A stretch of DNA of 44,602 nucleotides from an uncultured Bacteroidota bacterium. GTDB lineage: Bacteria; Bacteroidota; Bacteroidia; JABEUT01. Where the stretch lies: assembly GCA_903916255.1 (NCBI GenBank), contig CAIWVW010000134.1, positions 1-44,602 of the forward strand. The letters are read 5' to 3'. Of this stretch, positions 1-44,602 are shown in pieces. How positions within the stretch are numbered: position 1 is the first letter of the stretch; the number at the start of each line of letters is the position of its first letter. The position numbers were made by a program, and so were the translations under genes. Below the pieces are notes generated by a model that was given only the letters and a program-made list of their open reading frames with translations, was not told the origin of the DNA and ran no database searches.

Positions 1-128
1 ATTTCCGCACCTTTTCCATCAATCATTTTTATATAAGTTATTTTCCTCCCTTCATTTTTTATATGTTCAAGAATACCATCAATGCCATATTTCTTAGCAA
101 CTAATTCAAATAATTCTTTAATATTCAT
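1..128 (-). CDS. Hypothetical protein, C-terminally cut by window edge
   Basis: An open reading frame begins at the ATG at 128-126 on the minus strand and runs off the left edge. The 42 visible residues start MNIKELFELVAKKYG and are rich in Lys, Glu and Ile, like a small soluble helical protein. It lies just upstream of nothing else visible and points away from the ABC-F gene in the same strand direction, 33 bases downstream of that gene's stop. I do not recognise the family. The start could lie elsewhere, since no clear promoter box is seen in the short gap. Confidence 0.5.
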   Translation of the reverse strand, partial: MNIKELFELVAKKYGIDGILEHIKNEGRKITYIKMIDGKGAE

Positions 129-161
129 TATTCCTTTAGTATTACTGATTACCTATCTCTC

Positions 162-1850
<1,689 letters not shown>

Positions 1851-1894
1851 TCATAAAGTCCGGCAGTAAAAAAATCACAAAAAATAACAGAGCA

Positions 1895-2203
1895 CTATTT
1901 CGCTATACGTTGCACTTTTACGTGTTTTTGAAAATGATAAATACTCCGATTATTAATAAATTTCGAAGTACCTGCTTTAACATCCCCTGCTATCTCCGAA
2001 ACAGAAATAGCAGGATGTAATCCAATTAAGATATGCGTATGGTCGGGGTTGCAATAAATAGCAAGAGGCTTGGATTTATTATTCAAAATAATACCACACA
2101 TATATTTTTCAATTTCATTACGGTGTTTTTCTGCAATCAGGTTTTCCCTGCCTTTAACGGCAAAAACAATTTGCACATACATTTGGGTATACGTATTGGG
2201 CAT
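1895..2203 (-). pseudogene. Truncated IS200/RAYT-type Y1 transposase
   Basis: The 102-aa ORF matches the N-terminal two thirds of the REP-associated or IS200-like transposase common in Bacteroidota. It has the opening NTYTQMYVQIVFAVKGR, the metal-binding HUH motif as DHTH (in CNPDHTHILIG), and the KAGTSKFINN block. Full proteins are about 150 aa and continue with a WQEGYGAFSYS-like block and the catalytic tyrosine helix. Here the frame departs after about residue 86 and ends in VQRIAK, so the tyrosine is missing. It is almost certainly inactive. The start at 2203 is the conserved MPNTYTQ. Confidence 0.85.
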
Positions 2204-2221
2204 ACTAATTTGTTTTATGTC

Positions 2222-2284
2222 GCAGCTACGCTGCTGAAAAGTTTTCTTTGCTGATATTCTACAAAGATTCAGCCCCTATGGGGC
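2222..2284. repeat. Paired short hairpins beside the transposase remnant
   Basis: Two small perfect stems lie just upstream of the truncated transposase. GCAGC-TAC-GCTGC occupies 2222-2234 and GCCCC-TAT-GGGGC occupies 2272-2284, with CTACAAAGATTC between them. Y1 transposases of this class act on hairpin repeats, so this is probably the residual recognition end of the element. The rest of the 2204-2454 gap holds AT-rich sequence and the upstream region of the FMN reductase gene. Confidence 0.55.
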
Positions 2285-2454
2285 ATAAAGTCATTTTTAT
2301 TGCCTCACACAAATATACAAATTCCCTGATTATATATAAATTCAAATTCCGGAACACCCTTGCCCCCAAAAAAGAATTTACATATATCACAGGTTTGTAA
2401 ATTAGCATAGCGTACTTTTGTACCTTGTAAATTCTAAAAAAACAACAAGTATTT

Positions 2455-3024
2455 ATGTATAACCTGAAAATAATTACGTCTACCGTAAGGGCAGGAAGAA
2501 AAGGCCCTATTGTAGCCGATTGGATAGTGAACCATGCGAAAAAACAAGGCGATTTTAATGTGGAACTGCTGGACCTTGCGGTTATTAATTTACCTATGAT
2601 GGATGAACCTAACCATCCGATGATGAAAAACTATAAGCATGAGCATACTAAAAATTGGAGCGCAAAAATTGATGAAGCGGATGCCTTCATATTTGTAACG
2701 GCGGAATATGACTATAACTATCCGGCTCCCTTAAGAAATGCGATAGAATATCTTTTACAGGAATGGCAATACAAACCGGCGGGAATAGTAAGTTATGGCG
2801 GAATTTCATCGGGCACAAGGGCTGCCAACAGCCTGAAGGCTGACTTGGCGACAATGAAAATAGTACCCATGTCAGAGGCGGTTCATATACCCTTCTTCGC
2901 ACAGTTTATTATTGATGGTGTTTTTGTACCCAATGATATAACGGTGAAAGCAGCCGACACCATGCTGAAGGAACTATTGCGCTGGACCAAAGGATTGAAA
3001 CTGATAAAGGAAAACAAATTTTAA
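2455..3024 (+). CDS. NADPH-dependent FMN reductase (flavodoxin fold)
   Basis: This 189-aa cytoplasmic protein has the flavodoxin-like fold of the NADPH-dependent FMN reductase family (PF03358). The N-terminal phosphate-binding loop reads ITSTVRAGRKGPIVADWI (about 6-23). The flavin-contacting segment EYDYNYPAPLRNAIEYL follows at about 84-100, then VSYGGISSGTRAA near 115. The predicted role is NAD(P)H-driven reduction of FMN or small quinones. A TACTTTTG box at 2413-2420 is a plausible -7 element, though the TTTG upstream is only 15 bases away. Five bases separate it from the aldo/keto reductase, so the two are probably cotranscribed. The substrate is unknown. Confidence 0.88.
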   Translation: MYNLKIITSTVRAGRKGPIVADWIVNHAKKQGDFNVELLDLAVINLPMMDEPNHPMMKNYKHEHTKNWSAKIDEADAFIFVTAEYDYNYPAPLRNAIEYLLQEWQYKPAGIVSYGGISSGTRAANSLKADLATMKIVPMSEAVHIPFFAQFIIDGVFVPNDITVKAADTMLKELLRWTKGLKLIKENKF

Positions 3025-3029
3025 AAATT

Positions 3030-3872
3030 ATGGATACCACAAACTATAAAAAGACATTCACGCTGGGCGGAGATTTAACCATAAACAGGCTTGGATATGG
3101 CGCCATGCGCATTACCGGCAAAGGTGTTTGGGGAGCCCCCGAAAATAAACCGGAAGCATTACAGGTTTTGAAACGTGCGGTTGAAATGGGTGTTAATTTT
3201 ATTGATACTGCCGATTCTTATGGGCCTTATGTTTCAGAAGAATTGATTGCGGAAGCGCTCCACCCCTACCCTAAAGGATTGGTAATTGCAACAAAGGGCG
3301 GCTTTCAGCGAAGCGGCCCCAATCAGTGGAATATAAATTCAAGCCCGGAACATTTAAAAGAAGCGTTGGAAGGCAGCCTTAAAAGACTGAAACTGGATTG
3401 TATTGACTTGTACCAATTACACCGCATTGACCCGAAAGTTCCGGCAGAAAAAACATTTGCATTTTTAAAGCAAGCGCAACAGGAAGGGAAAATTAAACAT
3501 ATAGGGTTATCGGAAGTCAGCGTGGATGATATTAAAAAAGCGGAGCTGTTTTTCAAGGTGGTTTCAGTGCAGAACATGTACAGTATTGATAACCGGAAAT
3601 GGGAATCTGTGTTGGAATATTGCAATGCGAACAATATGGCATTTATACCATGGTATCCGATGGGGGGCGGCAATACGGATAAACTGGAAAAGCTGGGCCA
3701 GATGGCGGTGCGGCATAACACAGGCATCCATGAAATAGCCTTAAGCTGGCTGCTCTACCATTCCAATAATATCTTGTTAATACCGGGCACTTCCAAAGTA
3801 TCGCACTTAGAGGAAAACATGAAATCGGCTTCGATTGAACTTAGTGAAAACGACATGAAAGAAATTGGATAA
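3030..3872 (+). CDS. Aldo/keto reductase
   Basis: This 280-aa TIM-barrel NAD(P)H-dependent oxidoreductase reduces aldehydes or ketones. The catalytic tetrad typical of the family is visible: D59 (FIDTADSYG), Y64, K89 (IATKGG) and H131 (LYQLHRID). The NADP-binding end reads IPGTSKVSHLEEN. It starts five bases after the FMN reductase stop, so it forms a two-gene redox operon. It is a paralogue of the minus-strand gene at 32870-33754, with the same WG.PENKPEAL...LK block, but it keeps the histidine that the paralogue lacks. The substrate cannot be told from sequence. Confidence 0.92.
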   Translation: MDTTNYKKTFTLGGDLTINRLGYGAMRITGKGVWGAPENKPEALQVLKRAVEMGVNFIDTADSYGPYVSEELIAEALHPYPKGLVIATKGGFQRSGPNQWNINSSPEHLKEALEGSLKRLKLDCIDLYQLHRIDPKVPAEKTFAFLKQAQQEGKIKHIGLSEVSVDDIKKAELFFKVVSVQNMYSIDNRKWESVLEYCNANNMAFIPWYPMGGGNTDKLEKLGQMAVRHNTGIHEIALSWLLYHSNNILLIPGTSKVSHLEENMKSASIELSENDMKEIG

Positions 3873-3908
3873 GTTGGGGAAAGCGTAAGGCGGATTATTT
3901 TATTCCTT

Positions 3909-3938
3909 TTTGAATTATTTTAAAGATACCTACCTTTG
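3909..3938 (+). promoter_or_regulatory. Bacteroidota promoter for the thioredoxin-like gene
   Basis: TTTG at 3909-3912 and TACCTTTG at 3931-3938 are separated by 18 bases. This is close to the Bacteroidota consensus of a -33 TTG and a -7 TAnnTTTG. Transcription would begin near 3945, giving a very short leader to the ATG at 3961. Confidence 0.65.
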
Positions 3939-3960
3939 CATTCATACATCTCGCATATAA

Positions 3961-4482
3961 ATGAAACGAATTAAATTTTCCAGTGTCATTCTGTCTGTTC
4001 TTTTCAGCCTTCATCTGATGACGCAAACAGCAAATGCCCAAAAAGCTGACAGCCTTACCTGGTACACGGATTTGAAGCAAGCCAATGAGGTTTCTAAAGC
4101 TACGGGCAAACCGATATTTGCACTTTTTACAGGCAGCGATTGGTGCATTTGGTGTAAAAGACTGGAACAAAATGTGTTTGCAAAACCTGAATTTATAGCA
4201 TGGGCAAAGAAAAACGTAGTATTGCTCGAACTGGATTTCCCGAGGAATAAGCAGCAGCCTGCCGAATTAAAAGCACAAAATCAGGGATTAGCACAGCAAT
4301 TTAAAATTCAGGGATACCCTACCGTGTGGATGTTCTTTTTAACGATGGACGAAAAAGCCAGGCAAATAACTATTAACCCGTTAGGCTCGTGCGGATATCC
4401 GCAAAACCCGCCTCCAGGGCAGGAACAGGTAAAATTTTTGGAGGAAGCCAATGCAATTTTAAATAATAAAAACAAAAAGTAG
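3961..4482 (+). CDS. Exported thioredoxin-fold protein, CIWC active site
   Basis: The 173-aa protein has a Sec signal peptide ending near TANAQ (about residue 26), followed by a thioredoxin-like domain of the Thioredoxin_7 type. The active site FTGSDWCIWCKRLE places the redox pair at C62 and C65, and the cis-proline strand is IQGYPTVW. It should act in the periplasm as a disulfide reductase or isomerase. It has its own promoter (3909-3938) and precedes the DsbA-like gene by about 110 bases, which hints at a related thiol-redox role. The C-terminal SCGYPQNPPPGQ loop is a common extra in Bacteroidota versions. Confidence 0.88.
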   Translation: MKRIKFSSVILSVLFSLHLMTQTANAQKADSLTWYTDLKQANEVSKATGKPIFALFTGSDWCIWCKRLEQNVFAKPEFIAWAKKNVVLLELDFPRNKQQPAELKAQNQGLAQQFKIQGYPTVWMFFLTMDEKARQITINPLGSCGYPQNPPPGQEQVKFLEEANAILNNKNKK

Positions 4483-4593
4483 CTATCCATTTGATACCTG
4501 ATAAGGATAAAGGAAACAGGCATACTATTCGTCTTTATCGTTCTAATGCGCTTAGGCGTTAAACAACCTTGTATGGATTCGAAAGAGAACAAA

Positions 4594-5301
4594 ATGAAAG
4601 TGGAAATTTGGAGCGATGTTATGTGCCCGTTTTGCTATATAGGCAAGCGGAAATTTGAAAATGCGCTTTCCGTATTTCCCGAAAAAGATAAAATAGAAGT
4701 GGAATGGAAAAGCTTCCAGCTTGCGCCGGAAATGGAAACTACTCCCGGCAAAACAATACACGAATACCTTTCCGAACATAAAGGCTTCAGCCTTGCCGAT
4801 GCTAAAAAAATGAATGACCATGTTACAGGGTTGGCTGCCAAAGTGGGGCTTACCTACAATTTCGATAAAGCGGTTGTGGCTAATTCATTTAACGCACACC
4901 GTTTCAGCCATTTTGCAAAGGAAAAAGGCAAGCAAAACGAAGCGGAAGAAAAACTGTTTCATGCCTACTTCACCGAAGGGAAAAATACGGATGACTACAA
5001 CACCTTAATAAAACTGGGCGAAGAAATAGGGTTGGAACCTATGGAAGTAAGAACAGCCTTAGAAAAAGGAACTTTTGGGGATGAAGTAACTGCCGATATT
5101 GAAGAAGCGCATCAATTGGGCGTTAACGGCGTCCCTTTCTTTGTGTTCGACCGTAAATATGCGGTTTCAGGTGCACAGGAAAGCCAAATATTTAAACAGG
5201 TGCTTGCAAAGTCATTCGAAGAATGGAGCGAGAAAAACCATGTAGCCTTTACTGAAATGGGCAACGGAGAGGTATGCACTCCCGGCGTGAAATGCAAGTA
5301 A
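4594..5301 (+). CDS. DsbA family oxidoreductase (FrnE-like)
   Basis: This 235-aa protein of the DsbA/FrnE thioredoxin-fold family has the active site CPFC at residues 11-14. It has a helical insertion and the C-terminal GVNGVPFFVFDRKYAVSGAQ motif that supplies the cis-proline loop. There is no signal peptide, so it should act in the cytoplasm like FrnE. The reading frame is open upstream to an ATG at 4546 and another at 4573. I chose 4594 because the family begins MKVEIWSDVMCPFC and the upstream 16 residues are not conserved-looking. It ends against the RRM gene through a shared terminator. Confidence 0.9.
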   Translation: MKVEIWSDVMCPFCYIGKRKFENALSVFPEKDKIEVEWKSFQLAPEMETTPGKTIHEYLSEHKGFSLADAKKMNDHVTGLAAKVGLTYNFDKAVVANSFNAHRFSHFAKEKGKQNEAEEKLFHAYFTEGKNTDDYNTLIKLGEEIGLEPMEVRTALEKGTFGDEVTADIEEAHQLGVNGVPFFVFDRKYAVSGAQESQIFKQVLAKSFEEWSEKNHVAFTEMGNGEVCTPGVKCK

Positions 5302-5331
5302 AATAAGCTACTCGGTTTTTAAGGCAAATAA

Positions 5332-5376
5332 AAAAGCACCCTGTATCTTGCGATAAAGGATGCTTTTGTTTTTTTA
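5332..5376. terminator. Bidirectional intrinsic terminator
   Basis: AAAAGCACCCT (5332-5342) pairs with AGGATGCTTTT (5357-5367) with a single mismatch, followed by a T-run at 5369-5375. The A-run at the left serves the opposite strand. It lies between the convergent DsbA-like and RRM genes and can end both transcripts. Confidence 0.75.
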
Positions 5377-5389
5377 GTTTAAGAAAGAA

Positions 5390-5722
5390 CTACCACCTTT
5401 TTTCGCGGTCGTTGTCTCTTCTGCCGCCGCCGTAGCCGCCACCGCCGGAATTGCGGTCTCTGCCGCCTCCGCCTTCAGTTCTTGGCTTAGCAACTGATAC
5501 TGAAATACTCCTGCCGTCGTGCTCGGTTTCATTAAGCCCTTCGATAGCCTTATGGCCTTCTTCATCGTTGGCCATCTCTACAAAACCAAATCCACGGGAT
5601 TTCCCGGTAAACTTATCTGTAATGATTTTACTCGAATTGACTGTACCATACTGCTGAAATAATTGATTCAAAGAATCTTCAGTGAACTTAAAACTTAAAT
5701 TGGACACGAAAATGTTTACCAT
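5390..5722 (-). CDS. RRM-domain RNA-binding protein with Gly/Arg-rich tail
   Basis: The 110-aa protein carries one RNA recognition motif followed by a disordered Gly/Arg-rich tail. RNP-2 is IFVSNL near the N-terminus and RNP-1 is SRGFGFVEM near residue 45. The tail reads GGGGRDRNSGGGGYGGGRR. Such RRM-Gly proteins are frequent in Bacteroidota and cyanobacteria and are thought to be RNA chaperones, sometimes cold-linked. The frame is open to 5752, but a TATCTTTG -7 box (complement of 5750-5757) would place transcription start near 5743, so the ATG at 5722 (MVNIFVSNL) is the real start. Confidence 0.92.
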   Translation of the reverse strand: MVNIFVSNLSFKFTEDSLNQLFQQYGTVNSSKIITDKFTGKSRGFGFVEMANDEEGHKAIEGLNETEHDGRSISVSVAKPRTEGGGGRDRNSGGGGYGGGRRDNDREKRW

Positions 5723-5833
5723 AAAAAATAATATAAATTGATTAAGATACAAAGATACGCATTTTTATTAACAAAAACCATATAAAGTAGTATTTCTAAG
5801 TATTTCTGTATAATTGCAGTATAATTCACCTGA

Positions 5834-6451
5834 ATGGCAGAGTCAAACAATTCCCGGTTAGAAACCTTTTGCGACGGCGTGTTTGCTATTGCATTAACCC
5901 TGCTGATTATTGATATTAAGCTCCCTGCCTCGGCAAAAATAAATACCAGCACCGACCTTTGGATGGCTATTAAGGACCTTTCGCCCACTATTATTGCCTT
6001 CCTGCTGAGTTTTACCACTATACTTATTACCTGGGTGAGCCACCACAACATCATGAAATTGGTAAATAAATCGTCGCCGCAGTTTATTTACGCGAACGGG
6101 TTATTGTTGTTGTCTATTGTGTTTATTCCTTTCCCTACGGCTTTGCTGGGTACTTATATTTTAACCGACCATGCCGCTCCTGCGGTGGTTATTTATTCCT
6201 ATGTAAATGTATGGATGGCCATAAGCTGGAATTTACTTACGCGCGCGGCACTCCGGCCAAAACATCCATTAGTAACGAACGAAAGAGCTATGCTGGCCAT
6301 GCGCAAAATTCACCGAAACAGTTATTATTCTATAGCTATTAATACCTCCTTCGCAATATTGGCCTTTTGGTTTCCGCTGCTCGTTGCGCTTTTCATTTGT
6401 GTTATATGGGTCAGTTGGTTAATCATCGGTATGAATATTAAAGAAGGTTAA
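5834..6451 (+). CDS. TMEM175-type potassium channel family membrane protein
   Basis: The 205-aa protein has about six transmembrane helices and belongs to the TMEM175/DUF1211 family. The family signature in helix 1 reads RLETFCDGVFAIALTLLIIDIKLP, where the usual FSD is FCD. This family forms leak-type K+ channels in bacteria. It is divergent from the RRM gene. A second, distant family member lies at 9809-10489. The conserved cation-filter leucine and isoleucine region (IALTLLI) is present. Function is inferred from family only. Confidence 0.88.
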   Translation: MAESNNSRLETFCDGVFAIALTLLIIDIKLPASAKINTSTDLWMAIKDLSPTIIAFLLSFTTILITWVSHHNIMKLVNKSSPQFIYANGLLLLSIVFIPFPTALLGTYILTDHAAPAVVIYSYVNVWMAISWNLLTRAALRPKHPLVTNERAMLAMRKIHRNSYYSIAINTSFAILAFWFPLLVALFICVIWVSWLIIGMNIKEG

Positions 6452-6455
6452 CAGT

Positions 6456-6851
6456 TTATTTAATCTCTAATGGTTTTATACCCAGCAGTTTCATTTGGTA
6501 ATCGAAAACATATACCGAATAAGAACCTTTTGCCATAGCGCCGATATCTAACTTATAGTGTTTGCCGGTGAATGAAACCTCATTCATTTTGGCCCCTTTG
6601 CTATCATATATTTGCAAATAATGCCTTCCCTCCACATTTACAGAAACCGTATGAGTTTTGCTGAAAAGGCAATGGTGAATTTTTACACAGGGAACAAAAT
6701 GCTTACTTGTATCTGCCGATTCAGGTATAGTTCTAACAATTTCTGCCCGCCAATAAATTTCATTTTGGACTAAACCAACCGAACCTGCCTGGGCAATTAA
6801 AGGCATAAATAAAAACCTCATTCCTGTTAATAAAACGCTGTAAGTTTTCAT
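6456..6851 (-). CDS. Small secreted protein with a T9SS sorting-domain-like tail
   Basis: From the ATG at 6851 this is a 131-aa protein with a hydrophobic N-terminus ending near IAQAG, followed by a mature part of about 105 residues. The C-terminal half (YLQIYDSKGAKMNE...KLDIGAMAKGSYSVYVFD...) resembles the beta-sandwich type A sorting tail of type IX secretion cargo. The usual G.Y.v.v. core is clear, but the terminal basic residues are weak. The frame is open to 6917, but the extra 22 residues are charged and would spoil the signal peptide. It converges with the TMEM175 gene, with four bases between the stops. Function is unknown. Confidence 0.7.
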   Translation of the reverse strand: MKTYSVLLTGMRFLFMPLIAQAGSVGLVQNEIYWRAEIVRTIPESADTSKHFVPCVKIHHCLFSKTHTVSVNVEGRHYLQIYDSKGAKMNEVSFTGKHYKLDIGAMAKGSYSVYVFDYQMKLLGIKPLEIK

Positions 6852-7024
6852 AGGTAGTTTAGATTTAGTTGTTAGTATTTGACCCTTCTGTTTCAAAATT
6901 AAAAGAAGGAAAAGCAATCACTGTTTATTTTTCGGCTTACAGCTATTTTGTATCGGTAAACTTCCCGTTTATTCAGTTAAAGAATTAATAAACTACCTTT
7001 GAGGTGATTCTAATATTATTATCT

Positions 7025-7387
7025 ATGAAAAACTTAATGGCAAGTGTTTCATTCTTTACACTAATTATTGCGGCAGCCTGCAATCAACCGGTAAAAACAG
7101 AAACCTCAGCAACACTTAAAAGTTGGGATTTTGTTATTACATCGAATACTACAAAGCAAAACTTAGACAGTGTATCGACAGCATGGGCAAAAGACAGCAT
7201 CGATTTGAAATTTACCAGGGTAGTATTTGATTCCCTTGGAAAACTATCTAAAATAACAGGAACTGTTTATATGACTTCGATGGGGAAGCATGTTAGTGGT
7301 GAGTTTGCAGAAGACAGCCTTAGCAAAAAACCCCAAGAAATATTAATGGATAACAGGCCAAGCATAACGCTAAGGGGCAAAAAATAG
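7025..7387 (+). CDS. Small lipoprotein with a domain shared with M56/BlaR1-type proteins
   Basis: The predicted 120-aa protein starts with a lipoprotein signal (SFFTLIIAAAC, cysteine about residue 19). The body, VITSNTTKQNLDSVSTAWAK...FDSLGKLSKITGTVYM, resembles the small domain found at the C-terminus of Bacteroidota M56 (BlaR1-like) metallopeptidases. There the pattern is I.pnTTk..Ld....l...gI...f...y...Gki..I. Here it is free-standing and lipidated. The frame is open to 7004, but the -7 box TACCTTTG at 6994-7001 puts transcription start near 7008, so ATG 7025 is preferred. Role unknown. Confidence 0.75.
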   Translation: MKNLMASVSFFTLIIAAACNQPVKTETSATLKSWDFVITSNTTKQNLDSVSTAWAKDSIDLKFTRVVFDSLGKLSKITGTVYMTSMGKHVSGEFAEDSLSKKPQEILMDNRPSITLRGKK

Positions 7388-7405
7388 GATTTGATATCCT
7401 GAATT

Positions 7406-8575
7406 TTGAATTCGATTACAAAAACAAAAGTAGCCATAATAGGCAGCGGGCCGTCAGCATTGATGCTGGCTTCGCACCTCGATGAAAAAAAGTTTGAGGT
7501 TACCATCTACGAAAAAAATAAAGCCCCTGCACGTAAGTTTTTGGTCGCCGGAGATGGGGGGTTTAACCTGACCCATTCCGAACCGTTGGAACAATTTGTT
7601 AAACGGTACACGCCTTCTGTTTTTATGGAGCAGCTTCTTCGCGCCTTTTCCAATACAGATTTGCAGGCGTGGCTCAACTCAATTGGCATCCCCACATTCA
7701 CCGGAACAAGCAAACGCATTTTCCCGAAGAAAGGCATTAAACCTATAGAAGTACTGAATGCAATTTTAAAGGTATTGAAAGATAAAAACGTAAAACTTCA
7801 AACAGAACATGAATGGAAGGGCGAAGAAACGGATGCAGATATAACCGTGTTTGCATTGGGTGGCTCAAGTTGGAAAATAACCGGCTCCGATGGGAGCTGG
7901 ACAACCTTTTTTAAAGAAAAGGGAATCAAGATTATCCCTTTTCAGCCCTCTAATTGTGCCTTTCAAATACAATGGCCGAAAAACCTCATTAGCCTGGCCG
8001 CCGGGTTACCGCTTAAAAACATTGCGTTGAAAACTCTGAATATTCGTAAGGAAGGTGAGGTGGTTTTAACCGAGTTTGGAATGGAAGGAAGCGCTATTTA
8101 TGCGCTAAGCCCGCAAATAAGGCAGCAACTAAACGACCGGCAAAAAGCGATTATTTATATAGGTTTGAAGCCCTCCCTCAGCCAGAACAAAGTAATAGAA
8201 GTATTGAAAAAAAAGCCCGGAAATACCACCATGACTGCCTATTTAGATGGTACGCTGAATCTTTCAAAAGCGCAAATAGCGCTGCTGAAAAACATGACGG
8301 CGAAGGAGGATTTTATAAACCCGGAAATACTTGCCAATAAAATTAAAGAACTTCCATTGGAGATAATCGGCATGGGCCCTATCGATGAAGCTATATCTAC
8401 CGTTGGTGGCATCGCACTGAATGAAATAGATACGCATTTCCAATTAAAAAATTGGCCCAACCATTATGCCATTGGCGAAATGCTTGATTGGGATGCTCCT
8501 ACGGGAGGTTATCTATTGCAAGGCAGTTTCAGTATGGGATATAGCCTGGCGGCATATTTGAATAAATCCGTGTAA
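7406..8575 (+). CDS. FAD-dependent oxidoreductase, HI0933/PP_4765-like flavoprotein (TTG start)
   Basis: This 389-aa protein has a two-dinucleotide-binding flavoprotein fold. It opens with VAIIGSGPSALMLASHL (Rossmann GxGxxA-type loop), then YEKNKAPARKFLVAGDGGFNLTHSE, which is diagnostic of the HI0933/BaiN-like clan and especially the PP_4765 (TIGR03862-like) subgroup. The C-terminal FAD strand reads AIGEMLDWDAPTGGYLLQ. A stop codon in frame at 7400-7402 leaves only TTG at 7406 (or ATT at 7403) before the Rossmann strand, so a TTG start is nearly forced. It follows the lipoprotein gene by 18 bases and is probably cotranscribed. The reaction is unknown. Confidence 0.88.
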   Translation: MNSITKTKVAIIGSGPSALMLASHLDEKKFEVTIYEKNKAPARKFLVAGDGGFNLTHSEPLEQFVKRYTPSVFMEQLLRAFSNTDLQAWLNSIGIPTFTGTSKRIFPKKGIKPIEVLNAILKVLKDKNVKLQTEHEWKGEETDADITVFALGGSSWKITGSDGSWTTFFKEKGIKIIPFQPSNCAFQIQWPKNLISLAAGLPLKNIALKTLNIRKEGEVVLTEFGMEGSAIYALSPQIRQQLNDRQKAIIYIGLKPSLSQNKVIEVLKKKPGNTTMTAYLDGTLNLSKAQIALLKNMTAKEDFINPEILANKIKELPLEIIGMGPIDEAISTVGGIALNEIDTHFQLKNWPNHYAIGEMLDWDAPTGGYLLQGSFSMGYSLAAYLNKSV

Positions 8576-8667
8576 ACGGCATAGTATAATCACATTTAAG
8601 TTTTTGCGCTACATTTGTTTACAAGCCAAAAGAAAACCGGAACTTACTCTCAAAAAAACATAAAGCA

Positions 8668-9093
8668 ATGAGCAAAAAACTGATAGGGTTAGCTATTTTA
8701 TTGTGTTCCGTTACGTATGCCTTTTCACAAAAAGAAGATACCTATCCTATTGATAAGCAATTGAAGGCCTGCTTAGATTCCGGCCAAAATGAAACCACGT
8801 CCAGAATGGTTGGGTGCACCGCTGATGCGGAACGCGCCTGGGATGCCGAAATGAATAAATATTACAAACTGCTTCAGGGAGTATTAAGCTCTGAAGAAAA
8901 AGCCAAACTAAAAGAAGCGCAGCTAAAATGGTTAGCATTCAGGGATGCGGAAACCGTTGCGGTTGAGAAAATTTATGATGATATGGGGGGAACCATGTGG
9001 CGCATTGCGGAAGTAAACGCGGAAATGGAATTGGTAAAACAAAGGGCATTAGAATTAAAGGCATATTATGGTGACCTGACGGCAGGTAAATAA
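8668..9093 (+). CDS. LprI-like (DUF1311) secreted protein
   Basis: The 141-aa protein has a signal peptide ending near YAFSQ (about 21) and a DUF1311/LprI-type domain. Paired cysteines lie in KACLDSG and MVGCTADAERAWDAEMNKYY, followed by the typical LKEAQLKWLAFRDAE helix. M. tuberculosis LprI inhibits lysozyme, but most family members are uncharacterised. A TACATTTG -7 box lies at 8610-8617. It is probably a single-gene unit. Confidence 0.88.
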   Translation: MSKKLIGLAILLCSVTYAFSQKEDTYPIDKQLKACLDSGQNETTSRMVGCTADAERAWDAEMNKYYKLLQGVLSSEEKAKLKEAQLKWLAFRDAETVAVEKIYDDMGGTMWRIAEVNAEMELVKQRALELKAYYGDLTAGK

Positions 9094-9152
9094 TCCATTA
9101 ATCTCTTACATTTGCCTTATCTTTAAACTAACACTTAAAAATCTAACCATTT

Positions 9153-9752
9153 ATGTTTCGCAAACTCACCATCATTTCTGCATTCAGCCTGCTGGCAATA
9201 GGCTTATTCGTTTTGCCATCCTTCACTATCTATCCCGGACAAGGCGTATTTATTGACCGCGTACAGGAACAAAAAGCATTTGTATTGTTAAATAAAGTAC
9301 GCAAGGACCCTAATGCTTACAGTGAGCGCTATGGGACTTCATTACGTGGAATTTCTCCGCGTCCTGACCTTATCTGGAATGACTCGCTGGCAGCTGTTGC
9401 CGAACGCAAAGCCATGAGTATGGCCTACAACGGGTATTTCGGGCATGTGGACCCGAAAGGATATGGAATTAACTACTACGTAAATAAAGCTTATCCAGTC
9501 TCTGATGATTTGCTGAAGGATAAAAAACTAAGCACCCTTGAAGCCATTCAGGGTGGTGCCCCATCGGGTGAAGGAGCTATTAAATATATTATCACCAATT
9601 ACAATAACGAAGACCCTACAGGCCGTCAACTGGTTCTTGGCGAAGGAGAGTTTAACGGCTCACTTAATGAAGTAGGCATTGGATATGTACATGCCACCAC
9701 TTCTACAAAATACCAAAGCTATACGGTAATTATTTTGGCGAAGAAGAAATAA
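9153..9752 (+). CDS. Secreted CAP-domain protein (SCP/PR-1-like)
   Basis: The 199-aa protein has an N-terminal signal or anchor helix (residues about 5-26) and a CAP domain. The signs are LLNKVRKDPNAYSERYG, the LIWNDSLAAVAERKA helix and the FGHVDPKGYG histidine segment. The second histidine region (GYVHATTSTKYQSYTVIIL) closes the fold. Bacterial CAP proteins are extracytoplasmic, and their roles are mostly unknown. A TACATTTG -7 box at 9107-9114 lies 39 bases ahead of the ATG. Confidence 0.87.
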   Translation: MFRKLTIISAFSLLAIGLFVLPSFTIYPGQGVFIDRVQEQKAFVLLNKVRKDPNAYSERYGTSLRGISPRPDLIWNDSLAAVAERKAMSMAYNGYFGHVDPKGYGINYYVNKAYPVSDDLLKDKKLSTLEAIQGGAPSGEGAIKYIITNYNNEDPTGRQLVLGEGEFNGSLNEVGIGYVHATTSTKYQSYTVIILAKKK

Positions 9753-9800
9753 AAATCAAACCAACTAACTTCTCCCACATTTAAGTTCGCCTTCAAAAGC
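9753..9800. repeat. Copy A of a duplicated methyltransferase 3' end
   Basis: This 48-base stretch matches 10539-10583 with a few substitutions and indels. The core AACTTCTCCCACAT...TTAAGTTCGCC...AAAAGC is shared. Read on the minus strand it encodes AFEGELK and then goes out of frame through loss of one T, so it is a degenerate copy of the last codons of the methyltransferase gene. The two copies lie in the same orientation on either side of the TMEM175 gene at 9809-10489. Confidence 0.8.
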
Positions 9801-9808
9801 AAGGGTAT

Positions 9809-10489
9809 TTACACAACTTTCTTTTTGCCTTTCCTCCAATAAGAAACAATTTTTATACCGATAACACCTGCCAGAATGATATATGGCAAAGTGTTCAACT
9901 CATCATAGAAAAAGCTTGTTGAAAAAAGAACGATATAAAGAATGAGCGGCAGAAACATGTCTGCTTTTATGGCATTATCCTCTGCCTGTGTCGGCAAATA
10001 GGTCAACTCTTTATGCTTTTTGAAAGCGAGCCAATAAAGAGCGCAAAGCGAGAGGAGCGTGAGTATATTATTAATCCAAAACAGTTTAATTCCTAAGCTG
10101 AATACGGAAGGGTTGTTACCGCTTTCAGCAAATAAAGAAGTAGTGAAAGGAAAAAAGATAATTGTCAGAAGAAAAATCATATTGGCTAACAGCAAACGGT
10201 TGTTATAATTTTGGATATGCTTGAATAATTTATGGTGCATCTGCCAATAGTATGCTATCACCAGAAAGCTTACTATCAATTCGATAAAGCCATATTTCAA
10301 TTCCAAAAGCTGGGCTACAACTTGGTCATACGTATCTTCTTTCGCAATATGCGGAATTTTAATTTCCAAAACCAGCAGGGTGATGGCAATAGCAATAACA
10401 GCATCAGAAAAGAATGCAATTCGCTCCACCATAAAGTCTTGTTTAGGGTGCTTTTCAGCATCTTCTGAATGCGATTTATGATGTGTCAT
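9809..10489 (-). CDS. TMEM175-type potassium channel family membrane protein (second copy)
   Basis: This 226-aa protein has about six transmembrane helices and the family signature RIAFFSDAVIAIAITLLVLEIKIP near residues 23-46. It keeps the FSD that the copy at 5834 has as FCD. The N-terminus is hydrophilic and His-rich, and the C-terminus basic (YWRKGKKK). It has its own -7 box TATCTTTG (complement of 10518-10525), with a possible TTTG (complement of 10543-10546) 17 bases upstream, inside the repeat and the stop region of the neighbouring gene. It is flanked by direct repeats at 9753-9800 and 10539-10583. Ion selectivity is inferred from family only. Confidence 0.88.
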   Translation of the reverse strand: MTHHKSHSEDAEKHPKQDFMVERIAFFSDAVIAIAITLLVLEIKIPHIAKEDTYDQVVAQLLELKYGFIELIVSFLVIAYYWQMHHKLFKHIQNYNNRLLLANMIFLLTIIFFPFTTSLFAESGNNPSVFSLGIKLFWINNILTLLSLCALYWLAFKKHKELTYLPTQAEDNAIKADMFLPLILYIVLFSTSFFYDELNTLPYIILAGVIGIKIVSYWRKGKKKVV

Positions 10490-10538
10490 TTCGAATAAAT
10501 TAAAATGAATACATTGTCAAAGATAAAAATGTTCCATT

Positions 10539-10583
10539 AAATCAAAACAACTTCTCCCACATTTTAAGTTCGCCTTCAAAAGC
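10539..10583. repeat. Copy B of the duplicated methyltransferase 3' end (intact)
   Basis: This is the genuine end of the methyltransferase gene (codons for AFEGELKMWEKLF and the TGA) plus three bases beyond. It is repeated in altered form at 9753-9800. The intact reading frame marks it as the original. Confidence 0.8.
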
Positions 10584-11138
10584 GGTTGCCTGAATAACAT
10601 AGCCACGAGGGACCTCATCGGCATTGCTCCAATAGGTTACTAAACGAGTGCCTATGGGCATACCTGCCAGTTGTTCGCGCAGGTGTTGGGTATAACGGCT
10701 ATAGTGGCGTGGGCTAACAGGCACAGCATCGTCCATTACTTCCGTTTTGGACATGTTCTCGATAAATGAATTGAAAAAGTAAAACGCCTGATATTCTTTA
10801 AAACTAATTTGGGTGATATTGGAATGAATAAACTCCACATTCGCTAACCCCAACTGTTTTGCGTATCGTTTAGATAAATCGACCAGGTTTTCCCTATACT
10901 CTGCTCCGGTAAAATGCCCTTGTGTACTTATAGCTCCAATACTGCAGAATTTACCAACACCGGAGCCAATGTCCAACACTTTAATGCCGGGGCGGTTTAC
11001 AAGATATTCTGCGGCTGTTTTGGCAACTTCCAAAGGTGTCCAATGCTTGCCGCTGAGTTCGCGTATATCATCAGGGTACATGGCATTGAAAGCGGCATCA
11101 TCCGAAATTAAATTTTGCCTTACTTCTTCCGGAATCAT
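10542..11138 (-). CDS. Class I SAM-dependent methyltransferase-like protein
   Basis: The 198-aa protein has a Rossmann methyltransferase fold with motif I VLDIGSGVGKFCSIGA (about residues 53-68), an acidic TGAEYRENLV strand-2 end, and EFIHSNITQISFKEYQAFYFFN at motif IV. No DPPY/NPPF motif is present, so it is probably not a base methyltransferase. The protein substrate or small molecule is unknown. The frame is open to a TTG at 11144, but an ATG lies at 11138 with AGGGAG six bases upstream, so I use the ATG. It is followed by its own 3'-end repeat and the TMEM175 gene. Confidence 0.78.
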   Translation of the reverse strand: MIPEEVRQNLISDDAAFNAMYPDDIRELSGKHWTPLEVAKTAAEYLVNRPGIKVLDIGSGVGKFCSIGAISTQGHFTGAEYRENLVDLSKRYAKQLGLANVEFIHSNITQISFKEYQAFYFFNSFIENMSKTEVMDDAVPVSPRHYSRYTQHLREQLAGMPIGTRLVTYWSNADEVPRGYVIQATAFEGELKMWEKLF

Positions 11139-11178
11139 ACTCAACTCCCTGCAAAAACCAAATTAAAAACCGATACAA

Positions 11179-11379
11179 TTACCGGCCTTTCGACTTTTTG
11201 CTCGGCCTTGCCGATTTCCCTCTTTTAATAAGTTTCTCCTGGATAGCTTCAGCACTCTTCAGGTATTCGGCCCGGTAAGGGTTTCCAAAAGCAGGAGCAC
11301 TTGGTTGAGTCATTGCAGCTGGAACGGGTGGTTTGCTCTTTTCGGCGGCTTCTGCGGCTAACTGTTCTTTGAGTGTCAT
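11179..11379 (-). CDS. Small Ala/Pro/Lys-rich hypothetical protein
   Basis: A 66-aa ORF from a strong ATG. It has an N-terminal helix (MTLKEQLAAEAAEKSK), a Pro/Ala-rich middle (PPVPAAMTQPSAPAF) and a very basic tail (KRGKSARPSKKSKGR). A good promoter (11403-11433) points at it, which argues that it is real. It may be a nucleic-acid-binding accessory protein, but I do not recognise a family. The methyltransferase gene follows 40 bases downstream and may be cotranscribed. Confidence 0.6.
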   Translation of the reverse strand: MTLKEQLAAEAAEKSKPPVPAAMTQPSAPAFGNPYRAEYLKSAEAIQEKLIKRGKSARPSKKSKGR

Positions 11380-11402
11380 GGTATGGCTTTATGGATTGGA
11401 TA

Positions 11403-11433
11403 CAAAGATACTCCAATTACATGGGTAAACCAA
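11403..11433 (-). promoter_or_regulatory. Promoter for the small basic protein and methyltransferase
   Basis: On the minus strand TTG (complement of 11431-11433) and TATCTTTG (complement of 11403-11410) are separated by 20 bases, fitting the Bacteroidota -33/-7 pattern. The ATG at 11379 lies about 24 bases beyond the -7 box. Confidence 0.6.
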
Positions 11434-11477
11434 GCAATAAAACAAATGAATGTGCCCCAAAGAGGATTTTGTCCCTG

Positions 11478-11900
11478 TTAGTTGAAGATAAAAAAGAAGA
11501 ACACTACAGCAGCCCAGGCTCTGGGAACGCCATTCGCACTGCCAATGCTGCTGCCTGAACTGTTTCGAACGGTGCCGTCGCTTTCAACCTTTCCGATGCT
11601 GCTACCCGATTCGTTACGAACGGTACCATCATCCTCCACCTTGCCAACGCTGCTACCCGAACCGTTGCGGATAGTGCCGTCATTGTCTATTTTGCCGATT
11701 GAGCTGCCTGAACTGTTACGGATGGTGCCATCGTTGTCTATTTTACCAACCGAGCTGCCAGATGAATTGCGGATTGTACCGTCTGATTCGATGCTGCCGG
11801 TGCTGCTGCCCGATGAATTACGGATTTCCTGTGCCGAAAGGTTAGACTGGCCAATAAATAACAGCAACGCTATGCTAAATGCGGAAAGTAACTTTTTCAT
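11478..11900 (-). CDS. Secreted beta-repeat protein with 17-residue tandem repeats
   Basis: The 140-aa protein has a signal peptide ending near NLSAQ (residue 24). It then has five full copies and part of a sixth of a 17-residue unit, IRNSSGSSVGKIDNDGT, with conservative changes (51-bp repeats in the DNA). The C-terminus is the hydrophobic AWAAVVFFFFIFN. Similar short turn-rich repeats with an aromatic C-terminal strand occur in small Bacteroidota proteins described as beta-flower proteins. That link is from memory and not certain. It is divergent from the related gene at 12082. Likely periplasmic or surface. Function unknown. Confidence 0.8.
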   Translation of the reverse strand: MKKLLSAFSIALLLFIGQSNLSAQEIRNSSGSSTGSIESDGTIRNSSGSSVGKIDNDGTIRNSSGSSIGKIDNDGTIRNGSGSSVGKVEDDGTVRNESGSSIGKVESDGTVRNSSGSSIGSANGVPRAWAAVVFFFFIFN

Positions 11901-12022
11901 GATGAATTTTATTTTAAATATTTTATTTCGATAATCGGTGCGAATGTACTTAATTAACCGGACGGAAAAAGTGACTGACTGTTAAGCCGATATTAAATTT
12001 AAGGAATTTTGGGTCTCCTTTT

Positions 12023-12053
12023 TTTGTCTATGTGAAAAATAAAATTACTTTTG
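12023..12053 (+). promoter_or_regulatory. Near-consensus Bacteroidota promoter
   Basis: TTTG (12023-12026) and TACTTTTG (12046-12053) are separated by exactly 19 bases, the textbook Bacteroidota arrangement. Transcription would begin near 12060, about 22 bases before the ATG at 12082. Confidence 0.75.
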
Positions 12054-12081
12054 TCCGATAAAACCAACACATAAAATCAGC

Positions 12082-12453
12082 ATGAACACATCTGTTAAAA
12101 CATTTTTCGGGGTAATGGCATTTACCCTTATCACCACAGTGGCTTCGGCCCAATACAAAATGGACGGGAACACCTTGGTTAGTTCCAGCAACAACAATGT
12201 TGGGAGAATAGAAAGCGATGGCAGGACCATTGACGACGAACATAACAGCACGATTGCCAAAGTAGAAAGCGACGGCAAAACAGTTGACGATGAGCATGGC
12301 AATACGGTACTTATTATCCATGGCGATGAAATTGACGATTCCCATAACAGCACAGTAGGACATATGAGCGATGTGACCGGCTCTATTGACGGAGCTAAAG
12401 AAGAAGCCGCTTATGTTGCCCTATGGTGGTTTATTGTGAAAGGAAATCACTAA
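12082..12453 (+). CDS. Secreted beta-repeat protein, partner of the divergent gene
   Basis: The 123-aa protein has a signal peptide cut near TVASAQ (residue 24). It has four to five loose repeats of about 17 residues of the form VESDGKTVDDEHGNT, GDEIDDSHNSTVG and so on, and ends AAYVALWWFIVKG. The repeat length, the position of the D-G turn and the aromatic C-terminal strand match the protein encoded divergently at 11478-11900, although the repeats here are acidic and His-containing instead of Ser-rich. It is probably a small beta-fold periplasmic or surface protein. Role unknown. Confidence 0.78.
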   Translation: MNTSVKTFFGVMAFTLITTVASAQYKMDGNTLVSSSNNNVGRIESDGRTIDDEHNSTIAKVESDGKTVDDEHGNTVLIIHGDEIDDSHNSTVGHMSDVTGSIDGAKEEAAYVALWWFIVKGNH

Positions 12454-12557
12454 GTAACCCTTATTTACAGAAGCCTTACCTGATAAGCATTGAGTATTTG
12501 CCTTGAAGGGGCTGTCTGCCGAATTTTGATTTTCTTTGTTGTTCCGATTTACAAATA

Positions 12558-15086
12558 ATGAACAACGCAAGGAAAAGGCAATGGATTTTTGTTATCAGTT
12601 TCCTGATGCTGGTTGGCCATTCCTATGGGCAAAAGACAGAACGTAATCTCGATTCGTTAGATTGGAAGTTCCACCGTGTAGGTGATTCACATTGGTATAA
12701 TGCAACCGTGCCCGGCACCGTTTACACAGATTTATTTGCCAGCAAACTTATTCCCGACCCGTTTTATGGGGATAATGAAAAGAAAATTCAATGGGTTGAT
12801 ACTTGCGATTGGGAGTATGAAACCACGTTCAACATTACAGAAAATGAGTTAAAACAAAATCATATTGAAATTGATTTTAAAGGGTTAGATACGTATGCCA
12901 AGGTGTTTGTTAATGATTCTTTAGTTATTACTGCGGACAACATGTTTTTGGAATGGAACAGGGATATTAAATCTCATATTCATTCAGGAAAGAATACATT
13001 AAGAGTTCGCTTCAATTCCACCCTTAAACATGATATTGCCGAAGAGAAAAAGTTGCCCTACAAATTGCCGGGCGAGGAAAGAGTGTTTAGCCGCAAAGCC
13101 CAGTATCAATATGGTTGGGACTTTGCACCAAGATTTATAGGGTGCGGGATTTGGAAGGGTGTAAAATTAAAGATTACTCACTTACCAAGTTTTGAAAAAT
13201 CAGATTATGTAGTTTGGAAACTGAATGATTCCATTGCAAAGATTACGGTAACATGGAACACCGCTTGTTCTGAATCAAGTAACTATAAACTAATTACAAA
13301 ATGTACTGGCGAACCTGATGAAAGTTTGGAAGTAAAACCTTTTGACGCACCTTCTCATTTACCTTTTAACGAAAGGCCAATTCATGAAGAAATTGAAATT
13401 ACAATTCACAACCCGAAGAAGTGGTGGTGCAATGGTATAGGTAAGCCTTATTTGTATAACATAAGCTTGGAACTCTACGACAGTTATGATATTAAAATTG
13501 ATGAAAAGCATTATTCTATTGGGTTACGAACAATTGAATTAGTGCAGGATTCCGATAAAATTGGAAAATTCTTCTATTTCAAATTAAACGGTGTACCGGT
13601 TTTTATGAAAGGAGCGAATTATGTACCTCAAGATATGTTTTTGCCGAGAGTAAGTAAAGAAAAAATTGATTCGATAGTTGACATGGCAGCAGCGGCAAAT
13701 ATGAATATGCTGCGTGTGTGGGGCGGTGGCGTATATGCCGATGATGAATTCTATAAAGAGTGCGACCGGAAAGGCATATTGGTATGGCAGGATTGCATGT
13801 TTGCTTGTGGGATGTATCCTTTCGATATTAACTCGTCAGAAAATTCGTATATGGATGTATATAGAAATACATTACGAATTATGGATAATACAAGCTTAGC
13901 GCTGTTATGCGGCAACAATGAAATACAGGAAGGCTGGTATAATTGGGACTGGCAGAAACAATATTCGTATTCATCTGTTGATTCAACAAAAATTTGGAAT
14001 GGCTACAAGGAATTTTACGATACAGTAGTTAGAGTATTAATTAACGAAGCAAGATTCGAGGGTTTTAAAATAAACTACATCCCCACCTCCCCGCAAATTG
14101 GCTGGGGGCACAAAGAAGCCATGAGGTTTGGAGATTCGCACTACTGGGGCGTTTGGTGGGGCATGGAGCCTTTTGAAATATATAATAAGAAAGTGCCGCG
14201 TTTTATGAGCGAATATGGATTCCAAAGTTTGCCTGATATGGAAACATTGAATAAGATTACCGATACATTAAGCCTTACATCACTCAAACTAAAAAACCAC
14301 CAAAAGCACCCGACAGGCTTCCAAACTATTGATGAATATATGAAGCGGGATTTTAAGGTTCCCACAGATTTCGCAGACTATGTTTACACATCACAACTAT
14401 TGCAGGCTGAAGGTATGCAGATAGCCATAGAGGCCCACCGCAGGCACAAACCCGATTGCATGGGGACACTCTACTGGCAGTTTAACGACTGCTGGCCGGG
14501 TATCACCTGGAGCAGTATTGATTTTTACGGAAAACCTAAAGCCCTTTACTATAGGGCAAAGGAGCTATATGACAATATACTTATTTCAGTGATAAAGGAA
14601 AGCGGAAAATACAACATCTATATAGTTTCAGATAGCTTAAAAGAGTTGAAAGGAAAATTGCAAATGGAGCTGATGGACTTCAACGGAAAAGTGTTAGCGG
14701 ATAAAACGACGGATGTAACTGTTCCTGCAAACAGTTCTGCCATCTATGCCACGCTGGATAATGACTTTCTGAATAGAATAGATACGGCAAATACGTTATT
14801 GGAATGCTCATTTATGGGCAGAAAAAAACTGTTTTATTTTACAAAACCCAAAAACCTGAACCTGCCGAAAGCGAAGGTTGAAGTGCAATTACAGGAGGAT
14901 AACACTTTATTACTTAAAACTGATAAACTTGCAAAGAATGTTTATTTACAAATGCAGGGCGCTACCTTTAGCGGTAACTATTTTGATATGTTACCGGGTG
15001 AAATAAAGACTGTAAAGTGGGCCGGAAAGAAAGAAGGGGAATTAACGATTACAACGTTGGGAGATGTTACATTTAGAAATCAGTAG
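12558..15086 (+). CDS. Secreted beta-mannosidase (GH2)
   Basis: This 842-aa protein has a signal peptide (about 1-24, ending HSYGQ) and is of glycoside hydrolase family 2, beta-mannosidase type. It removes terminal beta-mannose from manno-oligosaccharides. The N-terminal sugar-binding domain includes WYNATVPGTVYTDL and PRFIGCGIWKG. The TIM barrel carries the acid/base in CGNNEIQEGW (E455) and the nucleophile in MSEYGFQS (E552). YWQFNDCWPGITWSSIDF closes the active site. Two beta domains follow. It should act in the periplasm. No SusCD or other polysaccharide-use genes surround it, so it is an orphan hydrolase here. Its last codons overlap the convergent gene at 15080 by seven bases. Confidence 0.94.
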   Translation: MNNARKRQWIFVISFLMLVGHSYGQKTERNLDSLDWKFHRVGDSHWYNATVPGTVYTDLFASKLIPDPFYGDNEKKIQWVDTCDWEYETTFNITENELKQNHIEIDFKGLDTYAKVFVNDSLVITADNMFLEWNRDIKSHIHSGKNTLRVRFNSTLKHDIAEEKKLPYKLPGEERVFSRKAQYQYGWDFAPRFIGCGIWKGVKLKITHLPSFEKSDYVVWKLNDSIAKITVTWNTACSESSNYKLITKCTGEPDESLEVKPFDAPSHLPFNERPIHEEIEITIHNPKKWWCNGIGKPYLYNISLELYDSYDIKIDEKHYSIGLRTIELVQDSDKIGKFFYFKLNGVPVFMKGANYVPQDMFLPRVSKEKIDSIVDMAAAANMNMLRVWGGGVYADDEFYKECDRKGILVWQDCMFACGMYPFDINSSENSYMDVYRNTLRIMDNTSLALLCGNNEIQEGWYNWDWQKQYSYSSVDSTKIWNGYKEFYDTVVRVLINEARFEGFKINYIPTSPQIGWGHKEAMRFGDSHYWGVWWGMEPFEIYNKKVPRFMSEYGFQSLPDMETLNKITDTLSLTSLKLKNHQKHPTGFQTIDEYMKRDFKVPTDFADYVYTSQLLQAEGMQIAIEAHRRHKPDCMGTLYWQFNDCWPGITWSSIDFYGKPKALYYRAKELYDNILISVIKESGKYNIYIVSDSLKELKGKLQMELMDFNGKVLADKTTDVTVPANSSAIYATLDNDFLNRIDTANTLLECSFMGRKKLFYFTKPKNLNLPKAKVEVQLQEDNTLLLKTDKLAKNVYLQMQGATFSGNYFDMLPGEIKTVKWAGKKEGELTITTLGDVTFRNQ

Positions 15087-15277
15087 TTCCAGGCTATATC
15101 AGTACGGGCCTCTAATTGCGATTCGAAACTTTTCAAATCCTTTTTAAGCCGTTCCAAATATTTTCCATCCGCCGGATTTTTTGAGGCTGCTACATGTTTT
15201 TCAGCTTCCTTTATTAATTTCTTTTGCAACGAAATCTGCTTCTTGAGATGGTTTTTAATTAAGGTGTTTGTTTTCAT
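15080..15277 (-). CDS. Small coiled-coil hypothetical protein
   Basis: The 65-aa ORF from the ATG at 15277 (MKTNTLIKNHLKKQISLQ) is highly charged and predicted to be almost entirely helical or coiled coil (KKLIKEAEKHVAASK...YLERLKKDLKSFESQLEAR). The frame stays open upstream to 15376, but that part is only a read-through of the tRNA-Leu gene and is not coding. It overlaps the beta-mannosidase stop by seven bases, tail to tail. Function unknown. Confidence 0.55.
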   Translation of the reverse strand: MKTNTLIKNHLKKQISLQKKLIKEAEKHVAASKNPADGKYLERLKKDLKSFESQLEARTDIAWNY

Positions 15278-15298
15278 TCCAATAGTATATTTGAAATG

Positions 15299-15382
15299 TA
15301 CCCGGAGTCGGAATCGAACCGACATTCTCGTGAAAGAACTGGTTTTTGAGACCAGCGCGTCTACCTGTTCCGCCATCCGGGC
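15299..15382 (-). tRNA. tRNA-Leu (CAA)
   Basis: Read on the minus strand the sequence folds as a class II tRNA. The acceptor is GCCCGGA/TCCGGGT with discriminator A. The anticodon arm is CTGGT-CTCAAAA-ACCAG, giving anticodon CAA. There is a long variable arm TTCT-TTCACG-AGAA, and the T arm is GTCGG-TTCGATT-CCGAC. The 3' CCA is not encoded. Length is 84 bases. Confidence 0.95.
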
Positions 15383-15463
15383 AAATGGTAAAGGGCTGCG
15401 AAATTAGAAATTATTTTGGAATGAACACAAAACAATAAAATGTACCGGCACGAATGGTTTCTC

Positions 15464-15874
15464 TCAATCCTCAATTGCCTCAATACCAAGCTGCCTGCTT
15501 CGCTCCACCATTTCTTTCATGGCTTTAAGTTTTTCAGGAGGATGCCCCACCCAATCTTTTACTTCACCAATTACCCGAAGCGGGCTCATCGAGCGGTATG
15601 ACTTTGTAGGGTTTCCCGGAAACTTTTTATCTGTCAAATTGGGGTCATCTTCAATTTGCCCTGTTGGTTCTACCATATAAATCCTGCCAGGTCCATCGCC
15701 CAAGGCAAGTTCCGCTCCCCAGGTAGCGGCATCTAACGTAGCGGTCAGATAAACATATTTAGCAATGTTTCCTTTCCCAAAGTTTGAATTAAAGCCCGGT
15801 TTAATCAGGTCGCCAATCTTCATGTCGGCTTTATTTCCGTGATAATAGGTTTGTGAACCTGGTTTGCTTTCCAT
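15464..15874 (-). CDS. arr: Rifampin ADP-ribosyltransferase
   Basis: The 136-aa protein matches the Arr family along its whole length. Arr transfers ADP-ribose from NAD+ to the 23-hydroxyl of rifamycins, inactivating them. The catalytic residues of M. smegmatis Arr (H19, Y49, D84) correspond to H12 (YYHG), Y42 (YVYLTATLD) and D77 (IEDDPN) with a constant offset of seven. The blocks WGAELALGDGPGRIYMVEPTG and LTDKKFPGNPTKSYRS are typical. There is a TATTTTTG -7 box (complement of 15907-15914). No resistance cassette, integron or transposon surrounds it, so it looks like an intrinsic chromosomal gene. Activity is inferred. Confidence 0.93.
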   Translation of the reverse strand: MESKPGSQTYYHGNKADMKIGDLIKPGFNSNFGKGNIAKYVYLTATLDAATWGAELALGDGPGRIYMVEPTGQIEDDPNLTDKKFPGNPTKSYRSMSPLRVIGEVKDWVGHPPEKLKAMKEMVERSRQLGIEAIED

Positions 15875-16047
15875 GCACAGATAAAGTTTGGAGGTTTAAA
15901 TGGGTGCAAAAATACAACAAGTTCGGGCTTTATAAGAAGTAACTTTGCGGTAAAACAATCTCAATAGGTAATTCGTCACAATCAAAATTGCAGTATTTGT
16001 ATATTCGCTTTCTGCAACCGCAAAAACTAAAACTAAAATTTTATTAA

Positions 16048-16605
16048 GTGAAAACTACCAGCTGTAAAGTAACAATCCATATAGTTTCAAGCCTTGATGG
16101 TGTTATTGCAAAAAAGGACAACAGCGTTTCATGGTTTGAAACTACAGACAACTATGAAAAAGGTGTTTCAGGACAAAACCCGGAAGAATTCCTGAAAACA
16201 ATTGACTGCTATGTAATGGGTTCTCGAACATACGAACATGCATTGGAACTTTCAAAATCATACGGTTGGGCTTATGGTGATACCCCAACAATTGTAATAA
16301 CCAATAGAGACCTACCGGTTGAAAGAAAGAATATTGAATTTTATTCAGGCGACCTGAACAAACTTGTGCAGGAGCGACTAAATCCAACTTATAAAAATGT
16401 TTGGCTTGTGGGCGGAGCCCTGCTTTCCAGGGAGTTTATCCGTTTAAAATTGGCGAATGAAATAAGAGTTACACTTATCCCCATAATTCTGGGAGCGGGA
16501 ACATATTTTTTTGAAGACCTAAGAAAGGAACAGGCATTACACTTGTTAAATGTTACGGCATACAAAAACGGGATGGTGGAATTACAATACGAGATAAAAA
16601 AATAA
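16048..16605 (+). CDS. Dihydrofolate reductase-fold protein (RibD C-terminal type), GTG start
   Basis: The 185-aa NADPH-binding protein has the DHFR/RibD-C fold. It shows VTIHIVSSLDGVIAKKD at the N-terminus, YVMGSRTYEHALEL, and the nucleotide-binding VWLVGGALLSREFIRLKLANEI followed by PIILGAGTYFF. Members usually have unknown reductase roles and are not folate enzymes. The first codon is GTG at 16048. No ATG fits before the first strand. It is divergent from arr, with 173 bases between the starts. Confidence 0.86.
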   Translation: MKTTSCKVTIHIVSSLDGVIAKKDNSVSWFETTDNYEKGVSGQNPEEFLKTIDCYVMGSRTYEHALELSKSYGWAYGDTPTIVITNRDLPVERKNIEFYSGDLNKLVQERLNPTYKNVWLVGGALLSREFIRLKLANEIRVTLIPIILGAGTYFFEDLRKEQALHLLNVTAYKNGMVELQYEIKK

Positions 16606-16665
16606 AACGGGAAGTATGATTATCTGTAAATATGACGCTGCTTTTTGTTCCACTTTTACAGCCAC

Positions 16666-17448
16666 CTAACTAATTATAGGATTACTCTTCATCCCCGCCA
16701 CCACAAACGCAATTCCGCTATAGGCAAGTGCTATAACCGCGCTGGTAATTTCTCCACCCAGGTAGATAGAAGGTGAAACTATTACACGTGGAATATGAAG
16801 AATAACAAACCACATAAATATCATTATACCTAAAAGGGTGGCAAATAATGCAGGTTTTATTTTGAATAGTATGGCAATACCTGAACCAATTAATGCTGCA
16901 CCGCAAAAATATGCCCAGAACAGTTTTAACGGAACCCAAGCAGGGGTATAGTCTGCTACATCTTGCGGACTCATAAAATGAGCGATGCCAAAACAGATAA
17001 CAGGTATTGCAAAAAACACGGGTCCTAACGGAATCAGCTTCGCTAAAAAAGTGCTAAACGGGCTTTCATTCTTTCCCGAAAAGCAGGCAGCAATAATAAA
17101 GGCCCCGCCGGATAATGCCAGTTCTTTCTCTGCATTCTCCCATTCTCCAAAGTGCATATAGGTATTCGACAGAAACATATACGGAATGAAATAAAAACAG
17201 AATACCAGCAGAAGAATAACGCCTAACAGCAGAGAGGCAACTTTAGCTTTTTTATTTAAAATAATACATATTCCTCCCAATACAAGCAGAATTCCCGAAA
17301 CGCAGGCAAGCTGCAAGCGCAATGGTGTCGGGAAATGTGTTGGAGGTATAAGCATATAGGGAAACTTACCGAAATAAATAGCCTGAAGTCCCATTTCGGT
17401 TATGGCTATACCGTAGAAAACACGGCCAACTTTAGATACGCTAAACAT
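16666..17448 (-). CDS. DoxX-like integral membrane protein, apparently duplicated
   Basis: The 260-aa protein has about eight hydrophobic segments in two four-helix halves (about 1-120 and 130-260). Both halves show a DoxX-like layout, with IP near the end of a helix and a G-rich first helix. The second half carries FFAIPVICFGIAHFMSPQDVADYTPAWVP, the DoxX-type loop. Function is unknown; DoxX proteins are linked loosely to quinone or thiosulfate metabolism. It converges with the RibD-like gene. Confidence 0.7.
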   Translation of the reverse strand: MFSVSKVGRVFYGIAITEMGLQAIYFGKFPYMLIPPTHFPTPLRLQLACVSGILLVLGGICIILNKKAKVASLLLGVILLLVFCFYFIPYMFLSNTYMHFGEWENAEKELALSGGAFIIAACFSGKNESPFSTFLAKLIPLGPVFFAIPVICFGIAHFMSPQDVADYTPAWVPLKLFWAYFCGAALIGSGIAILFKIKPALFATLLGIMIFMWFVILHIPRVIVSPSIYLGGEITSAVIALAYSGIAFVVAGMKSNPIIS

Positions 17449-17545
17449 GCTTTTGATGCTCTATATATTAGATTGATAAAGATAGTGAAAAGAGTGGAAT
17501 GCGAAATCAAGACAGTTCAACATCTACTGATTCAAGGGCAACCAG

Positions 17546-18100
17546 TTATTGCAGCTCCTTTACTATGGCAGGATATATATCTGTAAGGAAAATAAAACGC
17601 CAAATTGCAGCATTATCGGTCGAGCCGCCTGCATGAATATATTTTACAATTCCTTTCGTATCTGTTATTAAATAGGTTGGATAACCCATACCGCCGTTCA
17701 TTTGGTAACACCCTTCCTCATCTAAATGATATACATTAAAGAGTATTTTATACTTTTCTTTTATTCGTTTTATCGTTTCAGCATTATCTGCCGAAATAGA
17801 AATAAATTGAAAGTCGGGATAATTGCTTAAGGTGTCATACAACTTATTCAATGCACCCATTTCAGCCATACATGGTGCACAGCTGGCCTCCCACATATTT
17901 ATGAAGGTTACTTTTCCATTAAGGCTTTCATTATTTACAACCCCATTATCGCCCGATGCGATGAAAGTCGGCAATGATTTATTCATTACTTGTTTTTGCC
18001 AGGCATTGGTTAAGGAATCTTCCTGCCGCTGATTAATGGATTGAGATTGTGTGAAGGGAGCAAAGAAAAACAGGAATATTATGACTATATTTCTTTTCAT
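17546..18100 (-). CDS. TlpA/ResA-like exported thioredoxin
   Basis: From the ATG at 18100 this is a 184-aa protein with a signal peptide (MKRNIVIIFLFFFAPFTQSQ). It has a TlpA-like domain with NGKVTFINMWEASCAPCMAEM, the redox pair being C74 and C77. The expected cis-proline loop is GMGYPTYLITDTKG. It probably reduces periplasmic disulfides. The frame is open to 18121, but the shorter form gives a better signal peptide. The ABC exporter gene lies about 60 bases upstream on the same strand. Confidence 0.87.
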   Translation of the reverse strand: MKRNIVIIFLFFFAPFTQSQSINQRQEDSLTNAWQKQVMNKSLPTFIASGDNGVVNNESLNGKVTFINMWEASCAPCMAEMGALNKLYDTLSNYPDFQFISISADNAETIKRIKEKYKILFNVYHLDEEGCYQMNGGMGYPTYLITDTKGIVKYIHAGGSTDNAAIWRFIFLTDIYPAIVKELQ

Positions 18101-18160
18101 ACAAGTATAAATATACTTCAACTGCCTTCAATCAGTCATGGGCTTATCATTACCAACAGA

Positions 18161-20008
18161 CTACACAAAACTCTGCAAATCGTACAACCTTCTGTAAACG
18201 CCATTCAGGGCGAGCAATGCGGCGTGGTTGCCGCGTTCCACAATATTGCCTTTTTGCATAACTATAATTTCGTCGGCATTTTTAATAGTGGAAAGCCTGT
18301 GAGCAATAACAATAGAGGTGCGGTTGGTCATCAGTTTAGTTAATGCATCCTGCACCAACCGTTCCGATTCCGTATCCAGTGCAGAAGTGGCTTCATCCAA
18401 AATAAGAATAGGCGGGTTTTTAAGTATGGCGCGGGCAAGGCTCATACGCTGGCGCTCTCCGCCCGACATCTTCCCTCCCCTGTCTCCAATATTGGTTTCA
18501 TATCCGTTTTCCATGCTGCTGATAAACTCATGCGCATGGGCCACCTTGGCAGCCTGTATCACTTGTTCATCGGTTACACCCGTCATGCCAAAGGCGATGT
18601 TATTTTTCACGGTATCGTTAAACAGAACGGTATCTTGCGTTACAATACCCATCAGGTTTCGCAGTTGCGGAATGCTTAACTCGTTCAGGGCAATGCCATC
18701 AATGGTAATAACGCCTTCGGTAGGGTCGTAAAAGCGGGGAAGCATATCTACCAGCGTACTTTTTCCGGAACCCGATTGCCCAACAATGGCAATGGTCTTA
18801 CCCTTGGGTATTTTCAAATTAATATTTTGCAAAGCATAGCCTGTATCGCCACGCTGGTATGCAAAGCCCACATTGTGGAATTCTATTTCACTGTCAAAAC
18901 TGTTTATGGTGCGTGGGTTGGCAACTTCCGTTACTGTTACTTCCGCATGGAGGATTTTATTTATCCTTTCCAACGAAGCCAATCCTTTCTCTACATTGAA
19001 ATAGGCCGTTGAAAAGGCTTTGGCTGGTGGCATTAACTGCGAAAACAAAATTACATAGGCAATAAAAATAGGCCCGTCCAAATAATGATTGGGACTCCAG
19101 ACAAGATTACCTCCAATATATAAAAGCACGGCTAATACAACTGATACAAGCACTTCGGTTAATGGAGAGGCAAGGTCTGTTCGGCGATACACGCGGTTCA
19201 TAATAGTGGTGTATCGGTCATTTTCTTCGCGAAATTTGGTATGCACTATTTTCTCGGCTGTAAATGCACGTATAATGCGGATTCCCCCAATAGTTTCTTC
19301 TATCATGGAGAAAAGAACACCCATCATGCCTTTGGCTTTTGATGAGCTTTTGCGCAAAGTGCCGCCGACTTTGGCAATAAGGAAGCCTGTAAGCGGCAAC
19401 AGCACCAGGGCCAATAGGGTTAATTGCGGGCTAAGGAAAATAAGGGTGCCAAGTGTAACCAAAATGGTAAGCGGGTTTACGGTTATCATTTCCAAGGATT
19501 GCATTACCGACCATTCAATCTCCGTAAGGTCGTTTGTCATGCGCGCCATAATATCGCCTTTGCGCTCCGCGGAATAATAGGAAAGCGGCAATACCAATAT
19601 CTTATCATAAATCTCGTTGCGGAGGTCCTTAATAACCCCGTTCCGTATGGGAGCCATGTTGTAAGCCGCCATATACCGGAATGTGTTTTTAAGCAGCATT
19701 ACCACTACAAAAAATAAGCACATCAATATCAAAACATATTGCACCCCATATTGAATGGTGAAGGTCTGCATATAATATTTGGACATGTCCGACAACCAGG
19801 CACCACTAAAGTGAAATGCCGGCTTTACAAGAACTACTGCTTGCTTTTCAACGCTGCCTTGTGAGGGGAAAAGAACATTCAGAAAAGGGATAAGAAGTGT
19901 GATTGAAAACACTCCGAAAATAATAGAGAGTGTATTTGCAAACACATTCACAAATGCATATTTCTTATACTCTTTTAAGTACCGAAGTATTTTGCCTATG
20001 CCTTTCAA
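18161..20008 (-). CDS. ABC exporter, permease fused to ATPase (MsbA-like)
   Basis: The 615-aa half-transporter has six transmembrane helices (about 1-340) and a C-terminal ATPase domain. Walker A is GQSGSGKST (410-418, lysine 416), the signature is MSGGERQRMSLARA, Walker B is ILILDEATSALD, and the H-loop is IVIAHRLST. Length and order fit MsbA-type lipid or drug exporters working as homodimers. The N-terminal MKGIGKILRYLKEYKKYA is typical of Bacteroidota MsbA homologues, so a lipid A-core flippase role is likely but not proven. Confidence 0.92.
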   Translation of the reverse strand: MKGIGKILRYLKEYKKYAFVNVFANTLSIIFGVFSITLLIPFLNVLFPSQGSVEKQAVVLVKPAFHFSGAWLSDMSKYYMQTFTIQYGVQYVLILMCLFFVVVMLLKNTFRYMAAYNMAPIRNGVIKDLRNEIYDKILVLPLSYYSAERKGDIMARMTNDLTEIEWSVMQSLEMITVNPLTILVTLGTLIFLSPQLTLLALVLLPLTGFLIAKVGGTLRKSSSKAKGMMGVLFSMIEETIGGIRIIRAFTAEKIVHTKFREENDRYTTIMNRVYRRTDLASPLTEVLVSVVLAVLLYIGGNLVWSPNHYLDGPIFIAYVILFSQLMPPAKAFSTAYFNVEKGLASLERINKILHAEVTVTEVANPRTINSFDSEIEFHNVGFAYQRGDTGYALQNINLKIPKGKTIAIVGQSGSGKSTLVDMLPRFYDPTEGVITIDGIALNELSIPQLRNLMGIVTQDTVLFNDTVKNNIAFGMTGVTDEQVIQAAKVAHAHEFISSMENGYETNIGDRGGKMSGGERQRMSLARAILKNPPILILDEATSALDTESERLVQDALTKLMTNRTSIVIAHRLSTIKNADEIIVMQKGNIVERGNHAALLALNGVYRRLYDLQSFV

Positions 20009-20011
20009 ATA

Positions 20012-20032
20012 ATTAGAAATTAGAAATTAGAA
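20012..20032. repeat. Short tandem repeat, three ATTAGAA units
   Basis: Three exact head-to-tail copies of ATTAGAA lie just upstream of the ABC exporter start, in the gap before the SDR gene. It may be a slippage-prone tract affecting the exporter promoter; no promoter box is clear here. Confidence 0.6.
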
Positions 20033-20084
20033 ATCAGGAATCCAGAACGCTAAAGTACCAAATATTTGGCAGTCAGCCTCCGCC

Positions 20085-20897
20085 CTATTTCATCATACCT
20101 AACAGTAGTTTGTCAAAACCGCGGTCGGAAAGGATGCGGCGCATGAATAATATCATTTTAGCGCCACCGCCAGTCGCATAGCGGGTTTTGGGTTTATCTG
20201 CCAATATGGAATCTACAATGGTCTGCGCCACTACAAGTGGGTTAGCTCCGCTTTTATCGGCCCGCTCATACATACGGGCGTGCTTTTCAACTAAGTTTTT
20301 ATATGGGCCCTTGCCCGAAACTTTCAACATATTATTACGTGCAATGTCTGTCCATTCGGTTTTAATAGCACCCGGTTCAATAATTACCACATCTATTCCG
20401 AATTGTTTCAGTTCCATGCGTAGGCTATCGCTTAAGCCCTCCACAGCATATTTGGTGGCATGGTACCATGTTCCGTGCGGTTCGCCAATCTTTCCGCCTA
20501 TCGAAGATATATTAATAATCCTTCCCGAATGTTGTTCGCGCATTTTAGGCAATACTAACTGCGTTAACCGCGCCAAGCCGAAAATATTCACTTCAAACTG
20601 GTAGCGGGCTTCCGAAAGCGGAACTTCTTCAAGCGCTCCATAAGAGCCATATCCGGCATTGTTCACCAATACATCAATACGGTTTTCAGCAGCCAATATT
20701 TTATTTACTCCATCCACCATGGAAGCCTCATCGGTAACATCCATTTTTAAAATGTGTACACCTGCCTTTTCCAGTTCCTGCATTCTTTCAACCCTGCGGG
20801 CGGCCGCGTAAACGGTATATCCTTTTGTTACGAGCAATTTGGCGGTTTCCATTCCTATTCCGGAACTGGCTCCTGTAATTAAGGCTACTTTATTCAT
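20085..20897 (-). CDS. Short-chain dehydrogenase/reductase (classical SDR)
   Basis: The 270-aa oxidoreductase has the classical SDR motifs: TGASSGIG (residues about 8-15), NNAGYGSYG, SSIGGKIGEPHGTWYHATKYAVEG with the YxxxK pair, and the IEPGAIKTEW loop. An Arg in AARRVERM after strand 2 suggests NADP(H) preference. The C-terminal MILFMRRILSDRGFD is common in this Bacteroidota subgroup. Substrate unknown. It lies upstream of the ABC exporter on the same strand, 76 bases away. Confidence 0.92.
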   Translation of the reverse strand: MNKVALITGASSGIGMETAKLLVTKGYTVYAAARRVERMQELEKAGVHILKMDVTDEASMVDGVNKILAAENRIDVLVNNAGYGSYGALEEVPLSEARYQFEVNIFGLARLTQLVLPKMREQHSGRIINISSIGGKIGEPHGTWYHATKYAVEGLSDSLRMELKQFGIDVVIIEPGAIKTEWTDIARNNMLKVSGKGPYKNLVEKHARMYERADKSGANPLVVAQTIVDSILADKPKTRYATGGGAKMILFMRRILSDRGFDKLLLGMMK

Positions 20898-20993
20898 GTG
20901 GCTATTGTTGAATTTAAAATGGTTAGACGACTGAACCGGTATATTATTGCAAAACTCCGGAGCAGTACTTTAAATTTATTTCCTCAAATTTAG

Positions 20994-22043
20994 TTAAGGC
21001 AAGCGGACCAATGCAATGGAGCCTTTGTTTCCGGCCAACCATAAGGCTTTGCCTGAAGCAGAAAACCGAAGCGTGTTAAATTTCAAAGCTGCACGTTCTT
21101 TATCTTTCAGTTCTGTAATTTTTCCCGACCGAATATCATATTTGAATGTTCCGCATTGGCCGGTAACATAAAATTCATCCGGGTTTCTGAATTGCACGCA
21201 GGAACCGAAAATTGGTTTATTGCTTTTGACAGGCATCCATGTTTTACCGCCATCATGGGTTATAGCCAAACAAATAATGGATGAGTCCATTTTCACATAA
21301 TTGCCGCCTGCTATTACACCCGTGTTCTCATCTAAAAAGTCAATGGAAAATATGCCTGTCATTTGTTCGCCCTGCGGCAAAGGGGATTCATACGATTCAA
21401 AATGCCTGCCATTATCCGCCGAATGGAAAACCCGCGAATGAATTCCACCGGTAGCAAACCATACATTGTTTTTATAAATAGCAATATTGGAATTGCTGGC
21501 TGCAAAACATCCTTCCCCTTCTTTTGCGGGTGGAATATCTGCACATTCCACATTCTTCCACGATTCGCCTGCATTGTCAGTTTTAACAAGCCGGAAGCAA
21601 CCGCCTGCGGGGTCGGCAATGGCAATGCCATTTTCAGCATCCGAAAATTTCAGACAATCGAAAAAAATATCTTTGCGGTCATCCTTAAAAATTAATTTCC
21701 AGCTTTTGCCTTTGCTGGTTGTTTTGAACAGATAGGCCGGAGCTGCAACACTTAAAAGCACTACTGCGGAATCGTTCAAAACCGCTATAGAACGGAACTG
21801 CGGATACATGGTATCTGCTTTTATGGAATCTAAATGCCAGGTTTTTCCGGCGTTTTCAGTATATCCCCATACACCATGATTGGCGGCAAACCAAACTATG
21901 TCTTCAGATACCACCTGCAAAGCGCGGATGCTTATATTGGGAGGGGATTTGAAGTATTGAACAGGAAAGGCAGCATCAGCCTGTGCGTTACTCTTTACAG
22001 AAAAAACAATTGAAATAAAAAGAAGGGAAATACATTTTTTCAT
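20994..22043 (-). CDS. Exported beta-propeller protein (YCF48/BNR-like repeats)
   Basis: The 349-aa protein has a signal peptide (about 1-21) and repeated beta-propeller blades with BNR/YCF48-type motifs: TENAGKTWHL, TTSKGKSWKL, TDNAGESWKN, SADNGRHFES and THDGGKTWMP. These S/T-x-D/N-x-G-x-x-W turns occur in sialidase-like and YCF48 propellers. No sialidase FRIP arginine is visible, so this is likely a binding or structural propeller. The frame begins with TTG at 22049, but the ATG at 22043 (MKKCISLLF) fits the signal peptide. It is the third gene of an operon with the esterase and the deaminase. Confidence 0.82.
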   Translation of the reverse strand: MKKCISLLFISIVFSVKSNAQADAAFPVQYFKSPPNISIRALQVVSEDIVWFAANHGVWGYTENAGKTWHLDSIKADTMYPQFRSIAVLNDSAVVLLSVAAPAYLFKTTSKGKSWKLIFKDDRKDIFFDCLKFSDAENGIAIADPAGGCFRLVKTDNAGESWKNVECADIPPAKEGEGCFAASNSNIAIYKNNVWFATGGIHSRVFHSADNGRHFESYESPLPQGEQMTGIFSIDFLDENTGVIAGGNYVKMDSSIICLAITHDGGKTWMPVKSNKPIFGSCVQFRNPDEFYVTGQCGTFKYDIRSGKITELKDKERAALKFNTLRFSASGKALWLAGNKGSIALVRLP

Positions 22044-22058
22044 GGTCAACTAATAGGG

Positions 22059-22913
22059 CTAATTTCCCGCCGGAGCTATAAATAAAACTTTAAACGCATT
22101 ATACGCCGCCTGTTCCGATATGGTGGCATGGGTTTCATCTGGCAAATAATCGAAATATATTTTCAGGTTATTATTTTTCGAGGCTTTTAATTTTTCCGCC
22201 AGCGCTTTGGCATCATCCTGCATTACATGGGGTGTTTTACCGGGGCCAAGACCCTCCTTGCCTACTCCAATATAAATATCGGTTTTCTGCTTAAAGTCAT
22301 CGTTATAAATATCAGAATTTAATTTCAGAAGTGAACCATCATCCCACCATAAACTGGGGCTAATAATTATATATTTATTAAAAAGTGTTGGTTTCTTCAA
22401 TAAAATTTCGGTAGCCAATAATCCGCCCAATGACTCGCCAATTAAGGTTTTTGAGGCATTTGTTTTGTATTTGTGCTGTATATAAGGCAGCACTTCCTTT
22501 TCAATAAAGGCAATAAATGCATCAGAATGGCCTGATGCGGGGCAAAGCTTTTTATCTTCATCAATAGTTGATGGATATGTAAAATCACGCTTCCTGTTTG
22601 TATTGGCAATACCCACAACAATTGTCGGGGGCATGTGGTTAACCCAGGGGAAACTGCAAAACTGAACCAGTCCGACGGTATGTATAAAGTCTTCATCGGC
22701 TGAGCCATCCAATAAATAGATAACAGGATAATGAACAGTGTCATTTTGATTATAGCCATCGGGAAGATAGATATTCAAAGTACGCTTTTCTCCTAATATG
22801 GATGATTGCATTTGGTCTATCCGGCCCAACACAAAAGGTTTGCTGCTGTCTGATTGCCCGAAAGCATTCAAGGCAAATACCGTACATACTAAAAGGAATG
22901 TTTTAACTTTCAT
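22059..22913 (-). CDS. Exported alpha/beta-hydrolase, esterase D-like
   Basis: The 284-aa protein has a signal peptide (cut near NAFGQ, about 20) and an esterase fold of PF00756 type. It shows YPVIYLLDGSADEDF, the nucleophile elbow GESLGG with S161, and the catalytic histidine H262 in DETHAT. IISPSLWWDDG is typical of Fes/IroE-like or antigen-85-like esterases. The family cleaves acyl or siderophore esters or S-formylglutathione; here it is exported, so the last is unlikely. The start codon overlaps the preceding deaminase stop by four bases, which suggests translational coupling. Confidence 0.87.
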   Translation of the reverse strand: MKVKTFLLVCTVFALNAFGQSDSSKPFVLGRIDQMQSSILGEKRTLNIYLPDGYNQNDTVHYPVIYLLDGSADEDFIHTVGLVQFCSFPWVNHMPPTIVVGIANTNRKRDFTYPSTIDEDKKLCPASGHSDAFIAFIEKEVLPYIQHKYKTNASKTLIGESLGGLLATEILLKKPTLFNKYIIISPSLWWDDGSLLKLNSDIYNDDFKQKTDIYIGVGKEGLGPGKTPHVMQDDAKALAEKLKASKNNNLKIYFDYLPDETHATISEQAAYNAFKVLFIAPAGN

Positions 22914-24349
22914 TTCGAATTGTGATAATCGTTGGCAATCGCTGCTTCAAAGGCGTCAAATTTACGATTCAGCTTTTCTTTCAATGCCGCTTTTTCGGCG
23001 GGCTTCATAAAAGAATATGTTATGCTATTAAAAACAAACGCCTTAATTTGCTGATAGGAATAATGGTAGCGGGAAGCAAGCAACACATATTGCGAGGTAA
23101 GGTTATTCCTTGAAACACCGGCATCATCAGTCGATATTACGATTGCCACGCCTGCATCATAGTATAGATTAACGGGATGGTCATTGCCTTTTACACCCAA
23201 AATAAATTCATTGCTGGTAAGGTTTATTTCAACGGCAATGGAATCGGCTTTCATTTTTTTCAATGTTGCCTGCGCCTCCGTTTCATAAGGAATATCCACG
23301 CCATGGCCTATTCTATCGGCATTGGCAGTAAAAACAGCATCATGGATGTGATAGGTGAGGTCTTGCGGCTTCACCATACCCAAGCATAATTCTCCGGCAT
23401 GCATATCTGTTTTAACAGAAGGAAACATTTTTTTCAAATAGCGGAACATTTGCATGTGCAGCCAATAATCGCGCATAGCTATATAGTTGTTTTCGGGGGC
23501 AACAATATTAACGCCCACCAACAAAGCAGATTTATCGCGTACCACAGCATCAAAACAACCATAGAGTGTTGCAAATACGTTCTCAGGAGGCAGGGTTCTG
23601 ACGGCATAAGCCTGAAAGCGCATGGTAAAAGCGGTATCATCAATACTTTCGTGGGCGGTGTATAGTTCTTTAATATAATCTGTTTCCGATTTATTATACC
23701 CGGGGTCTGCTTCAATGGCATTTACAAATGAACTAAATACTTTATAAAGGCGCACGGTATCTTTGCTATACTGCAAATTCTCCATCGAATCGTTTAATGC
23801 AGGATTTAGTTTTACACCCATATGCGGAAAATTCAGCATGGTTTCGATGTATTGCACATTTTCCTTTTCAGCTTCGTCTTTTATTTCTTCCAGCCCTGCA
23901 TGGTAAAAATCTTTGCTGATATTTCCAAAATAGCCGAACGTGTTGAAGAAGTGCTGGTCGGGCGGCTCCTGCAGGTGGAAGTTATCGGAGAAATCCTCAT
24001 CGGACCATACTTCCAATACTTTTCGGTACAATGCAGTATTCCTCTTTAATGAATCGATGGTAATATCCGACCGATTGGTATCTAACCTCCACGAATCCGT
24101 ATTTATGCGCAGGCCTTTTTTGCCTGCCCAATCAAGGTATGTTTCGGCATATAGCGCACCTGAGTAATGGTGGTGCAGGTCGCCGCCTTTGGGCATTTGT
24201 GTAAAAAACATGGTTAACCCGGCGTTATCGCCTTCATGCTTTATTTTATCGAAATACCGTTCGGTTATTTCAAGGTTCCTGCCATGCTTATTGCACGAAA
24301 CGATAAGTACAACAACGGGCAAAAGGAAAAGAATAGTTCTAAATTTCAT
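22910..24349 (-). CDS. Adenosine deaminase-family lipoprotein (ADGF-like)
   Basis: The 479-aa protein has a lipoprotein signal (VVVLIVSC, cysteine 19) and a metal-dependent TIM barrel of the adenosine/AMP deaminase type, near the secreted ADGF/CECR1 branch. Zinc ligands sit in GGDLHHHYSGA (H59 and H61), with MHAGE, DRIGHG and STDDAGVSR further on. It should deaminate extracellular adenosine in the periplasm or at the outer membrane. It is the first gene of a three-gene export operon with the esterase and the propeller. A TATTTTTG -7 box is found at the complement of 24387-24394. Confidence 0.88.
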   Translation of the reverse strand: MKFRTILFLLPVVVLIVSCNKHGRNLEITERYFDKIKHEGDNAGLTMFFTQMPKGGDLHHHYSGALYAETYLDWAGKKGLRINTDSWRLDTNRSDITIDSLKRNTALYRKVLEVWSDEDFSDNFHLQEPPDQHFFNTFGYFGNISKDFYHAGLEEIKDEAEKENVQYIETMLNFPHMGVKLNPALNDSMENLQYSKDTVRLYKVFSSFVNAIEADPGYNKSETDYIKELYTAHESIDDTAFTMRFQAYAVRTLPPENVFATLYGCFDAVVRDKSALLVGVNIVAPENNYIAMRDYWLHMQMFRYLKKMFPSVKTDMHAGELCLGMVKPQDLTYHIHDAVFTANADRIGHGVDIPYETEAQATLKKMKADSIAVEINLTSNEFILGVKGNDHPVNLYYDAGVAIVISTDDAGVSRNNLTSQYVLLASRYHYSYQQIKAFVFNSITYSFMKPAEKAALKEKLNRKFDAFEAAIANDYHNSK

Positions 24350-24465
24350 ATTTCAGGATATAGTAATAACCGTATTAAAAGTATTTCAAAAATACAGAAA
24401 TTTCTTTGCACACTGAAATTAGTAAAACACGCACTGCCTTAAGACAGTTGCACGCTTCAGTATAT

Positions 24466-24852
24466 CTAAACAAACATCTTTGCAATAATAAACACTTCAA
24501 TAGCCAAAAAGACCGCAGCCGTTATGAATCCTTCGTTGATTTTTTTGAGCGATAGGTTTATCCCTATGGATTGTATTTCAACCAGCGCCCTGATGCCTGT
24601 AATCATTACTATTGCATGCGGGTCGCCAATGGCAGCCACTATCAGCAGGCCTATTCCTATAGCCAGGTTCCGTGATGCATATTCATATCCGGCATATCTC
24701 GCCCCCTTACCTTTCACATCCACTCCTTCGGTGCTGTTCTCGAATATTTGAGATGGTTTAAAGTACCCAACCACTCCATAGCCCACATTCGCCAGCGCAA
24801 ACAAGCCTGCTAAAATCCTTACGTACATGGGTATCATATTTGTTTCTATCAT
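24466..24852 (-). CDS. Small four-helix membrane protein
   Basis: The 128-aa protein has about four transmembrane segments. The loop after helix 1 reads YFKPSQIFENSTEGVDVKGKGARYAGYEYASRNLAIG, and the pattern is like DUF4267-type small membrane proteins; I am not sure of the exact family. A TATATTTG -7 box (complement of 24880-24887) is spaced well for the ATG at 24852. Function unknown. Confidence 0.65.
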   Translation of the reverse strand: MIETNMIPMYVRILAGLFALANVGYGVVGYFKPSQIFENSTEGVDVKGKGARYAGYEYASRNLAIGIGLLIVAAIGDPHAIVMITGIRALVEIQSIGINLSLKKINEGFITAAVFLAIEVFIIAKMFV

Positions 24853-25036
24853 GGGGTTTGTTTTTTACAGATTATCCTACAAATATAAAAAAACAGTAAT
24901 TCTTATCAAAAAAACTGGAATTAGTTTGCATTTCAAGGCATAATGACTTTCAAAAAGGGTAATTTAGGGGTTAATTCGTCTATTATTAATCAGTCCATTA
25001 ATTTGCCTGCGCAGCAAGTTATTTTATAGATGAACT

Positions 25037-25894
25037 ATGGGAAATTTAAGCAGCTTTAAAGAATATATAGACAAACTGCCGAAACAAAGCAGGAAAATGC
25101 CGGTGTTGTTTACATCACATGGTAACCCGATGGAAATTACAGTTCCAAGGGAAGAAAATCCTTTTTGGACCAGGTTATTCGAGTTGGGGAAAGATTTACA
25201 GGAGAATTATGAAGTAAAAGCTGCGCTGATTGTTTCCGCCCATTGGTGCAACCGCGGAACGTATATAAATATTTCGCCGGAGCAAACACAAGTATATGAT
25301 TACTACGGATTCCCGAAAGAGTATTACGAGGTTTATTACAAAGCTAAAGGCGCACCACAAATTGCAGCGGAAGTAAAAAAACTGGCACCTAATGTTTCCG
25401 AAACAACCGAATGGGGCCTCGACCACGGTTCGTGGCCTATGCTTATGCACCTTTTCCCGCATGCCAATATCCCGGTCTTTCAAATGAGCATCGACTATTT
25501 TGCCAAGCCCGAATATCATTTCGAGTTAGGCAAACAGCTTAAAACACTTCGCGATAAAGGCGTATTGATTATTGGCAGCGGCGCGCTTGTACATAATCTT
25601 ACATTGGCAGGACAAAAAATGCGGACAAACGATATGACTCCCTATGGCTGGGAAGCGGAATATGACCAATGGATAAAGAAACAAATAACGGAACGGAATT
25701 TTGCAAAGGTTATTAATTACGAAACCAGCCATGCGCTTGCCAAACTGGCAGCACCAACACCCGACCATTATGTGCCTGTGCTGTATAGTTTAGGTTTGAT
25801 GGAAAATACTGACGACCTGCGTTATTTCTATGAAGGACCTCCTACGCTGCCTGCTTTCAGCGAGACCAGTTTTGTTATGTACCCGAAAAATTAA
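25037..25894 (+). CDS. ygiD: 4,5-DOPA extradiol dioxygenase-like protein (LigB/YgiD family)
   Basis: The 285-aa class III extradiol dioxygenase-like protein is of the YgiD/DODA group, which opens catechol rings next to the hydroxyls. Metal-site residues are in TSHGNPM (H28) and SAHWCNRGT (H69). The conserved active-site strand is GLDHGSWPMLMHLFPHA, followed by GSGALVHNLTL. The natural substrate in bacteria is unclear. It is a single gene facing the AraC regulator at 25912, tail to tail, with 17 bases between stops. Confidence 0.9.
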   Translation: MGNLSSFKEYIDKLPKQSRKMPVLFTSHGNPMEITVPREENPFWTRLFELGKDLQENYEVKAALIVSAHWCNRGTYINISPEQTQVYDYYGFPKEYYEVYYKAKGAPQIAAEVKKLAPNVSETTEWGLDHGSWPMLMHLFPHANIPVFQMSIDYFAKPEYHFELGKQLKTLRDKGVLIIGSGALVHNLTLAGQKMRTNDMTPYGWEAEYDQWIKKQITERNFAKVINYETSHALAKLAAPTPDHYVPVLYSLGLMENTDDLRYFYEGPPTLPAFSETSFVMYPKN

Positions 25895-25911
25895 GATAAG
25901 CAGGTGTATTA

Positions 25912-26829
25912 TTAATTAAACGAAGCTCTGAATTCCAACGGTGAAAGTTTGGTTTTCGTCTTGAATAATTTGCTGAATGATTGCGGATGCCCAAAGCCTA
26001 ACGCGTATGCAATTTCACTTACAGATAAATCGGTGGTGGATAGTTTTTCTTTTGCCTTTTCCAGCAACTTATCGTGAATGAATTGCTGTGTGCTTTGCCC
26101 TGTCAGGTTTTTCAGCAAGCCGCTTAAATAGCCCGGCGATACGTTTAATGCATCTGCAATATATTGAACCGACGGCAATCCTTTTTCCGCCAAATTCTCA
26201 TTACTAAAATAGCCTGAAAGGATTTCCTCCAAACGATTCAGGATTTTGTGGTTCGTTATTTTCCTCGTTATAAACTGGCGGTTGTAAAACCGTTCAGAAT
26301 AGGTGAGCAATAGTTCTATTTGGGCTATGATTACATCCTGGCTGAATTTATCAATGTTTGATTGGTATTCCTGCTGAATGTTTTTCATCAGGTTTATAAT
26401 CATCGTCTCTTCTTTGTCCGACAGATGCAGGGCTTCATGCACCGAATAGCTGAAATATTCATATTTTTTTATGGTTTTCGCCAAAGGCGTGTTCCATAAA
26501 AAATCAGGATGGATAAATAGCATCCAGCCGGAAGGTTTCTTAATGCTTTTACTCCCTTCTACTCCAAAAACCTGATTGGGGGCAATAAAGAACATGATGC
26601 CTTCATCAAAATCATATTGCTGCTGGCCGTATTTTATTTTGGTGTTAAAATGCCGTTTAAGCGAGATGGAATAAAAATCGAGAACCAGGTTACCGGGTTC
26701 TTTAACGGGCATTTGCTTAAGCAATTCCATATTTATCACGCTTATTAAAGGATGCTCCGGCTTGGGCAGCCCGGCAAGCCTGTGGTACTCACTTATTGTT
26801 TTTATCCTAATCAGCCTTTTTGCCGCCAT
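25912..26829 (-). CDS. AraC-family transcriptional regulator
   Basis: The 305-aa protein has an N-terminal cupin-like ligand domain (about 40-170) and a C-terminal double helix-turn-helix. The HTH motifs are VQYIADALNVSPGYLSGLLKN and LSVSEIAYALGFGHPQSFSKLFKTKTKLSPLEFR. The second is the typical AraC signature. It is downstream of two NAD(P)-binding protein genes on the same strand and may autoregulate that operon. The ligand is unknown. Confidence 0.92.
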   Translation of the reverse strand: MAAKRLIRIKTISEYHRLAGLPKPEHPLISVINMELLKQMPVKEPGNLVLDFYSISLKRHFNTKIKYGQQQYDFDEGIMFFIAPNQVFGVEGSKSIKKPSGWMLFIHPDFLWNTPLAKTIKKYEYFSYSVHEALHLSDKEETMIINLMKNIQQEYQSNIDKFSQDVIIAQIELLLTYSERFYNRQFITRKITNHKILNRLEEILSGYFSNENLAEKGLPSVQYIADALNVSPGYLSGLLKNLTGQSTQQFIHDKLLEKAKEKLSTTDLSVSEIAYALGFGHPQSFSKLFKTKTKLSPLEFRASFN

Positions 26830-26868
26830 ACTTCAATATTAGTTATTTCTTACGGAATAATGTTGAAA

Positions 26869-27747
26869 TTAAAAACTCCCTTCCTCAAGGTCTGCTATAA
26901 GTCCGCGTTGCTTGGGAACCCATCCCAGCAATTCGCGGGTTAACACACTTGAGGCGGGCATATTTGTACCGGCGGGAATTGCCAGCCAGCCAAAATGGGC
27001 AATTGCTTCTTCTTTCGTAATTGATGATACAGGTAACTTAAGCCTTCGGCCAATTGCCGTGGCCATATCTTTCAGTTGTATCCCTTCTTCACCTACCGCA
27101 TGATAGCGTTGTCCGGCAGACCCTTTCTCAAGGACAAGCCGGTATAACAGGGCTGCGTCAAGCACATGGACTGCCGCCCAACGGTTCAGCCCTTCACCAA
27201 TATAAGCCGATACTCCCTTAGCCTTGGCAATGGCAATAAGTTGGCTTGCCAAGCCCTGTTTGGCCGTGTTGTGAACCTGTGGTAGGCGTACTACCGAAAC
27301 CTTTATGCCTTTCGGCAAAAGGGAAAGCGCAGCCTCTTCTGAAACACGGGGCAAGCGCGGATTTGGAAGCGGGTCTGAATCTTCTATTGCAACCTGGTTG
27401 TTATTACGCGGGCCTATACCTGCGGTAACAATCAGTGGGCGGCTTGAACCCGCAAGTTCACCGCCAAGCGTTTCAATAGCACGCCTGTCTATTTCAGCCG
27501 CTTCACTGAACCTGCTAAAGTCGTGAATAAAACCTGCATGGATTACAGCTTCAGATAAAGCGGCACCACTTCGCAGACTATTCAAATCTGTTAAATCCCC
27601 CTGATGCACTTCAGCACCTGCTGCCAATAGTATTTTCGCGTTCGCTTCATTGCGGGCAAGGCCAAGTACCTGATGGCCCGTTCTTAGTAATTCCTTAACA
27701 ATTTCTGAACCAATGAAACCTGTGGCTCCCGTTACAAATACACGCAT
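26869..27747 (-). CDS. NAD-dependent epimerase/dehydratase-like SDR (extended)
   Basis: The 292-aa protein begins MRVFVTGATGFIGSEIVKELL, an extended SDR nucleotide-binding loop. An acidic residue is not visible at the end of strand 2 (GLARNE), so NADP may be preferred. The active-site YxxxK is not obvious. The protein is nearer to the atypical SDR reductases that act on small molecules than to sugar epimerases. It is followed by an AraC gene and preceded by the NmrA-like gene with a 19-base gap. The three are probably one operon. Confidence 0.87.
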   Translation of the reverse strand: MRVFVTGATGFIGSEIVKELLRTGHQVLGLARNEANAKILLAAGAEVHQGDLTDLNSLRSGAALSEAVIHAGFIHDFSRFSEAAEIDRRAIETLGGELAGSSRPLIVTAGIGPRNNNQVAIEDSDPLPNPRLPRVSEEAALSLLPKGIKVSVVRLPQVHNTAKQGLASQLIAIAKAKGVSAYIGEGLNRWAAVHVLDAALLYRLVLEKGSAGQRYHAVGEEGIQLKDMATAIGRRLKLPVSSITKEEAIAHFGWLAIPAGTNMPASSVLTRELLGWVPKQRGLIADLEEGSF

Positions 27748-27766
27748 AGTTTTGGTTGTTTATATA

Positions 27767-28666
27767 TTATTTATTATAAACCGCGGCAAATACATTCACC
27801 CAATCTTTCAGTTTGGTTTTTCCCAACACAGGTTTGTGGCGGTTGTAATCTTCGCCCAAAACACCACTGCGCCTGCCTGCATTCATTTCTACCAGACCTT
27901 TAGCAACGCCTGCGTTCATTCCTGCCGCCACCATACCGTTCAGCATTTGTTCGTCAGATATTACAACCCATTTCAAATCAGGTTTGCCGATGGCTTCGCC
28001 TAAAATATGTGCAATTTCATTGGGGGAAAGCTCTTCGCTTGCTATGTAGCGGACGATTCTTCCTTCAAAAGGTTTTTCCATTTCTTCTGCAATAACAGAT
28101 GCAATATCCAACGGAGAAACCCAGGGTTCTTTCTCATCGCCGCCATAGTTGGAAACAATCACGCCTTGTGATTTTATGGTGGGTATAAACGCCAGCATAT
28201 TATAGTAAAACCCAACAGGGCGCATAACTTTAATAGATACATCGGCAGGCAGTTCATTTAATATCTGCTCCACTTTATAATGAAAAGCAAGCATACCGTT
28301 GCCTTTATCGGTATGGGCGCCTATGCTGCTTAAGTGAACTACCCTTTTAACCCCTGATTTTTCTATAGCCTGTTTGTAATTTTCACCAATTTTTGCAATG
28401 GCAGAAATGACATCAATATGTTGAGCGGAAAAACGGCCTTCGCCCATCGTTTCCATCACATAAACGATATCTGCACCTTTAAAAGTTTCTGCCAGAAAAT
28501 TGGCATCCTGCATACTGCCTATCGCCGCTTTTGCGCCAATAGCTTCAATTTCTTTTTGCCTTTCGGCTTTGCTGCTTATAACTGTTATGTCATGTCCTTT
28601 TTGCACCAACTCAATAGCCAGCGGCCTGCTTATGTTCCCTAATGAACCCGTGATTGTTATTTTCAT
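27767..28666 (-). CDS. NmrA-like NAD(P)-binding protein
   Basis: The 299-aa protein has an atypical SDR Rossmann fold: MKITITGSLGNISRPLAIELVQKGHDITVISSKAERQ, then GSMQDANFLAETFKGADIVYVME and KRVVHLSSIGAHTD. This is the NmrA/QOR2-like family, which includes NAD(P)H sensors and quinone reductases. It is the first gene of a minus-strand operon with the SDR and AraC genes. The upstream region contains paired ACGGC repeats (28781-28871) that may be its operator. Confidence 0.86.
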   Translation of the reverse strand: MKITITGSLGNISRPLAIELVQKGHDITVISSKAERQKEIEAIGAKAAIGSMQDANFLAETFKGADIVYVMETMGEGRFSAQHIDVISAIAKIGENYKQAIEKSGVKRVVHLSSIGAHTDKGNGMLAFHYKVEQILNELPADVSIKVMRPVGFYYNMLAFIPTIKSQGVIVSNYGGDEKEPWVSPLDIASVIAEEMEKPFEGRIVRYIASEELSPNEIAHILGEAIGKPDLKWVVISDEQMLNGMVAAGMNAGVAKGLVEMNAGRRSGVLGEDYNRHKPVLGKTKLKDWVNVFAAVYNK

Positions 28667-28780
28667 TTTGTTTTATTATTATTTGATGATGCAAAGATGA
28701 ACCTATTATAAGCAGTACACGTATTCATATCTGCTATTATTGTAGCCAAAATAAGGATGCCGGTACCGGAAGTGAAAAAA

Positions 28781-28871
28781 AACGGCACAAAACGGCATAT
28801 TTTGGGTAGTCAATGACTTATTAACGGCAATTAAAAATGTACGGAAATAACGGCTAAAAACGGCTATTTTA
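28781..28871. promoter_or_regulatory. Clustered ACGGC repeats, candidate operator
   Basis: The 300-base gap 28667-28966 between the NmrA-like gene and the AraC/DJ-1-like gene has no convincing ORF. It contains ACGGC at 28782, 28792, 28824, 28850 and 28860. Two near-copies of AACGGC-N4-AACGGC followed by TATTTT occur at about 28781 and 28849. In each copy the two ACGGC cores are ten bases apart, one helical turn, as expected for AraC-type direct half-sites. It lies upstream of the NmrA operon. An imperfect -7 box (CATCTTTG) lies at the complement of 28687-28694 or nearby. Confidence 0.5.
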
Positions 28872-28966
28872 TTTCTTTCCCGTTTTCGTTGTAGTTGTTC
28901 TCGGTAAAAGGTCTTTTTTAATGGAAAATAAACACCAATGCGCACTATTTATTGGTGGGAAAAAGC

Positions 28967-29947
28967 TTATACCAGTGCTTCTTTATTATACTTCCCTTTA
29001 TATTCTATAGGCGACATTCCTGTAACTTTTCTAAATACTTCCCGAAAAGCCTTAACATCGGAATAACCGACTTCATACATCACTTCATTAATTGTTTTAC
29101 GGCTGGTTTCAAGCGCTTTTTTTGCTGATTCAATCTTTACACGCTGGGCATATTCTACAGGCGTATTTCCTGTTGCTTTTACAAATCTACGGTCAAAATT
29201 TCGCCTGCCGACAGAAAACTGGGAAGACAAATGCTCAACCGAAATTTTTTCGTGCATATTGTTTTCAATATATGCCTGGGCTTTTTTCACCAGTTCATCT
29301 CCATGGCGCTTCTGTCCGGTAAATATGGCAAATTCAGACTGGCTGTTCCGGTCCATTTCAATTTGAAAAACTTTGGAACAATAAATGGCTGTTTGCCGGT
29401 CATAATATTTCTCCACCAAATAAATCATCAGGTTTAAAAAAGAATAGGCACCGCCATTGGTGTAAATACCATTTTCATCGGTAATCAGATTATCCGTTTG
29501 CAAATTCACTTCCGGAAACATCTGCCTGAAATTTTCGGCAGCAGCCCAATGCGTTGAGCAGGTTTTCCCGTTAAGCAAACCCGATGATGCCAGCAAAAAT
29601 GCACCTGTGCATATACTCGCCACCGCTGCTCCTTCTTTATATTGTTTCGTAATCCAATCGACAAGCGGTTTGTTTCCTTTCAATGCTTTTTCGTAATTAT
29701 GGTTTATAGATGGAATAATGATGAGATTGGTTTTTGCTATTTCTGAAATGTTTGTGTGTGGCTTCACGGTAAATAAGCCTTGGTAGAATTCTATTTTTTT
29801 AGAAATACCCGCCAGTTGAATATTGAATACTTCCTTTTTACCAAACCCCTTCCAGTATTCATTGGCACGGGTAAATATTTTGTAAGGGCCCACTATGCTG
29901 CTTAAGTTGTTCTCTCCGTCAGGAACAATAATGGTTAGGTGTTTCAT
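28967..29947 (-). CDS. GlxA/FtrA-like AraC regulator with DJ-1/PfpI domain
   Basis: From the ATG at 29947 this is a 326-aa protein. The N-terminal DJ-1/PfpI-like domain carries ASICTGAFLLASSGLLNGKTCSTHW, with the conserved nucleophile-elbow cysteine and the His. The C-terminal AraC double HTH includes VEHLSSQFSVGRRNFDRRF and INEVMYEVGYSDVKAFREVFRKVTGMSPIEYK. Such GlxA-type regulators sense small molecules or stress. The frame is open to 29986, but the promoter boxes at 29961-29991 lie inside that extension, so 29947 is the start. Confidence 0.9.
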   Translation of the reverse strand: MKHLTIIVPDGENNLSSIVGPYKIFTRANEYWKGFGKKEVFNIQLAGISKKIEFYQGLFTVKPHTNISEIAKTNLIIIPSINHNYEKALKGNKPLVDWITKQYKEGAAVASICTGAFLLASSGLLNGKTCSTHWAAAENFRQMFPEVNLQTDNLITDENGIYTNGGAYSFLNLMIYLVEKYYDRQTAIYCSKVFQIEMDRNSQSEFAIFTGQKRHGDELVKKAQAYIENNMHEKISVEHLSSQFSVGRRNFDRRFVKATGNTPVEYAQRVKIESAKKALETSRKTINEVMYEVGYSDVKAFREVFRKVTGMSPIEYKGKYNKEALV

Positions 29948-29960
29948 GTCAAAATTTTCG

Positions 29961-29991
29961 CAAAGATATGTATTTAATTTGTCCAAATCAA
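29961..29991 (-). promoter_or_regulatory. Promoter that fixes the start of the GlxA-like gene
   Basis: On the minus strand TTG (complement of 29989-29991) is followed after 20 bases by TATCTTTG (complement of 29961-29968). Transcription would start near 29954, a few bases before the ATG at 29947, which rules out the longer frame from 29986. Confidence 0.6.
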
Positions 29992-30100
29992 CCCTTCAAG
30001 ATGTCTATTTTACACCCTATACGGGTGGTTCTTAATCCATATTTTTGCATCGTCGAATTAAAAGAATACCTACGTTTAATAACTCAAATCTTTAGAACAC

Positions 30101-31009
30101 ATGAAATCACAAGATTTTACAACTACCTTTTGTGTAGACAATACACCGGCCGAAGCCTTTAAAGCCATTACCAACCCGCGCGCATGGTGGAGCGAAGCGA
30201 TAGAAGGCGGCACTGAGAACCTGAATGATGAATTTACCTACCATTATAAAGACGTGCATAATTGCCGGATGAAATTAATAGAAGTTATCCCGAATAAAAA
30301 AGTAGTGTGGCTTGTATTGGATAACTATTTCAGCTTTACGAAAGATAAGACCGAATGGAAGGGAACAAGTATTGTTTTTGACATCTCTGAAAAAGATAAT
30401 AAAACACAAATTAAATTTACACATGTCGGGTTAGTTCCGGAATATGAATGTTACGAGATATGTTCCAATGCATGGGGCGAATTTGCAGCGCAAAGTTTAC
30501 GTAACTTGATAATGAAAGGCAAAGGTAATCCGAATAAAAAAGAGAAAATTGAAAAGCAGGATTATAAGGCAACCATTATAGTTACTGCACCGCACAAGGA
30601 AGCTTACAATGCTATTAATAATGTTCGCGGATGGTGGAGCGAGGATATGGAAGGAAGCTTGCAAAAACCGGATGATATTTTTACGGTAAGATTTGGAGAA
30701 GTATATATTACCTTGAAAGTTACCGAAGCAGTTCCGGATAAAAAGATAGTTTGGCTTGTTATCGATTGCAATAAACCCTGGCTTAAAAACAAGAAGGAAT
30801 GGAACGATACCGAATTGATTTGGGAAGTTTCAAACAAGGATAACAATACGCAAATCTTATTTACGCATAAGGGTTTAGTGCCTGATGTTGAATGCTACGG
30901 CGTATGTTCCAATGCCTGGGGCGATTATTTAAAGCAAAGCCTATGGAGCCTGATTACAAATGGTGAAGGCAGACCAACTAAAATAAAAAAAACAGCAAAA
31001 ACAAATTAA
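30101..31009 (+). CDS. Tandem SRPBCC (AHSA1-like) protein
   Basis: The 302-aa protein has two consecutive START/SRPBCC domains (about 1-148 and 150-302) that are plainly homologous to each other. Paired motifs are PRAWWSEAIEG/VRGWWSEDMEG, IPNKKVVWLVLD/VPDKKIVWLVID, THVGLVPEYECYEICSNAWG/THKGLVPDVECYGVCSNAWG, and a terminal SLRNLI/SLWSLI. Single-domain versions are common in Bacteroidota; the in-frame duplication is less usual. They bind hydrophobic ligands, but the ligand is unknown. A TATTTTTG -7 box lies at 30040-30047. It is followed by the EthD gene after five bases. Confidence 0.9.
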   Translation: MKSQDFTTTFCVDNTPAEAFKAITNPRAWWSEAIEGGTENLNDEFTYHYKDVHNCRMKLIEVIPNKKVVWLVLDNYFSFTKDKTEWKGTSIVFDISEKDNKTQIKFTHVGLVPEYECYEICSNAWGEFAAQSLRNLIMKGKGNPNKKEKIEKQDYKATIIVTAPHKEAYNAINNVRGWWSEDMEGSLQKPDDIFTVRFGEVYITLKVTEAVPDKKIVWLVIDCNKPWLKNKKEWNDTELIWEVSNKDNNTQILFTHKGLVPDVECYGVCSNAWGDYLKQSLWSLITNGEGRPTKIKKTAKTN

Positions 31010-31014
31010 AAACC

Positions 31015-31332
31015 ATGGCAAAAATGGTTGTTCTTTACAATACGCCTGCCGATAAGGATACATTCGATAAACATTATTTCGAGGTGCATATTCCGCTGGC
31101 GAAAAAACTTCCGGGATTGATAAAATACGAAGTCAGTCGAGGGTCTGTAATACCTATTGTGCAGGGAGGGCCGGCTATCTACCTAATCGGTACCCTTTAT
31201 TTTGATGACCTTGCCGCTATTAAAAAAGCTTTTGCATCCCCTGAAGGCATAGCCTGTGCAGCAGACCGCAAAATATTAGCGCCTGCCGATGCGGATGTGA
31301 AAATTTATTTATTCGATACGCAGGAAGTATAA
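31015..31332 (+). CDS. EthD-family small dimeric alpha/beta-barrel protein
   Basis: The 105-aa protein resembles EthD family members: MVVLYNTPADKDTFDKHYFEVHIPLAKKLPG, followed by GTLYFDDLAAIKKAFASPEGIACAAD. The conserved H in the YYxxxH segment and the FxS-Pxx motif are visible. EthD itself is part of an ethyl tert-butyl ether degradation cluster, but most homologues have unknown function. It is cotranscribed with the SRPBCC gene. Confidence 0.86.
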   Translation: MAKMVVLYNTPADKDTFDKHYFEVHIPLAKKLPGLIKYEVSRGSVIPIVQGGPAIYLIGTLYFDDLAAIKKAFASPEGIACAADRKILAPADADVKIYLFDTQEV

Positions 31333-31440
31333 TTAAAACAAATACTCTATTTTATCGTCTTACCGATTATAATGGTCCGTACTGAATTGTAAAAATCATC
31401 TATTCAGATTGGAACTCCTAAAATTATAACTACACACTAA

Positions 31441-31605
31441 ATGGAGAACATAGGGTACGCTGAAGAAACTATAAAAGAGCCAAAACCTTTAGAAATGGAT
31501 ACTTGCAAAGTTCCTGTTAGTTGTTGCACAAACCATTCCGGTAAAGGGCTTGAAACCTGCTGCAAAAGCGGCGCTTTCCTGATTCCGCTTTGCATTGTAA
31601 TCTAA
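31441..31605 (+). CDS. Small cysteine-rich peptide (54 aa)
   Basis: A clean ORF from ATG 31441 to TAA 31603-31605 encodes 54 residues. The N-terminal 20 residues are acidic and leader-like (ENIGYAEETIKEPKPLEMD). The C-terminal 33 residues have six cysteines (22, 28, 29, 40, 41, 51) in the order C-x5-CC-x10-CC-x9-C, ending in hydrophobic FLIPLCIVI. No biosynthetic enzyme is visible nearby and no convincing -7 box was found, so expression is uncertain. It could be a metal-binding or disulfide-rich peptide, a peptide-natural-product precursor, or a chance ORF. No other gene lies in 31333-31722. Confidence 0.4.
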   Translation: MENIGYAEETIKEPKPLEMDTCKVPVSCCTNHSGKGLETCCKSGAFLIPLCIVI

Positions 31606-31722
31606 CCGAAAAAATTGCACTTGCTTTTTTAGTTTATTAAAATGGAAATGCCGTTGCCAAAAAACGGGTTATCTCCTGCTGAGTTTAGGGAGTCTTTTCA
31701 CTCACAATATGTCCGCTCTGAT

Positions 31723-32376
31723 TTAAATCTTTTCCCCCCTTTCCAGTTTATAGCAGTTGCCATCGGCCCAAAGGTAATTCAGGAGAGAATGAAAAGCGTT
31801 CAGGTTCCAGGTTCGTAAAAACACGCTTTTAGCCAGTATCTTTTTATTGCTGTTCGACTGCACATATAGGTAACCCGGGCCAACTCCTTTCAGGCAATCT
31901 GCCCAAGGAAGAAGAGTTTCCCGTTTATTGAAAATGAATTTCCTGTATGTTATCCGGATTCCGCTCGATTCAATCTCAAAATTTCCTACCCTAACACTTC
32001 TTTTCGCATTCAAATCAGCAATCATCTTATTTACTGCTTTAGAAGTAAGATGCTTCCATAAAATAGCAACGATTTCGGAATTATCTTCTGTTGCTTCCGC
32101 CTTGCTCTTATTACTGAGTGCGACTGCCGAAAAGAATATGCGGAATTTTTTATTGTTTGTTTCAAGAAAATCGAACGTATAATTTACGCTGGTGGGAATA
32201 CCATGCACCGAAACATTGGTAACCCCGTACCTAAGACTTTCTACATCGCTGAAAAGCACATACTTTTTTCCGAATGTTACCCCAAGCCTGTCAATTATCA
32301 ATTTCTTTTTAAAGATACCTTGCTTTACGTCCAATTCAATGGTATCTGAATTTATGATAGAACCTGTGGCAACCAT
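31723..32376 (-). CDS. Hypothetical protein with possible tandem PH-like domains
   Basis: The 217-aa soluble protein has no signal peptide. Two beta-rich blocks are seen: about 15-110 (LDVKQGIFKKKLIIDRLGVTF...VESLRYG...) and about 125-215 (RVGNFEIESSGIRITYRKFIF...WADCLKGVGPGYLYVQS). Each begins with a strand pattern and ends in a helix, reminiscent of bacterial PH/GRAM-type domains. I do not recognise a named family. It is isolated between the Cys-rich ORF and the DUF3052-like gene. Confidence 0.65.
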   Translation of the reverse strand: MVATGSIINSDTIELDVKQGIFKKKLIIDRLGVTFGKKYVLFSDVESLRYGVTNVSVHGIPTSVNYTFDFLETNNKKFRIFFSAVALSNKSKAEATEDNSEIVAILWKHLTSKAVNKMIADLNAKRSVRVGNFEIESSGIRITYRKFIFNKRETLLPWADCLKGVGPGYLYVQSNSNKKILAKSVFLRTWNLNAFHSLLNYLWADGNCYKLERGEKI

Positions 32377-32462
32377 ATTTTATTCTTTTGGTCAAAAATA
32401 CCAACTATTTAAAAACAATATTCTTCTCAGATACCCACTAAGCCCTGCTCAGCAGCGCTCAC

Positions 32463-32843
32463 TCACTTGCCCACCCTATCTATAGGCCTGAATCGTAAAG
32501 CGCTCCAGGTATCGTCAATAGAAATGGCCGTTACTGTTGTAATGCCAAATTCTTCTCCTGTTGCGCGAATAGTATCGCGGTTTATATCCGTTTTAATCTT
32601 TGAAGTACCCTTGGGATAAGCAAACCACAAAACACTATCGGGTTCAATATTTTTCAAACCATTCTTTAAAAAGTCGAAATATTCTTTATTGTTATTTATA
32701 AAAACAAGGGAATTCGTGCTTTTCACCTTCTTATCAAAATTTGTTTTAAAGCCCAGTTTTATAAACTTCTTCGCCATTTCGGCAGGAGCATTAAGAATAA
32801 CGGCACTATCCTTAAACTTGAATTTTTTAATAATGTCTTGCAT
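32463..32843 (-). CDS. DUF3052-like protein
   Basis: The 126-aa protein ends in VLWFAYPKGTSKIKTDINRDTIRATGEEFGITTVTAISIDDTWSALRFRP. This is the hallmark order of the DUF3052/YdeI-related family (FAYPK, INRD, SIDDTWSALRFR). The N-terminal half is a separate small alpha/beta part. The molecular function is unknown. It lies 26 bases downstream of the aldo/keto reductase on the same strand and is probably cotranscribed with it. Confidence 0.75.
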   Translation of the reverse strand: MQDIIKKFKFKDSAVILNAPAEMAKKFIKLGFKTNFDKKVKSTNSLVFINNNKEYFDFLKNGLKNIEPDSVLWFAYPKGTSKIKTDINRDTIRATGEEFGITTVTAISIDDTWSALRFRPIDRVGK

Positions 32844-32869
32844 ACTTTGTCAGAATTATAACGACAAAT

Positions 32870-33754
32870 TTATTCCAAAATCTTCATATCCTCGTCGCTT
32901 AATTCAATATCCGCTGCTTTCAGGTTCTCTTCCAAATGCTTTAAAGAAGAAGTTCCCGGAATCGGCAATATCCATGGGGAACGATGCAATAACCAAGCTA
33001 TATTTATTTGAGCCTCGGAGGCATTATGTTTTTTTGCAATGGGCGAAATACGGCTATCCTTTTTAGGTAATGATTGAAATAAAGAGAAGTATGGCACCAA
33101 CGGAATTCCATTCTTTTCGCAGATGTGAAGAACTTCATGGCCGCCACGTGTTTCTCCGCCATGCATGAGCTTTACGGAGGTGCGTTGCGCATGCCCGAAC
33201 ATATTTTCAACAGTGGCTATAGAGCCCATTTGCATAGCTGTTTCCAATTCTTCGGGGCTTACATTACTAACACCAACATGCAAAATCTTTCCTTCTTTCT
33301 GCAGTTCAAACATCGCATCCATCGACTCTTTAAATGGAACTTCGCTTCCATGAATAACCCTGAAATGCACCACTTGTATTTGTTCCAGTTTAAGTGTCCG
33401 GAGATTATTATCAATACTGCTGCGTAAATTCTCCGGTCGGTTAAACGGAACCCAGCTTTTATCGGGCTTGCGCGCACCACCCACTTTGGTGCATATCACC
33501 AAATCAGAGGCATATGGATACAGGGCTTCTTTAATTAACCGGTTGGTCACGTCTTCCCCGTAATAATCGGCAGTATCAATAAAATTAATGCCGCTGTCAA
33601 TGCACTTTTTTAATATTTGTAATGCTTCGGGGCGGTTCTTTGGCTCTCCCCAAATGCCTTCACCCGTAAGGCGCATAGTTCCATACCCCAACCGATTAAC
33701 AGTTAGCGGGTTTTTACTTTTAGAAGCAATTGTAATTGTATCCTTCTTGTGCAT
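32870..33754 (-). CDS. Aldo/keto reductase-fold protein lacking the catalytic His
   Basis: From the ATG at 33754 (a TTG lies in frame at 33760) this is a 294-aa TIM-barrel protein of the AKR superfamily. D60 and Y65 (TADYYG) and K90 (CTKVGG) are in place. The histidine found as H131 in the relative at 3030-3872 aligns with R132 (VVHFRVIHG). This arginine form also occurs in YdbC-like reductases, so activity may remain but the chemistry is altered. The C-terminal IPGTSSLKHLEENLKAA supports NADP binding. It is cotranscribed with the DUF3052-like gene. Confidence 0.88.
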   Translation of the reverse strand: MHKKDTITIASKSKNPLTVNRLGYGTMRLTGEGIWGEPKNRPEALQILKKCIDSGINFIDTADYYGEDVTNRLIKEALYPYASDLVICTKVGGARKPDKSWVPFNRPENLRSSIDNNLRTLKLEQIQVVHFRVIHGSEVPFKESMDAMFELQKEGKILHVGVSNVSPEELETAMQMGSIATVENMFGHAQRTSVKLMHGGETRGGHEVLHICEKNGIPLVPYFSLFQSLPKKDSRISPIAKKHNASEAQINIAWLLHRSPWILPIPGTSSLKHLEENLKAADIELSDEDMKILE

Positions 33755-33926
33755 ATCCAATTCTGATTTATATAAAATTAATTCACGACCCTAAAATACT
33801 AATAAGACGCGCATATCCTGTTAATATTTTATAATCGAAAGCAAAAGCAGAATCTGTTTCAAACAACTTGTCACAAGATATCGTATGCCGAGTTATTTAT
33901 ATATTTGATGATAAAATTAAAACACA

Positions 33927-34292
33927 ATGACTATTGCATTATGGATTGTACAAGGCTTGCTCGGTTTAATTTTTGTAATTACCGGCAGCTTTAAATTTTT
34001 TCAAAGCAAAGAGAAGATTATTGCCAGCGGTGGCACCTGGGCCGAAGATTTTAAGCCGGGTATAATTAAAATAATAGCCGCAATAGAACTTATCAGTGGA
34101 ATATCTCTAATAGTACCGAGATTATTTGGGCATGGGCATTACCTAACTTTTGCAGGAGCTACCGCTATTGGCATAATAATGACAGGTGCCATATACACGC
34201 ACATCAGGCGCAAGGAATTTATGCATGCAAGCATAAATGCGGCGTTCTTGATTATGGCTTTGTTTGTAGCATATGCCGGCAGGCCTTTCTGA
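33927..34292 (+). CDS. DoxX-family membrane protein
   Basis: The 121-aa protein has four transmembrane helices and the DoxX layout: LLGLIFVITGSFKFFQSKEKI in helix 1, WAEDFKPGIIKIIAAIELISGI, then FGHGHYLTFAGATAIGIIMTGAIYTHIRRKE. DoxX-like proteins are loosely linked to quinone or oxidative stress, and the role here is unknown. It is followed by a bidirectional terminator and the tRNA-Cys gene on the other strand. Confidence 0.86.
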   Translation: MTIALWIVQGLLGLIFVITGSFKFFQSKEKIIASGGTWAEDFKPGIIKIIAAIELISGISLIVPRLFGHGHYLTFAGATAIGIIMTGAIYTHIRRKEFMHASINAAFLIMALFVAYAGRPF

Positions 34293-34324
34293 GTTTCATT
34301 ACCTGTTTTCGACATATTATAAAT

Positions 34325-34355
34325 AAAAAAAGAGAAGCTTTCACTTCTCCTTTTT
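34325..34355. terminator. Bidirectional terminator between DoxX gene and tRNA-Cys
   Basis: GAGAAG (34332-34337) pairs with CTTCTC (34344-34349) with a short loop. The arms are flanked by an A-run and a T-run (AAAAAA before, CTTTTT after). It can end the DoxX transcript and, read the other way, the tRNA-Cys transcript. Confidence 0.7.
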
Positions 34356-34366
34356 AATTTACCCTG

Positions 34367-34437
34367 AGGTCCCGGGCGGATTCGAACCGCCGTACAAGGT
34401 TTTGCAGACCTCTGCCTAGCCACTCGGCCACAGGACC
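34367..34437 (-). tRNA. tRNA-Cys (GCA)
   Basis: On the minus strand the sequence folds with acceptor GGTCCTG/CGGGACC (the outer five pairs are Watson-Crick; the inner T-G and G-C pairs fit), discriminator T, D loop GAGTGGCTAGGC, anticodon arm GAGGT-CTGCAAA-ACCTT with anticodon GCA, and T arm GGCGG-TTCGAAT-CCGCC. Length 71 bases with no encoded CCA. A TACATTTG box (complement of 34525-34532) may be its promoter. The phage-like module begins just to the right. Confidence 0.95.
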
Positions 34438-34565
34438 ATATCTTAGTATTGTAGGGTAAGGAATAAGGTACTAGTCAATAACTTACTGCTTGCCTCTTAT
34501 TGCTTATCCCCTTTTTAAGGATTGCAAATGTAGTAAATATTGGAAAACTAAGGCTTCCTTTATTT

Positions 34566-35192
34566 TTATGTCAATTCCAGTTTCCCCCTCACCAAATAAA
34601 CAGCCAGTACATCCTCGCGCTTAATTTCCATGGGTTCAAACTTTTCATTGGCGCTTTTAAGCGTGTACATCGTTTTATCGCTATGGTGAGGATGAATATA
34701 CTTCAGCACAGAATAATCAGCAAGCACCACTATATGCGGCTCCCCGTAAGGAATATGGCTATGGTCATTTATTTTTTTACACACCACAATATCGCCATTG
34801 CAGTATTTCGGATACATGCTGTGTCCATTTACACGAACAGCAATAGAGCAATCTTTAAAATGCGGAATGGTAAGGAAATAAGAAGCGTTTTTCACCTGCT
34901 CGCCAAAGTTATTTACATTCCCTCCGGTTACATTCGCCTCATAAAACGGAATAGGATTTTCAGGTTCATTATCATATACGGGCTTTGGCTCCTTAACCAT
35001 TCCTCTTTGGGGCTTCACCGTGTCTAAATCCAATCCCATATGTCTAATTTTGTCTAAATAAAATTCATCCAGATATTCCTTTTTGTACAACTGATACATG
35101 TTCGACCTTACAGTGTTTAATTGCTTTGCAAACTCCTCTACAGTAAGCCCGCTGTTATTTACAACCTTTTTTAAATATTCTCCCTGATGCAT
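34566..35192 (-). CDS. Phage-type repressor: HTH plus S24/LexA-like peptidase
   Basis: The 208-aa protein has an N-terminal helix-turn-helix (about 5-48, LTVEEFAKQLNTVRSNMYQLYKKEY) and a C-terminal LexA/CI-type S24 fold. The catalytic Ser is in VNGHSMYPKY (S125) and the Lys is in SVLKYIH (K164). A canonical Ala-Gly or Cys-Gly cleavage site is not obvious; a GG lies at 90-91 in the usual linker area. It is divergent from the Cro-like HTH gene and probably controls it through the repeated TGTCTA operators. Its own coding region holds three more TGTCTAA copies (35021, 35041, 35051). Confidence 0.88.
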   Translation of the reverse strand: MHQGEYLKKVVNNSGLTVEEFAKQLNTVRSNMYQLYKKEYLDEFYLDKIRHMGLDLDTVKPQRGMVKEPKPVYDNEPENPIPFYEANVTGGNVNNFGEQVKNASYFLTIPHFKDCSIAVRVNGHSMYPKYCNGDIVVCKKINDHSHIPYGEPHIVVLADYSVLKYIHPHHSDKTMYTLKSANEKFEPMEIKREDVLAVYLVRGKLELT

Positions 35193-35220
35193 AATTAGAT
35201 AATAGCAGTGTTAATATTTT

Positions 35221-35264
35221 TTGTCTATTTTTTATACATTAATACAAATAATTGTCTACTTTTG
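35221..35264 (+). promoter_or_regulatory. Cro-like gene promoter and repeated TTGTCTA operators
   Basis: TTGTCTATTTTT (35221-35232) and TTGTCTACTTTT (35252-35263) are direct repeats 31 bases apart. The second overlaps a TACTTTTG -7 box (35257-35264) pointing at the Cro-like ATG at 35297. Bound repressor would cover the -7 box. The motif TGTCTA recurs at 35021, 35041, 35051 and 35457. Confidence 0.6.
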
Positions 35265-35296
35265 TGTCCTATTTACGACGCAAATATATACAAAAA

Positions 35297-35425
35297 ATGA
35301 CAAAACCAACACTAACGACACAAATGCGCAGTTTGACACAACATGAGCGCGACCTGCAAATAGCTATTGCTCAGGAAATTGGCATGGCTGTGGTAACAAT
35401 TTACCAAGGGAACTACTTACATTGA
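35297..35425 (+). pseudogene. 5' half of a Cro-like HTH gene, split by the transposon
   Basis: ATG 35297 opens a reading frame for 37 native codons (MTKPTLTTQMRSLTQ...AQEIGMAVVTIYQ), then continues five codons into the transposon's left end (GNYLH) and stops at TGA 35423-35425. Its continuation lies at 39745-39858 on the far side of the element. Deleting 35408-39744 (the element plus one target copy) restores TIYQWAKYYPERLAK in frame, a 74-aa small HTH protein interrupted in the recognition helix. Divergence from the S24 repressor makes it a Cro- or CII-type phage regulator. The truncated product is unlikely to bind DNA properly. Confidence 0.88.
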
Positions 35426-35430
35426 AGGAC
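35400..35430. repeat. Left target duplication and terminal inverted repeat
   Basis: TTTACCAA (35400-35407) is the left copy of an 8-bp target duplication. The 23-bp inverted repeat follows at 35408-35430: GGGAACTACTTAC, then A, then TTGAAGGAC. It is the reverse complement of 39714-39736 except at the fourteenth base (A here, T there). Confidence 0.93.
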
Positions 35431-35517
35431 TAAACCTCAAAAATAGACAATTTTCCTGTCTAAATATTAGACAATACTTAGAAATCCTGTAAAATTTAAG
35501 GAAGAATATTAAGACAG

Positions 35518-35826
35518 TTATCTGGGTATTGGACAGCTCAATTCTTTGAACCTACTTATGTAGTGTCCAATATATTCAGCCATAGAAGGAGTATAGTTTG
35601 TTAAAACTAATCTACCCTTCATTTCATGGAAGCCATGTTTTTCAATTAAACTCCCGATTGAGGAATTTAAGAAAGAACTTGATAGAATATTACAATCTTT
35701 CAATGAAAGAACAATAGTGTCCCCGTTACTAATGATTTTATCCATTAATACAAAAAGCGTATAACCTTCTATGTTTGTAGAGGTTCCTGATACTACTTCT
35801 TTTATTTTTACTACTTCTTTTTTCAT
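35518..35826 (-). CDS. STAS-like protein (DUF4325)
   Basis: The 102-aa cytoplasmic protein fits DUF4325: IEGYTLFVLMDKIISNGDTIVLSLKDCNILSSSFLNSSIGSLIEKHG. This alternation of strand, helix, strand and the SSSFLNSS serine patch resembles STAS/anti-sigma-antagonist folds. DUF4325 proteins are often encoded beside GHKL ATPases, as here (69 bases downstream of one). By analogy with SpoIIAA/SpoIIAB, the pair could be a phospho-switch; that is inference. A -7 box TACATTTG (complement of 35857-35864) and an inverted repeat ACAAAAT...ATTTTGT (35833-35851) lie just upstream, so it may also have its own promoter. Confidence 0.75.
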   Translation of the reverse strand: MKKEVVKIKEVVSGTSTNIEGYTLFVLMDKIISNGDTIVLSLKDCNILSSSFLNSSIGSLIEKHGFHEMKGRLVLTNYTPSMAEYIGHYISRFKELSCPIPR

Positions 35827-35895
35827 TGGATAACAAAATTACACATTTTGTGAATACAAATGTATGATATTTGGATGAACGTAATATGATTTTTA

Positions 35896-36807
35896 TTATA
35901 TGATGTCAATTTCTTGTTCGGATTCAGCTTCAATATTTCTAAAGGTTGAGGTGTCAAATTTAATAATCAAATATGTGCCGGGAAATGAAAAACTAAGATT
36001 ATCTTTCATGTTTCTTACGTTATTATTGACGGTTTGTTCCGAATAATACGCTTTATTTGAAACAATTTCAATTTCTCCATTGGATGCCTTAACGTTAGAA
36101 AGGATATTATCTAACCCAAAACCTCTATTGTGAGGCTTAGAATACGTAGAAAAACCTTGAAATAAAGCCATTTCAAGGGCTTTAACATCATTTAACCTTT
36201 GTTTCCCTGCTTTATTTAGATATTCATTGACATTATTAGGAATACCTACGCCAAAATCACATATAGATATTGTGAGTTTGCATTTATTTGGAATATACTG
36301 AGTTGATATAAATCCGCTAATGGGTGAATTTGCATGGTCTGAAATATTATTTAAAGCCTCAACAACAGTTAACCCCAATGAAGTTAAATCTTTGCCTGTA
36401 AAATGGGATTTATAGTAATTTTGAATTGTAATCCCAAAAGCATCAACATATTCAGGTTTAAGTTGCCATAATGGCATGGTATTATTATAGGTTTGAAGGC
36501 TAAGGCAGTAGTTTTTATCAAATTCGCTTCCCCAATAATAAGCAAACTTAGAATATTTCAAAAATTTTTCAATACTGGATTTTGGTAAACATTTGAAACT
36601 AATTGAATTATTAGTTTGTTTATATTCTTCAATTACACAAGCCAAAGAAACAATATGGAAGGGACATAAAAAATCTGCATTGGTAAAATCAAATATATAA
36701 TGGCGACGAAATATTGAACGTTTATTTCGTGCATCAATTATGAACCTTAACCAATCAACAAGATGTCCTGCCCTACAATTAGGTATAGTGATTACTGTCT
36801 TTAACAT
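35896..36807 (-). CDS. GHKL (histidine kinase-like) ATPase with N-terminal domain
   Basis: The 303-aa protein has a Bergerat-fold ATPase domain at about 135-290: N box VVEALNNISDHA (E150, N154), G1 box DFGVGIP (D184-G188) and G2 box NRGFGLDNI (G229, G231). No DHp helix or phospho-accepting histidine is evident, so it is not a classical kinase. It is closer to SpoIIAB/RsbW-like or MutL-like ATPases of conflict loci. The N-terminal 120 residues are alpha/beta and may be a STAS-like or partner-binding domain (HYIFDFTNADFLCPFHIVSLA). It has a TACGTTTG -7 box (complement of 36820-36827) and sits upstream of the DUF4325 gene. Biological role unknown. Confidence 0.82.
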   Translation of the reverse strand: MLKTVITIPNCRAGHLVDWLRFIIDARNKRSIFRRHYIFDFTNADFLCPFHIVSLACVIEEYKQTNNSISFKCLPKSSIEKFLKYSKFAYYWGSEFDKNYCLSLQTYNNTMPLWQLKPEYVDAFGITIQNYYKSHFTGKDLTSLGLTVVEALNNISDHANSPISGFISTQYIPNKCKLTISICDFGVGIPNNVNEYLNKAGKQRLNDVKALEMALFQGFSTYSKPHNRGFGLDNILSNVKASNGEIEIVSNKAYYSEQTVNNNVRNMKDNLSFSFPGTYLIIKFDTSTFRNIEAESEQEIDII

Positions 36808-36872
36808 ATTTTATTTATGCAAACGTAGCAAAATATATTGCTATGATGCTTAAATAAAAATATTCTGTAAAA

Positions 36873-37007
36873 TTATTCCCCAGTTTTTTTGACTTTCTTT
36901 TTGGGCTTTTTTATATCGGGCTTAACAGATGCTTTCAGTACATCCAAGAAAGTCCCGTTAATAGGGTACTGAATATCCAATTTACTTTTTTTCTTAGCCT
37001 TCTTCAT
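36873..37007 (-). CDS. 44-aa lysine-rich protein
   Basis: The ORF from ATG 37007 to TAA 36873-36875 encodes a 44-aa protein with basic ends (MKKAKKKSKLDIQ and KKPKKKVKKTGE) around YPINGTFLDVLKASVK. It is well placed between the GHKL and HEPN-like genes. A TATCTTTG -7 box (complement of 37012-37019) lies so close to the ATG that the transcript would be nearly leaderless. It could be an antitoxin-like or nucleic-acid-binding peptide. Its short coding length makes the call tentative. Confidence 0.55.
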   Translation of the reverse strand: MKKAKKKSKLDIQYPINGTFLDVLKASVKPDIKKPKKKVKKTGE

Positions 37008-37040
37008 TTTGCAAAGATATAATATTTGTATGTTTGTTTT

Positions 37041-37658
37041 ATGGGGAAGAAAAATAAAAAGAAGGAATTTGAATTTCCTTTAATAGATGAATCCGAAATT
37101 GGCAATGAGCATGATATTAAATGTGCTGCTTACAGAGGTAAAGTGATTCATTACATGATAAACATTGAGACGACAACTGAATCCATTATTCAGGTTTATT
37201 ATTTTGGTATCCCTCGAAAAGATTCTTCAAGAGATAGGCTTAACGAATTCATGCGAAAACAACAAGAGTTTGTGAGTTCTGTAATTTCAAAGGATAGATT
37301 TTCTTTCATGTTTAAGTTTGAAATATTAACATTTATCTTGAAAAATCATTACAAGGACTTCTTAAAAGAGCATGATTATTTCCTTAAAACATTTGAAGAA
37401 TTAATAAACTTTAGAAATAAGTTTGCTCATTATAATTACATTAATTATTCTCTGCCTCTTAACCCTAATAGGATTGCGCTTTTATATCCCACTACGACAA
37501 GAAGTGAAGTAGCATTTACTACTGTTGATGTTACCGATAAGTTTATGAAGGAGTTTTTTGGAAAATATCAAGTCCTTCGTAAAGACCTAAAAGAAATTGA
37601 ATCTGATATAACAAAAAGGGCTATAACTGAATCGCCGGACAGCGTTAGACAGAAATAA
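37041..37658 (+). CDS. HEPN-like protein with RNKFAH motif
   Basis: From ATG 37041 (a TTG at 37026 is in frame) this is a 205-aa protein with a basic start (MGKKNKKKEFEF). A helical region (about 60-150) contains EFEILTFILKNHYKDF and then LINFRNKFAHYNY, with R125 and H130 in the R-x4-H arrangement of HEPN RNases and HEPN-like toxins. HEPN proteins often cut RNA in toxin-antitoxin and antiphage systems. The C-terminal part has a beta segment (NRIALLYPTTTRSEVAFTTVD). It is the only plus-strand gene in the transposon and is divergent from the 44-aa gene. Without an alignment the HEPN link is suggestive only. Confidence 0.65.
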   Translation: MGKKNKKKEFEFPLIDESEIGNEHDIKCAAYRGKVIHYMINIETTTESIIQVYYFGIPRKDSSRDRLNEFMRKQQEFVSSVISKDRFSFMFKFEILTFILKNHYKDFLKEHDYFLKTFEELINFRNKFAHYNYINYSLPLNPNRIALLYPTTTRSEVAFTTVDVTDKFMKEFFGKYQVLRKDLKEIESDITKRAITESPDSVRQK

Positions 37659-37672
37659 CCCTCCTGCAAAGA

Positions 37673-37690
37673 TAGGTTAATCTTAACCTA
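37673..37690. terminator. Perfect 8-bp hairpin between convergent genes
   Basis: TAGGTTAA (37673-37680) and TTAACCTA (37683-37690) form a perfect stem with a 2-base loop, overlapping the transposase stop. It lacks a good T-run, so it may be a weak terminator or a pause for the convergent HEPN-like and transposase transcripts. Confidence 0.4.
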
Positions 37691-38606
37691 CCAATCTTTT
37701 CCAAGTCAATCTACTTTCAGACTGTCGTAAGAAATTTTCAAACCTTTCATCCTCTCCCAAGTGCCTTGTATTATAACGGGCGCAAAACTCATCCAAATAG
37801 CGGTTAATGTGCTTTTCGCTTGTATAGTGGTATATTCCATAGATACCCCGTTTAAGGTTAGCCCAAAAGCCCTCTATTGTGTTTGTAGTTACATCCCCAT
37901 CAACATAAATCTGTAAGATATGCCTAACGGATTTATGGTTATACTTTTTCCCTACTTCAATATAAGCCCCATGTTCATCCGTATGCAGATTTGAGCCCAA
38001 TTCAATATGCTCTGTTATTACTGGCGAAATAACTTCCCGTGTCGGGGCTTTAATTCTTTGAGCATAAACCCTGCCGCCTCTTTCCACTAATCCGAGCATT
38101 GCAATTTTGTCCCCTACCCCTGTAACACCTTTTCTTTTGTGTTTATGGCGGTTCTTATCCCTGCCTCCTACATAGGTCTCATCCGCTTCAACAGTACCCT
38201 TGAGCATTACAGGTTCTTTTGCCCTTAGCATTTCCCTGATACGGTGCAATAAATACCACGCTGTTTTCTGTGTTATGTTTAAATCCCTGCTAAGTTGCAA
38301 AGATGAGATTCCCTTTTTGTGTGCTGTCTGCAAGTAGATAGCGGCAAACCATGTACGCAATGGGATATGGCTTTGCTCAAAGATTGTACCGACTTTAACG
38401 GTGAACTTCTTATGACAAAGTTTTTCAGAACACTTGAAACCTTTTGCAGTTCTGTACGGTGTTTTGAAACTGCCACAATGAGGACACACGGGCTGACCGT
38501 TCCACCTTACTTGCTCGTAAAATGAAATACAGGTTTTTTCATCCTTAAAGTAATCCAGTAATTCAATTACGGATTTAAAGTTAAATATGTTCTTAATATT
38601 TGTCAT
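37683..38606 (-). CDS. IS1595-family (ISXO2-like) transposase
   Basis: The 307-aa protein begins with a zinc ribbon (C41, C44, C59, C64 in CPHCGSFKTPY...KCSEKLCHKKF). A helix-turn-helix segment follows (LQLSRDLNITQKTAWYLLHRI), then the ISXO2/IS1595 RNase H-type domain. That domain has VEADETYVGG (D142), HTDEHGAY (D210) and TTNTIEGFWANLKRG (E245 as the third catalytic candidate). The length fits a full-size family member with no frameshift, so it may be active. It is the only transposase in the 35408-39736 element and is presumed to move it. Confidence 0.92.
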   Translation of the reverse strand: MTNIKNIFNFKSVIELLDYFKDEKTCISFYEQVRWNGQPVCPHCGSFKTPYRTAKGFKCSEKLCHKKFTVKVGTIFEQSHIPLRTWFAAIYLQTAHKKGISSLQLSRDLNITQKTAWYLLHRIREMLRAKEPVMLKGTVEADETYVGGRDKNRHKHKRKGVTGVGDKIAMLGLVERGGRVYAQRIKAPTREVISPVITEHIELGSNLHTDEHGAYIEVGKKYNHKSVRHILQIYVDGDVTTNTIEGFWANLKRGIYGIYHYTSEKHINRYLDEFCARYNTRHLGEDERFENFLRQSESRLTWKRLVG

Positions 38607-38647
38607 AATTCTATTATAAGGACTGTGATAACTAAGTAATGTTTGTT

Positions 38648-39544
38648 TTATTGTTTATATGTGTTATCATCATTTAATTTCTTGGCAATACTTTGTGCTA
38701 TCCTTTTGTGTTCACCATCATTCACAAAACACTCTAATAAATAATCAAACAAATCAAAAATATCCTTTGCAGCCTTGTATTTACCATCAATAGGAATAGT
38801 ATTACATTCATCTTCCTTTTTAGAGTGTACTCCATCTGAAAGTTTTGCATATAGCAAAGAGAACGTATTAACCTCAATATCTTTACGCCTTGCGCCTAAT
38901 GGAAGAAAGTTATCCATTTTATCCATTAGCGGGGTTGTTTTAAAATCTATTGCATATTGTTTTAAAATTTCATTACATTCGGCTGTTTGTTGCGCAATTA
39001 ATATCCGTTTTGCGACATCCTCTAAAACCCTTCTTAGATAAGCATAGGAAGCAATACCAAAACCATCATAATGACAAATTTTAGCATACTTATACATTTT
39101 TAATTCTTCGGACATTAAGAATTTTTTAACGTAAAATGGCGGTTCTAAATTAAACTTAGGATATTGCCCAATCTTCTGCACGGTTGTAATTGAAGTAATC
39201 AATTTCGGTGGGGTTACACCTTTGTCATAAACAGTGTCCTTTTTTATTTGTAAAATCATAGTCATTTTGTACTGCTTACAATTTTGGCATAATCCATAAT
39301 AGATTTGAGCAGTAACGGTACTTGAAACGTTCCCAGAGTTATAAGAGTATTGGGTGAATCCGTTTTGCCCTGATGTATTCGCATGAGGTATAAAAAGCTC
39401 AAAGCCTTCCTGCCCTTGACATATATCACAATGAAACTTAAAGGGAATACAGAAATGTGTTTTGTCTGTAAAGCCGCCAACTTCCTTTTCGGAATATAAG
39501 GGAGCAGAAGATAAAAATACTGATATGTCCTTTCTTTCATCCAT
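38648..39544 (-). CDS. DUF4145-domain protein with zinc ribbon
   Basis: From ATG 39544 this is a 298-aa protein. The N-terminal half has a zinc-ribbon-like CxxC...CxxC set (C39, C42, C86, C89 in CDIC and CQNC). The C-terminal half is the DUF4145 helical domain with SYAYLRRVLEDVAKRILIAQQ and LSDGVHSKKEDECN. DUF4145 proteins are frequent cargo of mobile elements and have been likened to HEPN-like helical bundles. The frame is open to 39613, but a TATATTTG -7 box (complement of 39574-39581) lies inside that stretch, so the shorter start is preferred. Role unknown. Confidence 0.8.
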   Translation of the reverse strand: MDERKDISVFLSSAPLYSEKEVGGFTDKTHFCIPFKFHCDICQGQEGFELFIPHANTSGQNGFTQYSYNSGNVSSTVTAQIYYGLCQNCKQYKMTMILQIKKDTVYDKGVTPPKLITSITTVQKIGQYPKFNLEPPFYVKKFLMSEELKMYKYAKICHYDGFGIASYAYLRRVLEDVAKRILIAQQTAECNEILKQYAIDFKTTPLMDKMDNFLPLGARRKDIEVNTFSLLYAKLSDGVHSKKEDECNTIPIDGKYKAAKDIFDLFDYLLECFVNDGEHKRIAQSIAKKLNDDNTYKQ

Positions 39545-39711
39545 AAGTATGTTTTTAATAAAGTTTATTATCACAAATATACGATACCTAATAAGGTAAT
39601 ATAGACTTTTCATTTTTCGTAATTTTTTCGATTGTTAATAGACACATTTATACGGTTTTTTAGACGCCTGAAATTGTGTGTGATTTTGTCTGATTATTAG
39701 ACGTTTTAGAC

Positions 39712-39858
39712 ATGTCCTTCAAAGTAAGTAGTTCCCTTTACCAATGGGCAAAATATTATCCGGAACGCCTGGCTAAGAATCCGGCAGCGTTGAAAGTAAT
39801 TCTGAAATATATGAAAGAAACAAAGCGGGAAAATAAAAAGCAATTATCAAAAATATAA
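39712..39858 (+). pseudogene. 3' half of the split Cro-like HTH gene
   Basis: The native part is 39745-39858 (37 codons plus stop, WAKYYPERLAKNPAALKV...). A frame opening at ATG 39712 inside the right inverted repeat leads into it as MSFKVSSSLYQWAK, which could give a 48-aa fragment lacking the first helices. It joins the left half at 35297-35407 without loss or gain of a base once the element and one target copy are removed. Confidence 0.85.
39714..39744. repeat. Right terminal inverted repeat and target duplication
   Basis: GTCCTTCAA then A then GTAAGTAGTTCCC (39714-39736) is the complement of the left end except for one base, followed by the target duplication copy TTTACCAA (39737-39744). 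Inside it the sequence continues with TAGACG, TAGAC and TAGACA motifs at about 39661-39712. Confidence 0.93.
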
Positions 39859-39870
39859 AACTAAAATAAA

Positions 39871-40014
39871 ATGCTGAACGGATTAAAACTATTAGGAATC
39901 ATTCCACGCAAAGGAATCAGCCTCCAAACTATTCTGCTGCTGATTATAGCCACAGAATTACTGGCCCTCGGCTGGCTAACCTGGCTCATTTTCCACAAAA
40001 ACCCGATTAACTAA
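39871..40014 (+). CDS. 47-aa membrane peptide
   Basis: The ORF begins 12 bases after the Cro-like gene's stop and encodes 47 residues with one strong hydrophobic helix (LQTILLLIIATELLALGWLTWLIF) and a short basic N-terminus. It is the first of a string of tiny plus-strand ORFs. No family is recognised. The position fits a phage early accessory peptide. Confidence 0.5.
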   Translation: MLNGLKLLGIIPRKGISLQTILLLIIATELLALGWLTWLIFHKNPIN

Positions 40015-40035
40015 ACTGAAAATTAAATAACACAT

Positions 40036-40242
40036 ATGAATACAGCACCAAACAACCCCAACCCGAAAAGAGATTCCCTGCTGAACAGCTTTACCCCGGA
40101 TGGAATTCAACAACCCGCCATAATCGGTTCGTCCGATAAAACTGAAGACAACATTATAATGCACGACGCGAAAATAATTACACCTCATCCCTACGGCGTA
40201 TACGGGCTTTGCAAAATAATAGAACACCTGCAAAACAATTAA
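40036..40242 (+). CDS. 68-aa hypothetical protein
   Basis: A soluble ORF with a Pro/Asn-rich start (MNTAPNNPNPKRDSLLNS) and the end GVYGLCKIIEHLQNN. It lies in the phage-style string with gaps of 20-60 bases to its neighbours. The family is not recognised. It is supported by co-directional packing and a good ATG only. Confidence 0.5.
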   Translation: MNTAPNNPNPKRDSLLNSFTPDGIQQPAIIGSSDKTEDNIIMHDAKIITPHPYGVYGLCKIIEHLQNN

Positions 40243-40313
40243 ATACAAATGCTGAGTGATACCGGTGAATTAAATCTACTCACAATTCACAACTAAAACA
40301 AGTGCTTCAAATT

Positions 40314-40601
40314 ATGATAACATACCCTAACGGACAAACAGAACAGGACACATTTATGGCAAAGTGGCAAAGCCTGCCTGCCGACGAATTCCTTTATAGT
40401 TACCTGCTGGCAAACACAAGCCTTAAAGCCTTTGATGACGGCCTTGCCGATGAAGAACAGAAGGTCCTGAAGCATTTCGGACAGATATACTGGGAACCCG
40501 GTAAGGAAAAAGTAATGTTTCAGGATACGATGTACGAAGTAATGGATAGTGGTAAGTGGATAGTGGATAGCCAAACACCACAACCGCCCGCTAACCACTA
40601 A
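40314..40601 (+). CDS. 95-aa hypothetical protein of the phage-like string
   Basis: From ATG 40314 (GTG 40302 in frame) the product is about 95 aa, soluble and acidic: ITYPNGQTEQDTFMAKWQSLPADEFLYSYLLANTSL, then KHFGQIYWEPGKEKVMFQDTMYEVMDSG. The DNA after codon 80 has short near-repeats (GTGGTAAGTGGATAGTGGATAG) and the tail is Pro-rich, so the C-terminus may have drifted. Family not recognised. Confidence 0.5.
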   Translation: MITYPNGQTEQDTFMAKWQSLPADEFLYSYLLANTSLKAFDDGLADEEQKVLKHFGQIYWEPGKEKVMFQDTMYEVMDSGKWIVDSQTPQPPANH

Positions 40602-40625
40602 CCACTATTCACTAACTACCGAATT

Positions 40626-40754
40626 ATGCGACTCTACGAATTTAATTATACAAACGGTTCCTATGAAATAAACAGCAATCCCGACTTCAATCCTTTATGG
40701 ATAGTAGCCGCAGCCGGAATACTGATTACCGTACTAACTTTAATCTACAACTAA
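40626..40754 (+). CDS. 42-aa single-helix membrane peptide
   Basis: ORF from ATG 40626 to TAA 40752-40754. It has an N-terminal polar part (MRLYEFNYTNGSYEINSNPDF) and a transmembrane helix (PLWIVAAAGILITVLTLIYN). One base separates it from the next ORF's ATG, which supports a translated string. Confidence 0.5.
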   Translation: MRLYEFNYTNGSYEINSNPDFNPLWIVAAAGILITVLTLIYN

Positions 40755-40755
40755 A

Positions 40756-40908
40756 ATGATATTATTTTCTAAATACAAAGGAACGATATTTTACCTTGTT
40801 CCCATGCCATTCCTGGCTACCGGAAAATGCGAAGCCTGTCAGGCAAAAGTGCTCTTGCTGGGCTTCAGTATAGGCATCTGGATATTCACCATGCAAATAC
40901 ACTTTTAA
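40756..40908 (+). CDS. 50-aa CxxC membrane peptide
   Basis: ATG 40756 follows the preceding stop by one base. The product is mostly hydrophobic, with a CxxC (TGKCEACQAK) between two hydrophobic stretches (IFYLVPMPFLA and VLLLGFSIGIWIFTM). Family unknown. Tight coupling to the upstream ORF favours expression. Confidence 0.5.
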   Translation: MILFSKYKGTIFYLVPMPFLATGKCEACQAKVLLLGFSIGIWIFTMQIHF

Positions 40909-40918
40909 TAAACACACT

Positions 40919-41245
40919 ATGATACGAATGGAAACACGCCGACAAGTAAAGGCCATTGTAGACCAACATGAAGAAGGGATTACCCTTACACGCCTCCACA
41001 ACCAATTTCAACGGGTTGTTACTCGCCTGCAGCTGCGCACCTTGCTGGGCGCATTGTACGAAAAAGGCGAAATAAGCCGTGAGCGGGTTCTGGAACTTAG
41101 CCGAAGCGAAACGAAATATTATCCTTTCAACGGAACTCCGCCAGTGAAAAAAAAACGGAAACAAAAAGTGGAAGAAGATAAAGAGATACTGGATGTGAAG
41201 GATTTTTTGCCCGGAGGAATGTATCAACCCTATATAGAAGCTTGA
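40919..41245 (+). CDS. Winged-helix-like 108-aa protein
   Basis: The N-terminal 70 residues look like a winged-helix DNA-binding fold: VKAIVDQHEEGITLTRLHNQFQRVVTRLQLRTLLGALYEKGEISRER. A basic linker follows (PPVKKKRKQKVEEDKE) and then DVKDFLPGGMYQPYIEA. It may be a phage regulatory or replication accessory protein. It is followed after 14 bases by another tiny ORF. Confidence 0.6.
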   Translation: MIRMETRRQVKAIVDQHEEGITLTRLHNQFQRVVTRLQLRTLLGALYEKGEISRERVLELSRSETKYYPFNGTPPVKKKRKQKVEEDKEILDVKDFLPGGMYQPYIEA

Positions 41246-41259
41246 AAAAATAAAACACT

Positions 41260-41376
41260 ATGGAACCTATCCACCTATCGGAATACGCGGGGCTGCTGCT
41301 GGTCGGCTGGATGTTGCTTTTATTCAGTTGGGAAGAATTCATACTATGGCTAAGTAACCGGAAGAAAAAGAAATGA
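41260..41376 (+). CDS. 38-aa membrane peptide
   Basis: ATG 41260 to TGA 41374-41376. It has one hydrophobic helix (AGLLLVGWMLLLFSW) and a basic tail (SNRKKKK), so it would be a type I or II anchored micro-protein. The next gene starts three bases after its stop. Confidence 0.45.
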   Translation: MEPIHLSEYAGLLLVGWMLLLFSWEEFILWLSNRKKKK

Positions 41377-41379
41377 AAC

Positions 41380-42006
41380 ATGGCAAAAGACCCTGCATTT
41401 CTCTTTTACACCTCCGATTTCCTTTTGGGCACACTCATCATGTCGTTTGAAGACCGCGGAAAATACATTACGTTGCTTTCCTACATGCACCATAACGGCA
41501 GGCTTAGTGAAGATACCATCAAGTTATTGGTGGGCACTGTTTCGGCGGATTTGAAAACGAAATTTAAAACGGATGAAAACGGAATGTGGTATAATGAGCG
41601 GCTGGAGCAGGAAATGGTGAAACGAAACCGTTTTGTTGGAAGCCGCCATATAAACGGCAAACTCGGTGGAAGGCCGGAAACAAAACCGGAAAGTACAGTA
41701 ACAATTCCGGGGTTGAAACTGGCGGAAGAAAAATATCCGTTTGAAGAATTCTGGAAAATCTATGACAAACCTACCGAAAAAATAAGCTGCGCATTAAAAT
41801 GGAAAACGCTTACCGAAAAAGAGAAAGAGCTCATCTTCAAAAAACTGCCGGCATACGTGGCTGCCACACCCGAAAGGCAGTTCCGGAAGAACCCCCTTGG
41901 CTACTTGCGTAAAAAAATATGGCAGGACGAACATATACCCGAACAACCCAAAGCATTGAAAAAATCGGCGATAGAACAATTGGCGGAAACAGGAAATTAT
42001 CAATAG
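41380..42006 (+). CDS. Phage-type replication protein (DUF1376-like N-terminus)
   Basis: The 208-aa protein has an N-terminal winged-helix-like DUF1376 pattern (FLFYTSDFLLGTLIMSFEDRGKYITLLSYMHHNGRLSEDTIKLL, then NGMWYNERLEQEM...NGKLGGRPE). A second conserved part follows, EEFWKIYDKPTEK...WKTLTEKEKELIFKKLPAYVAATPERQFRKNPLGYL. This two-part structure occurs in phage replication-initiation or DnaD-like proteins of Bacteroidota prophages. It is the best functional anchor that this string is phage-derived. No helicase is visible beside it. Confidence 0.75.
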   Translation: MAKDPAFLFYTSDFLLGTLIMSFEDRGKYITLLSYMHHNGRLSEDTIKLLVGTVSADLKTKFKTDENGMWYNERLEQEMVKRNRFVGSRHINGKLGGRPETKPESTVTIPGLKLAEEKYPFEEFWKIYDKPTEKISCALKWKTLTEKEKELIFKKLPAYVAATPERQFRKNPLGYLRKKIWQDEHIPEQPKALKKSAIEQLAETGNYQ

Positions 42007-42020
42007 AGATAAACTGACTT

Positions 42021-42659
42021 ATGGAAAACAACAGGCCCAAAATAGCATCACTCACCGAAAAAGAACTTGCACAGTTGCTGTTAGATTCCTTTTTTATAAT
42101 CGGTAAAGAAGTGAAATTATCGGCAAGTGAAACAAAAATATTCCTGAAGGAAGTCTATAAAAAACAAGGCTGGATGTATGTCGACACTTTTTCGGAAGCC
42201 TTTTCACGCTATGCAGCTTGCGAATTACCCAACGCTGAAAATTTGCGCCCGCATGTGTCGCCAAGGTTTATAGGCAACCTGATGAACTTGCATACAAAAA
42301 AACACAGGGAGAAAAAATTTACTTCGAAACACGAAAAAGATGGCATTTCGCAATTAACCCCGAAGGAAAAATACACCCTTTTTGTGCAGTTCATAAGCGC
42401 CAACAAGCGTATTCCTAAAAACCCTGATTGGGTTACCCTGTTTGAACACATAACCGGATTAAAAAAACTGGCTTTCCCCGAGAATTGGAGTTCACTCTCT
42501 TACACCGCCCAATGGCGCTATGCCGTAAATGCCGTGAGCGAATGGGCATACACCCACTTCAATATAAATGAAATGCCCTTTTTAATAGATGCAGGCAACG
42601 AGGGGCTAAAGGGCATTGGCAGCCGATTGGGCGAAACACTTTGGAACAATAAACTATGA
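42021..42659 (+). CDS. Hypothetical protein downstream of the replication gene
   Basis: The 212-aa soluble protein has an N-terminal helical part (LTEKELAQLLLDSFFIIGKEVKLSASETKIFLKEVYKK) and a C-terminal part with NPDWVTLFEHITGLKKLAFPENWSSLSYTAQWRYAVNAVSEWAYTHFN. I do not recognise it. It is probably a phage replication or recombination accessory, because it lies 14 bases after the replication gene and overlaps the next gene by four bases. Confidence 0.6.
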   Translation: MENNRPKIASLTEKELAQLLLDSFFIIGKEVKLSASETKIFLKEVYKKQGWMYVDTFSEAFSRYAACELPNAENLRPHVSPRFIGNLMNLHTKKHREKKFTSKHEKDGISQLTPKEKYTLFVQFISANKRIPKNPDWVTLFEHITGLKKLAFPENWSSLSYTAQWRYAVNAVSEWAYTHFNINEMPFLIDAGNEGLKGIGSRLGETLWNNKL

Positions 42660-42952
42660 ACGACAACCTAAATACACACACTATGAAACAACTGGAAGCA
42701 CTACAGGAGTATCTGAAAACATTGTACGACGCCTACGAAACATTTCAAACGGAATATAAACGCCTTCATAAGCGGTCGAAAATGCACAACCGGGAAACCG
42801 TTTCTGAATATTATCTGCGCTGGCGCGATTCAATGCGCAATGAAATCAGCCGTATAGAAATGATTTTGATGAAGCGGTTGCCAAAAGCAAAAATGAAGCC
42901 TGAAAATGATATGGAAAATGTCGACAACTTTCAACTACAAATTGTAGCATAA
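42656..42952 (+). CDS. 98-aa coiled-coil hypothetical protein
   Basis: The start overlaps the preceding stop by four bases (ATGA). The protein is helical and charged: LEALQEYLKTLYDAYETFQTEYKRLHKRSKMHNRETVSEYYLRWRDSMRNEISRIEMILMKRL. An internal Met at residue 10 is an alternative start. No family recognised. Context suggests a phage accessory protein. Confidence 0.6.
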   Translation: MNDNLNTHTMKQLEALQEYLKTLYDAYETFQTEYKRLHKRSKMHNRETVSEYYLRWRDSMRNEISRIEMILMKRLPKAKMKPENDMENVDNFQLQIVA

Positions 42953-43014
42953 AAAGCCGCTTACACCTATCGTTACTAACTTTAAATCCTAAACCTGTTA
43001 ACCTGAATAGTACC

Positions 43015-43263
43015 GTGTCATACCTCTTTTTAAACAAATATTGCAAAGTAACAGCCAACCTCTCCGTAACGGGAATTGTAACCATTACCGGATGGATTAC
43101 CATGGCCGATGAACACTCCATTTTAATAACCGACGAATACAATAACTCCAATCATATTAAACGCGAACAACTGGTGGGAAGCATCGTGGTACTCTTCGAC
43201 CAGCCGGAGCCCGGCAGGCAATTAATAAGGAAAGAGGAGGAGGTTTTGGAGGTGGGGAGATGA
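43015..43263 (+). CDS. 82-aa beta-rich protein, possibly Sm-like, GTG start
   Basis: The ORF begins with GTG at 43015 and encodes 82 residues with a run of strands (CKVTANLSVTGIVTITGWITMADEHSILITDEYNN...IKREQLVGSIVVLFD). The spacing of G, T-G-W-I, D, I-L-I and the IKREQ-V-G-S-I segment is like the Sm1/Sm2 pattern of Hfq/LSm folds, but similarity is weak and unaligned. It could be another small barrel. It is the last gene of the phage-like string; a GTG start is unusual here. Confidence 0.5.
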   Translation: MSYLFLNKYCKVTANLSVTGIVTITGWITMADEHSILITDEYNNSNHIKREQLVGSIVVLFDQPEPGRQLIRKEEEVLEVGR

Positions 43264-43321
43264 AGAAAACAAATAAGCACTTGTATTAAATATTATACTT
43301 TTGTCCTTAATATTATTACAG

Positions 43322-44299
43322 ATGAAGAAATTTACTCTCTGCCTCACCCTTTTTATTTTCAGCTTTTTAGTTTGCCGCGGTCAAGATACTATTGTCACCA
43401 GAATTGGTAATAGATTCGCATGCCATATTTTATTCGTAGGAGATAATATCAATTTCAAATATTGGGGCGATACAGCTAAACATCACTTTCATATTAGCAC
43501 ATATTCTGTGAACTATGTTCGGTATAAAGATGGAACAAAAGAATTTTATAATCCTCCTGAAAAAATACCGGATGATATAAGTATTAACCAACAAAATGGC
43601 CCAATAGAATTATCTATTAACGGCGGAACATCTATCCCGTTGCTGGGATATAATGGTACATTTAATGTTTCAAATAGAATTTCAGACTATGCTGAGAATG
43701 GATATTCAATAAATATAAATGCCGACTTTCCTGTATATAAAGATAAATTATTCTTCAGTGTTAATACGTTTCTATTAGATAATCCAATTGGATTATCTAA
43801 CCTATTAGTTGCCGCAAATACTGAAGGTTCATATGCTACAGTTTATAGCTTGGAACTTCATAACACAGGTAATTTCTCTTATAAAGCCTATACCTTTTTA
43901 ATAGGTTTGACTGAAAAAGTAAGAATCCACAAATTATATTTTAATGCCAGGGCTTCAGGAGGAATTATACTTTTTCACTGCCCACTTATTTATGGGAATG
44001 TTTCAACTTATATAGTAGCGAATTACACCTCTAATCTTTCGAAAAATATTACTGAAGATTTCTATTTTGGAAATACTACAACACCAATGTTTGGCTATGA
44101 CGCAGGACTATGTATAGGTTTTCAATTTACAACAAAAATATCCATACAGGGGAATATTGATGTAACAGGTACAAATCAAGGACAATTTTTAGATATTTCA
44201 CCTGTTTTCTATTACCAAGGGACACCTCATTTGGCAGACATAACAACCTTAAATACTACTTTAGGTATTTGCTATATTTTAGGTAAACGCGCCAAGTAA
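43322..44299 (+). CDS. Exported protein, probable outer-membrane beta-barrel
   Basis: From ATG 43322 the product is 325 aa with a signal peptide (MKKFTLCLTLFIFSFLVCRGQ). A short N-terminal domain (about 22-100, including DTAKHHFHISTYSVNYVRYKDGTKEFYNP) is followed by many alternating-hydrophobic strands of barrel type to the C-terminus (TLGICYILGKR). The first part is like the small domain in Bacteroidota proteins that couples to a barrel. A TACTTTTG -7 box is at 43296-43303, inside the longer frame opening at 43301, so 43322 is the start. Function unknown. Confidence 0.75.
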   Translation: MKKFTLCLTLFIFSFLVCRGQDTIVTRIGNRFACHILFVGDNINFKYWGDTAKHHFHISTYSVNYVRYKDGTKEFYNPPEKIPDDISINQQNGPIELSINGGTSIPLLGYNGTFNVSNRISDYAENGYSININADFPVYKDKLFFSVNTFLLDNPIGLSNLLVAANTEGSYATVYSLELHNTGNFSYKAYTFLIGLTEKVRIHKLYFNARASGGIILFHCPLIYGNVSTYIVANYTSNLSKNITEDFYFGNTTTPMFGYDAGLCIGFQFTTKISIQGNIDVTGTNQGQFLDISPVFYYQGTPHLADITTLNTTLGICYILGKRAK

Positions 44300-44308
44300 A
44301 TTAACAAA

Positions 44309-44348
44309 AACGGTAAAAGGGAAGAATTACTTCTTCCCTTTTACTGTT
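44309..44348. terminator. Long intrinsic terminator after the outer-membrane gene
   Basis: AACGGTAAAAGGGAAGAA (44309-44326) pairs with TTCTTCCCTTTTACTGTT (44331-44348) with one mismatch and a TTAC loop, followed by TTC and T-rich sequence. It is a strong hairpin 9 bases after the stop. Confidence 0.85.
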
Positions 44349-44526
44349 TTCTATTATTAATATCTCATTATTACTTTCTAATATCCATAAAGACTTTCAA
44401 TTCGATATCGCCAGCCCATAATTCGTGCTCCTTCCTACGCCCGGTCCTTTTTTAGTATGTAATTATTCACCGAATATTTCCGTTGAATAAGTTATTTAAT
44501 CGGCGAATACCCATTAGGCCGAAACA

Positions 44527-44556
44527 AAAAACCCTGACGTTTACCGTCAGGGTTTT
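44527..44556 (-). terminator. Intrinsic terminator of the next minus-strand gene
   Basis: AAAACCCTGACG (44528-44539) pairs perfectly with CGTCAGGGTTTT (44545-44556) around a five-base TTTAC loop. The A-run to the left makes a T-run on the minus strand, so it ends the gene that enters from the right edge. The 44349-44526 stretch between the two terminators shows no gene or clear element. Confidence 0.8.
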
Positions 44557-44576
44557 CCATTATTAAATCCAATATC

Positions 44577-44602
44577 CTATTTCACAATGTCAACCTTCTG
44601 AA
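44577..44602 (-). CDS. Partial CDS, last codons only
   Basis: Read on the minus strand, the window edge gives codons for QKVDIVK followed by TAG (complement of 44577-44579). A basic end of this kind is seen in Bacteroidota proteins with C-terminal sorting tails, and the terminator at 44527 lies just downstream. Only eight codons are visible, so this rests on context. Confidence 0.4.

Follow-up and report, generated by a model that had tools for sequence, protein, structure and literature searches.

A cargo-bearing IS1595-family transposon from a Bacteroidota lineage that keeps a small basic companion protein

Several insertion sequences encode a second protein beside the transposase, for instance the accessory proteins of IS66 and IS21 and InsA of IS1. 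The IS1595 family, reportedly founded in a paper by Siguier in 2009, is split by ISfinder into seven named groups. The transposase of Tn3 belongs to another family. In the available text of one source, IS1595 elements have a zinc ribbon, ends that start with GG, an 8-bp target duplication and a single transposase gene (PMC8101967). Insertion sequences that carry passenger genes (tIS) are, by the accessible parts of two further papers, an established class (PMC7986276, PMC12888890). The title of another paper presents the toxin-antitoxin pairs of Tn3-family transposons as apparently integral to the transposition module (PMC7157771).

The window, meaning the whole stretch of DNA analysed here, is 44,602 nucleotides long and comes from an uncultured Bacteroidota bacterium. 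It contains a 4,329-bp unit bounded by inverted ends and a direct octamer, with one full IS1595 transposase inside (Table 1). A first-pass annotation had described two 23-bp inverted ends with one mismatch and an identical octamer on their flanks. The ends are real and agree at 22 of 23 positions, and the octamer is TTTACCAA on both sides. It read the segment as one cargo-carrying IS1595-type transposon that made an 8-bp duplication, and this reading stands; its treatment of a 44-aa protein as a passenger and its assignment of one gene to DUF4145 do not.

Table 1. Positions in the window of the transposon, its genes and the gene that it interrupts
Feature	Position	Strand	Basis or remark
Target gene, 5' part	35297..35407	+	joined frame; uninterrupted homologues in G006, G002
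Left 8-bp target duplication	35400..35407	.	TTTACCAA
Left terminal inverted repeat, GGGAACTACTTACATTGAAGGAC	35408..35430	+	22/23 vs right end; same-type ends on relatives
DUF4325 (STAS-like) protein, 102 aa, passenger	35518..35826	-	PF14213 8.5e-10
GHKL-type ATPase, 303 aa, passenger, pairs with DUF4325	35896..36807	-	HATPase_c 1.6e-5
44-aa basic companion, conserved in transposon lineage	36873..37007	-	relatives across elements
HEPN-like protein, 205 aa, recurrent passenger	37041..37658	+	relatives in elements; RNxxAH
IS1595-family DDE transposase, 307 aa, with zinc ribbon	37683..38606	-	PF12762, PF12760, NF033547
CxxC-pair protein (pairs read from sequence), no known family, passenger	38648..39544	-	alternative start 39613
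Right terminal inverted repeat	39714..39736	-	reverse complement = 22/23 of GGGAACTACTTACATTGAAGGAC
Right 8-bp target duplication	39737..39744	.	TTTACCAA, perfect copy of left octamer
Target gene, 3' part	39745..39858	+	joined frame; uninterrupted homologues in G006, G002

The transposase matches the DDE_Tnp_IS1595 catalytic domain over the full profile (PF12762, 2.3e-38; NF033547, 6.5e-58) and has an N-terminal zinc ribbon (PF12760, 2.1e-9). In an alignment of 96 transposases, D142 is found in 96, D210 in 95, N242 in 91, E245 in 94 and K252 in 91. These positions are taken to be the catalytic D, D, N/E and K residues of the IS1595 family motif. The ends of the unit start with GG and the duplication is 8 bp, as in that family. 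The ends are those of this transposase lineage and not of a different transposase: ends of the same type flank relatives of the transposase, including a second element in the window's own genome (locus L057, 1958-4433, target duplication ATTCTTTG). When 11 genomes of the family were searched at the DNA level, no copy of the whole element or gene set turned up apart from the one in the window.

The unit inserted into a small gene that neighbours an S24-type repressor and duplicated 8 bp of the target in doing so. When the flanks are joined without the element, they form a 74-aa reading frame. The first-pass annotation had proposed comparison with an empty site, and uninterrupted relatives of the target gene are present in two congeneric genomes from other species. 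In G006 the match is 79% over 170 nt with 0 gaps across the junction, at a locus that is partly deleted. In G002 the relative is more distant (34% as protein) and lies beside a full-length repressor homologue. The interrupted gene itself is small, of a regulatory type. No relatives of it were found in the viral_contigs set.

Could the segment instead be a genomic island with chance inverted repeats around it? The chance of finding end pairs was gauged by pairing, at random, the left flank of one locus with the right flank of another, and 3 of 40 such pairings gave a pair with a terminal inverted repeat (TIR) of at least 15/25 and a target duplication (TSD) of at least 7/8; the best of each had a TIR of 15-16 and a TSD of 7. 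The uninterrupted relatives of the target gene, the octamer duplication and the matching ends on relatives refute the island; no supporting point was found, and its probability is negligible. Parts of the cargo do occur independently elsewhere; the unit is still unrefuted, because the duplication and the uninterrupted relatives show insertion.

Related elements were mapped with end-calling rules that differed by round: a TIR of at least 15/22 with a TSD of at least 6; a TIR of at least 15/25 with a TSD of at least 7; and a TIR of at least 16 with a TSD of 8, or of at least 18 with a TSD of at least 7. Loci that lacked an accepted end pair were excluded as elements (20 of 48, 14 of 40 and 7 of 33); some of these loci are cut by contig ends. 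One of the 14, L134, was dropped as an element since its TIR of 15 and TSD of 7 resemble the null pairings. Among the 92 mapped elements, the octamer is imperfect in L018 (6/8), in L034, L043, L092 and L167 (7/8) and in L098 (3/8). The 5.6-kb pair of L150, whose genome has bare copies of the same insertion sequence, may be false or composite. Cargo is the rule in this sample, with 87 of the 92 elements longer than 1.3 kb. The 1.5-kb element L059 has only a short transposase and a companion inside, and was left out of the transposase tree for its short transposase.

The window transposon falls in a clade of Bacteroidota transposases; the mapped members of this clade have variable cargo and a conserved small basic protein, here called the companion. 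The 44-aa protein had been listed as one of five cargo genes; it is instead an element protein conserved in the lineage. Within the window's transposase clade, 31 of 31 elements have a relative of it, all by score, as do 42 of 48 elements of the wider clade. No companion was recognised in 10 of 11 elements of a cargo-bearing sister clade or in any of 9 bare elements, several of which are near-copies; it is therefore not a requirement of IS1595 chemistry as such. The companion measures 44 aa in the window and about 33-71 aa in relatives, counted from the first start codon, and has no family match in Pfam, NCBIfam or PHROG.

On the transposase tree, the companion label changes 12 times, compared with 27 in shuffles, and 0 of 500 shuffles were as low. 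The label was given at a score of at least 6, with overlap of passenger ORFs allowed, and to 9 rows listed by hand; of the 64 rows that carry it, 61 pass by score and the other 3 come from the hand list only. Individual rows may be wrong, for example L155, L142 or L202. Searching for the companion with a plain regular expression recovered too few (15 of 66 elements, with 2 matches in 525 kb of flank). The companion profile that took its place marked, at a score of at least 8, 42 of 66 elements, training rows included, against 2 of 130 flank segments. Across 392 genomes, the A1 companion profile found 11 places in 8 genomes, of which 7 lie by an IS1595 transposase and 4 away from one. At E<1e-6 all 6 places lie by such a transposase, and 3 of the 6 are rows of the alignment itself.

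With the threshold set in advance, the companion was found inside 11 of 26 elements at new Bacteroidota loci (13 with overlapping ORFs) and in 0 of 26 flanks. At the same threshold, 7 new Bacteroidota loci without mapped ends gave 0. Distant plasmid loci, whose transposases have about 30-38% identity, gave 0 of 13. These were searched with 5-kb flanks and have credible ends for only some: 8 of 13 show an end pair, the octamer is perfect in L174 alone, and L172 and L180 have spurious-looking pairs. The idea of a companion universal to IS1595 elements was dropped because of this last result. The companion is specific to a lineage, not general to IS1595.

Within its lineage, the companion persists across elements while other cargo changes. 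In 7 close pairs, whole ORFs have dN of 0.03-0.21 and dS of 0.57-2.96; in 2 further pairs dS is saturated and dN is 0.15 and 0.26. Codon-position identity is inflated, as its blocks were chosen by protein motif, and whole-ORF dN/dS is the better evidence. Divergence of the companion follows that of the transposase (Spearman 0.58 over 61 elements, a value reached by 0 of 2000 permutations), also in the 36 elements where the two are not adjacent (0.49). Linkage alone could be responsible for part of this: HEPN-like divergence also follows the transposase (0.61 over 12 rows; 2 of 2000 permutations), and in the 11 rows with both proteins the companion tracks the transposase only weakly (0.28; 133 of 2000). 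These observations bear on the proposal that the window holds an ordinary passenger-carrying IS1595 element, in which the small ORF hitchhikes without a function. Such insertion sequences are established, at least in the accessible parts of the literature (PMC7986276, PMC12888890), and elements without the companion exist. Presence in 31 of 31 clade members, dN well below dS and conservation amid differing cargo disfavour the proposal, which we regard as very unlikely.

The companion is basic, and its structure model, which is poor (pLDDT 67), has a single short amphipathic helix (GTFLDVLKAS in the window). Most likely the companion assists or regulates the transposase. It lies directly downstream of the transposase on the same strand in 25 of 61 elements. 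In another 23 it is no more than 150 nt from one end of the element, and 28 of 29 companions that close to an end face it. A somewhat unlikely alternative is that the companion controls only the expression or stability of the transposase and takes no part in strand transfer. InsA of IS1, a small repressor-like protein, is the model for this. The 25 companions directly behind the transposase are consistent with it, as is a small, basic protein; the 23 at element ends and the single helix of the model weigh against it without being incompatible.

The passengers are less tied to the transposon than the companion, as HEPN-like genes and the GHKL-DUF4325 pair are also found where there is no transposase. 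Two passengers that had been named earlier are borne out. The DUF4325 protein matches PF14213 (8.5e-10) at 38.7 bits, where the gathering cut-off is 23. The GHKL ATPase matches HATPase_c (1.6e-5) at 25.7 bits, just below the gathering score of 26.4; the match is weak but consistent. Elsewhere, tblastn places a DUF4325 gene next to the GHKL gene in 3 of 6 other genomes, inspection by eye adds a fourth, and no transposase lies within 1.5 kb of these genes. A PADLOC match of the GHKL protein to DrmA (4.1e-10) was rejected as a link to a defence system, since it covers the ATPase part of a 1750-position model. The gene that had been called DUF4145 encodes the CxxC-pair protein, for which (38648-39547) no Pfam family was reported even at E<=10.

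The HEPN-like protein, read from the ATG at 37041, has R123, N124, A127 and H128 of an R-x4-H motif (R-N-x-x-A-H) invariant in 12 of 12 aligned relatives. The name HEPN-like is based on this motif and on a weak resemblance in fold. The structure model (pLDDT 76) is mostly helical, and Foldseek gave no match to it at E<=0.001. VIA-align placed IKK2 first (Z 6.8), then the MntA-HpeT toxin-antitoxin complex 6m6u and MtlR 3brj (Z 6.0 each), with Csx1 6qzt at Z 3.8; all these scores are within the range of common helical arrangements. One relative matched HEPN_Apea at E 0.0034, under the cut-off, and a HEPN profile found no match among PDB sequences. Three genomes with relatives were inspected, and in all 3 the relatives have no transposase with them; weaker matches in G362 and G118 are outside that count.

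Of the 31 elements in the window's clade, 12 have a HEPN-like gene, and toxin-antitoxin-type cargo recurs among 126 cargo proteins (SocA_Panacea 4, PIN 2). Both facts would suit a companion that is an antitoxin or addiction factor for passengers such as the HEPN-like protein, conserved since its loss kills the host. The other 19 clade members, in which no HEPN-like gene was detected, have the companion too, and it stays while cargo changes. In the 11 rows with both proteins, divergence of the companion is uncorrelated with that of the HEPN-like protein (0.11; 469 of 2000 permutations as high). An antitoxin role is improbable.

The joint explanation that we consider best, with moderate confidence, is an IS1595 unit with exchangeable passengers and a companion that is a second transposon-encoded factor. 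The transposase (D142, D210, N242/E245, K252) would bind the GG-starting ends and free them. The freed ends would be joined across an 8-bp stagger, and everything between them would move. The companion, a putative second factor, would bind the transposase, the end DNA or both, and may help synapsis or restrain activity. The HEPN-like, GHKL-DUF4325 and CxxC-protein genes would be exchangeable passengers with conflict-type or regulatory roles, of benefit to the host or the element. It is quite possible, if short of probable, that a large IS1595 clade is two-component, with a tiny basic protein required for, or tuning, the mobilisation of long cargo-laden elements.

Were purifying selection to preserve a second, tiny protein in a clade whose other cargo changes, the mobilisation machinery of these elements would have a missing part. 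Should the two-component reading be true, the companion would represent a new class of transposition accessory factor, missed by annotation for its size. Bacteroidota IS1595 elements are vehicles of a few kb for methylases, nucleases, Panacea, PIN and HEPN-like proteins, and their cargo bears on the spread of conflict genes.

Like IS66, IS21 and IS1, the transposon in the window encodes a second protein beside its transposase; the second proteins of those elements are much larger than the companion. The GHKL and DUF4325 genes are adjacent as they are elsewhere, and in the window the pair lies inside a transposon. Tn3 elements with toxin-antitoxin pairs likewise hold small conflict-type genes, including HEPN, as far as the available text goes (PMC7157771), whereas the constant small gene of the transposon described here encodes a single basic protein and not such a pair. 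Among the literature matches listed, no title or abstract opening concerns a small protein conserved in IS1595 elements, or the gene set of the transposon. IS1595 tIS agree with it in transposase family, zinc ribbon, GG ends, 8-bp duplication and one transposase gene; the available text describes that single gene, and a conserved small second protein goes unmentioned there (PMC8101967). Cargo on IS1595 elements is of an already known kind, and the unexpected part is the 44-aa basic protein.

The window element is an insertion. Its 4,329 bp are enclosed by 23-bp inverted ends that agree at 22 of 23 positions, and the octamer TTTACCAA is present on either side, much as the first-pass annotation had read the sequence. 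Joining the flanks at the octamer yields a 74-aa reading frame. The empty-site relatives which that annotation had in mind do exist: a homologue of the target gene crosses the junction uninterrupted in two other species of the genus (genomes G006 and G002). In G006 it matches the joined target over 170 nt with 79% identity and no gaps (76% over residues 6-71). The G006 locus is damaged, a deletion having fused the target gene at about residue 5 to the remainder of the repressor gene (the last 51 residues, 84%), and an IS1595 transposase fragment lies about 200 nt farther along. G002 has a more divergent yet whole homologue (34% over residues 3-73), next to a full-length homologue of the repressor (27% over residues 1-207). 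The tRNA-Cys and repressor genes near the target may point to a prophage-like island, and the stretch to their right may have been integrated at tRNA-Cys.

Positions of the features discussed, in the window unless another locus is named
Feature	Position	Match or sequence	Context
tRNA-Cys gene	34366-34437		beside the S24-type repressor, <1 kb from the target
S24-type repressor	34566-35192	PF00717	adjoins the target gene
Window element	35408-39736
GHKL protein	35896-36807	PADLOC DrmA model, 4.1e-10	match to the ATPase part only
44-aa basic (small) protein	36873-37007 (-)
Second element (L057)	1958-4433	target duplication ATTCTTTG	same genome
Decayed locus of the uninterrupted target homologue (L227)	4500-5450		G006
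Companion-like ORF (L080, contig C66)	about 5853-6002	E 2.2e-4	same genome; no transposase or credible ends nearby

The unit does hold a single IS1595-family transposase, as proposed, complete with zinc ribbon and catalytic positions. The further genes encode DUF4325, a GHKL-type ATPase, a 44-aa basic protein, a HEPN-like protein and a CxxC-pair protein. The last had been labelled DUF4145, a label that is unsupported, since the protein has no Pfam match even with E<=10 allowed. In the IS1595 family, the transposase links ends that start with GG across 8 bp. Whatever lies between competent ends can ride, which would explain the cargo.

Window-type ends and the transposase belong together. Enclosing ends were found in 28 of the 48 related loci taken from genome contigs (perfect octamer in 25), in 26 of 40 loci from a survey of 392 Bacteroidota-phylum genomes (58 places, 40 loci fetched; L134 was dropped from the element count), and, after a search across 395 genomes of the class, in 26 of 33 additional loci. 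Counting the window element and 11 other loci, the total is 92 elements, 87 of them longer than 1.3 kb and five bare (L139, L140, L151, L152, L211). Two more elements lie in this genome. L057 encodes a transposase 65% identical to that of the window element, together with a HEPN-like protein and the small protein; L062 lacks the small protein. On contig C35 (L238), a HEPN-like gene close to a transposase fragment marks a further element that has decayed.

Three Mucilaginibacter elements (L013, L014, L023) have near-shared target octamers (CTCTCAAG, CTCTCAAG, CTCTCGAG), and that of L013 sits within the inverted repeat CCCCTCTTGAGAGGGG; some of these elements may therefore prefer terminator-like palindromes as targets.

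A profile built from nine sequences detects the small protein in most loci of the transposase lineage. In the tree of 96 transposases, a number that includes the added four bare Hyphomicrobiales plasmid elements (L099, L177, L181, L182; perfect octamer in L099 only) and the cargo-bearing L174, it is scored present in 64. Its label requires 12 changes on the tree; shuffling raises this to 27.0, and none of 500 shuffles gets down to 12. It is present in 31/31 rows of the window's branch (support 93, not starred), in 42/48 of the next starred branch, and in one of the 11 rows of a starred sister branch, a doubtful call; it is absent from all nine bare elements. In 25 of 61 elements the gene immediately follows that of the transposase; in another 23 it stands no more than 150 nt from an element end. 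A separate count places it within 150 nt of an element end in 29, facing that end in 28.

Small-protein and transposase divergence are correlated (0.58 over 61 rows), both where the two genes are adjacent (0.69) and where they are not (0.49), with 0/2000 permutations in each case. The correlation is 0.27 in the 31-row clade (6/2000) and 0.28 in the 11 rows with a HEPN-like gene as well (133/2000). Over whole ORFs, seven close pairs give dN 0.03-0.21 and dS 0.57-2.96; dS is saturated in two more. The small protein has no match above noise (best E: Pfam 0.0056, NCBIfam 0.056, PHROG 0.028), and its low-confidence model has a single helix, spanning residues 20-28.

Because the small protein is tiny, basic, clade-wide, independent of cargo and mostly placed by the transposase or the ends, its best explanation is a role in the element itself, where it would assist or regulate the transposase. 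The data do not firmly separate assistance, which belongs to the reading we hold with slightly better than even confidence, from pure regulation, which we rate as less likely. The protein might instead be an antitoxin for the HEPN-like gene, which 12 of the 31 elements in the window's clade possess. The data speak against this, because the other 19 have the small protein without a detected HEPN-like gene.

A fixed-threshold test on 13 distant plasmid loci found the small protein in none, with one match outside the element stretch; five alphaproteobacterial loci have an ORF of this type, but had helped define the motif. A second such test, on new Bacteroidota loci, found it inside 11 of 26 elements (13 including overlapping ORFs), in 0/26 element flanks and in 0/7 loci without mapped ends; look-alikes below threshold were seen by eye in L190, L192, L199 and L210. 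Given these outcomes, what speaks for homology across clades is a 13-residue pattern together with position, and outside the window's clade the proteins may have converged. Seven of 11 genomic profile matches lie by a transposase; three of these seven are themselves alignment rows. The match in G229 is on a short contig near end-like sequence, and those in G136 and G152 and the C66 ORF stand alone.

The HEPN-like and GHKL/DUF4325 genes are passengers in the ordinary sense, since they also occur away from the transposase. Among the 12 clade elements with the HEPN-like gene, L023 has it split into two frames; the gene is also found in L192. A HEPN profile search of 392 genomes gave eight places in six genomes: three in the window's own genome, each next to a whole or fragmentary IS1595 transposase, and others of which three out of three inspected lack such a transposase (two weaker ones stand outside the count). 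GHKL relatives in six other genomes have no transposase within 1.5 kb, and a DUF4325 gene adjoins them in three by tblastn (one Pfam-confirmed) and in a fourth by eye.

Pfam was run on 126 of 202 catalogued cargo ORFs. Among the matches listed (the best 25 of 42 families) are N6_N4_Mtase (7), P63C (7), SocA_Panacea (4), HNH (3), and N6_Mtase, KilA-N, D12 methylase, PIN and Mrr_cat (2 each), besides others. A cluster of eight related ORFs includes one in L147 that joins a methylase to an HNH nuclease, so that the transposon carries a compact gene of restriction-modification-like type; a related large ORF occurs in L045, L137, L144, L145, L146, L147 and L153. Another cluster, of seven ORFs, includes the L190 P63C protein, and this type recurs beside the transposase in L194, L200, L201, L204 and L208 of the companion-less sister branch. 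L062 and L206, of the same branch, share another protein, KilA-N-like by eye. L095, on a Mesorhizobium plasmid, has methylase-like and ParB-like proteins (by eye) between IS1595 ends, and a small basic ORF oriented opposite to the transposase.

In the parts of the literature consulted, IS1595 members are described as having a single transposase gene (PMC8101967), and insertion sequences with passenger genes (tIS) are already a known kind (PMC7986276, PMC12888890), the term being credited to Siguier 2009 (PMC12888890). Passenger carriage is known; the conserved small protein of IS1595 elements, for which the matches listed hold no literature account, would be the new part.

What the first reader, a model, noticed from the sequence alone, without database searches (positions are those of the whole stretch)
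35518..36807. DUF4325 STAS-like protein paired with a GHKL ATPase on a transposon
A STAS-like protein and a kinase-like ATPase without a phospho-acceptor His are encoded together, resembling the architecture of SpoIIAA-SpoIIAB type switches. No sigma factor is nearby, so the output is unknown. As transposon cargo the pair could be a defence or host-takeover regulator. The GHKL protein may itself carry an N-terminal STAS-like part (about 1-120).
Basis: partly seen in the sequence, partly recalled or inferred. Interest (0 to 1): 0.65.

Follow-up and report, generated by a model that had tools for sequence, protein, structure and literature searches.

The report
Transposon-borne kinase and STAS-protein switch
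A transposon inserted in a prophage regulator gene carries a two-gene switch, a DNA-damage-type protein kinase and the small protein it probably phosphorylates, belonging to a lineage of the newly described CapK/CapS and VapK/VapS systems that lacks the usual toxin or DNA-binding output and travels on prophages, plasmids and transposons.

Summary
Two intact minus-strand genes encode a 303-aa protein K (N-terminal STAS domain plus GHKL kinase) and a 102-aa protein S (STAS, DUF4325). Both lie inside a 4,329-bp IS1595-family transposon (35408-39736; inverted repeats and an 8-bp target duplication both present). The pair is homologous to CapK/CapS and VapK/VapS, reported in 2026 as kinase-STAS pairs activated by single-stranded DNA. 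S matches solved VapS, and its Ser50 aligns with the VapS phosphoserine. That position is Ser or Thr in every S aligned. All GHKL catalytic residues are kept. S, however, lacks both the CapS DNA-binding domain and the VapS toxin-blocking tail, and no toxin follows it. About 40 related loci (Firmicute prophages, Bacteroidota chromosomes, plasmids, this transposon) share this reduced form, while VapKSC loci with a PIN toxin form a separate clade. The HEPN-like neighbour belongs to the IS1595 element, not to the pair: a sister transposon carries it without K-S. Most likely K phosphorylates S on DNA damage or phage attack and changes how S binds an unlinked partner. The partner and the ssDNA trigger are inferred. 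This is a new variant of a known kind.

The parts
35408..39736 (.). IS1595-family transposon, 4,329 bp, one copy in the genome, inserted in a cro-like prophage gene
   Evidence: Terminal inverted repeats and duplicated target; transposase PF12762 E 2e-38
35408..35430 (+). left terminal inverted repeat GGGAACTACTTACATTGAAGGAC
39714..39736 (-). right terminal inverted repeat (1 mismatch in 23)
35400..35407 (.). 8-bp target duplication TTTACCAA, left
39737..39744 (.). 8-bp target duplication TTTACCAA, right
35896..36807 (-). K: CapK/VapK-like kinase, N-terminal STAS (about 1-88) plus GHKL kinase (about 118-300); E150, N154, D184, G186, G229, G231 conserved; F46 at the position suggested for ssDNA sensing
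   Evidence: phrog_3364 E 3e-37
35518..35826 (-). S: STAS protein (DUF4325), presumed phospho-acceptor Ser50, no DNA-binding domain, no VapS-type tail
   Evidence: VapS (9z7o) E 6e-4 with S, 1.9e-13 with the family profile; conservation
35857..35864 (-). TACATTTG, Bacteroidota -7 box-like motif between K and S; a TAnnTTTG-like box recurs in this gap in many related Bacteroidota loci
36820..36827 (-). TACGTTTG, Bacteroidota -7 box-like motif before K
   Evidence: sequence
36873..37007 (-). 44-aa basic mini-ORF; weak counterpart in the sister IS1595 element
37041..37658 (+). HEPN-like protein (RNxxAH motif), accessory gene of the IS1595 element
37683..38606 (-). IS1595-family transposase
   Evidence: PF12762 and NF033547
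38648..39613 (-). 321-aa protein without Pfam match, two Cys pairs; second passenger, not in the sister element
35297..35407 (+). 5' part of the interrupted cro-like HTH gene (continues at 39745-39858)
   Evidence: joined flanks give one open frame

Best explanation
K and S form a reduced CapK/VapK-type kinase-substrate switch carried as passenger DNA by an IS1595 transposon. K is a STAS-GHKL serine kinase, probably activated by single-stranded DNA bound between its STAS and GHKL domains. It phosphorylates Ser50 of S. S has neither a DNA-binding domain nor a toxin-blocking tail, so it most likely acts by binding another protein, encoded elsewhere, through its STAS surface; phosphorylation by K makes or breaks that contact when DNA is damaged or phage replicates. 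Supported here: homology, domain structure, catalytic and acceptor residues, mobile location, absence of a linked output gene. Inferred from CapKS/VapKSC: kinase activity, ssDNA trigger, phosphorylation of Ser50. Inferred without direct evidence: the unlinked partner and the benefit.
For: S matches VapS, the only PDB hit of the family profile (E 1.9e-13), and Ser50 aligns with the residue I take to be VapS S48. Ser or Thr at this place in 39/39 toxin-less, 8/8 VapKSC and 3/3 TM-type S; E150 and N154 invariant in 51/51 K; F46 aromatic in 34/39 toxin-less K and F or W in 7/8 VapK, as for CapK W68 and VapK F54 (PMC13373217). Fold: nearest PDB matches SpoIIAB; fused K-S model pLDDT 88, pTM 0.86. 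Toxin-less loci: S 91-122 aa, tail 0-14 residues after column 95, no recurring downstream gene; VapKSC loci: S 114-122 aa, tail 18-21, a PIN-type gene mostly overlapping S. Tree: VapK clade 98, prophage toxin-less clade 99, TM-type clade 99. The pair recurs in Firmicute prophages, Hymenobacter plasmids and Bacteroidota chromosomes.
Against: No experiment on any toxin-less pair was found. The output of S is unknown and cannot be derived from neighbours. The F46/W68/F54 equivalence rests on position and residue type, since the published CapK and VapK sequences could not be retrieved. K is only 24-37% identical to its relatives.
Confidence: 0.6

Rival explanations
1. A VapKSC-like toxin-antitoxin system in which the HEPN-like protein at 37041-37658 replaces the PIN toxin and S is its antitoxin.
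For: The gene lies in the same transposon, starts about 230 bp from K in the opposite direction, and keeps an RNxxAH motif typical of HEPN RNases.
Against: Its two other copies in this genome lie beside IS1595 transposases (one a remnant) without K-S, and a complete sister transposon (L049:7858-10333, TSD ATTCTTTG) has transposase and HEPN-like gene only. None of the other K-S loci carries it. It is on the opposite strand.
Confidence: 0.1
2. A true partner switch on a sigma factor: K is an anti-sigma factor and S its antagonist, as in SpoIIAB/SpoIIAA.
For: K's GHKL domain is structurally closest to SpoIIAB; S carries the acceptor serine.
Against: No sigma gene in the transposon; the pair also occurs in an archaeal prophage (psiM100), whose host does not use bacterial sigma factors (general knowledge); K has an extra STAS domain as in CapK/VapK; sequence relatives are CapKS/VapKSC.
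Confidence: 0.12
3. A counter-defence decoy: the tail-less S is a false substrate or weak binder that blunts the host's own VapKSC or CapKS systems.
For: VapS without its tail cannot block VapC (PMC13373217); toxin-less pairs sit on mobile elements; in L105 a toxin-less pair is adjacent to a complete VapKSC.
Against: A decoy would not need its own conserved kinase; most loci have no VapKSC nearby; PF14213 has a single match in this genome.
Confidence: 0.1
4. Decayed remnant of a VapKSC or CapKS operon that lost its output gene.
For: No linked output gene.
Against: About 40 diverged loci keep all catalytic and acceptor residues, with the same reduced S length and close K-S spacing or overlap, which decay would not maintain.
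Confidence: 0.05

Closest known systems
VapKSC (VapK-VapS-VapC toxin-antitoxin, PMC13373217)
   Same: K with STAS-GHKL and no N-terminal HTH; S a STAS protein homologous to VapS with the conserved acceptor serine; K-then-S gene order.
   Different: No VapC/PIN gene; S lacks the C-terminal tail that blocks VapC; K lies outside the VapK clade.
CapK/CapS (immune operon regulators, PMC13373217)
   Same: Kinase-STAS pair; promoter-like box between K and S, as capS has its own promoter.
   Different: K has no HTH; S has no wHTH; no immune operon downstream.
SpoIIAB/SpoIIAA and RsbW/RsbV
   Same: GHKL fold and STAS substrate with a serine acceptor.
   Different: K carries its own STAS domain; no sigma factor; no sequence match to SpoIIAA in the profile search.
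phrog_3364 (K) and phrog_9989 (S)
   Same: Phage protein families of unknown function that match K (3e-37) and S (3.5e-7).
   Different: These families had no function assigned; the link to CapK/VapK is made here.

Membership tests
VapKSC | Kinase with STAS and GHKL domains, no HTH | tested here: met
VapKSC | VapS homologue with conserved Ser/Thr | tested here: met
VapKSC | VapS C-terminal tail that blocks VapC | tested here: not met
   0-14 residues after column 95 versus 18-21 in VapKSC
VapKSC | Adjacent VapC-like PIN gene | tested here: not met
   Next same-strand gene is 325 bp away, outside the transposon, an S24-type repressor
CapK/CapS | CapK N-terminal HTH | tested here: not met
   K begins directly with STAS
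CapK/CapS | CapS C-terminal wHTH | tested here: not met
   S is 102 aa, DUF4325 only; positive control L054 has DUF4325 plus HTH_5
CapK/CapS | Upstream of an immune operon | tested here: not met
   Transposon contents
CapK/VapK | ssDNA-activated kinase activity | not testable with these tools
   Only the aromatic F46 at the expected place
SpoIIAB/SpoIIAA partner switch | Binds a sigma factor | not testable with these tools
   No sigma gene in the transposon
IS1595 transposon | IS1595 transposase, terminal inverted repeats, 8-bp target duplication | tested here: met

The most novel reading that the evidence does not exclude
The toxin-less K-S pair is a third, unreported kind of CapK-type system: a stand-alone two-gene switch, spread by prophages (bacterial and possibly archaeal), plasmids and an IS1595 transposon, that senses DNA damage and acts through S on a host protein encoded elsewhere.
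Probability: 0.5. Interest if true: 0.65.

Novelty: new variant of a known kind. Interest (0 to 1): 0.5.

Why it matters
It gives a probable biochemical activity to two phage families of unknown function (phrog_3364 and phrog_9989) and extends a 2026 discovery beyond operons with a linked promoter or toxin. If K and S act without a linked effector, they must have an unlinked target, which pull-downs with S or S50A could find. It also shows such a switch moving on an IS1595 transposon into a prophage regulator gene.

Tried and rejected
HEPN as partner of K-S: rejected, since it tracks the IS1595 transposase. Sequence homology between K's STAS part and S by profile comparison: not detected, so shared STAS fold only. 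Defence-island test: neighbours of 15 toxin-less loci include type I restriction subunits (up to 3 MTase_I, 2 REase_I, 2 specificity members) and none occur among control neighbours, but the sample is small and the controls also hold some defence-like hits, so only suggestive. Other IS1595 transposases near K-S loci: one, beside a VapKSC-type locus about 7 kb away (L046).

Full report
Observation. Two genes lie head to tail on the minus strand: K (35896-36807, 303 aa) and S (35518-35826, 102 aa), 69 bp apart. S matches Pfam DUF4325, a STAS-like domain, at 38.7 bits against a cut-off of 23; K gives a sub-threshold HATPase_c match. K has an N-terminal STAS domain: the K profile matches the prestin STAS domain over positions 5-88 (E 2e-4), a model of residues 1-112 retrieves mostly STAS proteins, and its secondary structure is strand-helix-strand-helix-strand-helix. 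The GHKL part is closest to SpoIIAB among solved structures.

Mobile element. The pair lies in an IS1595-family transposon bounded by inverted repeats at 35408-35430 and 39714-39736 and flanked by the direct repeat TTTACCAA. Joining the flanks restores one open frame for a small HTH-like protein beside an S24-type repressor, so the target was a cro-like prophage gene. The inverted repeat occurs nowhere else in the genome. A sister element elsewhere in the genome (L049:7858-10333, similar inverted repeats, target duplication ATTCTTTG) carries the transposase, the HEPN-like gene and a similar mini-ORF, but neither K-S nor the 321-aa protein. K-S is therefore extra cargo, and the HEPN-like gene belongs to the element.

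Relatives. Chambers et al. (PMC13373217) describe CapK/CapS and VapK/VapS/VapC: STAS-GHKL kinases that phosphorylate a conserved serine in a STAS partner, CapK being activated by single-stranded DNA. The only solved structure that matches the S family is VapS (E 6e-4 for S, 1.9e-13 for the profile). S Ser50 aligns with chain residue 66 of 9z7o, which I take to be VapS S48 because the chain is 18 residues longer than the 116-residue VapS (the numbering is my inference). K homologues occur in 26 of 395 sampled Bacteroidota genomes.

Architectures. Classifying non-redundant loci gives four kinds: toxin-less K-S (39 counted, plus L105 found by inspection), VapKSC with a PIN-type gene (8), K-S plus a transmembrane protein in proteobacterial prophages (3-4), and one CapKS with an S-wHTH protein (L054) followed, by my reading of the sequence, by ubiquitin-like and E1-like genes, which serves as a positive control. 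Toxin-less S proteins end 0-14 residues after alignment column 95, VapS proteins 18-21 residues after it. The K tree puts VapK (98), TM-type (99) and prophage toxin-less K (99) in supported clades; the window K groups with Bacteroidota toxin-less K (90 for the 19-row group) (quick search, SH-aLRT only). The window S is 51% identical over 84 residues to the S in L105, which sits beside a separate VapKSC locus.

Distribution. The toxin-less pair is found in 30 or more viral contigs, many duplicates, often after lysis genes and near the contig end; in GBS prophages; on two Hymenobacter plasmids; and in isolated chromosomal places in Flavobacteriia. A K homologue with a short DUF4325-like neighbour lies in an inserted fragment of the archaeal prophage psiM100. 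Phage KIRK of Francisella lists a 293-aa protein, a DUF4325 protein and a TM protein in a row, unrecognised by its authors (PMC7924643); that this is a K-S-TM set is my inference.

Residues. Ser or Thr at position 50 of S: 39/39 toxin-less, 8/8 VapKSC, 3/3 TM-type. E150 and N154 of K: 51/51. F46 of K: Phe in 34/39 toxin-less, Phe or Trp in 7/8 VapK. This matches the published alternation of CapK W68 and VapK F54, shown to be needed for ssDNA-stimulated activity (CapK) and for phage protection (VapK), but the equivalence was not tested against the published sequences.

Mechanism. Most likely K senses single-stranded DNA and phosphorylates S Ser50, which changes S binding to a partner. In the known systems the partner is another CapS on DNA, or VapC. 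Neither can apply directly here, because S has no wHTH and no tail and there is no PIN gene. I therefore favour an unlinked protein target, stated as inference. A Bacteroidota -7 box-like motif in the K-S gap (TACATTTG here, TAnnTTTG-like in many relatives) suggests separate expression of S, as reported for capS.

Limits. The fused K-S model was made by reading through the stop codons between the two genes, which are in frame; its pTM of 0.86 is consistent with a defined arrangement, but no coordinates were available to inspect the interface. No toxin-less pair was found in the searched literature; subscription papers and supplementary tables were not searched.

Noticed in passing
window 37041-37658; L048:9621-10202; L049:9500-10096: Three paralogues of a HEPN-like protein (RNxxAH motif), each convergent with an IS1595 transposase or its remnant: an apparent accessory gene of this IS1595 group, with only one marginal match in 394 other Bacteroidota genomes sampled.
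   Followed up: partly
window 36873-37007; L049 about 10168-10233: Small basic ORF (GTFLDVLKASVKPDI...) divergent from the HEPN-like gene in both complete IS1595 elements.
   Followed up: partly
window 38648-39613: 321-aa protein with CxxC pairs and no Pfam match, second passenger of the transposon; only one weak match in 295 other Bacteroidota genomes.
   Followed up: partly
L100, L101, L102, L104: Proteobacterial prophages carry K-S followed by a membrane protein (GWFFLSRDNDRRE-like), possibly a membrane-acting output; phage KIRK of Francisella may have a similar set.
   Followed up: partly
L105:4449-8200: A toxin-less K-S pair diverges from a complete VapKSC locus beside a type I restriction gene.
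   Followed up: partly
L059 (psiM100 prophage, record 7090-8221): Archaeal prophage inserted fragment IFa carries a K homologue and a short DUF4325-like neighbour next to 125-bp direct repeats.
   Followed up: no
L038:8117-11565: A K-S pair between a complete SRAP-like (SOS response-associated) gene and a broken second copy.
   Followed up: no
window 35857-35864 and related Bacteroidota loci: TAnnTTTG-like box in the K-S gap, suggesting a separate promoter for S.
   Followed up: partly
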